A DNA stretch of 64,000 nucleotides from Prochlorococcus sp. AG-418-G23 (GTDB lineage: Bacteria > Cyanobacteriota > Cyanobacteriia > PCC-6307 > Cyanobiaceae): the NCBI GenBank assembly GCA_003214195.1, contig QCLY01000001.1, positions 1 through 64,000 on the forward strand, in the 5' to 3' direction. The notes beneath the pieces were generated by a model, which saw only the letters and a list, made by a program, of their open reading frames with translations, had not been told where the DNA came from and ran no database searches. The translations under genes and the position numbers were made by a program. Positions within the stretch are counted from its first letter, which is position 1. Each line of letters begins with the position of its first letter. This document shows positions 1 through 64,000 of this stretch, one piece after another.

Positions 1-62
1 AAAGAAGTACTATAAAAAACTAAAGATAATTAAAAAAAAAAATTGAACATATATTACTACTA

Positions 63-296
63 TTAAAATTCAATTTTTTCATTTGGCGTAAATACTGAGC
101 AATATTTTCTTACTAAATCCTTTGGCTGATTAGAAGATGAATTCTTTAATTTTAATTTTTCTATAGTCTCATCAGCATTAATCTCACCAAGTCGATATCT
201 TGCACAGGTATCCAATACTTTAAACATTTTTGTGGTGACGGCCTCGGCTGGATAAATTAGAAAAATTAGATAAAAAACAACAAATAAGTACTTCAT
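63..296 (-). CDS. small putative secreted protein
   Basis: 77 aa ORF with an N-terminal signal-like hydrophobic segment and two Cys; no family recognised. Confidence 0.5.
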   Translation of the reverse strand: MKYLFVVFYLIFLIYPAEAVTTKMFKVLDTCARYRLGEINADETIEKLKLKNSSSNQPKDLVRKYCSVFTPNEKIEF

Positions 297-462
297 TTTT
301 TTATTTGGAAATTTGATATTTAGTGATTAGATTTAATAATTAGGAAGAAAAATAGTTTAAAAAATTTTAGTAGGGAAATCTAATTTGACTTGAGTTTATA
401 ATTTCTCTAAAACAATAATAAAAGAAATTGAGATAAAATAAGTGATAGTAAAAATTATCTCC

Positions 463-606
463 GTGAAAATAAGAAAATTAATTGAAAAACACAAAACTTT
501 TATAAATTGGTATAAAAAAAAATTAAATTTGAGTGATTATCAATTACTTTGGCTAGTTTTCTTTAAAGGGGTATTTATAACAATGACAATTTTCAAAATT
601 TTTTAA
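463..606 (+). CDS. small hypothetical protein (47 aa, GTG start)
   Basis: Manual translation VKIRKLIEKHKTFINWYKKKLNLSDYQLLWLVFFKGVFITMTIFKIF*; basic N-terminus plus hydrophobic C-terminus; absent from the ORF track. Confidence 0.5.
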   Translation: MKIRKLIEKHKTFINWYKKKLNLSDYQLLWLVFFKGVFITMTIFKIF

Positions 607-696
607 TATTAATAAAGCTATTCCAAGAAAGATTTTTTAAAGTGATTTGACTATATTTAATAATATATTTCCACATAAATTAATTAGTTATCAGCC

Positions 697-987
697 ATGA
701 ATATTTTTGGTGTAGGTTTACCTGAAGTTACTGTAATACTGATCTTAGCTCTTTTAATTTTTGGTCCCAAAAAGCTTCCAGAATTAGGAAAACAGCTTGG
801 TAAAACTTTAAAAAGTCTTAAAAAAGCGTCGAATGAATTTCAAAATGAAATCGATCAAGTTATGAACGAAGAAGATAAAGAGGACTCTCCTAAATCTATA
901 GAAAGTAATCATACAAATGAAATTGATCAAGAAAAAACAGATTCAGAAGACAAGAATTTTTCAAATCAAGAAAAAAGCAATAACTAA
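697..987 (+). CDS. tatA: Sec-independent translocase protein TatA/TatE family
   Basis: N-terminal TM followed by FGPKKLPELGKQLGKTLKSLKKA, the TatA/B signature. Confidence 0.9.
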   Translation: MNIFGVGLPEVTVILILALLIFGPKKLPELGKQLGKTLKSLKKASNEFQNEIDQVMNEEDKEDSPKSIESNHTNEIDQEKTDSEDKNFSNQEKSNN

Positions 988-1384
988 TATCTTGTATAGG
1001 CCCATAACCCCCATTGAAGAATTTGAGAGAGCATTAGATAAAGCAGCTCTTACTAAAGAAGAATATGAATTAATAGACTATATCCGCTATACAAGCGTTT
1101 TTACACAACTAAGTCTTACTAGAGATTTAAAAAGGCCATCAAAGCCTCCTCTTTTATCAGTTCTATGTCAAATTTGCAGAAAGATTGGTTCAGAGATGCC
1201 AGATCATTTCAAAAAAGTAATTGAGTGGTCAATTGAAATTAGTGATCACGATACAAAATGGGATGCTCATTTAATTTGCGCAGAAGCATTAAATATAGAC
1301 AAAATCCCATTAAGTCCTATTCATGGAACAACTTTATTTGATGTGCTTGTTGTACACAAAGAATTATTTCTTGGATTTAATTGA
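917..1384 (+). CDS. conserved hypothetical protein
   Basis: 155 aa ORF overlapping the tatA 3' end; the true start is probably downstream (for example a TTG near 990). Confidence 0.6.
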   Translation: MKLIKKKQIQKTRIFQIKKKAITNILYRPITPIEEFERALDKAALTKEEYELIDYIRYTSVFTQLSLTRDLKRPSKPPLLSVLCQICRKIGSEMPDHFKKVIEWSIEISDHDTKWDAHLICAEALNIDKIPLSPIHGTTLFDVLVVHKELFLGFN

Positions 1385-1400
1385 ATTAAGTTTGATTAAA

Positions 1401-1718
1401 TTAATCATCTACAGGCACAGAATCGGTATCTATAACCTCCGAATCATCATACTTATTTGTTTTTTTTTCAATCCAATTATTAATATAACTAACTAAAGGC
1501 AATGATCCTCTAAAAATAAATATAGAAGTAGGCAAAGCGCTTAATAAACCTACTACAGGACTTTTGAAAAGTAATCTTCCAGCTTTAATGTTAAATAAAA
1601 TAATAAGCGCTGATGGAATTATAACTTTGACTACTGTTTTGATCGCCTCAAGCCATCCAACACGATATATCCACCATATTAAAATTATGCCAACTATATA
1701 GAGGAATAGGTAAGTCAT
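1401..1718 (-). CDS. hypothetical membrane protein
   Basis: 105 aa with multiple hydrophobic segments and an acidic tail. Confidence 0.6.
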   Translation of the reverse strand: MTYLFLYIVGIILIWWIYRVGWLEAIKTVVKVIIPSALIILFNIKAGRLLFKSPVVGLLSALPTSIFIFRGSLPLVSYINNWIEKKTNKYDDSEVIDTDSVPVDD

Positions 1719-1805
1719 AAAAATAGTATAATGATTATCTATTTATCTTGTTCTTACTAAGAAAAAGATTTTTATAAATTTTTTAACATCAATCAAATTA
1801 CAGTA

Positions 1806-2021
1806 ATGAGTTTTTCTGAGATAAGAAAATTTTTAATTAAGATGCAATCTGATGAAGAGTTAAAAAAGCAAGTTACTACATCCTCTACAGCAGATGATGT
1901 AGCCCTGATAGGTCAACGCTTAGGTTATGACTTTTCAGGAGATGATCTATTAAGATTTAATGGACAAAAAGTTGATAAAGTTACTGTAAGAAAGGTAGAT
2001 CATCCAGGAGAATACCACTAA
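1806..2021 (+). CDS. Nif11-like domain protein
   Basis: MSFSEIRKFLIKMQSDEELKKQVTTSSTADDVALIGQRLGYDFSGDDLL matches the Nif11/N11P pattern. Confidence 0.75.
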   Translation: MSFSEIRKFLIKMQSDEELKKQVTTSSTADDVALIGQRLGYDFSGDDLLRFNGQKVDKVTVRKVDHPGEYH

Positions 2022-2022
2022 A

Positions 2023-2508
2023 TTAAGACTTAACCCATATTGCAATCCCTCCGCCTCTGCCTCGAGCACATAACCAATTATCTTTAGTGCTAATTCCTAT
2101 AAGTGAGAAAAAAGGCATTTTTTTATCTTCAGGTTTTTTTAAGCCCTTATTAAATATTTGAAAACTACTAATACTAATTTTCAATTCTTCAAAATAAAAA
2201 GATAATAGAGGTCTAAGCCCTTTTAATTCTGCACTGCCTGAAAAGGTAATATTTAATAATCCGAAATTAATTGAATTTTTTATCTCATAATTTATTTGAT
2301 CCTTTTTATTTTTACTTGTTAATTCAAGTTTTGCCGACAATACTTGGAGAATCGAACTAGGTATATTTTTGATTTCACCTGAATCCTTTCCCCATACATA
2401 CTTAAACTTCCATATTCCTAGCAATTCGTCATATACAATTCCGCTACCATTTTTTTGAGAATTTTTTTCTAAAAGTTTTATCTTTTTGATATCGGGGTAG
2501 TCTTTCAT
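2023..2508 (-). CDS. conserved cyanobacterial protein, possibly PAP/fibrillin-like
   Basis: 161 aa; the central LLGIWKFKYVWGKDSG and the C-terminal arrangement resemble fibrillin-like proteins, weakly. Confidence 0.5.
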   Translation of the reverse strand: MKDYPDIKKIKLLEKNSQKNGSGIVYDELLGIWKFKYVWGKDSGEIKNIPSSILQVLSAKLELTSKNKKDQINYEIKNSINFGLLNITFSGSAELKGLRPLLSFYFEELKISISSFQIFNKGLKKPEDKKMPFFSLIGISTKDNWLCARGRGGGIAIWVKS

Positions 2509-2678
2509 AATAGATTTTAATCTAAGAATTAAATACTAAGATAACTTCAAAAAAGTTCATAATTACTTAAATCCGTCCAAAAGATTTCTTTGTTTCAATA
2601 TATTTCTAAAAAAATAATTTTTTGGCACACATAAGGAACATGATCTCGTTATTATGTTTACATAAGTTAACTAATCTA

Positions 2679-2789
2679 ATGGATTTCATTTCTAAAAGCC
2701 AAGGATACATACCTCTAAAAGCAGTTCCTTACATATTTTTCTTAGCTGTTGTATTAAGTATTACAACCTCAACTAATACAATCGTATAA
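2679..2789 (+). CDS. small hypothetical membrane protein (36 aa)
   Basis: MDFISKSQGYIPLKAVPYIFFLAVVLSITTSTNTIV*; single TM-like segment; below the ORF-track cutoff. Confidence 0.45.
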   Translation: MDFISKSQGYIPLKAVPYIFFLAVVLSITTSTNTIV

Positions 2790-2827
2790 AGCTAATTTGC
2801 ATATAAGCAGAGAATAATCAATATTTA

Positions 2828-4357
2828 ATGAATAATTATGATGTAGTAATAGTGGGTAGTGGTATTGGTGGATTATGTTGTGGATCAATTTTAGCTTTAT
2901 CAGGAAAAAGAGTTCTTATCTGCGAAGCACATACCAAGCCTGGAGGAGTTGCTCACAGTTTCAAAAGAAAAGGTTACACTTTCGAATCAGGCCCCTCATT
3001 GTGGAGCGGAATAGGTAAGTGGCCGACAACTAATCCCTTAGGACAAATACTTAAATTACTTGATGAAGAAGTTGAACTATTGCAATACAAAGGGTGGCAA
3101 GTAATTGTGCCAGAAGGTAATTTTAATCTTGATGTTGGAGAAGAACCCTTTAAACAAAAAATAAAAACTTTAAGAGGTGATCAATCTGTTAAAGAATGGG
3201 AATCATTTATTTCAGGAATAAAACCTCTTAGCCAAATAATAAATGAAATCCCTTTACTCTCATTTTCTCCCGAATCAATAAATTTCTTAGATCTAATAAA
3301 TTTAACCTCAAAATTTTTACCTAATATCAAACATATACCAAAAATTAATAAGGGTTTTGGGAATTTAGTGAATAATCATCTAAAGGATCCTTTTCTCAAA
3401 AATTGGGTTGATTTATTGAGCTTTTTGATAAGTGGTATGTCAATGAATGATACAAATACAGCTGCAATGGCTACTTTATTTAACGAATGGTTTGAACCTA
3501 ATGCATACCTTGAATACCCTAAAGGAGGTAGTGAATCCATTGTAAAAGCCTTAATTAATGGATTTAAAAAAAATGGAGGAGAATTAATTCTCTCTTCGAG
3601 AGTAAAGTCAATCAACTTCAATAAAAATTTAGCGTCAGGCATAACTCTAAATAACGGTACAAGTTATAGTTGTGAATTTGTTGTCACGAATACTGATGTT
3701 TGGAATTTAAAAAAGTTAATTCCAAATGAAATTTCAAAAAAATGGAAGACAAAAGTTTTGAACCCCAATAAATGCGATTCTTTCCTTCATATACATCTAG
3801 GTTTTCATGCTGATGGTCTTGAAGATTTGCCAATACATGCGATACATGTTGATGAGTGGGAAAAAGGTATAACTGCAGAAAGAAATATAGCTGTATTTTC
3901 AATACCATCTGTTTTAGATAAAAATATGGCCCCTAAAGGGAAACATGTTCTTCATGGATATACACCCGCAAATGAGCCTTGGGAAATTTGGGAAAACCTA
4001 AATCCAAAGGAATTAGCATATAGAAATTTGAAAGAAGATAGATGTTCGATATTCCTTAATGCAGTACGAAAATTCATCCCTGACATAGATGAAAGGGTTG
4101 ATTTAAAGATGCTAGGAAGCCCAATAACTCATAAAAAATTTACCAATACCCATTGCGGCAGTTATGGCCCTGCATTATCTGCAGCAAAAGGTCTTTTTCC
4201 AGGCTGCAAAACTCCAGTGAAAAATTTATTTACTTGCGGTGCAAGTACATTTCCTGGTATTGGAATTCCTGCTGTTTCAGCAAGCGGTGCTTACGCAGCT
4301 GAAAAAATTATCGGTAAAAAAGAATTTAAAACTCTTCTTAAAAAAATAAATTTATGA
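2828..4357 (+). CDS. FAD-dependent oxidoreductase, CrtH/phytoene dehydrogenase-related (carotenoid isomerase-like)
   Basis: N-terminal DVVIVGSGIGGLCCGSILALSGKRVLICEAHTKPGG Rossmann motif and C-terminal CGASTFPGIGIPAVSASGAYAAEKI. Confidence 0.8.
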   Translation: MNNYDVVIVGSGIGGLCCGSILALSGKRVLICEAHTKPGGVAHSFKRKGYTFESGPSLWSGIGKWPTTNPLGQILKLLDEEVELLQYKGWQVIVPEGNFNLDVGEEPFKQKIKTLRGDQSVKEWESFISGIKPLSQIINEIPLLSFSPESINFLDLINLTSKFLPNIKHIPKINKGFGNLVNNHLKDPFLKNWVDLLSFLISGMSMNDTNTAAMATLFNEWFEPNAYLEYPKGGSESIVKALINGFKKNGGELILSSRVKSINFNKNLASGITLNNGTSYSCEFVVTNTDVWNLKKLIPNEISKKWKTKVLNPNKCDSFLHIHLGFHADGLEDLPIHAIHVDEWEKGITAERNIAVFSIPSVLDKNMAPKGKHVLHGYTPANEPWEIWENLNPKELAYRNLKEDRCSIFLNAVRKFIPDIDERVDLKMLGSPITHKKFTNTHCGSYGPALSAAKGLFPGCKTPVKNLFTCGASTFPGIGIPAVSASGAYAAEKIIGKKEFKTLLKKINL

Positions 4358-4475
4358 ATCCTGTTCTTTTTTTATAACTCTACAAATACTTAGTTAAGAA
4401 ATAAGAATAAAGAAAGCAAAAACGTTCAACAATGATAATCTTTATCTGAACATAAACTTAACTTATAGCTCTTAT

Positions 4476-4679
4476 ATGTTTTTCTTATCAATTCCTCAAG
4501 CCTGGCATTTAGTTGGTACTTGGTCAGAACAACTTCCAAGCGAGTCAAATCTTATAGGAATGGGCCAAACAGAATTAATGATGACTTTACATTCAATATT
4601 TGTTCCTCTCTTACTTGTAATTTCATATTACCTATTCAATCGACTTAATAAAAACGAATCAAAGAAAATTAAAGGATAA
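4476..4679 (+). CDS. small hypothetical membrane protein
   Basis: 67 aa ORF with one clear TM segment. Confidence 0.5.
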   Translation: MFFLSIPQAWHLVGTWSEQLPSESNLIGMGQTELMMTLHSIFVPLLLVISYYLFNRLNKNESKKIKG

Positions 4680-4692
4680 TCTTTTTTAAAGT

Positions 4693-4983
4693 TTATTTAG
4701 CTGAACTTCTTCTAACTACTTTTCTGCCTGTGGAAGTATCAACTCCGTCTGAGTCCTTGATTTGTGTATTAGCTTCAACATTATCAACATCACTCTTATC
4801 CATTTCTGCGCAAACACCTACTACCATGGCAGCCTGCATTTGGTCTGGCAAGTCGCCAATAGTTAGTAAAGCTTTTAAAACTAATTGAAGTCGAGTTTGC
4901 CGATCAATATCTGGTCTTAATTTTTTTACCGTTTTCCAAAGTTCTTGGGTAACTTCCTTTAAAAGTTCTCGATCTACAGCCAA
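4693..4983 (-). CDS. conserved picocyanobacterial hypothetical protein
   Basis: 96 aa ORF, helical N-terminal domain with charged tail. Confidence 0.65.
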   Translation of the reverse strand: MAVDRELLKEVTQELWKTVKKLRPDIDRQTRLQLVLKALLTIGDLPDQMQAAMVVGVCAEMDKSDVDNVEANTQIKDSDGVDTSTGRKVVRRSSAK

Positions 4984-5073
4984 ATTAAATCCTTCTTGTA
5001 TTTATACTAATCTACCAAAAAATTGGATCTCTTAAAGTAATATTCAATAAAAAAATTGTTAGTTGATATTTTT

Positions 5074-5334
5074 CTATCCGAATACGAGTTGCATTTGTTG
5101 ATGCAATTCATTTTTCTCTTGCAAAAGTTCATCATTTGCAATCTTTTTTAAATTAAAAGTTCTATAAAATTTTTTTTGAAACTTTATTGGAGAATTTTCA
5201 TACTTTGCACTTTTGCTTACTAGAGAATTCCACTCCTTTGAATTAAAAGGGGCATAAGGAGAAGATGAAATCACTTTCATGTCTAAATAGTAAATCTGTA
5301 CTAATAATAGTACAGATTTACTATAACGCAACAA
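5074..5334 (-). CDS. hypothetical protein
   Basis: 86 aa ORF; the start is probably the internal Met of MKVISSSPYAPFNSKEW. Confidence 0.45.
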   Translation of the reverse strand: MLRYSKSVLLLVQIYYLDMKVISSSPYAPFNSKEWNSLVSKSAKYENSPIKFQKKFYRTFNLKKIANDELLQEKNELHQQMQLVFG

Positions 5335-5579
5335 CTCTGTTCTATTATTTTATTTTCAAGGTATCTTTGAAAGTAGATTGATTTTTTTTATCTTATTTGT
5401 AAGATTTATAAGTTTCATAAATGAATAAATGTATAATTTATAACTTATTGATGCTTTTTTTAAGTGTTTTAAGACTTTCCTTGCTAAAAACCCTCTAAAA
5501 TAGTGAATTTGTTGAAATTAACATTGACAAGATATTTTTAATAATCCTTCCTATAAAAAATTAAATGAATTGATCGAAA

Positions 5580-5888
5580 ATGCTTCTTAGTAACCAAAAA
5601 AGACTAAAGATCCAAGGAATAATAAAAAGAATTGCTCAAGATAAATCAATTACATTAGAAGAAAGGATATATGTTGAGAAATTTGCAAACCATAATTCTA
5701 CAATTTCTCTTTGGCTAAAAAAAGCTAACAGCTTTAGAAGAAATGGCATAAAAAATGATGGGGGAATTGATAACCTCTTACAATCATTTGGGATAGATGG
5801 GCTAGATAAAGAAAATCATTTCAACCCAAACGAAGATGATATATCTGATTGGTTTGGAGGTGCTCCTGGTTGGCTAAGGAGAAGTTAG
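5580..5888 (+). CDS. conserved hypothetical protein
   Basis: 102 aa ORF with C-terminal DDISDWFGGAPGWLRRS. Confidence 0.6.
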   Translation: MLLSNQKRLKIQGIIKRIAQDKSITLEERIYVEKFANHNSTISLWLKKANSFRRNGIKNDGGIDNLLQSFGIDGLDKENHFNPNEDDISDWFGGAPGWLRRS

Positions 5889-5900
5889 ATTATTAACTAT

Positions 5901-6014
5901 TCAACTTATCCAAGCTGTCTTACACAAATATATACTCATAAAAAATATAAATACCCAGAAAACCCATGGTATAAATTTAATCGGAACTAAATATTTTTTT
6001 GAAAATGTTTTCAT
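5901..6014 (-). CDS. small hypothetical membrane protein (37 aa)
   Basis: MKTFSKKYLVPIKFIPWVFWVFIFFMSIYLCKTAWIS*; TM segment; manual translation. Confidence 0.45.
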   Translation of the reverse strand: MKTFSKKYLVPIKFIPWVFWVFIFFMSIYLCKTAWIS

Positions 6015-6161
6015 ATATATTTTTCTTTTAGATTATTTCTTTCTTACCGTTTTTGAGAATAGGTTTAATTGCTCTATTTACAGATCCAACAACATTTGAA
6101 TACTAAAAGATATTAAATCACTTTTAGAAGATAAAAATTAATCAGCCCTAATCATCAAAAA

Positions 6162-6308
6162 CTAAGCAACATTATTTTCAATTTTCACTGTAAAATTTAC
6201 TATTTTTGCCTCATCATGGTCATCATCTGAATCATTCCAATATTTTATTAGTCTTTCTAATTCATCAATCCTCTTTTTCGCATTTGCAATTTTTTCAGTG
6301 GTTTTCAT
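6162..6308 (-). CDS. small hypothetical coiled-coil-like protein (48 aa)
   Basis: MKTTEKIANAKKRIDELERLIKYWNDSDDDHDEAKIVNFTVKIENNVA*; manual translation. Confidence 0.5.
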   Translation of the reverse strand: MKTTEKIANAKKRIDELERLIKYWNDSDDDHDEAKIVNFTVKIENNVA

Positions 6309-6463
6309 ATAAAATTTTAATCTATCCAATTAATGCATGAAAAAAAAATATTTCAATAGAGGTCACAATTTTTGGAGCGTAGATATTAATTTTTAGTTAA
6401 TAACTTGAATATACTGTAGACCTTGAGCGGCTAAGTAATTATACTTAAAGAAAAAGGAAATTT

Positions 6464-6973
6464 ATGAAGAAATTAAATTCTTTTATTTTGAATAACACTG
6501 TCAAATTCTTGGACTTCATATACTACGGTAGATCTTTACAAAGATTTTGGGTTTTAGAAGTAATAGCTAGATCACCTTATTTTGCATTTCTTTCAGTTCT
6601 TCATTTTAAAGAATCCTTAGGGATTAAAAATGAAAAAACAATGATTTTAATGAAAGAACATTTTTATCAAGCTGTTAACGAAACTGAGCATCTTAAAGAA
6701 ATGGAGAAAAGAGGAGGAGATAGGTTCTGGATTGATAGATTCTTTGCGAGACACCTTGTGCTTGTTTACTACTGGATCATGGTTTTTTATTATTTCTTCT
6801 CTCCAGCTAATGCATATGATATCAACATAAAAATTGAAGAACATGCATTTGAAACTTATTCCAAATATTTAAACGACAATCCAAATGATCAAAAAATAAA
6901 AGAAATCGCTCAAGATGAATTAAATCATGTCCAAGAACTTAACGAAGCTTTGTCAATGCTTACTAAAGTTTAG
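6464..6973 (+). CDS. alternative oxidase / plastoquinol terminal oxidase (PTOX)-type di-iron oxidase
   Basis: NETEHLKEM, EEHAFETYSKYL and DELNHVQELNEAL carry the Glu/His di-iron ligand pattern of AOX/PTOX. Confidence 0.85.
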   Translation: MKKLNSFILNNTVKFLDFIYYGRSLQRFWVLEVIARSPYFAFLSVLHFKESLGIKNEKTMILMKEHFYQAVNETEHLKEMEKRGGDRFWIDRFFARHLVLVYYWIMVFYYFFSPANAYDINIKIEEHAFETYSKYLNDNPNDQKIKEIAQDELNHVQELNEALSMLTKV

Positions 6974-7404
6974 ATGAGCGCTGAAACATCTATAAGCAAT
7001 ATTGAGATAATTACCGCAGAAGATATTAATCCTAGGGTAATCATCAATGAAACATAACCTTGTTTTCTAGGTAATTTATAAAAAGATAATCCTATTATAG
7101 ATACCATTATTAATGAGAAAAAAATTATTATTTTCTCATTCACTAAATTGAGATGTATTACTAAATTTGTTTCTTCAAAAAATTTAAGGAATTCAGATAA
7201 AACTAATTCTTTTTCTATTTTCTGAAAATAGTCAATTGAGCTTATTAAAGCAGAACTTAATATAGATAATGCAAGAAGCACCGTGACTGGTTTTGTTAAC
7301 CTATTTAGTGTTCTGTTAAAACTTACCAATAAAGTAAAAATAAATAAAGTCGTTACTAGAGGTATTAAAGGTATAAGAATTGTTGGATTTATGAGATCCC
7401 CCAC
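6970..7404 (-). CDS. hypothetical membrane protein with weak resemblance to an NdhF/MrpA-type N-terminus
   Basis: 144 aa, four or more hydrophobic helices; opens MGDLINPTILIPLIPLVTTLF; convergent with PTOX and overlapping its stop. Confidence 0.5.
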   Translation of the reverse strand: MGDLINPTILIPLIPLVTTLFIFTLLVSFNRTLNRLTKPVTVLLALSILSSALISSIDYFQKIEKELVLSEFLKFFEETNLVIHLNLVNEKIIIFFSLIMVSIIGLSFYKLPRKQGYVSLMITLGLISSAVIISILLIDVSALI

Positions 7405-7550
7405 GGGAATAATATGTATCTAACTTAAAATTTTATATTATTTCGACGCCTTATTTTATTCAGTAAGATTTTTCAAATCTAAAATGTAATTAGTACCTAT
7501 TGCATTATGTGTAAATTGATACCAAAATTCAAATAGTATTGACAAATAAA

Positions 7551-7652
7551 ATGTTAGCCATTTCTGAAATTATTATTGCAAGTTCAATCTTCCTAGGGAT
7601 TGTATATTGGGAAGTTAAATTCTTATACGCCAAAACTACAGTAGCAAAATAA
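7551..7652 (+). CDS. small membrane protein (33 aa)
   Basis: MLAISEIIIASSIFLGIVYWEVKFLYAKTTVAK*; one TM segment; manual translation. Confidence 0.45.
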   Translation: MLAISEIIIASSIFLGIVYWEVKFLYAKTTVAK

Positions 7653-7767
7653 TTTTCTAAAAAAAGCAAACTTAAAAAAGTAGAAAATTTAAATAAAATT
7701 TAATAATTTAAGTTGTCAAAAAAAGCTCTGAATATGAGAGAATAAACACAAATATTCAAGTCTTCTA

Positions 7768-7905
7768 ATGAGCGAAGTCCAAAATCCTAATACTAACTCA
7801 ACTCAGCAGCAACAACAGCAACAGCAACAATCCTATTCAGACAGCAAAATTAATTCCGCTGAGAGCGAAAAACTATATCTTGAGATGAAAGAGGCTTGGC
7901 TTTGA
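7768..7905 (+). CDS. small polyglutamine-containing protein (45 aa)
   Basis: MSEVQNPNTNSTQQQQQQQQQSYSDSKINSAESEKLYLEMKEAWL*; nine consecutive Q from mixed CAA/CAG codons. Confidence 0.5.
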   Translation: MSEVQNPNTNSTQQQQQQQQQSYSDSKINSAESEKLYLEMKEAWL

Positions 7906-8027
7906 ATTTAATTAGTTTTTAAAATAATATTTCTATAAATTTAGTAAAATTTTTTTTTAATTTTGAAGTAACCAATACTTTTTTATTTACTATACCCACT
8001 AAATTTTGTTTAACTACAAAAATAAAT

Positions 8028-8162
8028 GTGTTGAGAAAACTAAAACAGTTAGAGAAATTTAACGGAAGACTCGCAATGGGAGGGTTGATATATTTAGTTT
8101 TTACAAAATTAGTTTCTAACCGTGCCGACATTTTAGACCAACTTAAATCTTATTTAATTTAA
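8028..8162 (+). CDS. high-light-inducible-protein (HLIP/CAB)-like small protein, probable GTG or TTG start
   Basis: (V/M)LRKLKQLEKFNGRLAMGGLIYLVFTKLVSNRADILDQLKSYLI*; contains ExFNGRLAMGGL, the chlorophyll-binding motif ExxNGRxAMxG; no upstream in-frame ATG. Confidence 0.6.
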   Translation: MLRKLKQLEKFNGRLAMGGLIYLVFTKLVSNRADILDQLKSYLI

Positions 8163-8178
8163 AAATGAATTGTAAATA

Positions 8179-8271
8179 TTATCCTGGAATATTTCTTTTT
8201 ATATAAGCGTCTTTTAAAGGTAAAATTAATCCCAATAATGTAGAAAATATAGCAATTTCAGTAGTTCCCAT
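8179..8271 (-). CDS. small hypothetical membrane protein (30 aa)
   Basis: MGTTEIAIFSTLLGLILPLKDAYIKRNIPG*; manual translation. Confidence 0.4.
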   Translation of the reverse strand: MGTTEIAIFSTLLGLILPLKDAYIKRNIPG

Positions 8272-8368
8272 TTGATTATTGAATTATCTCTAGTTTGAAA
8301 ATAAATTCAAAGTTCGCCAACAAAACCAATAACTTGCTATAGTACATTTATACTATTAGCTTGTTATT

Positions 8369-8620
8369 GTGAGCTCGGCAACTCCTGAGTTTCTTTTTGT
8401 TAGGCCTGGTGATTATGTAGTAATTAAAAATGAAGAAAATTGCGAGAATTCTAAAGAAAAGAATAAAAATTATTGGGTCGGTCAAGTCATCGACTGTATT
8501 GGAGGAGCTAGAAATCCAAATTCATGGACTTTGTTCCAAGTAGCCAATATTGATAATGGAGAGATCACTATAATCAACGCAGATATTGTAGAAAAAATTT
8601 TGAAACCTTCTGAAGGTTAA
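8369..8620 (+). CDS. DUF3104-like cyanobacterial protein (GTG start)
   Basis: FLFVRPGDYVVIKNEEN...YWVGQVIDCIGGARNPNSWTLFQVANIDNGEI. Confidence 0.65.
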   Translation: MSSATPEFLFVRPGDYVVIKNEENCENSKEKNKNYWVGQVIDCIGGARNPNSWTLFQVANIDNGEITIINADIVEKILKPSEG

Positions 8621-8758
8621 CCTTATTGATAGCAAGTACTTTCCAAAAATAATTTAAAAATTAAAATAATTATCTAGCTTTTTTAAGTTTAATTTCTCTT
8701 CAAATCAATAAACCAATAACAACAGCACACATATTCAGAATAAATGGGTCTAATAGCA

Positions 8759-8866
8759 TTAATAAAGTGAATAGCTATGTAAAAAGCAAAAATTATGATT
8801 TACCAATTTATAAAGAACACTAATATTCAAATATAATGTTATTTGTATCCATACAGAGTTAATCAA
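8759..8866 (-). CDS. tentative 35 aa ORF with TTG start and strong Shine-Dalgarno
   Basis: Minus strand AAGGAGGAGGCTATTG precedes MINSVWIQITLYLNISVLYKLVNHNFCFLHSYSLY*; no homology assigned. Confidence 0.2.
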   Translation of the reverse strand: MINSVWIQITLYLNISVLYKLVNHNFCFLHSYSLY

Positions 8867-9023
8867 TAGCCTCCTCCTTATCTACAAAATTCCAAATATA
8901 TAAGATTTCTTCTTTTGTAATCTAGTAAGTTCATTTTTTATTATCTAAAATGGCAAAACATATTTGATAAATTTGATAATGCCTCTAAAAGGTGGCTTAT
9001 TTAATATTCAAAAATTTGAAAAC

Positions 9024-9125
9024 TTATCTCAAGTAACTAGACCCTCTATATGTAAGCTTTACTGTTTTCTCTTCTTGTTTCTTACAATATACAAATGACT
9101 TGCCATTAAAATACATGTTAACCAT
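9024..9125 (-). CDS. small DUF4278-like protein (33 aa)
   Basis: MVNMYFNGKSFVYCKKQEEKTVKLTYRGSSYLR*; LTYRGxxY is the DUF4278-type motif; manual translation. Confidence 0.5.
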   Translation of the reverse strand: MVNMYFNGKSFVYCKKQEEKTVKLTYRGSSYLR

Positions 9126-9144
9126 AATGCAGTTCCTAAAAATG

Positions 9145-9230
9145 CTCAAGTCCCCGTCCTATGACTTGAGTCGTACTGCGGTCTATCAGGTGGTAGATCG
9201 GACGATTATGTAGTGTTTACTACAATTTAT
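9145..9230 (+). ncRNA. candidate structured small RNA (strand uncertain)
   Basis: Perfect 8-bp inverted repeat CTCAAGTC (9145-9152)/GACTTGAG (9163-9170); second hairpin-like segment 9171-9205; TGTAGT-GTTT-ACTACA hairpin (9209-9224) followed by ATTTATTT; locally more GC-rich than its surroundings. Confidence 0.4.
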
Positions 9231-9261
9231 TTGTAGATTATTTGCACTTAACTGTCAACCC

Positions 9262-9408
9262 TTACGTGAAGCTAATCTTCAATTTAGACTTGGATGCTTC
9301 ATTTAAAAAATTCCTAAAAAGAATAAAACACAAATAAGTACGAGTAAATCCTATAAATACGAAAATAAACGCAAGAACAACACATATAGGGCAATGTGGG
9401 AATTCCAT
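9262..9408 (-). CDS. tentative small membrane protein (48 aa)
   Basis: MEFPHCPICVVLAFIFVFIGFTRTYLCFILFRNFLNEASKSKLKISFT*; CPxC plus TM. Confidence 0.35.
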   Translation of the reverse strand: MEFPHCPICVVLAFIFVFIGFTRTYLCFILFRNFLNEASKSKLKISFT

Positions 9409-9715
9409 TATTAGTTATCCAATATAAACTTCAACTGAGTTTCTGCACTTATAATATCGATTCTTCTTTGAAATGATTTCAACAATTTAATTATTTTTTT
9501 CAAAATCAAACCTTTTTTATTCTTGATAATAATATTATTTGTATAGTAAATTTATCAATGAGCAAAAATACTGACTCTGTTGATATAACTAAACTCTTGT
9601 AACGTAAATATACAATAATTAGCTAAAATTATATACTTAAAATTTTCTCTTAGTTTGCTTCACTTGTCATATTTCAAGGTAAGATTTTAATGGTGTTTCT
9701 TTGGAAGAGTTTCAC

Positions 9716-9740
9716 CAAGAGGGGCTATTTAGCCCCTTCT
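9716..9740 (+). terminator. GC-rich hairpin, putative transcription terminator or ncRNA 3' end
   Basis: AAGAGGGGC-TATTTA-GCCCCTTCTT in an AT-rich intergenic region; the T-tract is imperfect. Confidence 0.5.
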
Positions 9741-9865
9741 TCCCAATAATTATTTTACAGTCAACAATTAATCTGAAATTATATAGTTGAAACTCTCTTT
9801 TTTTTCACAGTAAAAAGATTTGTATCTGAAAAAACGATGACTCTTCTTATTTATTTAATCAGCTA

Positions 9866-9982
9866 ATGAATATTTCACCTCACCTTTTAATTGATGCTGT
9901 AATACTTAGTGCTGCACTTACAATTACTTTATTGTTAAGAGCTAAAGGTAATGCTGCCAGAAAAGAAAAAGAAAAAAACTGA
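9866..9982 (+). CDS. small membrane protein (38 aa)
   Basis: MNISPHLLIDAVILSAALTITLLLRAKGNAARKEKEKN*; one TM plus basic tail. Confidence 0.5.
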   Translation: MNISPHLLIDAVILSAALTITLLLRAKGNAARKEKEKN

Positions 9983-10004
9983 AGCTTGATAAAGCTAGAG
10001 AAAA

Positions 10005-10100
10005 ATGGGGGAAATTTATTGCTCAAGGGTGGAGGCAATCAAAGGTAGTTTGGTAAATAAATTAATGATGGAAAGTCAATCTAAACTCGAAGGAGATTGA
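10005..10100 (+). CDS. small hypothetical protein (31 aa)
   Basis: MGEIYCSRVEAIKGSLVNKLMMESQSKLEGD*; manual translation. Confidence 0.35.
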   Translation: MGEIYCSRVEAIKGSLVNKLMMESQSKLEGD

Positions 10101-10311
10101 TTGATTTTTTCTAGCAAATTGGTATCTCTTTCAACCAAAACTTAAAAAGTTTTTTAACTAATAAATAGGAGGCATTTTGTTTTTGGAATTTGAATCGTAT
10201 GCACCTTATATTTACTATCCACAAAATTTTTGAAGTAATTAAAATTCCTACATTATTTCTTCACTTTATGAATAAAACCAGATAGTGATAAATACAATAA
10301 AGTATTTATAA

Positions 10312-10323
10312 GGTATTAATACC
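10312..10323. promoter_or_regulatory. perfect 12-bp palindrome GGTATTAATACC upstream of the CP12-like ORF
   Basis: Sequence 10312-10323 is self-complementary and lies 15-20 nt upstream of the Shine-Dalgarno. Confidence 0.35.
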
Positions 10324-10357
10324 CTATGAATTTAAATTAGAAAGGAGGATAATAAAA

Positions 10358-10546
10358 ATGTTAGAGATTAAAGGAGGTTTTATGAAACTCACTACTCCAT
10401 TCACCGCTCTTAAAAACGCTACTTCAGATATTTGGAAAATGCATGATTTCAATTATGAATTGCCCAAAAAAGATGAAAAAGAATATTGGAATCAAGAATG
10501 CATAACTCATCCTACCAATAGTCATTGTAAGATTTATTGCGATTAA
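10358..10546 (+). CDS. truncated CP12-like small protein
   Basis: C-terminal KEYWNQECITHPTNSHCKIYCD has the CP12 C-terminal C-x8-C-(R/K)-x-Y pattern; strong SD at 10341-10348 and again at 10371-10377 before an in-frame ATG at 10382. Confidence 0.6.
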   Translation: MLEIKGGFMKLTTPFTALKNATSDIWKMHDFNYELPKKDEKEYWNQECITHPTNSHCKIYCD

Positions 10547-10632
10547 TATTTATCTTTTTTAGGTATTCTTACGCTTGATTTTTATATATCATCCGTACTA
10601 AATCATACGTAAATAGAAAGGAGGACAAACAA

Positions 10633-10734
10633 ATGACTAATTTAATTATAGAAATTCTATTTTGGGCAATTTTAATTTCTTACATAGGATTAAGATTTTC
10701 TCAAACTTGGGATGGCTACAAAAAACAGTATTAA
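10633..10734 (+). CDS. small membrane protein (33 aa)
   Basis: MTNLIIEILFWAILISYIGLRFSQTWDGYKKQY*; preceded by AAAGGAGG at 10617-10624. Confidence 0.55.
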   Translation: MTNLIIEILFWAILISYIGLRFSQTWDGYKKQY

Positions 10735-10746
10735 TTAGGAGGAAAG

Positions 10747-10836
10747 ATTAAACTTCAAGAACATTTCACAGTTCCAAACGAAGATCTTAGAGATCTAGAT
10801 TATGTAAAAATTAAAAGTCCTAGAAGAAACTTTTAA
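10747..10836 (+). CDS. tentative 29 aa ORF with ATT start
   Basis: AGGAGG at 10737-10742 then ATT AAA CTT..., IKLQEHFTVPNEDLRDLDYVKIKSPRRNF*; no ATG in the frame. Confidence 0.3.
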   Translation: MKLQEHFTVPNEDLRDLDYVKIKSPRRNF

Positions 10837-10963
10837 GAAAGAATATCAAGATTAACCAACGAAAGAAGATGCTTTAGTTCGTAGTAACTGAAGATTCATT
10901 AATCTTTTTTCAAAGCTTCCATATTCTAAAAGATACCTAAATGTATTTAATGAGAGGTGATTT

Positions 10964-11482
10964 ATGAATTTAAGATTCTTACCAATAACTATTTTTCGAG
11001 AGACTCCAAAAGTCACATTCTTTGATGCAGGTTTGGATTCATCTAATGGTTGTGATGTGGTAATTCATTCTGAAGAGGCCATTTCGCCTCCAAATGAATT
11101 TAATGATGAACAATATTACTTACACAATCATCAAACTGATTACAACTTAGTTGTTACTGGAAAAAGAACATTTATTTTAATAAATCCTTCGTGGGATGAA
11201 CCCCATCATGAAATTTTTTTAAATAGATCTATGGGGGCACTAGAAATTCCTATTGGGACCTATCACAGATCAATCTCAGGGGAAGAAGGTAGTGTTGTTT
11301 TAAATCAACCAAAAAGAGATGCATTTTTTGATCCCGCTAAAGAATTTATACCTCAAAAATTAGACAGAAAAAATTTAGTTAAAGCAAGAAAGAGTCAACC
11401 CGTTTATTGGTTTTACGAAAACAATCAAATTAAAAGAGTTTGTTTGAATCCTCTAGAAAACAAAGTTAAAGCAATTTCTTGA
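10964..11482 (+). CDS. cupin-like conserved hypothetical protein
   Basis: 172 aa; YYLHNHQTDYNLVVTGKRTFILINPSWDEPHHEIFLN...ALEIPIGTYHRSISGEEGSVVLNQ cupin-like pattern. Confidence 0.55.
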   Translation: MNLRFLPITIFRETPKVTFFDAGLDSSNGCDVVIHSEEAISPPNEFNDEQYYLHNHQTDYNLVVTGKRTFILINPSWDEPHHEIFLNRSMGALEIPIGTYHRSISGEEGSVVLNQPKRDAFFDPAKEFIPQKLDRKNLVKARKSQPVYWFYENNQIKRVCLNPLENKVKAIS

Positions 11483-11483
11483 T

Positions 11484-12377
11484 ATGGATAAAACACAAAA
11501 AGATATTTTACATAAAACTAATGATTTACAGAATCTGAATTTGATTGTTAATTCTGATTCCTATAAATTGGCTCATGAAGATTTTAACTTGCTCGGCAGA
11601 AATGAAATGCGTGGGGTCAGAATGATGCTTGAAATTACTAAACCAGATTTAATTCTTGAAGAAAATAAAATCCATTCAACAATAATAATTTTTGGAGGTG
11701 CAAATATTTCAAAAAAATCAAAAACAATAGAAAAGATTAACGAAGTACAACAGTTAATTGATATAAATCCTTCATCCAAGTTACTTAAACGAAATCTGAA
11801 TAGATTAAAAAATTTACTATTGATGAGTCACTTCTATCGATCCGCCAAGGAGTTTTCTAAACTAGTTTCAATTAATAATCAAAACAATAACATTAATTCT
11901 CATGTGATCATGACAGGTGGTGGGCCAGGGATTATGGAAGCTGCTAATAGAGGAGCATTTGAAGCAAATTGCAAATCTATAGGGTTAAATATAAGTCTCC
12001 CAAATGAACAAATTCCAAATGCTTTCATAACTCCTGGTCTTTGCTTTAAATTCAATTATTTTGCATTAAGAAAAGTCCATTTCGTCATGAGAGCAATCGC
12101 AGCTGTATTCTTCCCTGGAGGTTTTGGAACACTTGACGAATTATTTGAACTGTTAACACTCTGTCAAACAGGCATGAAAAATAAAATTCCAATAATCCTA
12201 TTTGGAAGAGAATATTGGGATAAGGTAATTAACTTCAAATATCTAGCTGATCTTGGGTTAATTTCGGATGATCACTTAAATCTTTTTGAATATGCAGAAA
12301 CTCCCTTAGAGGCCTGGGAAATTATCAAATCATCAAATATATCAGATAAGAATATTAATGAAGAAAAAAAGAATTAG
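11484..12377 (+). CDS. LOG family protein (TIGR00730-like, nucleoside 5'-monophosphate phosphoribohydrolase fold)
   Basis: GGGPGIMEAANRGA and PGGFGTLDELFELLT signatures. Confidence 0.85.
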   Translation: MDKTQKDILHKTNDLQNLNLIVNSDSYKLAHEDFNLLGRNEMRGVRMMLEITKPDLILEENKIHSTIIIFGGANISKKSKTIEKINEVQQLIDINPSSKLLKRNLNRLKNLLLMSHFYRSAKEFSKLVSINNQNNNINSHVIMTGGGPGIMEAANRGAFEANCKSIGLNISLPNEQIPNAFITPGLCFKFNYFALRKVHFVMRAIAAVFFPGGFGTLDELFELLTLCQTGMKNKIPIILFGREYWDKVINFKYLADLGLISDDHLNLFEYAETPLEAWEIIKSSNISDKNINEEKKN

Positions 12378-12463
12378 AAAAATTTTTCATATAAATAATG
12401 AAGAAATATCAAGCAAAATGACTCTGGAGATATGAAAAGAGGCAATTCAATCAAATATTTTTT

Positions 12464-12679
12464 TTACTTTTTATCTTTAAAGAAATAATGATTAATTAAA
12501 TTCCAACCCCCAACTATTAATGCAATCTTGATTAATCTTGCCCATCTAAATCCCTCTTTTATGACCTCTTTGTTTGAACCAACATCAGCAGAACTAAAGT
12601 CCAAGAAAATACCTAGGATGGCAGCTGTAATAAAAATAAAAATATATAATTTATTTTTTTTTAAATAATTTTTAATCAT
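12464..12679 (-). CDS. small hypothetical membrane protein
   Basis: 71 aa, two hydrophobic segments. Confidence 0.5.
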   Translation of the reverse strand: MIKNYLKKNKLYIFIFITAAILGIFLDFSSADVGSNKEVIKEGFRWARLIKIALIVGGWNLINHYFFKDKK

Positions 12680-12715
12680 GATTAAATTTAATTAGATTAA
12701 ATTTTTTAAATAATA

Positions 12716-13636
12716 TTATTTGATTGGGATGAATATTAAGGAATTTATTTTCCTTTTATATTTCCATTTCCAACTATAGGGTTTAAATGAATTTAAGTAA
12801 GCAAATTTATCATAATTATCTATAGATTTCTCAAGAGATTTATATCTCTCTAAATATCCAGGATGGGTGCTTTCCATATTAGTCTCAGTCTCTAATTTTT
12901 CAAATTCGGTGAGAAACTTAAGTTCTTTTAAACAAGTATCTTTAGGGAAACCTGCATTGATTAACATTTTCGCCCCTTCAAAATCAGCTTTTTTTTCAGA
13001 TTGTCTACTCAATTCCATTTCAACAAAATTTCTTTCTTCATTCTTATAATCTTCATTCTTATTATCTTCTTTATTGTTGTCTTTTTTTAAATAATTATTA
13101 TTCTCTATCTCTATGTTCTTTAAATTTTCAGATAATTTTATTGAATCATTTATGTGGCTATCGAAAATAACATGAGATATCTCATGTCCTATGGTACAAG
13201 CCAATAAATCTGTTTTTTCTCCATACGAACGAAATGTAGATCTACTTAACCAAACAATGCCTCTCCAAGCATAACCCTCTATTCCTCCATACAAATAAGC
13301 TTGTTTGCCAAGCTCATTAAGATTAATACCTCTTAGATTTTTATATTTTTTATATGGATTTAAATTATTGAAATACCAACACTCATCCTCTTTACATAAA
13401 TCTAGTTCTTTTGCCCTCCATGACATATATCTTCCATTAGCGATAGAAAATATTATTTCTTTATCACCCAAATTATTTTTAGCTGCAATTTTATTAACTA
13501 ATTTCTTTATAGTTTTATATTCTTTAGGCATAAAAAGAGTTGAATTATTTCTAACGAAATTAAAGACAAATATTAAAAACAAAAAAACAGGTAAACAAAT
13601 TATTATTTTATTTAAGATAGTTTTCTGATTTTGCAT
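12716..13636 (-). CDS. M48-family-like membrane metalloprotease
   Basis: TM at the N-terminus; TIGHEISHVIFDSH (HExxH) with downstream ELSRQSEKKADFEGAKML (Glu ligand region). Confidence 0.8.
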   Translation of the reverse strand: MQNQKTILNKIIICLPVFLFLIFVFNFVRNNSTLFMPKEYKTIKKLVNKIAAKNNLGDKEIIFSIANGRYMSWRAKELDLCKEDECWYFNNLNPYKKYKNLRGINLNELGKQAYLYGGIEGYAWRGIVWLSRSTFRSYGEKTDLLACTIGHEISHVIFDSHINDSIKLSENLKNIEIENNNYLKKDNNKEDNKNEDYKNEERNFVEMELSRQSEKKADFEGAKMLINAGFPKDTCLKELKFLTEFEKLETETNMESTHPGYLERYKSLEKSIDNYDKFAYLNSFKPYSWKWKYKRKINSLIFIPIK

Positions 13637-13710
13637 TTTATAGTATTAATTGAGTAAGACTTATGATTAATTCCATTTAACAAATCAATCTATTAGGATT
13701 CAATAAATAT

Positions 13711-14373
13711 TTAAATAATGACAAAAAGGGAACTATAAATTATAAAAAATATGATACAGATCCATAAATCAATATGTTTAATTTCCTTTGTTAATGAATC
13801 CCAAACTAAATAAGGATAAATTTGCCCAAGAATTATATGAAATCCCCATAACGCGATTGTTGAAAATATTCCAATCCTTGCAATTGTTGAACCTGATTCA
13901 TACAAATTTGAGAAATCAATACCTAAGCCTCTTATTAAGATTTCATATATTAAATCAACAATCACAATTAACATTACATATCCCCAGTTTTTAATCTTTA
14001 TAAAAAAAACAATAGGAAATAAAAAGGCTAACCAAGAAAATTTAGGAAACTTATAATCAACATACTCACTTCGATTTTTTCCAGATAAGCCATAACCTAA
14101 TAAAGGGACCCAATCCCAGAGATTTACAGGTACTCCATCTGGATCTGTGAGTGTCTGTTCTTTAACCGAACCTTTTACTTCAAAACCATTTTGAAATAAT
14201 AAGTCAATTTTTTTCATATTTCTTCTCATCCTATTACTTAAGCTTTTAAAAGATAATGTACTTTGATCTATCCCACTATCGGATATTTTATTAGTGTCAT
14301 TTGCAGGTTGTTGATTATCAAACTTATCGTTAGATTGGTAAGCTCTCAAATTTCCAGAATTCTTCTTAATCAT
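13711..14373 (-). CDS. hypothetical membrane protein
   Basis: 220 aa with several TM segments. Confidence 0.6.
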   Translation of the reverse strand: MIKKNSGNLRAYQSNDKFDNQQPANDTNKISDSGIDQSTLSFKSLSNRMRRNMKKIDLLFQNGFEVKGSVKEQTLTDPDGVPVNLWDWVPLLGYGLSGKNRSEYVDYKFPKFSWLAFLFPIVFFIKIKNWGYVMLIVIVDLIYEILIRGLGIDFSNLYESGSTIARIGIFSTIALWGFHIILGQIYPYLVWDSLTKEIKHIDLWICIIFFIIYSSLFVII

Positions 14374-14646
14374 TCAAATTAATTTAATAAATTGTTAACC
14401 TTAAGTTTATTAAAAATTTTTTAAATAATAATTAATAAATTTTGTCAACATAATAGTTCTACGAATAAAGCACCTAATGAAAAAAAATTAAAAAAAAAGA
14501 TAAGTATCTAGCGGTCTGTTTCTATTGTTTTTAAATTTATTTTTATACGGTAAATTAGATTAAATAAATTAGATGATTTGGATCTAACGAAAGATGAGCA
14601 AAGCTCACTCTATTCACACATCTTAACTTTCTTCTAAATAGTTGAC

Positions 14647-15105
14647 ATGAATGAGATTAACTACTGGCTAATGAAAAGTGAGCCTGACGCATACAGTATA
14701 GAAAATTTAAAAAATGATGGTGTAACTTTATGGGATGGGATAAGAAATTATCAGGCTCGTAATTTCATGAGAAACATGAAAAAAGGAGATAAAGTCTTTT
14801 TCTATCATTCAAACTGCATGCCTCCTGGAATAGTTGGGCTTATGGAGGTAATAGATTTAAATATTATAGATCCTACTCAATTTGATAAAAATTCAAAGTA
14901 TTTCGATCCAAAATCTAAAACTGACAATCCAAGATGGGATTGTGTAAAAGTAAAATATATATCTAAGTCAAAACAGATTCTGAGTTTACCTGAATTAAAA
15001 GTTTTATTTAGTGAGGATGAATTATTAGTCGTAAAAAAAGGGAATAGATTATCTATTCTTCCTGTCCCTAATGATATTGCAAAATTACTATTAGAAAAAT
15101 TATGA
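14647..15105 (+). CDS. EVE domain-containing protein
   Basis: YWLMKSEPDAYSIENLKNDGVTLWDGIRNYQARNFMRNMKKGDKVFFYHSNCMPPGIVGLMEV. Confidence 0.9.
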   Translation: MNEINYWLMKSEPDAYSIENLKNDGVTLWDGIRNYQARNFMRNMKKGDKVFFYHSNCMPPGIVGLMEVIDLNIIDPTQFDKNSKYFDPKSKTDNPRWDCVKVKYISKSKQILSLPELKVLFSEDELLVVKKGNRLSILPVPNDIAKLLLEKL

Positions 15106-15111
15106 AAGATT

Positions 15112-15363
15112 TTATTTTTTAAAATTCATTGAAAACATATTTCCAATATAGAGTCTGGTTAAGTCCCTACTTTGAAAACCTTTTTGCATTAAGAAACCTG
15201 CAATTGCAGCTTGTATTATCCTGTATTGATCCCAATTAGGATGTTCATCTACAAATTTTTTCATTGCCTTTTGAAGGTTTTCTTGGAGTTCACATTTGAA
15301 ACTAATTACTTCTTCTTTATTATTTAAAACTACTTGATTTGCTTCACAATTTAATTTTTGCAT
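15112..15363 (-). CDS. DUF2811 family protein
   Basis: ELQENLQKAMKKFVDEHPNWDQYRIIQAAIAGFLMQKGFQSRDLTRLYIGNMF. Confidence 0.75.
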   Translation of the reverse strand: MQKLNCEANQVVLNNKEEVISFKCELQENLQKAMKKFVDEHPNWDQYRIIQAAIAGFLMQKGFQSRDLTRLYIGNMFSMNFKK

Positions 15364-15559
15364 ATCTAAAAATTTCTCTAAAAATAAATACTACAAGACT
15401 TAGTTTTCTTCAAAATTTCAAAATCGTCAAGCGGTGTTAATTTAATACAGTCTCAAGTAATAGAATAATGAGATTTAAGTCATCACAGGGGGTACTAAGA
15501 AAACCATTTTTTAATAAATAAGCTTTTATAAAATATGAAGAATTATATAAAATCAACAG

Positions 15560-15612
15560 TTTTCCACAAACTGTAGTTCAACCTTAATTTTGTAAAAACT
15601 TACTGTGGAAAA
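15560..15612. promoter_or_regulatory. inverted pair of DnaA-box-like 9-mers
   Basis: TTTTCCACA at 15560-15568 and TGTGGAAAA at 15604-15612, intergenic. Confidence 0.4.
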
Positions 15613-15675
15613 GTTGTGAAAAAATTTTTTGGCTTCGGGGAAATAATTTTCAAAATTTCCAATTTTATTTATCTT

Positions 15676-16053
15676 TCAATCCATTGATTCCCACATTTGT
15701 TTTATTTCATTTAATAAATTTTGTGCTAATGGTATCGGCCAATACATTTCGAAAGAGCGAGTTTGATCTTGGCTTTCAAAAACAAATCTTAAACTCCATT
15801 CACTTTTTTTTCCTTCTAACTCAATATACCAAGGTAGTTGTTCTAGTTGTAAAGTAATTGACTCCTCATCCATTAGATCATTCTTTATACCTAATAGTTG
15901 TTCATTAATTCTTAAAAGTAAAAGATAAAGTGAATGAAATTCACTTTTTTGCAACTCAATTGACCAATGATCAACGCCAATCAAAAAACAAAATTTGCCT
16001 TTTTTATAATCTTTAAGTAATCTCCACCTTTTCTGGTCTTTTACCAAAATCAA
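15676..16053 (-). CDS. DUF1818 family protein
   Basis: [46 protein letters not shown]...[22 protein letters not shown]. Confidence 0.8.
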
Positions 16054-16286
16054 CCTGGAAGTAAATCTGGTTGGTCTTGTTCGTCGCTTAGCTCAATAAT
16101 TGACCTCTGAACAGGTTTAATAGTTGACTCTTCTAACAAACCATCAAAATCATCAAATCGTCTTTGTTTGGCTCTAAAAGCAATTTTCACAGTAGTTAAG
16201 TATCTATTAGTTGATTTTCGTATTAAACTTTCACCTCTTTTCGCAAGATCATTAGCGTCAATACCTGAGTTACTTGATATGTTCAT
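16050..16286 (-). CDS. rpoZ: DNA-directed RNA polymerase omega subunit
   Basis: [45 protein letters not shown], cyanobacterial RpoZ. Confidence 0.9.
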
Positions 16287-16365
16287 TAAAGAATTTTTTT
16301 TACTATAAAATGTATTTTACAGCTTATTTAACCAAATCAAAACATAAATTACAAAAAGAACTTAA

Positions 16366-17955
16366 TTGATTCATAAGAATTTAAAAATGGAAAAAAATTT
16401 ATCCGGAACGCTTGCTATTGACTTAGGGAATACTAATACTGTCGTAGCTTTTCAATATGAAAAAGATATGAATTTAATTCTAGTTGAAATACCGAATATT
16501 ACATCATCTCCAGGTGTTGTCCCTACAGCTGTTTGGTTCGAAGAGCCTTCAAAAATTCTGAAAATTGGCAGTGGTGCATTGAAGATGAGGGATAGTTCTA
16601 ATTCGGATTTATTTTTTCATTCAAATTTTAAAAGATTAATTGGAAATCCTATCGAAAAAATTAAACAAAAAAATATTTTAAACCCTACTGAAAGTGGTGA
16701 AAAATTTTTTAAATTTTTGTGGGAAAACATTCCTCAAAAATATTTAATTAAGAGACTTGTTTTAACTGCTCCAATTGATACTTATAAGGGTTATAGAGAA
16801 TGGTTAGTTAATCTATGCGGAGAATTTTCTGTAGATGAAATAGCGCTAGTTGATGAGCCTACAGCAGCAAGTTTAGGCATTAATATACCATCTGGCTCTA
16901 AAATCATGACCTTAGATATTGGCGGAAGCACAATCGACATGAATATAGTCAAAATAGAAGGGGGAGAAGGGAAAGCTAGTCCAATAGCTGAACTATTAAA
17001 ATTCAAAGGAAATGATGTTAGCTCTATCTCAAAACAAAAAATAAGGTGTGCTGAAATAATCAGTAAAACAGGTTCCAAAATTGGCGGTAAAGATATTGAC
17101 CAATGGATTGTTGATTATCTTATGCCAAATAACAAATATGCGATTAATCTTTCAAAAGCAGAAGAAATAAAGTGTAAACTCAGCAGCTCTGAAATAAAAT
17201 TTGATACTAAATATCCAATACAATTATTAACTGAAGAGTATCAAGAAAAAGATTTTTACTTAAGTAGAGAAATATTTGAGAAAATTATTATAAAAAATAA
17301 TCTTCTTAATCACCTTAACTCTTTACTCAAAGATTTATTAAATATCGCAAGGGGCAAATTTTGTACAGTAGATGACTTGAACGCAATCATTTTAGTTGGA
17401 GGGGGAACGCAAATACCATTAATTAAAGAATGGATAACAAAAAAAATTCCAAAAATTCAAATAAAGTCTCCTCCTCCCATTGAATCAATAGCTTTGGGAG
17501 CTTTAGCAATGACCCCAGGTGTAAAAATTAAAGACATATTAAATAAAGGATTATCCATAAGATTATTCAATAGAAGAGACCAAAAACATTTCTGGCATCC
17601 TATTTTTTGCAAAGGTCAAACATGGCCAACTGAAAACCCATATAAATTGATTGTTCAAGCAAGTAAAAATAACCAGGAAATATTTGAAATAATTATTGGA
17701 GAAACAAAAAAACAAAGAGAATTTGACGTGATTTTTGAGAATGGATTACCAAAATTATCAGAAGTTCAAAGTGAAGAGAAAGTTATAAAATGGGACAAAA
17801 AATCAGTCAAAATATTTGTTAAAGATAAATCTAAAATTGGAGAAGATAACTTAAAACTTTTCTTTAAAATTAATAGTAAAGCTGATTTATTAGTTAAGTG
17901 TTTAGATTTTCAAGATCAATTTATAGGGGAATATAATTTAGGAAATATTTCCTAA
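16366..17955 (+). CDS. divergent Hsp70/DnaK-like ATPase
   Basis: LAIDLGNTNTVVAF phosphate-1 motif, LVDEPTAASLGI, MTLDIGGSTIDMNIV, ILVGGGTQIPLI; shortened substrate-binding domain. Confidence 0.85.
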   Translation: MIHKNLKMEKNLSGTLAIDLGNTNTVVAFQYEKDMNLILVEIPNITSSPGVVPTAVWFEEPSKILKIGSGALKMRDSSNSDLFFHSNFKRLIGNPIEKIKQKNILNPTESGEKFFKFLWENIPQKYLIKRLVLTAPIDTYKGYREWLVNLCGEFSVDEIALVDEPTAASLGINIPSGSKIMTLDIGGSTIDMNIVKIEGGEGKASPIAELLKFKGNDVSSISKQKIRCAEIISKTGSKIGGKDIDQWIVDYLMPNNKYAINLSKAEEIKCKLSSSEIKFDTKYPIQLLTEEYQEKDFYLSREIFEKIIIKNNLLNHLNSLLKDLLNIARGKFCTVDDLNAIILVGGGTQIPLIKEWITKKIPKIQIKSPPPIESIALGALAMTPGVKIKDILNKGLSIRLFNRRDQKHFWHPIFCKGQTWPTENPYKLIVQASKNNQEIFEIIIGETKKQREFDVIFENGLPKLSEVQSEEKVIKWDKKSVKIFVKDKSKIGEDNLKLFFKINSKADLLVKCLDFQDQFIGEYNLGNIS

Positions 17956-17962
17956 AAATAAT

Positions 17963-18499
17963 CTATTCAATAAATACACCTTCTTCATTATCAACATTAT
18001 TTAAACGTAAACTTATACATTCATCTTTACTAGTTGAAACTCTTATACCGCAAAAATCAGGCTGAATAGGAAGTTCTCTATGTCCTCTATCTACCATTAC
18101 TAATAACATAACTCTTTGAGGTCTACCCCAAGAATATAAAGCATCAATAGCAGCTCTAATTGTTCTACCTGTATAAATTACATCATCTATCAAAAGAATT
18201 TCTTGTTTTTCAATGGGTGTAGGAATATTAGTTGCTTTTATTAGGCGAGTTCCAACTCTATTTTGATCATCTCTATAAAAAGTTGGATCAATTATTCCCT
18301 TTTTTATTTTTACACCTGTCTTCGAGAATAATTGTTTTCCAAAAACTTCTACTAGATTAATTCCTCTAGTGGGAATCCCAACCAAAAGAAGGTTATCTAG
18401 GTTTTTTACGTTTTCAATGATTTCAGAAGTTAAACGCGAAATGGTTTTTCTAAGCTCAACTTCTGTTTGTATCACAATTCTTTTCGATTTATTGGACAT
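17963..18499 (-). CDS. pyrR: bifunctional pyr operon regulator / uracil phosphoribosyltransferase PyrR
   Basis: ILLIDDVIYTGRTIRAAIDALYSWGRPQRVMLLVMVDRGHRELPIQPDFCGIRVST. Confidence 0.9.
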   Translation of the reverse strand: MSNKSKRIVIQTEVELRKTISRLTSEIIENVKNLDNLLLVGIPTRGINLVEVFGKQLFSKTGVKIKKGIIDPTFYRDDQNRVGTRLIKATNIPTPIEKQEILLIDDVIYTGRTIRAAIDALYSWGRPQRVMLLVMVDRGHRELPIQPDFCGIRVSTSKDECISLRLNNVDNEEGVFIE

Positions 18500-18628
18500 T
18501 TTTTATCAAAATTTAAATTCGTTCAATTTTTTTATAAATTAGCAAAAGCTAACTATTTTAAATATAAATTGTTAAAAAGTAGCGTTTAAAGCTAAATTTA
18601 GATTGGTAATTATGAAATTGATGTAAAT

Positions 18629-20251
18629 ATGTCAAAGATTAGCAGTAAAAATATAAATAAATTAAGTTCTCCACAGAGCCCTGTAGTTCTTGCAATTCTT
18701 GACGGATGGGGATATCGAGAAGACATATCAGACAATGCCATAAAAAATGCTAATACACCAATCATGGATTCACTATGGCATGCCTATCCTCATACACTTA
18801 TAAGCGCTAGCGGCGCTGATGTAGGCCTACCAGATGGTCAAATGGGTAACTCAGAGGTGGGGCACCTCACCATTGGTTCGGGGAGAATAATCCAACAAGA
18901 ACTCGTAAGGATTTCAAATGTTATAAAAAACGACCAGTTAGGCTTGGTTCAGGAGTTGAAGGAGATAGCTGATTCAATAAAGAAAAATAATGCAACGCTA
19001 CATATTACGGGATTATGTTCAGATGGAGGTGTACATAGTCATATCGATCATCTATTAGGTTTAATAAAATGGGCATCTGATAATGGAATCAAAAAAGTTG
19101 CAATTCATGTTATTACTGACGGGAGAGATACTCCGGCAAAAAGTGCTTCAAAATATCTAAAGCAAATAGAGTCATGCATAAAAAAATTCAATACAGGTGA
19201 AATTGCTTCTATATGCGGGAGATATTGGATAATGGATAGAAATCTTTTATGGGACAGAACAGAAAAAGCATATGCGAATTTGACTGATCCAAATATCAAA
19301 ATAACTAATTTATCTCCTGAGGATTACATCAAAAATAGCTATAACAAAAACATAACTGACGAATTTATAGAGCCAATGCGAATCACTAAAAACTATCTTA
19401 AGGATGGTGATAGTTTGATTTGTTTTAACTTTCGTCCTGATAGAGCAAGACAAATAATTAAATCCCTTTCAGAGGAAACATTCTCAGACTTTGAAAGAAA
19501 ATTTTTCCCAAAACTAAATTTAGTAACTTTTACCCAATATGATGCAACCTTCCCAATTAAAGTGGCATTCCCTCCTGAATCTCTAAATAATTTTGTTGGC
19601 CAGATAGTCTCAGAAAATGGACTCAAGCAATATAGGACAGCAGAAACAGAAAAATATCCTCACGTAACATATTTTTTCAATGGAGGAGTAGAAATTCCAT
19701 TACCTGGAGAAGAGAGACATTTGATTCCATCACCAAGAGTGGCAACTTATGATAAGGAACCTGAAATGTCCGCCGAAGAGTTAACTATTAGTTGCTCCAA
19801 GGCAATTAAAAGTGGAAACTATGCCTTTATTGTAATCAATTTTGCTAATCCGGATATGGTAGGTCATACAGGCAATATGAGTGCAACAATAAAAGCAATA
19901 GAAACTGTTGATAGATGTATAGGTCAAATAGTTAACGCTACTGGAGAAATGGGTGGGAGCATTCTTATAACAGCTGATCATGGTAACGCAGAAGTAATGA
20001 AAGGCTCTGCAGGAGAGCCATGGACAGCACACACTACAAATAAAGTTCCATTAATTTTAATTGAGGGTGAAAAAAGAAAAATACCTAATATGGGAAATGA
20101 AATTTATTTAAGAGAAAACGCTGGCTTGGCAGATATTGCTCCAACCTTATTGCAATTATTAAATCTCCCAATACCTAAAGAAATGACAGGAAAATCTCTT
20201 ATTAAAGAAATAGAGTTAAAAGGTTATAATAAAGTAATACAACATGTTTAA
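18629..20251 (+). CDS. gpmI: 2,3-bisphosphoglycerate-independent phosphoglycerate mutase
   Basis: [43 protein letters not shown]. Confidence 0.95.
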
Positions 20252-20274
20252 AGCTAATACTAGCTTCTAAAGTA

Positions 20275-20502
20275 ATGATTCAAATTTTTAGTTGGATATG
20301 GGTAATTTCCGGTGTTCTTTTGATACTTTTAGTTTTACTTCATAGCCCTAAAGGCGATGGAATGGGCGGAATTGCTGCGAGTGGAAGTTCTATGTTTAAC
20401 AGCGCAAGTAGTGCAGAGGCATCTCTCAACAAAATTACTTGGACCTTTTTAATTATATTTTTATCTCTAGCAATTATCATTAGCGCTGGTTGGATATCAT
20501 AG
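20275..20502 (+). CDS. secG: preprotein translocase subunit SecG
   Basis: LLVLLHSPKGDGMGGIAASGSSMFNSASSAEASLNKITW. Confidence 0.9.
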   Translation: MIQIFSWIWVISGVLLILLVLLHSPKGDGMGGIAASGSSMFNSASSAEASLNKITWTFLIIFLSLAIIISAGWIS

Positions 20503-20503
20503 A

Positions 20504-20538
20504 AAAAAAAAAAAAAGGGATCATAATACTGATCCCTT
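20504..20538 (-). terminator. rho-independent terminator of groESL
   Basis: AAGGGATCA-taatac-TGATCCCTT stem; on the minus strand it is followed by a long T run (plus-strand A run at about 20503-20516). Confidence 0.85.
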
Positions 20539-20571
20539 AAGGAGATAAATAACTTATTTACTAATTTTTAG

Positions 20572-22236
<1,665 letters not shown>

Positions 22237-22260
22237 TTAATAATTTTTGAAACAAATATT

Positions 22261-22572
22261 TTAGCCTACAACAGCCAAAATATCCTTTTCTGAGAGCAAG
22301 ACATATTCGTCTCCGCCCAATTTAATGTCTGTTCCAGCATATTTGCTGTACAAAACTTTATCGCCAATACTCACTTCTGGAGTTTGTCGAGAGCCATCGT
22401 CATTAAGCTTCCCAGGTCCTACCTGGGCAACTTCTCCTACCTGTGGTTTTTCTTTTGCTGTATCAGGCAAAAGAATGCCCCCAGCAGTTTTTTCCTCAGA
22501 TGCGGAAACTTTAATGAAGATTCTATCTCCCAGTGGTTTAACTGTAGAGACTGTAAGTGAAACAGCTGCCAT
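22261..22572 (-). CDS. groS: co-chaperonin GroES
   Basis: [45 protein letters not shown]. Confidence 0.97.
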
Positions 22573-22787
22573 AGATTAATGGAGGATCATAATTGAGACG
22601 CTTCGCGTCATATAAATGGAACGAGAGATTCTCGATCCGTATCTTCAACAACATAATCCGCGAAGCAGCAATTAAACCATACTTCAACTGTGCGGTTGGC
22701 CGAACCCATTTAACGAATACACCCATGAGGTGGTAGTATTTTCGGATTATGTGCTGTTTAAATCAGCTAATCATCACCAATTCATAA

Positions 22788-24251
<1,464 letters not shown>

Positions 24252-24292
24252 ATATTTATAAATTTATATAACCCTCAATAATTTTAAAATCT

Positions 24293-24697
24293 ATGGCAAT
24301 TTCTCTTAAAGTTTTAGCACCTAACAAAAATGTTTATCAAGGTGAGGCTGAAGAAGTAATCCTTCCAAGTACTACCGGTCAACTTGGTGTGCTTCCAGGA
24401 CATATTTCTTTAGTCACGGCTATAGATATTGGTGTTTTGAGGCTAAGGATGAATTCTCAATGGAAATCGATAGCTTTAATGGGTGGCTTCGCAGAAATTG
24501 AATCAGATGAAGTCATAGTTTTAGTAAACAATGCAGAAGTAGGATCAGAAATTAATGTTGAGAATGCTGAACGAGATCTAAAGGAAGCAAAATTAGCAAT
24601 TAGTAAATTTTCTGAAAATGAAAAAAATCCAGAGAAAATCAAAGCTTTAAAACAGATTTCAAAGGCCGAGGCTAGGATTCAAGCTGCAAAGAATTAA
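24293..24697 (+). CDS. atpC: ATP synthase F1 subunit epsilon
   Basis: [29 protein letters not shown] directly after atpD. Confidence 0.95.
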
Positions 24698-24700
24698 TTT

Positions 24701-25177
24701 TTAAGCAGTCCCACAAAAAGTTACTTCAGGAAATTTCAACTTGGCTTCTTCCAATTTCTTTGTTTTCCCCTCTTCTTGCCAATAATTTATTACTTCAGTA
24801 GCTTTATTCAATATTTCAACTCTCTCATTATCCGTAATCCACCCTTTATTTTCTAGTTCATTTTTTAATTTTTCCCAAGCATCATCCCTTGGCCAAAAAT
24901 AATAAGCAGTTAAAGGGCTTGGACCTCCTCCTACTATTTGATCAACAGCTAAAGCAACATTATCAGGTAACCACAAAACTTTAATAATGAACCTACCTTC
25001 GTCAGGTTTTGGGGTATACCCAGTTGGCACTCCATCTTCATCAATTGTGGCAGCTGCCAATACAGCATTAGCACCCATCATCCCAGAATTAGGAGAGGAA
25101 TTTTGAGATTTTGGGTTATCACCGTTTTTTTCTTTTTTTTCTGTGGAATTTTGGTTAATTTTATCTGATGAGGTCAT
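24701..25177 (-). CDS. ycf65: PSRP-3/Ycf65 family plastid-type ribosomal protein
   Basis: [73 protein letters not shown]. Confidence 0.9.
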
Positions 25178-25281
25178 TCACTTTTTTTGGTTCATTAAGT
25201 AATTTATCAGTTTATGGTCACATTTTGATTGATTTTTCGGAAATTTCTTGATTTTAGTAATTGATACTCTAAAAAAAATTT

Positions 25282-25440
25282 TTATTTATCATGAGAAACT
25301 TGATAAAAATCATAAATTGTTGCTTCCAAAGCATCCCAAAGATCTTTTGGGATATCATTTTCTTCTGCAAACATTCCAAGCTGACTAGTCAATCCTCGTG
25401 CTTTGGAAAGTTTAGAATCATATGAATCTGACTTATTCAT
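25282..25440 (-). CDS. small conserved hypothetical protein (52 aa)
   Basis: MNKSDSYDSKLSKARGLTSQLGMFAEENDIPKDLWDALEATIYDFYQVSHDK*; manual translation, below the ORF-track cutoff. Confidence 0.65.
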   Translation of the reverse strand: MNKSDSYDSKLSKARGLTSQLGMFAEENDIPKDLWDALEATIYDFYQVSHDK

Positions 25441-25494
25441 TTTTAAACTTTAAGCTTAATAAAAAATAAATCTATTGCAAAGATAAGTCAAATT

Positions 25495-26820
25495 TTAAAA
25501 TTCTAAATCAGAAATTTCTTTAAGTGCAGCAATACTTAAAACTTCTGGGTTTTTATCTTTGACCAAAATATCATCTTCGATTCTTATCCCTATACCTTTC
25601 CATTTCTCATCAATGTTTGGTTGTCCCTTGGGGACTGGGATCCTATCACTTATATAAATACCAGGCTCTACAGTTAGAATCATTCCATTCTGTAGTGGCA
25701 CTTCATAGTCTCCCATTCTATATGCTCCAACATCATGGACATCTAAGCCTAACCAATGTCCAGTTCTATGCATGTAAAGATGCTTATATGATTTATTATT
25801 TATTATCTCCTCAGTACTACCTGACAATAAACCAATTTCTTTTAATCCTTCTATGAGGATTGTTAAAGCAACATTATGAACAGTATTAGAATTCGATCCA
25901 GTTACAACACTTTTTATTGCGCTTTTCTGCGCACTTAATACAATTTCATATATAACTTTTTGCTCATTAGAAAATTTCCCTCCTATTGGAATAGTTCTTG
26001 TTATGTCACCATTGTAATAATCTTCGAGGGAGCACCCAGCATCCACCAACAATAAGTCTTTCTTATTCAATGGAGAGTTATTTTTGGTGTAATGCAAGAT
26101 ACACGCATTATCTCCTGAAGCAACAATAGAGTTATAAGCAGGTCCTCTTGCTCCTTTTTCAAGAAAGAATCCTTCAAGAAGACCCTGAATTTGTCTTTCA
26201 TTTTTCTTTGTTACAATAGATTCTCTCACTAATTCATGAGCTTCTGCTGAAATCTGGATTGCCTCCCTCATTCTTTTGATTTCAAATTCACTTTTTATTA
26301 ATCTCATCTCATTTAAATAAATTTCTGGAGATTTTATTGAATCTCCACCAATTCCCAATCTTGAGCGATTTTCAAGTTGCTGTGAAAATATATCAAGCAC
26401 TATTTTTTCAATAAATGGATGCTTACCTATTGAAAAGACAATTTCATCAGAGCCATTTAAATAGCCTGGAAGTAAATCTTTCAGTTCATTTATTGAGTGA
26501 GCCTTATCAGCGTTAAACTCTTTTTCAGCTCCTTCCAAACCCCATCTAAAGCCATGCCATACTTCGCTAATAACATCTTTGGGAGAAACGAATAAAATAA
26601 ATCTCTCTCCCTTTGGCTTATGCGATAGAAAAAGAGCGATCGAATCTGGCTCATCAAAACCTGTTAAATACCAAAAATTACTATCTTGCCTGAAAGGATA
26701 TTCACAATCAGCATGATGATTTACAAGCCTAGCCCCAGGAATAATAGCTGCTTTCCCTCCCAATTTATCGAGAAAAATTTCTCTTCTTTTTTCAAAAACT
26801 TTATGGTCAGGTTTAAACAT
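25495..26820 (-). CDS. pepP: Xaa-Pro aminopeptidase (M24)
   Basis: LLVDAGCSLEDYYNGDITRTIPIGGKF, HRTGHWLGLDVHDVGAY, LTVEPGIYI. Confidence 0.92.
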   Translation of the reverse strand: MFKPDHKVFEKRREIFLDKLGGKAAIIPGARLVNHHADCEYPFRQDSNFWYLTGFDEPDSIALFLSHKPKGERFILFVSPKDVISEVWHGFRWGLEGAEKEFNADKAHSINELKDLLPGYLNGSDEIVFSIGKHPFIEKIVLDIFSQQLENRSRLGIGGDSIKSPEIYLNEMRLIKSEFEIKRMREAIQISAEAHELVRESIVTKKNERQIQGLLEGFFLEKGARGPAYNSIVASGDNACILHYTKNNSPLNKKDLLLVDAGCSLEDYYNGDITRTIPIGGKFSNEQKVIYEIVLSAQKSAIKSVVTGSNSNTVHNVALTILIEGLKEIGLLSGSTEEIINNKSYKHLYMHRTGHWLGLDVHDVGAYRMGDYEVPLQNGMILTVEPGIYISDRIPVPKGQPNIDEKWKGIGIRIEDDILVKDKNPEVLSIAALKEISDLEF

Positions 26821-26893
26821 GAATGTGTATTGGCGTGTTTTTAAAAAAAATGGAAGAATGAATTAAAACAGATTTTATATTTAACCTATCTTA

Positions 26894-27874
26894 ATGGAAC
26901 CAAGTGTTTACGGTTTAATCTTACTTATTATTTTTATTTTAATTGGGTCAGCATGTTGTTCGGGAGTAGAGGCAGCCTTTTTAGCTGTAAATTCAATTAG
27001 AATACTAGAAATAGCCACAAGGCAGAAGCCTAAGAGTACAGCAAATCAACTTCTTAAACTTAGAAAGCACCTTGGGAGAACATTAGCTGTTATTACAATT
27101 ACTAATAATGGGTTTAACATAATTGGAAGTCTTATTTTGGGAGTATATGGAGCCTTGGTAATTAATAGTAGTTATGGTTTAACCTTTTTTTCAATTGCTT
27201 TTTATATTCTGGTCGTTTTAGTTGGAGAAGTCTTACCTAAAGCTCTCGGTACAAGATTTTCTTTACAAATCGCATTATTATCCGTTCCAGTACTAAGAAT
27301 ACTAAATACTATACTGAGACCATTTTTAATATTAATAGAACAAATATTCCCAGTAATTACAGCAGAAAACGAAATTTCAACTGATGAAGAGGAAATTAGA
27401 CAAATGGCAAAAATTGGAAGTCAGAAAGGTTTGATAGAGGCTGATGAGGCAGCAATGATATTTAAGGTTTTTCAATTAAATGATTTAAAAGCCAAAGACT
27501 TAATGATCCCAAGAGTATCAGTGCCTTGTCTTGATGGGTCTTCAAATCTTGACGAAATTTCAGAACTTATAATTTCAGATAATGCACCATGGTGGGTAAT
27601 TTTGGGAGATAAAGTAGACAAAATACAGGGTGTAGTCAGACGTGAAAACATTTTGAAAGAATTGATTAATGGGAAAAATAAAAAATTATTGTCTGAAATT
27701 TGCGAACCTGTGGACTATATTCCCGAAATGATTAAAGCAGATCAACTATTAACAAGATTTGACAAGGATCATAAAGGAGTGAAAGTAGTAGTAGATGAAT
27801 TTGGAGGATTCGTGGGGATTATTGGAGCAGAAGCTGTATTATCTGTATTGGCAGGTTGGTGGAAAAACAAATAA
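26894..27874 (+). CDS. CNNM/CBS domain membrane protein (hemolysin-like, CorC/TlyC-type)
   Basis: GSACCSGVEAAFLAVN N-terminal DUF21-type domain, VGEVLPKALGTRFS, CBS region LKAKDLMIPRVSVPCLDG. Confidence 0.88.
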   Translation: MEPSVYGLILLIIFILIGSACCSGVEAAFLAVNSIRILEIATRQKPKSTANQLLKLRKHLGRTLAVITITNNGFNIIGSLILGVYGALVINSSYGLTFFSIAFYILVVLVGEVLPKALGTRFSLQIALLSVPVLRILNTILRPFLILIEQIFPVITAENEISTDEEEIRQMAKIGSQKGLIEADEAAMIFKVFQLNDLKAKDLMIPRVSVPCLDGSSNLDEISELIISDNAPWWVILGDKVDKIQGVVRRENILKELINGKNKKLLSEICEPVDYIPEMIKADQLLTRFDKDHKGVKVVVDEFGGFVGIIGAEAVLSVLAGWWKNK

Positions 27875-29115
27875 TGAAAGAGTTGGAAATGAATAGAAAT
27901 TATTCACTTTTAAAAAATTGGTGGGAAAGTATTGATCTTACTAACTATGAAAAGAGTTTTTTTAATAGAGAAATCATTTCTTTTAATCAACAACTTTTTA
28001 GACTCAAAGAAAAAAAAATAAGAATTGGAACATACGGCAAGTCAGGGGTAGGTAAATCCTCTGTTTTAAATTTTTTATTAAATAAAGACAGATTCAAAAC
28101 AGATATCATCAACGGCTCTACAACGGAAGTACAAGCAGTAGAGATGCCTCTTAAAAATCAAACTCTCAAAAGCATAGAGTTTCTTGATTCGCCCGGATTT
28201 GATTTCTGTAATATTAAATCCCCCGATAAAATCTACTCTCGTATAAATAATTCAGATTTTATTTTATTTGTAGTTGCAGGAGATATAAATAGAAATGAAG
28301 TAAGAGAAATAAGCTCCTTTATTAAAGATGGGAAAAAAATTATTATAGTATTAAATAAAATTGATCTTTTAAAAACAAATGAATTAAAAGAAATAATAGA
28401 AAATATAAAGTTCAAGCTGCCAAAAGATTTAAATATCCCCTTAATTATTAATAATGAAAACAATCTTAAAAACTACTTTACAAATACAATAAATGAACAC
28501 GGAGAAATTCTATTAACACTAAATTCTCTTCAATTGGCTGACAAATTATTTTTAAAAATAAAAGAGCAAAGATTAAAAAAAAGGAAGAAATTAGCTCAAT
28601 CAACTATTGGCAAGTTTTCTACCATAAAGGCATCTGCAGTTGCCATTAATCCTTTTATTCTGTTTGATGTCGCTGGTAGTTTTGCTCTAGATACAGCATT
28701 AATTAGCGAATTAAGTAAGATTTATGGCTTGAATTTGAAGAGTAAATCCATAACCAAAATATTCAAAAATATATCCATTAATAATTTATTTCTAGGAGTA
28801 ACTCAAATTAGTATAAATACATCTTTCAATATTTTTAGGAAAATAATTTTATTAGCAGCCCCTTTTACCAACGGGCTATCATTATTACCCTATGGACCCA
28901 TAGCAATTGCTCAGGCAGCAATAGCAATTCACTCTACAAAAATCCTTGGGAAATTAGCAGCTAAAGAGATATTTATAAGAAGTAAAGTTTCTTATATTGA
29001 ACCTTCAGCTATTATTCAAAATATAACTTTTAAAGATAAAGATATTTTTAACCACATTAATATTTATTTATCAAACAGAAATTTAAATAATAACTTTATG
29101 AGTTTTCTGCCATAA
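27856..29115 (+). CDS. dynamin/Era-like membrane-associated GTPase
   Basis: GTYGKSGVGKSSVLNFLL (G1), FLDSPGFDF (G3), VLNKIDLL (G4); hydrophobic C-terminal half. Confidence 0.85.
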   Translation: MVEKQIMKELEMNRNYSLLKNWWESIDLTNYEKSFFNREIISFNQQLFRLKEKKIRIGTYGKSGVGKSSVLNFLLNKDRFKTDIINGSTTEVQAVEMPLKNQTLKSIEFLDSPGFDFCNIKSPDKIYSRINNSDFILFVVAGDINRNEVREISSFIKDGKKIIIVLNKIDLLKTNELKEIIENIKFKLPKDLNIPLIINNENNLKNYFTNTINEHGEILLTLNSLQLADKLFLKIKEQRLKKRKKLAQSTIGKFSTIKASAVAINPFILFDVAGSFALDTALISELSKIYGLNLKSKSITKIFKNISINNLFLGVTQISINTSFNIFRKIILLAAPFTNGLSLLPYGPIAIAQAAIAIHSTKILGKLAAKEIFIRSKVSYIEPSAIIQNITFKDKDIFNHINIYLSNRNLNNNFMSFLP

Positions 29116-29123
29116 ATCTTGAA

Positions 29124-29690
29124 ATGGATAATAGCATCGCTTTATTTGGTACTAGTGCTGATCCCCCTACTATTGGCCATAAAAAAATACTTCAAGAATT
29201 ATCCAAAATTTACGCTTTTACTATAAGTTATGTAAGTAACAACCCTAATAAAAAGCACAAAGAAAATATTTCTATTCGTAGCCATTTGTTAAAAATTCTA
29301 ATTGAAGATTTAGATAATCCCAAAATTTTATTTAATCAAAGAGTTAGTAGTAAATGGGCAATAGAGTCAATCAAAAAATGTAAGAAAATTTATGAATTTA
29401 ATAACCTAGATTTTGTTATAGGAAGTGATTTAATTAAAGATATTTTCTGTTGGAAAAATTTTGATAAAATTATTAAAGAGGTAAGTTTTTTGGTAATTAT
29501 CAGAGAAGGTCATCCTATTGAATCAAGTACTCTTAAAATGTTAGAAACTTATAAAGTGAAATTTAAGATTTCAAAAATAAAAATCCCAAATATTTCAAGT
29601 TCAAAGTTCCGACTAGATTCTAACTATTCTAATTTACCAAAATCATTAATAGATATTGTTAAAAAGAATAATTTATACTTATCTACTTAA
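29124..29690 (+). CDS. nadD: nicotinate-nucleotide adenylyltransferase
   Basis: IALFGTSADPPTIGHKKILQ and VIGSDLIKDIFCWKNF, adjacent to nadE. Confidence 0.88.
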   Translation: MDNSIALFGTSADPPTIGHKKILQELSKIYAFTISYVSNNPNKKHKENISIRSHLLKILIEDLDNPKILFNQRVSSKWAIESIKKCKKIYEFNNLDFVIGSDLIKDIFCWKNFDKIIKEVSFLVIIREGHPIESSTLKMLETYKVKFKISKIKIPNISSSKFRLDSNYSNLPKSLIDIVKKNNLYLST

Positions 29691-29698
29691 TTGGTTGA

Positions 29699-31396
29699 AT
29701 GAAGTTTTTACTTGCCCAAATTAATCCAGTTGTTGGTGATTTAGAGGGTAATGCAAGAAAAATATTTGATATCGCTTCGAAGGCTTACTCAATCTCTGCT
29801 GATTTTGTTCTTACTCCAGAATTATCATTATGGGGATATCCAGCCAATGACTTACTTCTAAAAAAAAATTTAATCCAAAATCAGTATCAAATACTTGACC
29901 AATTAGCATTAGATATTAAGAAAACATATGGGAATTTAAGTGTCACCATTGGAATGGCAGAGATAATAAATGATTCATTTTTCCCAAATCTTTATAATTC
30001 TATTGCATTGCTTGAGCAAGGCGAATGGAAAATAATTGCTCGTAAAATTATTCTTCCCACTTATGAAGTATTTGACGAGAAAAGATATTTTAGATCAGGA
30101 GAAAAAGTTTCTGTTTTAACAAAAGAAATTAATAATAAAACTTGGCGACTTGGTTTTACTATATGTGAGGATTTATGGGTAAACAAAAATATAGACGGTA
30201 GAGGAATTCATAAAAAAAATCCTATTTTCGATTTAAAGAAAAAAAAAGTTGATATCTTAGTTAATTTTTCTGCCTCCCCATATACTTTCAAAAAGTTAGA
30301 GCTAAGATCCAAAGTCTCAAGTTTTGCTGCTCAATATCTCCAAGTACCCCTAATATATGTAAACCAGATTGGAGCAAACGATAATTTAATTTTCGATGGA
30401 AATAGTTTTATTCTTGATAAGAATGGATCTAAAATTAAGCAACTAAAATCTTTTTCAGAAGACCTCTCTAGCTGGGACATTAAGCAAACAAAACCTCAAA
30501 AAAATTATTTTGAAAAGCCTATGATGTCATCAATTTTTGATGCATTAGTACTTGGCGTTAGGGATTATGCCCAAAAATGCGGTTTTAAAACAGCTTTAAT
30601 TGGACTAAGTGGCGGTATTGATTCAGCACTAGTTTCAGCAATTGCGACAGCTGCTCTTGGCAGTAATAATATCTATTGCGTCTCAATGCCATCTAAGTGG
30701 AGCTCATCTCATTCAAAGAGTGATGCGAAGGATTTAGCGAGAAGATTAAAAATAAATTTCAATAGCATACCAATTGAAAACTTGATGAGCTCTTTTGAAG
30801 AATCATTTATTAAAACCATATCTTTCGAGATGGCTGAAATAACAAATCAAAATATCCAATCAAGGATAAGAGGAACGCTTCTGATGGCTTTAGCAAATCA
30901 AGAAAAACATTTATTACTTTCCACAGGAAATAAATCAGAGCTTGCTGTAGGATATTGCACACTTTATGGCGATATGAATGGGGGATTATCAGTAATTGGG
31001 GATTTATATAAAACTAATGTTTTTAAATTATGCAATTGGCTTGATAGTGAAGAATCAATTAATCATAGAAAATCATACATGTTAGATACTAATGTAAATA
31101 TAATTGGAGAAAATATACGTACTAAAGCTCCAAGTGCCGAATTAGGTCCTAATCAACTAGATACTGATTCTCTCCCACCTTATTCTATTTTGGATAATAT
31201 ACTTAAAAAAATTATTGAAGAGAAAAAAGATTTAAAACAACTAGAAGATGATGGTTATAAAAAAGAATTAATTTTAAAAATAATCTCGCTGATAAAGAAA
31301 GCAGAATTCAAAAGAAAGCAAGCCCCCCCTATTCTTAAACTAAGCTGCCAATCATTGGGAAGTGACTGGAGAGTTCCAATCGCAATATCTTATTAA
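29699..31396 (+). CDS. nadE: NAD+ synthase (glutamine-hydrolysing)
   Basis: Nitrilase domain (FTICEDLWV) plus LIGLSGGIDSALVSAIA synthetase domain. Confidence 0.95.
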   Translation: MKFLLAQINPVVGDLEGNARKIFDIASKAYSISADFVLTPELSLWGYPANDLLLKKNLIQNQYQILDQLALDIKKTYGNLSVTIGMAEIINDSFFPNLYNSIALLEQGEWKIIARKIILPTYEVFDEKRYFRSGEKVSVLTKEINNKTWRLGFTICEDLWVNKNIDGRGIHKKNPIFDLKKKKVDILVNFSASPYTFKKLELRSKVSSFAAQYLQVPLIYVNQIGANDNLIFDGNSFILDKNGSKIKQLKSFSEDLSSWDIKQTKPQKNYFEKPMMSSIFDALVLGVRDYAQKCGFKTALIGLSGGIDSALVSAIATAALGSNNIYCVSMPSKWSSSHSKSDAKDLARRLKINFNSIPIENLMSSFEESFIKTISFEMAEITNQNIQSRIRGTLLMALANQEKHLLLSTGNKSELAVGYCTLYGDMNGGLSVIGDLYKTNVFKLCNWLDSEESINHRKSYMLDTNVNIIGENIRTKAPSAELGPNQLDTDSLPPYSILDNILKKIIEEKKDLKQLEDDGYKKELILKIISLIKKAEFKRKQAPPILKLSCQSLGSDWRVPIAISY

Positions 31397-32451
31397 TCAC
31401 TATGAGAACACTCCTTGATTTTTTTCAAAGGTCGTTTAACTGAATCTAGGTTGATACCCTTTTTGATAGCAAGAATTATACCCGCAGCTTCTAAATAATT
31501 CTCCACTTCAAAAAGATTGGGATAATCATAAAACTCATTTGTCACTTTTAATATATTTTGATTTTTTACAGAAATAATATTTAAACCTTTATCAATCCCT
31601 GCTAGTACTGCTTCTCCACCTAGTGCCCCATTAGGAACAACAATAGTTTCAATCTGATCAGGGTGTATTGAGATTAATTCATTTTTGGCAGGCAATTCAA
31701 CAATGTCAGGTGCATTGCTTAACCCAATCAGTACTGATGGTAAAAAGGTGTATCCTATTTCTTCTGCAGCTGCTCGAGGATCTAATTCTGAATTCAATTC
31801 AATTGGATTTAAAGCAGGTGCGTGCGCACAAGGAACTTTTAAGAATTTGCTTATTAAATGACTTATAACTGCTTCGACTCCAGAAATAGGATCAACCCCT
31901 TTTCCCTCTCGATAAATATTTGTTTTTAAACAATCTGGATCATCTGGAAATTTTGCCACAATTGCTATTGCAGTAACTCCTTTTTCTATTAAACATTTTC
32001 CAGCATTAATTAGAGTATCAGGATTTTCAATTGTGCCACTACTGATTTTTGAAAAATCAGAATCAATAACTACGTTTAAAGGCTTTTTTGTAATCACATA
32101 AGAATGGACATTAATCCCTAAAGTAGAAACACATGCATCAGCAACTTGTAGATGTCTTGCTAGTATTTCTTTTTCAATGGCTGAATCAAAAATTATCCCA
32201 ATTTTCTGTTGCTTTACCCTTTTTAAAGCGATTTCTCCTTTAGCAAGTCGGTCTAAACTATAACCCTCAACATAAAAAATATTTTTATCTTTTTCAGAAA
32301 GAGTACCACCATTCATAACATTTGGATGAGTAATTAAACATCCACTTGCCGATGCTAATAGTTTAGCGGTAGGAAGTGCATCCCCCGCAAAACCTCCTAC
32401 TTCACAACCAATACCAGTTGGGACAATGAATATTGTTGGTGAATTTTCCAT
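31393..32451 (-). CDS. DUF3326 family protein
   Basis: IFIVPTGIGCEVGGFAGDALPTAKLLASASGCLITHPNVMNGG. Confidence 0.8.
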   Translation of the reverse strand: MENSPTIFIVPTGIGCEVGGFAGDALPTAKLLASASGCLITHPNVMNGGTLSEKDKNIFYVEGYSLDRLAKGEIALKRVKQQKIGIIFDSAIEKEILARHLQVADACVSTLGINVHSYVITKKPLNVVIDSDFSKISSGTIENPDTLINAGKCLIEKGVTAIAIVAKFPDDPDCLKTNIYREGKGVDPISGVEAVISHLISKFLKVPCAHAPALNPIELNSELDPRAAAEEIGYTFLPSVLIGLSNAPDIVELPAKNELISIHPDQIETIVVPNGALGGEAVLAGIDKGLNIISVKNQNILKVTNEFYDYPNLFEVENYLEAAGIILAIKKGINLDSVKRPLKKIKECSHSD

Positions 32452-32478
32452 TATTAAAAATATTTCAATTTATATTTT

Positions 32479-32670
32479 TTAATTAGCTATGACAGCTTTA
32501 ATTTTAAGTTTTTTTGTTCCAAAAGAGTCAATAGAATTTTGAATATCAACAATTGACCATCGAATCAAGTCTCCTTTTTTTTCTAAATTTGCAATGATAA
32601 ATTCCCTCAAACCTTTTAATTTTATTGAAACTGGCCAATCTAAATAATAATCAACAGAACTTAATTTCAT
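32479..32670 (-). CDS. small conserved hypothetical protein
   Basis: 63 aa ORF abutting the ferredoxin gene. Confidence 0.6.
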   Translation of the reverse strand: MKLSSVDYYLDWPVSIKLKGLREFIIANLEKKGDLIRWSIVDIQNSIDSFGTKKLKIKAVIAN

Positions 32671-32993
32671 TTTTGATATTTACCAAATTGATCATTATAT
32701 AAATCATCTTCGACTTCTTTACCGATAATAATATTTAAATCTGACTTAGGATATGCCACACACAAAAGTGCAAAGCCCTTTTCCCTCAAATCATCATTTA
32801 ATCCCATGGCATCTTCTTGATTTACAAATCCTTCAATTATCATGGACGCACAATCTGTACAAACTCCTGAACAACAACTACTTGGTAAATCTATTCCATT
32901 CATTTTTGCCGCTGAAATAATATCTTGATCCTCAGAACATAAAAAACTAAAAGTCTTTTGCTCAAATTGAACTTTAATATTGTATTCAGGCAT
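32667..32993 (-). CDS. 2Fe-2S ferredoxin
   Basis: GIDLPSSCCSGVCTDCASMIIEG...LLCVAYP plant-type cluster motif. Confidence 0.9.
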   Translation of the reverse strand: MPEYNIKVQFEQKTFSFLCSEDQDIISAAKMNGIDLPSSCCSGVCTDCASMIIEGFVNQEDAMGLNDDLREKGFALLCVAYPKSDLNIIIGKEVEDDLYNDQFGKYQK

Positions 32994-33009
32994 ATCCTAA
33001 ATCGTATTG

Positions 33010-33960
33010 CTAAACTGCTGAACCTCCAACAACTTCTAATATTTCTTGAGTTATGGCCGCTTGTCTGGCTTTGTTGTAGGTTAGATTCAAAGTACTTGCT
33101 AATTCTTTAGCATTATCACTCGCATTATTCATAGCAGTCATCCTGCAAGCGAGTTCTGAAGCTGCCGACTCTTGAAGAGCTCTTAGTACCTGATTCTGTA
33201 AATATAATGGTAATAACGAATCTAATAGTTGATCAGGACTTTGTTCAAAAACAATATCTGATGGCAATTTCTCTGAATCACTTTTTTCAATATTTGATTT
33301 TTCAACAAGTAACTTACTATCTTTTGTAGTCAACCTAAAAATTTCATCATTTTCCTCAGCAATTCCTTGAGGATCAAGTGGCAAAAGTGTTTGAACAACA
33401 GGTGCACAGCTAACAAGAGTGATGAACTTCGTGTAGATAATTTCCACCCTATCAGAATTTTCAGAAAGAAATTCAGCTAAAATCTCATTTGTAACTCCTT
33501 CAGAGTCCTTGACTGTGGGTACCTGTTCTAGTTCTTTGAAAGTACTTTTAATTACATATCTATCCTTTCTATTTTGAAAATATCCAATAGCTTTCTTCCC
33601 TACCAAAATTAAATTTGGCTGATACCCTTTTTTGACTAATTCTGCGTACCTTATTTCTACTTTTTTTATTATATTCGTGTTGTAACCTCCGCATAAACCT
33701 CTATCCGCAGTTATGCAAACCAAGGAGATGCTCTTTACTTCTCTCTTAGATAATAAAGGAGAGTCCACAGCCTCGAATTGTACTCTAGATTGAATATTTT
33801 CTAAGACCCGTGCAAGTTTATCTGCAAAAGGTCTACTCTTAAGAACTTGATCTTGAGCTCTCCTGACTTTTGCAGCCGCAACAAGCCTCATAGCCTCCGT
33901 TATTTTTCTTGTATTTTTAACGGAAACGATTCGATCTCTAATCTCTTTAAGATTTGCCAT
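33010..33960 (-). CDS. atpG: ATP synthase F1 subunit gamma
   Basis: IRDRIVSVKNTRKITEAMRLVAAAKVRRAQ. Confidence 0.97.
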   Translation of the reverse strand: MANLKEIRDRIVSVKNTRKITEAMRLVAAAKVRRAQDQVLKSRPFADKLARVLENIQSRVQFEAVDSPLLSKREVKSISLVCITADRGLCGGYNTNIIKKVEIRYAELVKKGYQPNLILVGKKAIGYFQNRKDRYVIKSTFKELEQVPTVKDSEGVTNEILAEFLSENSDRVEIIYTKFITLVSCAPVVQTLLPLDPQGIAEENDEIFRLTTKDSKLLVEKSNIEKSDSEKLPSDIVFEQSPDQLLDSLLPLYLQNQVLRALQESAASELACRMTAMNNASDNAKELASTLNLTYNKARQAAITQEILEVVGGSAV

Positions 33961-33979
33961 GGTAACTCCTTAAATAAAT

Positions 33980-35509
<1,530 letters not shown>

Positions 35510-35527
35510 TTAAGGTTGATTTAAAAG

Positions 35528-36070
35528 TTACTTGGAGAGAGATAAGCCAAGTTTTCTTATTTGTGAGGCAAGGGAAGCATCAATTACTTTTGATCCTACA
35601 CTGGCGACGAAGCCACCAATAAGAGATGGATCGATTTTAGTTACAAGTTCTAATTTTTCTGTTCCAGCAATATTGATGATCTTTTTGGTAATTAAACCTT
35701 TCTGTTCATCAGTAAGCTCGACTGCAGAAGTAACAGTTGCCAAAGCAATATTACTATTTTCTCGGTAAATCTCTAAAAACCTATTAAGAATTGAAGTAAG
35801 AATTCCAATTCTTTGCCTATCGGCCAATAATTTTAAGAAATTCAGTAAAGAAGAATTCACCTTATTTGAAAAAATTTCAATAATGATTTTCTTCTTAGCA
35901 TCTGTCTCTAAAACGGGAGAGGATAGTGCTTTCTCTAATTCGGGGGAATCATTTATTAATTCCAAAAGTTGTTTAACCTCAGTAACCATCTCTTCAGTTT
36001 GCGAATTTTCATTCACAACTTGAAGTAATGCCTCTGCGTATGGTGTAGTAACTGAATTTAAAAGTGGCAT
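35528..36070 (-). CDS. atpH: ATP synthase F1 subunit delta
   Basis: Position between atpF and atpA; C-terminal KIDPSLIGGFVASVGSKVIDASLASQIRKL. Confidence 0.95.
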   Translation of the reverse strand: MPLLNSVTTPYAEALLQVVNENSQTEEMVTEVKQLLELINDSPELEKALSSPVLETDAKKKIIIEIFSNKVNSSLLNFLKLLADRQRIGILTSILNRFLEIYRENSNIALATVTSAVELTDEQKGLITKKIINIAGTEKLELVTKIDPSLIGGFVASVGSKVIDASLASQIRKLGLSLSK

Positions 36071-36582
36071 TAGTTCACCTCAATATTGTTAATTGATTGA
36101 GTTACCAAATTTTCTTGTGTTTTTTTATCAAGTCGATTTGGTAGAGAATCTAAAGCTTTCTTAATTGCTAGCTCTACGGCTTCTTTTCGAAGTTGAGAAA
36201 TTGCTCTGGATGCTTCAGAGCTCTCATCAGAGATTGCACTTTGTTTAATTCGTGCCATCTCCTCTATGGCTTTTTTCTCACTTTCCATTCTGATTGATTC
36301 AGATCTTTTAAGGGAATCTGCTTTTATTTGAGAAGCTTTATCTTCTGCTGAAGATAAATCTTTCTTCGCCTTTTCTAAGGCTTGAGTAGCATTTAGGAGT
36401 CGATCTTCAGCATCTTTTAATTCAAGAAGGATTCCTTCTCTCCTTTTTTGAAGCATTTTACCTAAGAAACCAGGCAAAAATTTATAAAGACCGAAAACCA
36501 CTACAGCCCAATTAAGGATATTAGTTTCGAATAAATTAAAGTTCAATCCAAAACCTTCTGTGGCTAAAAGAGTTAAATTCAT
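36070..36582 (-). CDS. atpF: ATP synthase F0 subunit b
   Basis: N-terminal TM then long charged helix; operon position. Confidence 0.93.
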
Positions 36583-37049
36583 TTTTCTGGAATCAATCTA
36601 TTAACAATAAGTTCGCTTAGATCATCAGCCTGCTTAGAAAGTTGATCACGAGCAACAGATGTCTGACTTTCAATCTCTAGTCTCGCTTTTTCTTTTGAAG
36701 CATTTGCTTCATTGTTAGCAAGTTCTAGTGCTTCTTTATAAAGCAAGTCAGACTCATGCTCAGCTTCGCTCACAATTCTTTGGGCTTCTGTACGAGCACT
36801 TTGAAGCTGAGTTAATAAATCAGCTTCTAATTTTTTAACCTCAGATAGTTTATTTTTGGCCTCAATAATATTATTACTTACAAACTTTTCTCTTTTTTCT
36901 ACGATATTGCCAACAGGCTTAAAAAAGAGAGAATTTAAGATGTAAGTAAGCGCAACAACTTGTATCGCCATCAGTGGCAAAGTGGCATTTATATCAAATA
37001 ACCCACCTTCTGTAGCACCAAAAAAATTCAAGGCCAACATATGATTCAA
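36579..37049 (-). CDS. atpF': ATP synthase F0 subunit b'
   Basis: Second b-type subunit typical of photosynthetic bacteria; operon position. Confidence 0.93.
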
Positions 37050-37108
37050 TTGAAGTTAAAAAATTTAATTTAAATACTGCTAATAAGGATTAGAAGCAAT
37101 ATTTACTT

Positions 37109-37372
<264 letters not shown>

Positions 37373-37518
37373 TTAATACTTGTGATAATCTTTGTTGTCA
37401 TACACGCTTGGACATCCTTTCTTTTAAGAATGGGTCTGATATTTTCAGACCTACGCGATTAGATATTTTGCCAGATCATAGACCCTTTGTAAAAGCGTCT
37501 GAATGTATTAGAAGAAAG

Positions 37519-38244
37519 CTAATGATGTTCTTCAACAGCTTCTCCAATGTAGTAGGCCGCCAAAGTTGCGAAAATCAAGGCCTGAATTGCACTAGTAAAT
37601 AATCCTAGGAACATTACAGGTATTGGGAGAATTAGCGGAACTAAAAAGACTAAAACACCAACAACTAGTTCATCAGCCAAAATATTTCCAAATAGCCTGA
37701 AAGAGAGTGATAAAGGTTTCGTAAAATCCTCAAGAATTTTAAAAGGAAGCATAATCGGAGTTGGGTGGACATAGTATTCGAAGTATCTCCAACCCTTATT
37801 GCTTAAACCTGCATAAAAATAAGAAAGTGAGACCAATAAAGCCAAGGCTATAGTTGTATTGATATCTGCAGTAGGTGCTCCAAGTTCTCCACTTGGTAAC
37901 TTAATCAATCTCCAAGGAATTAAAGCACCCCCCCAATTACTAACAAAGACGAATAAAAATAAAGTGCCTATAAATGGCATCCAATCTCTATAAACTTTTT
38001 CACCTATTTGAGTCCTAGCAAGATCTCTTATGTAATCCCAGAGGAACTCAAGCAAGTTTTGAAGGCCTTTAGGATCATTTTCCATTTTTTTAGTTCCTAA
38101 AGAAATAAAAACTAATAACGCTCCTAATAAAATCCAAGATGTTAAAAATACCTGCCCATGAAGTCTGATATTTCCAATTTGCCAATAAAGATGTTGACCA
38201 ACTTCTAATGCTGCAAAATTTGTTAGCAAGGAATTAAAAAACAT
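37519..38244 (-). CDS. atpB: ATP synthase F0 subunit a
   Basis: [64 protein letters not shown]. Confidence 0.97.
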
Positions 38245-38263
38245 TTGTTTTGAAAAAATTTAC

Positions 38264-38740
38264 TTAAGAACGTGAAAAATAAAGAATGAGTGAAGGCTTA
38301 TAAATAAAAAAACCTATCATTGCAGGAAAAATATCCAAAGATCCTAGCTTGCTCGCAAAAATAAAGAGGCAAACTGGAACTAATAGTTGCAATTTTGATA
38401 CACCTGATGATTCTTTACCAAGTTTTCCAATACTTTTGGCAAGCAAACGTAGATAAAAAATGCCGGCGATTGCACCTATAAAAATACTAAAACCAAAAGT
38501 AAATCCTAGAAAAATTGCAGTTATTGATGCTAATAAAATAGAAACAATAAAAGTAATTCCAAAAATTGTTAATTGCAATTTTGTGTATTCATCATTTTGA
38601 GAAAGCAAATTATCTATTTGATTGGCAATGCCAGATTTACTTTCTTTGATGATCGAATTATTCAGGGATTGAGGAAATTGAACATTCTCATTAGAAGGAT
38701 GCTCAAGTTTTTTTCTATTTGAGTCCACTGATGTGAACAT
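38264..38740 (-). CDS. atp1: ATP synthase subunit I-like protein
   Basis: Small membrane protein at the head of the atp operon with TM pairs. Confidence 0.8.
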   Translation of the reverse strand: MFTSVDSNRKKLEHPSNENVQFPQSLNNSIIKESKSGIANQIDNLLSQNDEYTKLQLTIFGITFIVSILLASITAIFLGFTFGFSIFIGAIAGIFYLRLLAKSIGKLGKESSGVSKLQLLVPVCLFIFASKLGSLDIFPAMIGFFIYKPSLILYFSRS

Positions 38741-39007
38741 AGTTTAGAAACCCTCTCTAAATGGATGAAGTAAGTATATAAACTCACGGAATCTATCACG
38801 GAGAGGTACCTTTTAGCTAGTTTTTTTCTATAAAAAATTAATTCTTAAGATTTTAGATGAAGCTCATAGACCATTTATTGGTTTATTCTTCAAAGATATA
38901 TTTTATGAAAAGTTATCTTTTTTAATTAATTTACACTTTAAAACGTTAATAAAAGACTTGGCAAAATATCAATTAAACGTCTCAATAGTAAATATACAAA
39001 TAGACTA

Positions 39008-40243
39008 TTGGAGATTTGGGAAGAAAAAATAAAATATAAAAGGATTTCTAAAAGAAAAAAAAACCTTAGTTCTAATTACAAAAAAAGTAAAAGCGATTTA
39101 GAAGAATCTATACTTCCTTTACCTTGGACGATATGGCCGTTTGAAGCAAAAATTCTAATATTAATTATTGGAATTTGGTCAATATTAGGAATATGCATTC
39201 TTGGATCATCAAGTTGGTGGATTGCTAGTAGGCAGATGGGGAATTGGGCTTACTTTTTAAAAAAACAAATTATTTGGACAATTCCGAGTATTGGTCTATT
39301 TTATTTTGTTATTAACACCAACATTAGAAATCTTTTAAAATTTTCAAGAATAATATTTTATATCTTATTCTTTTTGATTTTCTTAACAAATATAAGTGGA
39401 ATAACAGTCAATGGATCTTCAAGATGGCTAGTTCTAGGAAATTTAAGTCTACAACCATCTGAATTAATTAAACCTTTTTTGATTCTTGAGACTTCTAACC
39501 TCTTTGCACATTGGAATCTTGTGAATAATGAAAGGAAATTAATTTCTATATTTTCTTTTGGTTTATTAATTTTGTTAATACTTAAACAGCCTAATTTAAG
39601 TACTGCTTCATTAACTGGAATTTTTGTTTGGATTATGGGTTTATGTGGAGGCGTCAAACTTAGTTCTCTATGTTCATTTGCCGGAATTGGATTTACTACT
39701 GGATGTTTTAGCATCCTCAGCAATGAATATCAAAAACTTAGAGTTACTTCATTTATAAATCCTTGGAAAGATGCACAAGAGAGTGGATTTCAATTGGTTC
39801 AAAGTTTATTAGCAATAGGTTCAGGTGGTATTTTCGGAGAAGGGTTTGGACTATCTATACAAAAATTACAGTATTTACCTTTTATGTATACAGATTTTAT
39901 CTTTGCCATTTTTGCAGAAGAATTTGGTTTGCTAGGCTGCACTTTATTTTTGGGACTTTTAGCAGTTTTCTCCTACATAAGCCTAGAAATCTCTCTGAAA
40001 TGCAGGAATAATTATACAAAATTAGTTGCTATCGGATGTGGCGTATTGTTGACAGGTCAATCAATAATGCATATTGCTGTAGCAACTGGTTCAATGCCTA
40101 CTACAGGCTTACCACTTCCTTTTATTAGTTATGGTGGAAATTCATTAATCGCATCTTTTTTTATAGCAGGAATGTTGCTGAGATGTTCATTAGAATCAAC
40201 AGGATTGATAGGTATGATTAGTACACGAAAGACAATTAATTAG
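39008..40243 (+). CDS. FtsW/RodA/SpoVE family peptidoglycan polymerase
   Basis: NGSSRWLVLGNLSLQPSELIKPFLIL, FAEEFGLLGC, GLPLPFISYGGNSLIAS. Confidence 0.92.
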   Translation: MEIWEEKIKYKRISKRKKNLSSNYKKSKSDLEESILPLPWTIWPFEAKILILIIGIWSILGICILGSSSWWIASRQMGNWAYFLKKQIIWTIPSIGLFYFVINTNIRNLLKFSRIIFYILFFLIFLTNISGITVNGSSRWLVLGNLSLQPSELIKPFLILETSNLFAHWNLVNNERKLISIFSFGLLILLILKQPNLSTASLTGIFVWIMGLCGGVKLSSLCSFAGIGFTTGCFSILSNEYQKLRVTSFINPWKDAQESGFQLVQSLLAIGSGGIFGEGFGLSIQKLQYLPFMYTDFIFAIFAEEFGLLGCTLFLGLLAVFSYISLEISLKCRNNYTKLVAIGCGVLLTGQSIMHIAVATGSMPTTGLPLPFISYGGNSLIASFFIAGMLLRCSLESTGLIGMISTRKTIN

Positions 40244-40325
40244 GTAGAATTTAGGAGATTAAATTTGAGCCATCGAATCATTTAACTTAGTTATTTCAGA
40301 ATTATCTCAAAAGGGTAATCTGCTT

Positions 40326-40982
40326 ATGCAAAATGGTCTCGATAGTCCTGGTCCATTTACTATATTTTTGGTTTTCAGCGCAGGGCTTTTAACAAGTCTT
40401 GGGCCATGCTCATTATCATTACTGCCAGTGACAATTGCTTATATAGGAGGTACAGAGAAAAATAAATTCAAACTTATTAGTTTTGCAGGAGGAGTAGTTT
40501 TTTCGCTTGTTGCATTGGGGGCTGCTAGTGGATTCCTGGGTAAAATATATGGGCAAATTCCATCATACTACACTTCATTTGTTGCCCTAATAGCAATAAT
40601 GATGGGTTTAAATTTATTAGGAATTCTAAAGTTTCAGTTTCCGAATGGACCTGATCTAAAAATAGTAGAGGACAAAATACCATCCCTAATAGAGCCTTTT
40701 ACAATAGGAACTACTTTTGGACTAGCTTCTTCACCTTGCATTACTCCAGTTTTAGCGACTCTTCTAGCTTGGGTATCGCAAGCAAAAAACCCGATAATCT
40801 CAATTGTTTTTTTATTTTTCTTTGGAATAGGACAAGTCACTCCATTAATTATTGCCGGAGCCACAGCAGAAAACTTAAAGAAATTTTTAGAGCTTAGAAA
40901 ATTTAGTCAAATAATTCCCACCTTAAGTGGGATATTTTTAGTAGCTCTTGGATTATTAAATTTATTTTCAAATTGGATTTAA
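40326..40982 (+). CDS. ccdA: cytochrome c biogenesis protein CcdA
   Basis: GLLTSLGPCSLSLLPVTIAYIGG, GLASSPCITPVLATLLAW. Confidence 0.93.
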   Translation: MQNGLDSPGPFTIFLVFSAGLLTSLGPCSLSLLPVTIAYIGGTEKNKFKLISFAGGVVFSLVALGAASGFLGKIYGQIPSYYTSFVALIAIMMGLNLLGILKFQFPNGPDLKIVEDKIPSLIEPFTIGTTFGLASSPCITPVLATLLAWVSQAKNPIISIVFLFFFGIGQVTPLIIAGATAENLKKFLELRKFSQIIPTLSGIFLVALGLLNLFSNWI

Positions 40983-42269
40983 ATGATTATTTTTAAGAAT
41001 CTAATTTTAAAAATATCAAGTTTAAGATTCTCAATATCACTGATAATCTTCATAGCTATTGCTAGTGGCATAGGTACTTTTATACCGCAAGGTAGTAATA
41101 ATAAATTCTATATTGATAATTTCGATAGTGCTCCCATTTTTGGATTTTTAGATGGAGAAAAAGTCTTAAAACTTCAATTGGATCATATATATACAAGTTT
41201 TTGGTTTATATTTACATTAATTCTTCTTTGCATTTCCCTAGCAGCTTGTAGTTTCAGGAGGCAAATCCCTTCATTAAAAGCTTCTTTAAAATGGGTTGAA
41301 TACAAGAGCGAAAAAAAATTTAGCAAACTACAGTTATCTTCAAGTCACCCAATCAATCAAGATGGAGACGTTTTATCAATAGTTGATTTATTACTTAAAA
41401 AAAGAGGATGGAAAACGTACAAATTTAAAAGTCATATTTCTGCAAGAAGGGGTTTAATTGGCAAAATTGGACCTTTAGTTGTACATATTGGATTAATAGT
41501 TTTACTTATAGGTTCAGCATATGGAAGTTTTACAAGTCAATCAAAAGAACAATATTTACTGCCTGGAGAAAGTTTGGATCTTGTTAATGAGAGCACAAAC
41601 TCAAAAGCCAATGTAAGATTAGTCAATTTTGCTATAGAACGAGAAAGTGATGGTATACCCAAACAGTTTATTTCAAAGTTAAATTTTTCTTCTGAAGATC
41701 TAAATTTAAATGAAATAAAAACCGCCAAAGTAAATCACCCAATAAGGTTTAAAGGTTTAACTATTTATCAAGCCGATTGGGCAATATCAAATGTTGTTTT
41801 AGAAATAGATAATATCCTTTATCAATTACAATTAAAAGAGATTCCCGAAATTGGCAATCAAGTTTGGGGAGTTTTAGTTGAATTAGGATCAGAGACTAAA
41901 AAAAATTTCCTCCTAACAATAGATAATGAAAATGGTCCACTAAAAATTGCCAATACAGAAAATTTTTCCGGGTATAATCTTTATACCAATGACAATCCTA
42001 TAGAAATCAACTCTTCAAAATTATCTTTGAAAAAAATAATACCTAGCAGTGGATTAATAATTAAAAATGATCCGTCTATACCGTTTATTTACTTTTCTTT
42101 TATTTTAATAATTTTTGGAACAATAATAAGTCTTATACCAACAAACCAATTATGGATTCTTGTAAATAATGAATCACAAAAGCTATTCATTGGAGGTCTT
42201 AGCAATAAAAATCTAGTTGGTTTTAAAAAAGAATTTTTTAAATTATCAGAAGAAATAAAAAATTTTTAA
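40983..42269 (+). CDS. ccs1: cytochrome c biogenesis protein Ccs1/ResB
   Basis: [48 protein letters not shown]; follows ccdA. Confidence 0.93.
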
Positions 42270-42676
42270 TTTTTTTTCTGTCCGTTAAAAATATCTAACT
42301 GCATAGAAACATTTCCTCTCGGGTTAAATGCAGCATTTAGATGTATCCAGTGAGGCGAGCCTTCATTCACTAAATCATCCATAATTCTGTTAACAACTTC
42401 CTCATGTGAAATCTTTATATCTCTAAAATTATTAATATAAAGCTTTAAAGATTTCAACTCATAAACTTTCAAATTAGGTTGATAAATAATATTTAGCTTT
42501 GCAAAATCTGGATAACCAGAAAAAGGGCACTTACATGTAAATTCAGGTAACTGGATAGAAATTTCATAAATTCTTTTCTTATTTGGGTTCTCGAAACAAA
42601 TTATTTTTGATTCTTCAATAATTCTCTCACCATAAAGTGGTCTTTGCGTCGAATCATCTAATTTAGCTGTACTCAT
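42266..42676 (-). CDS. queF: NADPH-dependent 7-cyano-7-deazaguanine reductase
   Basis: [45 protein letters not shown]-type QueF motif ([30 protein letters not shown]). Confidence 0.95.
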
Positions 42677-42788
42677 TTTTAGTAGAACTTATTTACTAAA
42701 CCTATATAAAAAGATCGAAATCTGCAAAAATCTCAACAAGCTTAAGTATTACAATTGAATAAGCCAAAAGCTGTTAAATCTTATTTTT

Positions 42789-42802
42789 GTATCAACTGTA
42801 AC
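42789..42802 (+). promoter_or_regulatory. candidate NtcA-like site (GTAN8AAC, one mismatch to GTAN8TAC)
   Basis: GTATCAACTGTAAC upstream of the 42855 ORF and glnB, with a TATA-rich segment about 22 nt downstream. Confidence 0.4.
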
Positions 42803-42854
42803 ATTCATAATATCGGTTAAAAGGGTTATATGGGTTTAATTCAATGAAAAATTA

Positions 42855-43100
42855 ATGGACATCTGTTTGATAACTATTGATAACGATTTAAATAAATCCC
42901 TTCAACCAAAAAGCGCGATTGGAATGTTATGGCTTCAAACACACTTTGAGAATGATCAGTGGGAAGCATTATCAAATAGTACAGTAATAATTTCTGAAGA
43001 AAATTCCCAATTATTAATTGAAGACGCTACTAGCGCAGGACTTGATATTAAATGTTTTTCTGATATTTCAATCTTGGATGTTTTCCCAAAAAACAATTAA
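42855..43100 (+). CDS. conserved hypothetical protein upstream of glnB
   Basis: 81 aa ORF; only 24 nt separate it from glnB. Confidence 0.65.
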   Translation: MDICLITIDNDLNKSLQPKSAIGMLWLQTHFENDQWEALSNSTVIISEENSQLLIEDATSAGLDIKCFSDISILDVFPKNN

Positions 43101-43463
<363 letters not shown>

Positions 43464-43464
43464 T

Positions 43465-44277
43465 TCAAAGAGTTTCTTTTACTAGATTTTGTATATATTC
43501 ACTATTAATCCTTTTATTTGATTTATTTCCCAATGTCATCCAAGCTAGATATTCATGATTTCCAGCAGGGCCAATTAGCGGAGAAGCTATCAAATTCTTT
43601 ATATTCCATTGGAAATTCTTAGCAGCGTAAATAACAGACTCTATAGCCTCAGAATGGAATTTAGGATTACGAACAACGCCTCCTTTACTGACTTTTTCTT
43701 TGCCCACCTCAAATTGGGGTTTAATTAAAAATATTCCCTCAATACAATCACCTTCTAATAAATTACTAATTGATTTAAAAACTAACTTCAATGAAATAAA
43801 AGACAAATCAGCAACCACAAAATTTGGCAATTCATTACTTCTAGATAAAAGATCATTAGGTTTTAAATTTCGAATATTAGTTCGTTCAAAAAGTATGACT
43901 TTTGGGTTATTTCTAATCTTCCATGCAGTTTGTCCATAACCAACATCTATCCCAAAAACTAACTTTGCTCCTTGTTGCAATAGGCAATCAGTAAATCCAC
44001 CAGTAGAGATTCCTGCGTCAATACATATTTTGTCTTTTACTTTAATTTCAAGTTTTTTAAATGCCTCCAATAATTTTTCACCGCCCCTTGATACAAACAT
44101 AGGTGCGGAATCAATAAAAAATTCAGATCCAATTAATACTTGTTGTCCAGGTTTATCCAATACTTTTCCATTAATATCTCTAACCTTGCCCGCAAGAATT
44201 AAACCTTGGGCTTTTTGACGAGTTTCACATAAACCTTTATTTAGAAGATAAAGGTCTAATCTACTTTTTTTAATCAT
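43465..44277 (-). CDS. TlyA family RNA methyltransferase
   Basis: N-terminal S4 region RLDLYLLNKGLCETRQKAQGLILAGKV and CIDAGISTGGFTDCLLQQGAKLVFGIDVGYGQ. Confidence 0.9.
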   Translation of the reverse strand: MIKKSRLDLYLLNKGLCETRQKAQGLILAGKVRDINGKVLDKPGQQVLIGSEFFIDSAPMFVSRGGEKLLEAFKKLEIKVKDKICIDAGISTGGFTDCLLQQGAKLVFGIDVGYGQTAWKIRNNPKVILFERTNIRNLKPNDLLSRSNELPNFVVADLSFISLKLVFKSISNLLEGDCIEGIFLIKPQFEVGKEKVSKGGVVRNPKFHSEAIESVIYAAKNFQWNIKNLIASPLIGPAGNHEYLAWMTLGNKSNKRINSEYIQNLVKETL

Positions 44278-44555
44278 CTATTAATCAAAAAAAAGAATGA
44301 ATAATGAACTTCTATAAGATTAAGATCCAGATTCTTTAATATACTCCAATCTTAAATAAGAACTAAAAAATTACCCATTATTACCGAAAGGAATAAATGC
44401 AACCATTTTTATATTTAAGCTTTATTTTTAGCTAGATAAATGTTACATAAGAAAATAATAATCAGACAAATATGTTCAATGACAAGTACATCTTTAAGGA
44501 ATAGGGCAATAATTCGATTTTGTTATAAAGTTTAAATTGATAATAAATAAAAATT

Positions 44556-45851
44556 GTGATCGAGCGTTACACTTTACCCGAAATGGGGAAAATCTGGACT
44601 GAAAGCGCAAAATTCCAGAGTTGGCTTAAGGTTGAAATCGCTGCATGTGAAGCAAATTTTTCGCTCGGGAAAATTCCTGCAAATGCTATGAAAGATATTC
44701 GTTCAAATGCAAAGTTTGATGAATCTAGAATTATAGAAATTGAGAAAGAAGTTAAACATGATGTCATAGCATTTCTTACAAGTGTTAATGAATTTGTAGG
44801 AGATTCTGGAAGATACATACATGTTGGTATGACCAGTAGTGATGTACTTGATACTGGCTTATCTCTTCAGTTAAAAGCCTCTTGCGAATTGTTATTAGAA
44901 GAAATTGAGAAATTAGAAAATGAAGTCAGATTATTAGCAAGGAAGCATAAAAATACATTAATGATTGGCAGATCCCATGCAATCCATGGAGAGCCAATTT
45001 CCTTCGGTTTTAAACTTGCTGGATGGTTAGCAGAAATAATAAGGAACAAAAAAAGATTGTTAACACTGAGAGAATCTGTAGCAATTGGACAAATAAGTGG
45101 TGCAATGGGAACTTACGCTAATACTAATCCGAAAGTAGAACAAATAACATGTGATTTACTCGGCTTAAAACCTGATACAGCAAGTACGCAGGTTATATCG
45201 AGAGACAGACATGCTGAGTATGTGCAAACTATTGCACTAGTAGGCGCTTCTTTAGATAGATTTGCAACTGAAATAAGAAATTTACAAAGAACTGATGTTT
45301 TAGAAGTTGAGGAAGGCTTTACAAAAGGGCAAAAAGGAAGTTCTGCCATGCCTCATAAAAGAAATCCCATTCGAAGTGAAAGAGTAAGCGGGTTGGCAAG
45401 AATTTTGAGGAGTTACGTCTTAACAGCACTGGAAAATGTTCCACTTTGGCACGAAAGAGATATAAGCCATAGTTCAAATGAACGTATCATGTTACCTGAC
45501 GTATCAATCTGTTTGCATTTTATGCTCAGGGAAATGAAAGATATAGTAAGCAATTTGGAAGTTTATCCAAAAAATATGCTCAAAAATTTAAATATATATG
45601 GTGGTGTAATCTTTAGTCAGAAAGTTTTACTTTTGCTTGTAGAGAAGGGCTTGACTAGAGAAAAAGCTTATAGCTTGGTGCAAAAAAATGCTCATCAGGC
45701 CTGGAATACTCAGAATGGGAATTTCAAACAAAATATAGAAAGAGATAATGAAATAATGGATTTTATTAATCAAAGTGACTTAGAAGAATGTTTTAATCCT
45801 TCAATTCATCTCAATAATTTAGGTGTAATATGGGAGAAGTTAGGTATCTAG
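44556..45851 (+). CDS. purB: adenylosuccinate lyase
   Basis: GSSAMPHKRNPIRSERVSGLAR. Confidence 0.96.
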   Translation: MIERYTLPEMGKIWTESAKFQSWLKVEIAACEANFSLGKIPANAMKDIRSNAKFDESRIIEIEKEVKHDVIAFLTSVNEFVGDSGRYIHVGMTSSDVLDTGLSLQLKASCELLLEEIEKLENEVRLLARKHKNTLMIGRSHAIHGEPISFGFKLAGWLAEIIRNKKRLLTLRESVAIGQISGAMGTYANTNPKVEQITCDLLGLKPDTASTQVISRDRHAEYVQTIALVGASLDRFATEIRNLQRTDVLEVEEGFTKGQKGSSAMPHKRNPIRSERVSGLARILRSYVLTALENVPLWHERDISHSSNERIMLPDVSICLHFMLREMKDIVSNLEVYPKNMLKNLNIYGGVIFSQKVLLLLVEKGLTREKAYSLVQKNAHQAWNTQNGNFKQNIERDNEIMDFINQSDLEECFNPSIHLNNLGVIWEKLGI

Positions 45852-45899
45852 TATTACTGAAAACCTTATCTAAGTTAAACCAGTGTTTTCAGAGGAATA

Positions 45900-47285
45900 A
45901 TGACAAAAAACTTTAGGATTGAAAAAGACAGTATGGGAACAATAGAGGTTCCCATGGAAGCTTTGTGGGGTGCTCAAACACAAAGATCGATAATAAATTT
46001 TTCTATTGGAGAAGAATTAATTCCAATTGAGTTAATTTATTCACTCACCCTCATAAAAAAAGCTGCTTCAATTGCAAATTTCAATTTAGGTTTATTAGAT
46101 AAAAGGAAAAAAGATTTGATTGTAGAGGCATGTACGGAAATACTTAATGGGCTTCACGATTCACAGTTTCCCTTAAAGGTTTGGCAAACAGGTAGTGGCA
46201 CGCAAACGAATATGAATGTTAATGAGGTTATTTCAAATATTGCTGCTTTAAAGACTAATTCAGAGCTTGGCAGTCATAAACCAATTCATCCGAATGATGA
46301 TGTAAATAAATCTCAGTCAACTAATGACACTTTTCCTGCGGCTATTCAAATATCTGTCGTTAATGAAATAATCAAAAATTTAGTTCCAACGATCAGAGAA
46401 CTGACTAAGATCCTCGATAAAAAAAGTGAAGAATGGAAAGACCTTATAAAGATAGGAAGAACCCATTTTCAAGATGCAGTTCCCCTTACTTTTGGGCAAG
46501 AAATATCAGGATGGTCAGAGCAACTTAAAGATGCTGAGAATGCAATTATCATGAGTCTGAATGAATTGTATTTCTTACCTCTTGGAGGAACTGCAGTTGG
46601 TACAGGGATTAATTGTCCAAAAGGATTTTGTGAAGAGTCTATTAAATCAATTTCCAAAGATACTAATTTAATCTTCTATAAATCAAAAAATAATTTTTCT
46701 ATCATGGCCTCGCATGACCGTCTAGCTCAAGTAATGAGTCAGATAAAAATATTAGCAGGTGCTTTATTTAAAATTTCAAATGATATAAAAATTCTATCTT
46801 CTGGTCCAAGATCAGGAATATATGAACTAATTATTCCTCAAAATGAACCTGGAAGTTCTATCATGCCGGGCAAAGTGAACCCAACTCAATGTGAAGCCTT
46901 ATCAATGGTTTGCACACAGATAATGGGTCTTGAATATGCAGTTTCAATGGCAAATTCTAGCGGCACTTTACAGATGAATGAATATAAGCCTCTAATTGGA
47001 TTTAATATTCTCACAAGTTTAAAATTACTTAAAAATGTAATAGAAAACTTCAGAATAAAATTAGTGGATGAGATGGAACCTAATCAAAAGAAAATGAAGT
47101 TAAATTTAGAAAATTCACTAATGTTGGTTACAGCCATAGTGCCAAAAGTTGGTTATGAAAAAGCAGCTGAAATTGCAAACCTTGCCTTCAAAGAATCATT
47201 AAATTTAAAAGAGGCAACACTTAAATTAGGTTATTTAAACGAAGATGAATTTGATAAAGCAATGAATATCAATTCAATGATTTGA
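45900..47285 (+). CDS. fumC: class II fumarate hydratase
   Basis: WQTGSGTQTNMNVNEV and GSSIMPGKVNPTQCEALSMVCTQ. Confidence 0.96.
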   Translation: MTKNFRIEKDSMGTIEVPMEALWGAQTQRSIINFSIGEELIPIELIYSLTLIKKAASIANFNLGLLDKRKKDLIVEACTEILNGLHDSQFPLKVWQTGSGTQTNMNVNEVISNIAALKTNSELGSHKPIHPNDDVNKSQSTNDTFPAAIQISVVNEIIKNLVPTIRELTKILDKKSEEWKDLIKIGRTHFQDAVPLTFGQEISGWSEQLKDAENAIIMSLNELYFLPLGGTAVGTGINCPKGFCEESIKSISKDTNLIFYKSKNNFSIMASHDRLAQVMSQIKILAGALFKISNDIKILSSGPRSGIYELIIPQNEPGSSIMPGKVNPTQCEALSMVCTQIMGLEYAVSMANSSGTLQMNEYKPLIGFNILTSLKLLKNVIENFRIKLVDEMEPNQKKMKLNLENSLMLVTAIVPKVGYEKAAEIANLAFKESLNLKEATLKLGYLNEDEFDKAMNINSMI

Positions 47286-47295
47286 TTAAAAAAAT

Positions 47296-50022
47296 TTAAG
47301 AATTATTATCAATTCGTTTTGTTGCAGGATTAATATCTTCAAAGACTTTTATAAGATCATTGGATTCAGAAACAGGAAAACGATTAATAGCTTTTAATGC
47401 TAGCTTTGCTTTGCTTTTTAATTTATTACTAACACCAATACAGTATTGCACTTGAGAAAGGACATCAATTGATCTTCTAATAATCCTCACTACATCACCT
47501 TCGTCTAATGAAGTATTAAAAACCAAATCTTTCCATTTTTTTCCTCTTGCCCATTCAGAAATAATTCCAGTCAACTCTGTTTCTAAATAGATAGGAATTT
47601 CAATATGAAACTTATTTTGTTGAAAAGAGACTAATTTTCTTAAACCATCTAATTCATTAAAAACATCCATTACCTTTAAAGAAGGCTTGAAATTACACCA
47701 AAGATTAGGTCTCCTTACATCAACACATATAGCTTGAATAATTGCAGCTAACTCAGGAGGATCTAAATCGTCTAAATAACCACTAACTAAAACAAGACCA
47801 ATCCATAATTCATTTTCACTTCTTATTGCACCAACTGTTTGTCCAACATCTGTCAATTCCAAATCATTTAAACAACCAAAATGATTCAAAATTTTAATCA
47901 AATCGGTAAAAGTTCTCCAGTTATGATTTTCTTTATCTTCAAGAAGTTTTTTTCTAATATTTATTTCTTGTTCAACATCAATAATTCTTTTTCTATATTT
48001 CTTTAATTTCTTGGAGTCTCCAAATCTGTGTACGGGATGATTAGTAACTGTCTCTTCTAAATTATTAATTTGTTGCTGTTGTGCCAAAACTTCCGTTGTC
48101 AAATCATATTGTGGAGTTTGTAAATCATTTTTTTTAGAAACTTCTAAAATTCGATCTACATAAAACTGCGACATATCATCTCCCCTAAATACCTCTCCAG
48201 AAAAATACATCTTTGGCACTTCAAGTCCTAAGATATCAATTGCATCCAAATCATTAAAAATGCTTACTATGTTTGAGGGTTTTATAAGAATAAATAAATT
48301 ATCAATTGTCAAACATAATAAACCCTTAATTTTTTGGGATTCATATATTTTCTTACAAATTAATCCTGGAATAATTTTTCTTTTAATTTGAGGAGCTTTG
48401 ATTGAAATTAAGCTTCCATCTTTAATATATGGGAGTGCATTAGTTATCTCCTCTGATAATTTCTCTGCTGCTTGTTTTTCTAAAATTTTCAAGAGTCTTC
48501 TCTCTTCTCTAAGACGATTTCTTAACTTTTCGTATTCATCAAAATCTTTCCATGAAACGGAAGATGTAATTTTTTTTAATTCAACTAAATCCTTACCTAA
48601 ATTTTCAATAATTATATTCTCACCTGATGATTCACCTAAATATAAAAAACTACCAAAACTTCTTTTGATTAATTCTTGAGACTTCTCTAAAGTATAACTT
48701 TGTAAAAGATTAAGTACCATTCCATAGCTAGGAGTGAATTGACTTTCTAAGGAATTTGGTTTGCTAATAGCCAGTGCACTTGCTTCTTTGGCACCTTCGA
48801 ATCTTGTTTGTAATGTAACAACATATCCCTGGTTATCTTTTCCTCTTCTTCCAGCTCTTCCTGACATTTGCAAAAATTCACTGCTAAATAATAATCTATG
48901 CCCATCTTCTGTCCTTTTTGATAAAGAAGAAATAACAGTTGTTCTTGCAGGCATATTTATTCCTGCCGCAAGAGTTTCAGTTGCAAAAACAACTTTTATT
49001 AAACCTTGCTGAAATAATTCCTCAACCAATTCTTTCCATGCAGGCAATAATCCAGCATGATGAGATGCAATACCGCGTTTTAATGCCTCGCATTGAGATT
49101 TATCTTTAATTGCCTCCTGATTATTTTTAAGATAAACATCTAATTTTTGGGATATCATACTTGCTTCTGAATAACTTACTAAAGTTAAATCTTTTATATT
49201 TTCAATAGCCTTATCACACCCTCTTCTACTAAAAATAAAATAAATAGCTGGCAACATATTTCGATCAGCTAGTTTCGAGATTACAAAGCCAATTGAGGGA
49301 GACTTTGGTTGCATTACCCTTCCCACTTTTCCTCTTATTTTCTGTCCTTTAGGAGCTCTCCAAATCTTACAGTTTGGATGAATTCCATTACCCTTATTAT
49401 TTAAAAGTGGATGGAGGCCTTTAACACTACAAAAAATAAAATCAAGTGGGACTGGTCTCTTATCACTATTAATTAGTACTGTAGGCCCATGAACTTTTTC
49501 TATCCAATTTTGTAGTTGATCTGCATTGGCTATTGTTGCTGATAAAGCTATTATTTGAGTTCTAGTAGGGCAATGGATTATAGTTTCTTCCCAAACTGTG
49601 CCTCTTTGGGGGTCATTCATATAATGACATTCATCAAGAATCACAGATTCTAAATTTTCTAAGGGATCATCAAATTCATCAAATTCGCCATAAAGCATGT
49701 TCCTAAAAATCTCAGTCGTCATGACTAAGATTGGTGCTTCTCTATTTATACTTATATCTCCAGTTAAAAGACCAACTTTATTCTCACCGTATTGATTAGC
49801 AAAATCTCTAAACTTTTGGTTTGATAAGGCTTTTAAAGGCGTTGTATAAAAAACCCTACTGTCATGAGATAAGCCTCTATATATAGCAAATTCACCTATC
49901 AATGTTTTACCTGAACCTGTCGGCGCCGTTAAAACAACAGAATTTCCGCTATTTATAGCTCGTATTGCTTCTAATTGGAAGTCATCTAGCGGAAAAGGGA
50001 AATATTCCTCTAAATTAAGCAA
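47296..50022 (-). CDS. DEAD/DEAH-box RNA helicase, Ski2/Mtr4-like
   Basis: LTAPTGSGKTLIGEFAIYRG, DECHYMND, ALSATIAN, QMSGRAGRRGKDNQGYV. Confidence 0.93.
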   Translation of the reverse strand: MLNLEEYFPFPLDDFQLEAIRAINSGNSVVLTAPTGSGKTLIGEFAIYRGLSHDSRVFYTTPLKALSNQKFRDFANQYGENKVGLLTGDISINREAPILVMTTEIFRNMLYGEFDEFDDPLENLESVILDECHYMNDPQRGTVWEETIIHCPTRTQIIALSATIANADQLQNWIEKVHGPTVLINSDKRPVPLDFIFCSVKGLHPLLNNKGNGIHPNCKIWRAPKGQKIRGKVGRVMQPKSPSIGFVISKLADRNMLPAIYFIFSRRGCDKAIENIKDLTLVSYSEASMISQKLDVYLKNNQEAIKDKSQCEALKRGIASHHAGLLPAWKELVEELFQQGLIKVVFATETLAAGINMPARTTVISSLSKRTEDGHRLLFSSEFLQMSGRAGRRGKDNQGYVVTLQTRFEGAKEASALAISKPNSLESQFTPSYGMVLNLLQSYTLEKSQELIKRSFGSFLYLGESSGENIIIENLGKDLVELKKITSSVSWKDFDEYEKLRNRLREERRLLKILEKQAAEKLSEEITNALPYIKDGSLISIKAPQIKRKIIPGLICKKIYESQKIKGLLCLTIDNLFILIKPSNIVSIFNDLDAIDILGLEVPKMYFSGEVFRGDDMSQFYVDRILEVSKKNDLQTPQYDLTTEVLAQQQQINNLEETVTNHPVHRFGDSKKLKKYRKRIIDVEQEINIRKKLLEDKENHNWRTFTDLIKILNHFGCLNDLELTDVGQTVGAIRSENELWIGLVLVSGYLDDLDPPELAAIIQAICVDVRRPNLWCNFKPSLKVMDVFNELDGLRKLVSFQQNKFHIEIPIYLETELTGIISEWARGKKWKDLVFNTSLDEGDVVRIIRRSIDVLSQVQYCIGVSNKLKSKAKLALKAINRFPVSESNDLIKVFEDINPATKRIDNNS

Positions 50023-50161
50023 TAATTGTGATTGAAGAGAGGATGAGTTAACTTCTTAATATATGATCTATATAGATATTAATAAACAAAAAATACCTTG
50101 CAAACTTTAATAGTAAATCTAAATCTTTTTATTTAAATCCACCATATCTTATTTTGCCAAA

Positions 50162-51301
50162 ATGAAAAAAGCAAAAATTCCAAAAAATAGAATCCGTAAA
50201 TTAAAAACATTTTCTTTAGGTAAAAAATCATTCGAACTTCTAAGTTTAAATTCGCAAAATAAAAAACTTATAGACTTATGCAGTAATGATTATTTTGGAT
50301 TAAGTAGAGACAAGGATTTAATAAAAGCTGCTTACGAAATAAGCTTGTTAGAAGGTATTGGTTCAGGAAGCTCTAGGTTTATTACAGGTTCAAGACCAAT
50401 ACATAAATTATTAGAAACAGAACTTGCCAAGTGGCTTGATCAAGAGAAGGTATTAGTTTTCCCAAGCGGATTTCAAGCAAATATAGCCGCTATCCAGGCT
50501 TTAGCAAACAGAAATAGTATCGTAATAGCAGATAAATTGATCCATAACTCTTTATTGGTTGGAGTCAAAGCTGCTCAAGCAAAACTGGTTCGATTTTCAC
50601 ACAATAATTTAAAAGATTTAGAAGACAAAATTATTAAATCTAACCCCACAAAAAATTCCATTTTAGTTGTTGTTGAATCTCTTTATAGCATGGAGGGATC
50701 AATTGCTCCTCTCAGAGAAATAACGGAAATTTGCAAAAAAAATAGTGTTCAATTATTAGTTGACGAAGCTCACGCAATTGGGATCTTGGGCTCTGAAGGC
50801 AGGGGTTTAAGTTTTAATTGTCGTTCAGATATAACTATGATTACTGGAACTTTTGGAAAAGCATTTGGAAGCGGTGGAGCTTTCATAGCTTCAAATTCAG
50901 AAATTGGAGAATATCTTATCCAAACAAGTGGTGCATTTAGGTATACAACCGCACTTGCGCCATCTTTAGCTGCTGGGGCGCTAGAAGGTTTAAAAAAAAT
51001 TTTAGAGAATAAAGAATGGGGTAATGATTTGTTATCTTCTGCAAATATATGGAAAGATGAAATTATTAAAAATTTTAGTTTTCCAGTTCAGGGAGATTCT
51101 CAAATTTTATCAATTATTGTTGGCAAAGAAGAGAAGGCAATTTATCTGCAAAAATATCTCGAAGAAAATGGGTTTTTAGCAATTGCGATAAGACCTCCAA
51201 CTGTTCCAGTGGGTCAATCAAGAATCAGAATAACAATACGAAGAAACTTAGATTTTAATATGCTAAAGAATTTCATTGCAGTATTAAAAGAGTTTAAATG
51301 A
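50162..51301 (+). CDS. bioF: 8-amino-7-oxononanoate synthase
   Basis: LCSNDYFGLSRD, GSGSSRFITGS, VDEAHAIGILGSEGRG, TGTFGKAFGSGGAF. Confidence 0.93.
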   Translation: MKKAKIPKNRIRKLKTFSLGKKSFELLSLNSQNKKLIDLCSNDYFGLSRDKDLIKAAYEISLLEGIGSGSSRFITGSRPIHKLLETELAKWLDQEKVLVFPSGFQANIAAIQALANRNSIVIADKLIHNSLLVGVKAAQAKLVRFSHNNLKDLEDKIIKSNPTKNSILVVVESLYSMEGSIAPLREITEICKKNSVQLLVDEAHAIGILGSEGRGLSFNCRSDITMITGTFGKAFGSGGAFIASNSEIGEYLIQTSGAFRYTTALAPSLAAGALEGLKKILENKEWGNDLLSSANIWKDEIIKNFSFPVQGDSQILSIIVGKEEKAIYLQKYLEENGFLAIAIRPPTVPVGQSRIRITIRRNLDFNMLKNFIAVLKEFK

Positions 51302-52002
51302 AACAAATTATTACTCAACATGGGTGGGGACTAAATAAATATTTCTGGGATTATTATAAAGTTGATTTTTTAAAAAATAATTGGCATTGGCAAGATAATG
51401 AAAGGGGCTATTTTTCGACAAATAATTATCAATCAAAATGGATTAAAAGTGAATCTAAAAAAGAAATCAGAATGACTTTATGCCATTCATTTGGTTTTCA
51501 TCTAATGCAAAAAAAAATTTTAAAAGAAGCAACTCATATTGTTCTTATAAATTCTTTTAATAATTTTCTTCCTTTAAGTAATAAGAGAAACCTTATTTTG
51601 AGGTCTATAAAAAGAATGGAAACAAAAATCATAAAAAATGAACCTAAGGATATGTTGAAAGAATTTATACATAGATCATTTATGCCAAATCATATGAATA
51701 ATAGTTTTCAAAATATCTTTTATAAAAGTCTAGAGAGTTTAAATAAAACTCTTCTTTTAAATGATTTAAAACAACTTTACATCCATAGAGATTTTCCAGT
51801 ATTTTTAAGAAAAGATTGCAAAATTATTTTTATAAAATCAGAAAATGATTTAATTCTTGACAACGAATCAAATAATAACTTTTTACATTCCCTAAATAAA
51901 ACACTGGATAGAAAGCCAATTTTAATTAAATTAGCTCGACAAGGTCATTGTTTGAATAATTTAAATTTATACGAGATCTTACTTAATACACTTAATGATT
52001 GA
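51298..52002 (+). CDS. bioK: alpha/beta-hydrolase-like protein in biotin operon, candidate BioK-type pimeloyl-ACP methyl ester esterase
   Basis: TQHGWGLNKYFWDYY, TLCHSFGFHLM (Ser elbow), SENDLILD, RQGHCLN; between bioF and bioC with overlapping stop/start. Confidence 0.7.
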   Translation: MKQIITQHGWGLNKYFWDYYKVDFLKNNWHWQDNERGYFSTNNYQSKWIKSESKKEIRMTLCHSFGFHLMQKKILKEATHIVLINSFNNFLPLSNKRNLILRSIKRMETKIIKNEPKDMLKEFIHRSFMPNHMNNSFQNIFYKSLESLNKTLLLNDLKQLYIHRDFPVFLRKDCKIIFIKSENDLILDNESNNNFLHSLNKTLDRKPILIKLARQGHCLNNLNLYEILLNTLND

Positions 52003-52765
52003 AATGGATAGTAAAAAGTGGAATGAGAAAATAAAAAATAATTTCAATGATGCCGCACATCGGTATTTAGAACATTCAAATATTCAGAAATTTTTTGCAA
52101 AAAAGATTGTTCAATTTACCAAAGAATTAAATCCCAAAAAAAAAGGGGAATGGATAGATTTAGGATCAGGACCAGGATTATTAGCTGACGAAATAGAAAA
52201 AGAATTTTCTTCTCAAAAAGTATGCAGAATTGATTTCAGCAAGAAAATGCTTCTTGAGAATAAATTATCTAGTAAAAAGATTTTATGGGATTTAAATAAT
52301 GATTTACCATCTGAGATCAAAAACTGTTCTCTCATAACATCTAACTTTTGTATACATTGGTTAAACAACCCAGAAAGAATAATAAAAAATTGGTTTAGTA
52401 AATTAGTTACTGGTGGTTTTTTAATTATTTCATATCCAACAAAAGATTGTTTCCCTGAATGGAAAGATACCTGTAGAAAAGTTGATATTAAATATAGTGG
52501 TCTTAGTTTTCTCTGTTCCAAAGAATTATTAAAAGATTTCGAAACAAATGAAATACATTATTCAGAAAAGTTTAATTATGTAGAAAATTTTGACGATGTA
52601 TATAAGCTTTTCAGAAGCATAAAAAATGTAGGCGCACAATCAACAAACTGTAAACGCAAGACAGTGAAAGAGTTCAAAGAAATTCAAAAGTTTTGGCCAA
52701 AGACTTACAATAATAAAGTTAACCTTTCATGGGAAATTGATATTCAAATAATAAAGAAATTATGA
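51995..52765 (+). CDS. bioC: malonyl-ACP O-methyltransferase
   Basis: WIDLGSGPGLLADEIEKEF SAM motif; NFCIHWLNNPERIIKNW; operon context. Confidence 0.88.
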   Translation: MIEMDSKKWNEKIKNNFNDAAHRYLEHSNIQKFFAKKIVQFTKELNPKKKGEWIDLGSGPGLLADEIEKEFSSQKVCRIDFSKKMLLENKLSSKKILWDLNNDLPSEIKNCSLITSNFCIHWLNNPERIIKNWFSKLVTGGFLIISYPTKDCFPEWKDTCRKVDIKYSGLSFLCSKELLKDFETNEIHYSEKFNYVENFDDVYKLFRSIKNVGAQSTNCKRKTVKEFKEIQKFWPKTYNNKVNLSWEIDIQIIKKL

Positions 52766-53427
52766 ATAGTATAGATAGCATTTTCAAATTTATAATTTGC
52801 GGCACAGATACTGATATTGGTAAAACTTTAATAAGCTCTTTTTTTGTGAGAGGATTAAATTCTTATTATTGGAAGCCTATACAAAGTGGAATTGAAACAA
52901 AAACTGATAGTCAAACTGTTGAAACACTTGCACAAGTTAGTAGAGAGAAAATAATTAAAGAAGCTTATGTGTTCACAAAACCTCTATCCCCTCATTGGGC
53001 TGCTGAAATAGATCAAAAAACTATTAATTCTAATAACTTACGACTACCAGAAGTAAAAGGGTCATTAATTATAGAAACAGCAGGTGGATTAATGGTTCCA
53101 ATAACACGGAATTTTTTGCAAATAGATCAAATAAAGCAATGGAATCTCCCAGTAATACTTGTATGTAAAAGCTCACTTGGCACTCTTAATCATACCCTGC
53201 TTAGTATTGAGGCCTTAGAACGAAGAAATATTGAGATTTTAGGTTTAGTTGTTAATGGTGAGAAACATCTAGATAATCCAAAAACGCTAGTTGAATTTAG
53301 TGGAATTCCTTTAATTACTGAATTTCCTTACATAAAAAAATTTGGCCCAAATACTTTAGATATACTATGGAAAGAACTTGATATCAAAAATAAGTTGGTC
53401 TCACTTTTAAATTCAAAAATAAATTAA
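52762..53427 (+). CDS. bioD: dethiobiotin synthase
   Basis: IICGTDTDIGKTLISSFFVRGLNSYYWKPIQSGIET. Confidence 0.95.
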   Translation: MNSIDSIFKFIICGTDTDIGKTLISSFFVRGLNSYYWKPIQSGIETKTDSQTVETLAQVSREKIIKEAYVFTKPLSPHWAAEIDQKTINSNNLRLPEVKGSLIIETAGGLMVPITRNFLQIDQIKQWNLPVILVCKSSLGTLNHTLLSIEALERRNIEILGLVVNGEKHLDNPKTLVEFSGIPLITEFPYIKKFGPNTLDILWKELDIKNKLVSLLNSKIN

Positions 53428-54729
53428 ATGAAACCTTTGGATTCAGAAACCCCAAATCAATATTGGCATCCAAATATTTGGCCCCCCTTTACACAAATAA
53501 ATACTAGTAAACCTCAGATAGAAGTAACTCATGGTAAAGATGCGATTTTATTTACTAAAGATCCTAAAAAAAAACTTATAGATGCAATTAGTAGTTGGTG
53601 GGTAACTCTTCATGGTCATAGCAACGAATACATTGCAGATGCCATTTTTGATCAAGCAAAAAAACTTGAGCAAGTAATCTTTGCCGATTTCTTACATCCG
53701 CAGGCAAAAGAATTGGCTGAAAGACTTAGTAAATTAACAAAACTAGAAAGATTATTCTTTTCTGATAACGGTTCTACTGCAGTCGAGGTAGCTTTAAAAA
53801 TTGCCTTCCAATCATGGCAAAATAGAGGTGAGACAAGATCGCAAATAGTAGCTTTTGATGGGGCATATCATGGTGATACTTTTGGAGCAATGGCTTTAGG
53901 TGAAAGAAATATTTTTAATGAAAATTTCGCTAATCTTATGTTTCCGGTTAGAAGAGTGCCATGGCCTTCAACTTGGATGAACGATGAAGAAGTAGAAAAC
54001 AAAGAAAATGAGGCTATCCAAAAATTAGAAAGACTACTTAAAACTCCCACAGTTGCGGTAATCCTTGAGCCACTTGTTCAAGGGGCAGGAGGAATGAATA
54101 TGGTTAGACCTCAGTTTATAAAAAAAGTTTCAGAAATTATAAAAAATAATAATTCTTTATTAATTGCTGATGAAGTAATGACTGGTTTTGGAAGATGTGG
54201 AAGCCTTTTTGCGTTTCAAAAAGCAAAAATTATTCCTGATTTAATAAGTATTTCAAAAGGCTTAACTGGTGGATTTCTACCAATGGGAATAACTTTATGT
54301 AAAGAAAAGATTTTTCAGTCCTTTATTGATGAATCTCCAAAAAAGACTTTTTGGCATGGTCATAGTTTTACTGCTAATCCTTTAGGTTGTGCTGCTGCAA
54401 ACGCTAGCCTTGATTTATTAGAGAAAGATCCCCACAAATACCTTTCTCTTGAAGAAAAACATTTATCTCATTTAATTCAATTTAAAAATTTGCCCTTTAT
54501 AAAAAAAATAAGAGTTTCTGGCACCATTGCAGCATTCGATTTAGATAGTGGGAACAAAACAGGTTACTTTAATAATATTGGGAAAGAGATAAAGAGTCTT
54601 GCCATAGAGCAAGGTTTATTCATTAGGCCCCTCGGGAATGTTATTTACCTCTTGCCCCCTCTTTGTATTACAGATGATCAATTAGACAAAAGTTACTGGA
54701 TAATAAGGCAAATCCTAGAAAATCTATAG
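53428..54729 (+). CDS. bioA: adenosylmethionine-8-amino-7-oxononanoate aminotransferase
   Basis: HPNIWPPFTQ, DGAYHGDTFGAMALGER, LLIADEVMTGFGRCG, FWHGHSFTANPLGCAAANASL. Confidence 0.95.
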   Translation: MKPLDSETPNQYWHPNIWPPFTQINTSKPQIEVTHGKDAILFTKDPKKKLIDAISSWWVTLHGHSNEYIADAIFDQAKKLEQVIFADFLHPQAKELAERLSKLTKLERLFFSDNGSTAVEVALKIAFQSWQNRGETRSQIVAFDGAYHGDTFGAMALGERNIFNENFANLMFPVRRVPWPSTWMNDEEVENKENEAIQKLERLLKTPTVAVILEPLVQGAGGMNMVRPQFIKKVSEIIKNNNSLLIADEVMTGFGRCGSLFAFQKAKIIPDLISISKGLTGGFLPMGITLCKEKIFQSFIDESPKKTFWHGHSFTANPLGCAAANASLDLLEKDPHKYLSLEEKHLSHLIQFKNLPFIKKIRVSGTIAAFDLDSGNKTGYFNNIGKEIKSLAIEQGLFIRPLGNVIYLLPPLCITDDQLDKSYWIIRQILENL

Positions 54730-54737
54730 ATACGAAT

Positions 54738-54995
54738 TCAAGGTCCTTGCAGTATTGCATTTTCCACATCTTCTCTATTAATACAATAAGAAAATAGTCT
54801 CTTAGTTTCTTGGCCTTCACTCTCCCAGATAACACTTAAATCTTCTTGTTCAAAAATAATAGTTGCATTCCAATTTGAAAGTAGCAGATACCATTTAGAT
54901 GGATTATTAATATCCTTCACAGCACCTAAATTAGTTAGCCACAATTCTAATGATTGAAGTGAATTTTGATTAATAGGTTTTTTAGAGGGATTCAC
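54738..54995 (-). CDS. DUF3143-like cyanobacterial protein
   Basis: 85 aa; LELWLTNLGAVKDINNPSKWYLLLSNWNATIIFEQEDLSVIW; adjacent to a DnaJ-like gene. Confidence 0.65.
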   Translation of the reverse strand: MNPSKKPINQNSLQSLELWLTNLGAVKDINNPSKWYLLLSNWNATIIFEQEDLSVIWESEGQETKRLFSYCINREDVENAILQGP

Positions 54996-55011
54996 AGAAT
55001 TTTTTAAATAA

Positions 55012-55452
55012 TTATTTTATTAACCAAAGAGGTATTGTATCTAATTCTTTTCCAGTAAAAGACGCAAAAAGAATTGTGGAAATCAAACAAATAGAAATGA
55101 TGATGATTAAAAGAAATAACGAAAACAATTCTCCATTTGAAAAAGGCCTTCTATTCCCTAATAAACTTTGATTATTAGATTCGATTATTAAATTATTTAA
55201 AACGTTTGTATTATTTTTAATTCTAGATTTTGCTTTTATTTTCTCATCATATATTTTCCTCAAATTACTATTATTTAGATTTTCATAAGCTTCTAAAACT
55301 TCTTGGAATTTACTTTTGGCAACTTCTATTTCTAATGAAGTTGTATCAGGATGAAGCTCAATTGAAAGCTTACAAAATGCCTTTCTTAATTCATTATTTG
55401 ATGCATTTTTGTTTACACCTAAAATTTTGTAATAGGAAGTTTCCGATTTCAA
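55012..55452 (-). CDS. J-domain protein with C-terminal TM
   Basis: YYKILGVNKNASNNELRKAFCKLSIELHPDTTSLE (degenerate HPD present). Confidence 0.85.
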   Translation of the reverse strand: MKSETSYYKILGVNKNASNNELRKAFCKLSIELHPDTTSLEIEVAKSKFQEVLEAYENLNNSNLRKIYDEKIKAKSRIKNNTNVLNNLIIESNNQSLLGNRRPFSNGELFSLFLLIIIISICLISTILFASFTGKELDTIPLWLIK

Positions 55453-55541
55453 AATAATTTTTTATTAATATTGTAATTCTAATAAATTTTTACTTAATAG
55501 AATATATTTAATGAAAAGTAAAAATTTATATTCATCAAGAA

Positions 55542-56255
55542 ATGCAAAAACATAATCTTCCCGAAGAAATTTATGCCTTAATAACTAAAGAAGAAATAAA
55601 TATTTTTCAAGAGTTACAAATTAAAATTAAAGAATTAAATAATAAAACAAATCTAACTAGATTAATTGATGGAGATGATTATTGGGTTTCTCAAGTTTTT
55701 GATAGCATTTGGCCATTTAAAGCTTTCCCGGATATTGATTTTAATAATAAAAAATTTTTAGATATTGGATCGGGCTGTGGCTTCCCGGGTTTAGCTTATG
55801 CCATAATTCACCCTAATTCAGAGATATACCTGATTGATTCTTCAAAAAAGAAAACAGATGCATTGAAAATCTTAATCCAAGAGATAAATTTCAAAAACAC
55901 TATTCATGTCATCAATGATCGTATTGAAAACTTAGCGCATCAATCTTCAATGAGAAATAGTTTCAATATAGCTACAACTAGAGCGGTTAGTAACCCGTCA
56001 ACAGTTTCAGAATATATACTCCCAATGCTAAAAAAAGAAGGATTAGGAGTGTTATATTGTGGAAAGTGGACTGATGAAGAAAGTAAGAATCTAGATAAAA
56101 CTTTAGAAATATTAGAAGGAAAATTTGAAGGGAAAAAGAAAATTTTCTTACCAAGAAGTAAAGGTACTCGAAACGTTATTCTTATTAAACCAAAAAGATT
56201 TTGCCCCGAAATTTACCCAAGAAAAGTTGGCAAACCTGAAAAAAATCCGTTATGA
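55542..56255 (+). CDS. rsmG: 16S rRNA (guanine-N7)-methyltransferase RsmG
   Basis: FLDIGSGCGFPGLAYAIIHPNSEIYLIDSSKKK; ATTRAVSNPSTVSEYILP. Confidence 0.93.
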   Translation: MQKHNLPEEIYALITKEEINIFQELQIKIKELNNKTNLTRLIDGDDYWVSQVFDSIWPFKAFPDIDFNNKKFLDIGSGCGFPGLAYAIIHPNSEIYLIDSSKKKTDALKILIQEINFKNTIHVINDRIENLAHQSSMRNSFNIATTRAVSNPSTVSEYILPMLKKEGLGVLYCGKWTDEESKNLDKTLEILEGKFEGKKKIFLPRSKGTRNVILIKPKRFCPEIYPRKVGKPEKNPL

Positions 56256-56257
56256 AA

Positions 56258-57451
56258 TTATTTTCTTGATAATCTTTTGACAGCCTTATCTCCAAACTTT
56301 TCTTTTAAAGTTCTCAATTTTCTAACAACTTTTTTTGGATTTATATGACCATCTAATACTTTCAATAATTGTCCTTCAGAAACATTTACATCTAGCAAAT
56401 TTGCATTAAATCCAGGGAACCAGTGACTTCCATTACCAAGCAATTGATATCTAGCTTTTGCAAATCCTTCCATATCCAACCAATCAATTAAATTTGAAAG
56501 CCAAAGCAGAGCGGGAATATTAATATTTCCTGGCGTGTGTTCCCAACTCGGCAAATTTCTATTCCAATATTGATGCCACTCTAGGCCTAAAGAATTAATT
56601 GATTCTTGTCTTAATCTATTTATTATCTTTGGTACATACTTCTCAGCATCTGATAACAACGAGACAGCCTCTAAATGCAAATCAAAATCTCCCTCTTTTC
56701 CAATACCCACACTAAGAGTATGGACATTTTGATTGCTTAAGCAAAAAAGATCATTAAAAACTATAGGATGAAGTGGCTTACAAAGTTCCAACATTTTGTT
56801 TGAAGGCGAATGAAGATGTCCCCCTTTATCAGTAGGACTTATTATAAAAACCCCAAGATCATACTTATTTGCAAAATTTATAACCTTTGTATTTTCTTGA
56901 TTGATGAAATACCAGTGCAAATTTACATAATCAAAAAAGTTTGTTGATATGGCCTTCTCAATGAGTGAAGATTTTCCATGAGTTGAAAATCCAATAGATC
57001 CAATTAAATTTTCTTTTTGCAAATTTCTTAAGATGTCAATACAGCCACCATCTTTAATAGCCTGATGTAAATGTTCATCTGTATTAATGCCATGTATTGC
57101 TAGCAAATCAATTTTTTTAACTTTTAATTTCTCTATACTTGTCATAACATCTCTCTTAAAAATTTTTGGATCATTATTTGGAGGAATTTTTGTTTGAATA
57201 ATGTCAGGTATTTTTTCTATATTTTTAAAACCCATTCCTAATTGCACCTCAGAAGTCCCATAATACTTAGCAGTTTCAACATGACTTAAGCCAAATTTGC
57301 TTGCCAGATTTAAAATATTTTCTACTTTATTTTGTTCTTCATATGAAATCTCAGAAAAATCTAATTGTTCCCAACTTTTTTGAAATCTCATCCCACCTAA
57401 AGATAAAACAGGCATCTTTAGATTGGTTCTTCCAAATCTGCGATAATGCAT
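56258..57451 (-). CDS. aldo/keto reductase family protein
   Basis: MHYRRFGRTNLKMPVLSLGGMRFQ; HVETAKYYGTSEVQLG; IGSIGFSTHGK. Confidence 0.88.
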   Translation of the reverse strand: MHYRRFGRTNLKMPVLSLGGMRFQKSWEQLDFSEISYEEQNKVENILNLASKFGLSHVETAKYYGTSEVQLGMGFKNIEKIPDIIQTKIPPNNDPKIFKRDVMTSIEKLKVKKIDLLAIHGINTDEHLHQAIKDGGCIDILRNLQKENLIGSIGFSTHGKSSLIEKAISTNFFDYVNLHWYFINQENTKVINFANKYDLGVFIISPTDKGGHLHSPSNKMLELCKPLHPIVFNDLFCLSNQNVHTLSVGIGKEGDFDLHLEAVSLLSDAEKYVPKIINRLRQESINSLGLEWHQYWNRNLPSWEHTPGNINIPALLWLSNLIDWLDMEGFAKARYQLLGNGSHWFPGFNANLLDVNVSEGQLLKVLDGHINPKKVVRKLRTLKEKFGDKAVKRLSRK

Positions 57452-57461
57452 CCTTTTGATA

Positions 57462-57821
57462 TTAATGCTTATTCATTCTTGGTGGTTTTCCAAAAGATTG
57501 AAACATATCTCGATCAAGACTATTTTCTAAATCATCCAATTTTTCAAACTTTACCCAGTGAATACAATCAACAGGGCATGTATCTATTGCTTCTTGTATA
57601 ACATCAACGCTATCACCGTCCTGTCTAACAGCTCGACTCCTGCCATGGAATTCATCTACTACAAAAGTGTTTGAAGCAACGTGTATGCAGTATTTACAGC
57701 CAATACATTTGGACTCATCCACCCAAACAGCTTTTTCAGCTAACTTACCTCCAAGTACAGGTTCGAATCCTGTGATTTGAATGTTTTCTCGAACATTATC
57801 AAATGGATCGATAGAATCCAT
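57462..57821 (-). CDS. 4Fe-4S ferredoxin
   Basis: WVDESKCIGCKYCIHVASNTFVVDE...AIDTCPVDCIHWV. Confidence 0.9.
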   Translation of the reverse strand: MDSIDPFDNVRENIQITGFEPVLGGKLAEKAVWVDESKCIGCKYCIHVASNTFVVDEFHGRSRAVRQDGDSVDVIQEAIDTCPVDCIHWVKFEKLDDLENSLDRDMFQSFGKPPRMNKH

Positions 57822-57830
57822 ATTTTGATA

Positions 57831-58223
57831 TCAATTATCCCACTTGGTTAAAACCAACTCAATAGAACCATCATTTTTATTTGTTTCTTCAACAACTTGA
57901 TATCCTTCCTCTTTAGTTTTGGAAATAATTGTTTGATAAGCATACATCTGAGTAATTTTTGAAATAAATCTTTCAACTGGGATTTCAAATTTCCATAGAT
58001 CAAGATCAGTAACTAATTCATAAGAATTTGAATTCTTATTCCATTTAAATCCAACTTTAGTATCCCCAGATAAATTCATGCTTATGTCAACAGGAGTAAA
58101 CTTGCCTCTATAACCTTTAACGAACTTTTCTTCTTGATTAATTGTGTAACCGAGATTATTTAATGCCTTAATTAATGGCTCCGCTTCTATAAGTTGCGTT
58201 TTAATGGTACTAAAATGTGACAT
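57831..58223 (-). CDS. ycf35: DUF1257/Ycf35 family protein
   Basis: MSHFSTIKTQLIEAEPLIKALNNLGYTI...GYRGKFTPVDISM. Confidence 0.85.
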   Translation of the reverse strand: MSHFSTIKTQLIEAEPLIKALNNLGYTINQEEKFVKGYRGKFTPVDISMNLSGDTKVGFKWNKNSNSYELVTDLDLWKFEIPVERFISKITQMYAYQTIISKTKEEGYQVVEETNKNDGSIELVLTKWDN

Positions 58224-58434
58224 TAGATTCGTGTGTTTTTTGTTTTAAATTTTCATTTTGACTAGAGATGAAAGCATCAGATGTTCGCCTCTTAACTGTT
58301 ACTTTGCCAAGAGCATCTTCGAGATTTTTTGTAGCTTCATTACATGAATTCCCAATAAATCCCTCGACAGTCTCTTCAACTCTTCCATCTTGATGAATTT
58401 TGAATCTCAATGTTTTTTGAGGCATTAAATTCAA
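58210..58434 (-). CDS. DUF2997 family protein
   Basis: RFKIHQDGRVEETVEGFIGNSCNEATKNLEDALGKV. Confidence 0.8.
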   Translation of the reverse strand: MNLMPQKTLRFKIHQDGRVEETVEGFIGNSCNEATKNLEDALGKVTVKRRTSDAFISSQNENLKQKTHESNVTF

Positions 58435-58573
58435 GTACTAAGTACTTTTACTTTATATAGAATAACGAAAATTTTTTGTTTCAGTTGGTACAAGTTAATT
58501 AATTTTAATTTTTATATTGAATATCTGATAAATTATTTTTTTTTTAGAATTTTAGCAAAAGTAATTGGGAAAT

Positions 58574-59347
58574 TTAATTATAAAAACCTTGCATCCCCAT
58601 TGAATCTAAGGCGGTTTTAGCTTCTTCCATAACAGATGGCTCTTTATCGAAAAGAGCTATTTTAGTGCATTCATCAACGAAACTTTCTTGAAATGTATTG
58701 TTTAATTTTTCGTACAACCTACACAATGACCAAATACAATTACTCCTTACCCCAGATTCACTATCTATCCTTAAACTGATTAAAAGCTGTTCTGCTGCTA
58801 ATTTTGCGTTTTCTAAAGAAACATTTCCAATTTCTGCTAAAGAACTAGATGACCATAACCTCACTGCTGCTACATCATTCTTCAAAGCATTTATTAATGG
58901 TTTTAAAACAATTTGGTCATCATAATTAGCCAAGCTCCATGCAGTAGCTCTTCTAACATAAGCGTTATCATCAGTCTCCAAAAGACTTACAAGTTTCTTT
59001 ACAGCACTAGGACATGGATTACGACCTAAAGCATATACTGCACTCATTCTCTCAACAGGACAAGGCTGATCCAGTAATGGTAATAAAAAAGGAAAAGATC
59101 TTTTATCTCTATATTCACAAAATATTCTTAAGCCTTGTATTCTTTCTTCTTTATTCCCTTCTAGCATTTTTAAGGCTTCATTGCACTCTTGAGTTATGTT
59201 TAAACCTTTTGAAAAAGGATCTTCATCAATTTGTTCTAAAGGGTCTATTTCAATCTCTAAAGCCAATTCTCTAGCCAAAACATCTGGATCAACAGCAATT
59301 TCGGCTAGGCTTTCTTTTTTAGGATCTTTATTTTGTGTCATTATCAA
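58574..59347 (-). CDS. HEAT-repeat protein (phycobilin lyase-like repeat architecture)
   Basis: Repeated VERMSAVYALGRNPCPSAVKKLVSLLETDDNAYVRRATAWSLANYDDQIVLKPLINAL. Confidence 0.8.
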   Translation of the reverse strand: MIMTQNKDPKKESLAEIAVDPDVLARELALEIEIDPLEQIDEDPFSKGLNITQECNEALKMLEGNKEERIQGLRIFCEYRDKRSFPFLLPLLDQPCPVERMSAVYALGRNPCPSAVKKLVSLLETDDNAYVRRATAWSLANYDDQIVLKPLINALKNDVAAVRLWSSSSLAEIGNVSLENAKLAAEQLLISLRIDSESGVRSNCIWSLCRLYEKLNNTFQESFVDECTKIALFDKEPSVMEEAKTALDSMGMQGFYN

Positions 59348-59358
59348 AACCTAAAATA

Positions 59359-59484
59359 TCAATTCATAGGAGCAGGCGACATCATATCTCCAGGCAACCA
59401 GATTCTTGCACTAACTGCAAGGAAGGCAATCCCAAAAAGTGCGACTATGGCGAAAGGTAAAATTTTTGTCTTGATAAAACCCAA
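59359..59484 (-). CDS. small membrane protein (41 aa, TTG start)
   Basis: (L/M)GFIKTKILPFAIVALFGIAFLAVSARIWLPGDMMSPAPMN*; TM segment; manual translation. Confidence 0.65.
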   Translation of the reverse strand: MGFIKTKILPFAIVALFGIAFLAVSARIWLPGDMMSPAPMN

Positions 59485-59552
59485 AGATTAGTAATTAATT
59501 AAATCAATGATAACCTTTTTAATATACTTTTAAAAAATTTTCTAAGTTAATT

Positions 59553-60605
<1,053 letters not shown>

Positions 60606-60630
60606 TTATTTTTAGTTAAAAGAACTAGCT

Positions 60631-60786
<156 letters not shown>

Positions 60787-60837
60787 TTACAAAATTGAAA
60801 TTCTATTCTAGTAATTAAAAATAATAATAGATAATAT

Positions 60838-64000
<3,163 letters not shown>

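Follow-up and report, generated by a model that had tools for sequence, protein, structure and literature searches.

A modular microprotein family with a CP12-like C-terminal tail in Prochlorococcus and T4-like cyanophages

As analysed here, a small-gene cluster of Prochlorococcus sp. AG-418-G23 contains members of a modular family of microproteins, and the following is settled: the genes are real, conserved and under selection, they have strong ribosome-binding sites and leaders of their own, and copies of them exist in phages. The cluster lies in a window of 64 kb, that is, the whole stretch of DNA analysed (positions 1 to 64,000 of the forward strand of contig QCLY01000001.1), which belongs to a genome of 1.18 Mb that is 70% complete. 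Most members end in a tail laid out like the GAPDH-docking tail of CP12. On the basis of this resemblance, I consider it probable that the family represents stand-alone CP12-type tails that dock on GAPDH. A literature search found no paper describing the family, the subscription literature being outside its reach.

The original prediction held that five translated micro-genes, each with an unusually strong Shine-Dalgarno (SD) site, are clustered between positions 10300 and 10970 of the window. All five SD-like motifs were confirmed on the plus strand, and their roles were found to be diverse. The 9-nt SD match AAAGGAGGT (10370-10378) is the true ribosome-binding site of a 54-aa gene, designated class A, and is kept in relatives. 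The 8-nt match AAAGGAGG at 10617-10624 is the ribosome-binding site of a 33-aa gene, tm33. AGGAGG (10737-10742) is the old ribosome-binding site of a pseudogene belonging to class C, and GAGAGGTGA (10952-10960) is a purine-rich site ahead of a 172-aa frame starting at 10964. The first motif, another AAAGGAGG at 10341-10348, lies in the leader of the 54-aa gene and runs into GATAAT; it is read as part of a promoter, not as a ribosome-binding site. Thus, the count of five translated micro-genes was not upheld, as one of the starts is an artefact, one of the genes is no longer functional in this genome, and one product has 172 residues; the description of the products as tiny fits the 54-aa and 33-aa proteins and fails for the frame at 10964. 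What stood is a conserved set of co-oriented small genes with unusually strong ribosome-binding sites, whose order is kept in dozens of relatives.

Are such sites unusual for this genus? In a survey of the first start of each gene, limited to genes of at least 120 aa in a MED4-sized genome, an SD match of at least 6 nt was found for 2.0% of 306 genes (400 kb); the corresponding value for the 51 genes of the window is 7.8%. The matches of the 54-aa and 33-aa genes, 9 and 8 nt, are indeed exceptional against these values. For these two genes, neither SD sites of equal strength across the genome nor a loss of the reading frame in close relatives was found. It might still be argued that strong SD sites lie by chance near spurious frames that have no gene function. 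In line with this, AAGGAGG is not enriched in the 64-kb window (8 observed versus 7.3 expected), and one of the named starts and one of the named genes are non-functional in the window genome. Three of the eight copies fall on the same strand inside a stretch of 283 bases, and each precedes a frame. Purifying selection, the conserved gene order and the near-universal presence in the genus speak against chance, which is refuted for the 54-aa and 33-aa genes and is of negligible probability as a general explanation.

The 54-aa frame (10382-10546, plus strand) ends in the CP12-like sequence C-ITH-P-TNSH-C-KIY-CD. Its start at 10382 was verified by alignment with ten relatives. In contrast, the other start proposed for this frame, an in-frame ATG at 10358 that would extend it by positions 10358-10381 (plus strand), has no counterpart in relatives and was judged not to be a real start. 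Among 63 class A leaders, that of the window is the only one to start here; in three others a start lies just six bases upstream, and a further leader has an upstream codon directly after a stop. Moreover, the ATG at 10358 would sit between the -10-like box and the expected transcription start site. The pN/pS of the 54-aa gene is 0.21. A single-chain structure prediction of the protein was of low confidence (pLDDT 59), and a Foldseek search with the model found no match.

It was also proposed that a 12-mer, TAGAAAGGAGGA, marks a duplicated leader. The 12-mer does occur exactly twice in the window, where 0.03 occurrences are expected and none of 100 shuffles reached two. The duplication was nevertheless rejected because relatives do not keep both copies identical; their two sites differ in those 12 letters. 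A leader that is truly shared, distinct from the 12-mer, recurs at other loci. The leader of the 54-aa gene (10300-10381, plus strand), as aligned with relatives, consists of the palindrome GGTATTAATACC (10312-10323, plus strand), which is designated module P1, followed by AAAGGAGG and then by the -10-like box GATAAT (10348-10353, plus strand). Class A and class D genes, found at different loci, have a common leader of about 90 nt in which a GTA-N4-TAC dyad, GA[TC]AAT and the ribosome-binding site follow one another in this order. Apart from one class D outlier, the dyad begins 67-75 nt before the start codon (mostly 69-70 in class A and 67 in class D), and GA[TC]AAT ends 24-32 nt before it (mostly 26-27 in class A and 24 in class D). 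Since GATAAT persists also in leaders that lack the AGGAGG upstream of it, the site at 10341 was read as promoter sequence, and the leader would act as a promoter.

Of 17 genomes, 16 have the P1 pattern, in one to five copies each; a reversed control had none. All but two of the P1 loci that were read precede an intact family gene, and both exceptions have no intact frame. A second module, P2, has 13 copies in 19 genomes, each ahead of a family gene. Class D and class F genes occur with either module; thus, P1 and P2 have been exchanged between paralogues. The confinement of the leader modules to the upstream regions of family genes suggests that the cluster is co-regulated. A DNA-level element is preferred because the folding of the leader RNAs is no better than that of shuffled sequences (z of 0.56, -0.94, and -0.72). 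No Rfam family was found at the cluster, and a generic promoter and terminator scan of it gave nothing informative.

A few other elements were recognised in the window. A Glutamine-II riboswitch (RF01704; 9145-9207, minus strand; 54.9 bits, E 1.5e-10) is located on the strand opposite to the cluster, at a distance of about 1.1 kb, and a short frame with an internal ATG that follows it (9024-9149) may encode its downstream peptide. The ATPC RNA motif (RF01067; 37403-37493, minus strand), a known family, lies in the ATP synthase operon. A 169-aa protein of the Alternative oxidase family (PF01786, PTOX-like) is encoded at 6464-6973 on the plus strand.

Downstream of the 54-aa gene, tm33 (10633-10734, plus strand) encodes a peptide of 33 residues that is a putative single-span membrane peptide, judging from its hydrophobic stretch alone. 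It is kept between a class A or B gene and a class C gene in dozens of loci, with a pN/pS of 0.31. The spacer between the 54-aa and 33-aa genes is conserved as well and includes GTATTCTTAC (10563-10572, plus strand), which has the same GTA-N4-TAC form as the leader dyad. The next gene in relatives is a class C gene of 48 aa, a paralogue of the class A gene, which is present in 106 of the 151 genomes of the genus and has a pN/pS of 0.42. The window copy (10737-10891, plus strand) aligns with it over residues 1-23 only. According to the alignment with ten relatives, it is a pseudogene because its ATG, two bases and the cysteines are gone. The ATT at 10747, which had been named as a start codon, is the mutated form of this ATG, and expression of an ATT-initiated frame was rejected, the frame being the decayed copy of a gene that many relatives keep intact.

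The frame at 10964-11482 (plus strand) encodes a conserved 172-aa protein, cup172, which is cupin-like by its H-x-H and P-x-G-x2-H motifs and has a pN/pS of 0.21. A Pfam search with the window protein assigned no family (a WbuC cupin model gave an E value of 0.15, below the cut-off), a cup172 profile found no relative in the PDB, and the structure prediction had a pLDDT of 33. The last gene of the conserved order (11484-12377, plus strand) encodes a LOG-type protein (PF03641, E 5e-28). The order of a class A or B gene, tm33, a class C gene and cup172, often followed by the LOG gene, is repeated in dozens of loci. The A, tm33, C, and cup172 genes are all under purifying selection, their pN/pS values being below 1. 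One contig with the cyanobacterial cluster, PBXW01000127.1, is filed under a Crocinitomicaceae MAG, which is probably a binning error.

How widespread is the family of the 54-aa protein? It was found in 143 of 151 Prochlorococcus genomes, with three to eight matches per genome in 14 complete or nearly complete genomes. In the GTDB family to which the genus belongs, 33 of the 59 genera searched have members, mostly those with genomes of 2 Mb or less, and matches in the larger genomes are weak or absent. Classes A, B, C, D and some smaller ones have a common short N-terminus, MKLxTPF or variants of it (MKLxTPFTxL..), and this N-terminus is combined with different middle regions across the classes. 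The C-terminal end follows the pattern C-x3-P-x4-C-x-[IVL]-[YFC]-x-[DNEG] or stops at ..CKVY. Most members have this tail, and where present it is the most invariant part of the protein, with its C, P, and C residues unchanged throughout. Canonical CP12 was detected in 121 of the 151 genomes; therefore, the family genes are additional to CP12. It was not found in the window's own genome, which is 70% complete. At about 9438-9641 (minus strand) of a locus from a MED4-sized genome (L196; G015:C1:205001-225000), none of the start codons ATG, GTG and TTG occurs in the CP12 frame after the preceding stop, and a CTG lies near the start position of its relatives.

CP12 is the known redox brake of the Calvin cycle; it is also known to be carried by cyanophages, which redirect the carbon metabolism of the host with it. 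When both of its cysteines are oxidised, the CP12 tail forms a hook that plugs the coenzyme pocket of GAPDH. The end of the family proteins, C-x3-P-x4-C-x-[IV]-Y-x-[DEN], is in the register of this tail. Three alignments of the family were turned into profiles, each of which was compared with all 177,635 distinct sequences of the PDB at E values up to 10, and the outcome was the same each time: exactly three sequences were matched, all of them CP12, aligned to the last residue. The best E values were 0.043, 0.13, and 0.098 for the three profiles, and the better matches were between 0.04 and 0.3. One of the three sequences, 3b1j, is the C-terminal region of CP12 (Matsumura et al.), which has been discussed together with GAPDH/CP12 complexes (PMC3906501). 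In the reverse direction, a profile of 29 cyanobacterial CP12 sequences, from which Prochlorococcus was left out, ranked four family members 1, 2, 5, and 6 among 2,533 ORFs, aligned on the tail, and a profile of the CP12 tail alone placed family members from about 12th to 100th. Among the 2,533 ORFs, C-x3-P-x4-C closes the sequence of just five, all of them family members. The ends of some members (CKIYDE, CKVYDD or CLVYDD) are CP12-like also beyond the second cysteine.

Taken singly, each match of the tail is weak. A profile-profile comparison (hhalign) gave a probability of 12%, and 2 of 300 column-permuted controls scored as well. The Pfam model of CP12 (PF02672) matched none of 20 members at E values up to 10. 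The AWD_VEE core is absent from all aligned members, and so is the N-terminal cysteine pair, which Prochlorococcus CP12 itself also lacks. The penultimate acidic residue of CP12 is a cysteine in most members, and the acidic end is missing in many strains, which stop at ..CKVY. The resemblance is specific but short, and it is therefore treated as a motif-level one, not as proof of common descent. By the defining features of the CP12 family, the proteins are not CP12; what they have is a CP12-like tail only. It is conceivable, and on balance rather unlikely, that the tail is a convergent redox or metal-binding motif with a target different from GAPDH, such as a photosystem, a relay of thiols and disulfides, or a complex formed with tm33 in the membrane. 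The modest statistics of the CP12 relationship, the missing acidic end in many members and the position of a membrane peptide between two tailed genes would agree with this, whereas the spacing, the extreme C-terminal place and the C-x-[IV]-Y-x-D end fit CP12 alone among solved structures.

Docking on GAPDH, the reading preferred here, has precedents in known systems. In oxidised CP12 or GapB, the acidic end of the tail lies in the active site of GAPDH, against the arginine for NADP use (PMC4436894). A CxxxPxxxxC end interacts with GAPDH in CP12, in A2B2-GAPDH (GapB) and in ADK3, and the Calvin cycle is reported to be shut off by a cyanophage protein that carries this kind of end (PMC9406205); the same motif stands at the extreme C-terminus of the otherwise unrelated proteins of this family. 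CP12 and the family proteins are both small, have a C-x3-P-x4-C-x2-Y-x-[DEN] tail in the same register at the very end, and occur in the host and in T4-like cyanophages, picocyanobacterial and cyanophage CP12 included. They differ in length (44-60 aa versus about 70-75 aa for CP12), in the MKLxTPF.. N-terminus of the family and its lack of the CP12 core and cysteine pair, and in its multiple copies with dedicated leaders, which coexist with canonical CP12 in most genomes. The C-terminal extension of GapB and the tail of ADK3 are likewise portable CP12-type tails on another body, and they are reported to act on GAPDH (PMC9406205, PMC4436894). These tails, however, are fused to enzymes, whereas the family carries the tail on a stand-alone microprotein. 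In Synechococcus elongatus, a second CP12-like protein, which increases in the dark, is reported to interact with both Gap2 and Prk (PMC11804935). This protein, Synpcc7942_0252, for which a CP12-like domain is reported, is likened to the family by its description; it differs in belonging to another organism and in having no reported phage copy.

The original prediction had pointed to cyanophages, and T4-like cyanophages were found to encode homologues of the 54-aa protein. P-TIM68, a phage of MIT9515, has a 51-aa homologue that is 67% identical and annotated as a hypothetical protein. Its gene lies directly after a heat-shock gene (hsp20) and has a AAGGAGGTG site, and the phage encodes a separate CP12 besides. 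A viral scan that used the host protein as query found no match; with the 52-aa form of host class A one locus was obtained, and with host class D none. An IMG/VR search with the P-TIM68 protein yielded 52 loci. Among the loci that were examined, nearly every one has the gene after hsp20 and before the polymerase gene in a T4-like order.

The common N-terminus, the small size, the several paralogues and the C-terminal cysteines are also what one would expect of RiPP precursors (peptide precursors of a modified natural product), in which the leader is conserved and the core bears cysteine. This is very improbable: the core is conserved, not variable, no modifying enzyme or exporter is recognisable within the conserved gene order (the cupin-like cup172 is among its genes), and the same gene lies among the replication genes of T4-like phages.

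Some members have no tail. Host class F retains the N-terminus and the leader of the family, and tail-less phage versions (L316, L318-L320 and, among isolates, P-SSM2) retain the N-terminus and the gene position. The P-SSM2 version is the short frame MKLTSPFSIIKNAISDLKRVPKEKKQKEKSVV (L324, 1501-1599), which overlaps the terminal part of the gene at the hsp20 position and has no gene call of its own. Since tail-less members exist in both host and phage, the tail is not the whole function. These members, together with an N-terminus common to classes with differing middles, would also suit the idea that the MKLxTPF module is the core of the protein, for example as a targeting or degradation adaptor that both host and phage use, and that the tail is an optional redox lock. 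With the tail carried by the majority of members and being their most invariant part, I regard this as a quite unlikely explanation.

The following mechanism is proposed for CP12-type tails docking on GAPDH. A short N-terminal module is present in every protein and is joined in most classes to a C-terminal tail on the CP12 tail plan. The tail would dock on Gap2 under oxidising or dark conditions, or in phage infection, and docking would slow or redirect the Calvin cycle, or else link Gap2 to a partner of the N-terminal module. In the host, expression would depend on the dedicated leader, one of the two interchangeable upstream modules, and the strong ribosome-binding site. I infer promoter function, disulfide formation, GAPDH binding and the effect of this binding from the comparisons above. 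A broader picture, which is tentative and falls a little short of an even chance, is that Prochlorococcus and T4-like cyanophages have a private, expandable set of microproteins in which the stand-alone CP12-type tail serves as an exchangeable plug or adaptor for GAPDH. The host would use leaders of two flavours for these genes, and the phage copy next to hsp20 would be a second switch of carbon metabolism beside CP12.

Nearly all Prochlorococcus genomes examined have several copies of the family, and ocean cyanophages have it too. The genes are small, the P-TIM68 copy being annotated as a hypothetical protein and the P-SSM2 relative having no gene call, and the strong ribosome-binding sites, rarely used in the genus, mark the family for expression studies. 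The family may be an extra control of carbon fixation common to host and virus. If this is true, the family would be a second class of CP12-tailed proteins and would give a phototroph that is abundant worldwide, as well as its infected cells, one more point at which carbon fixation is controlled.
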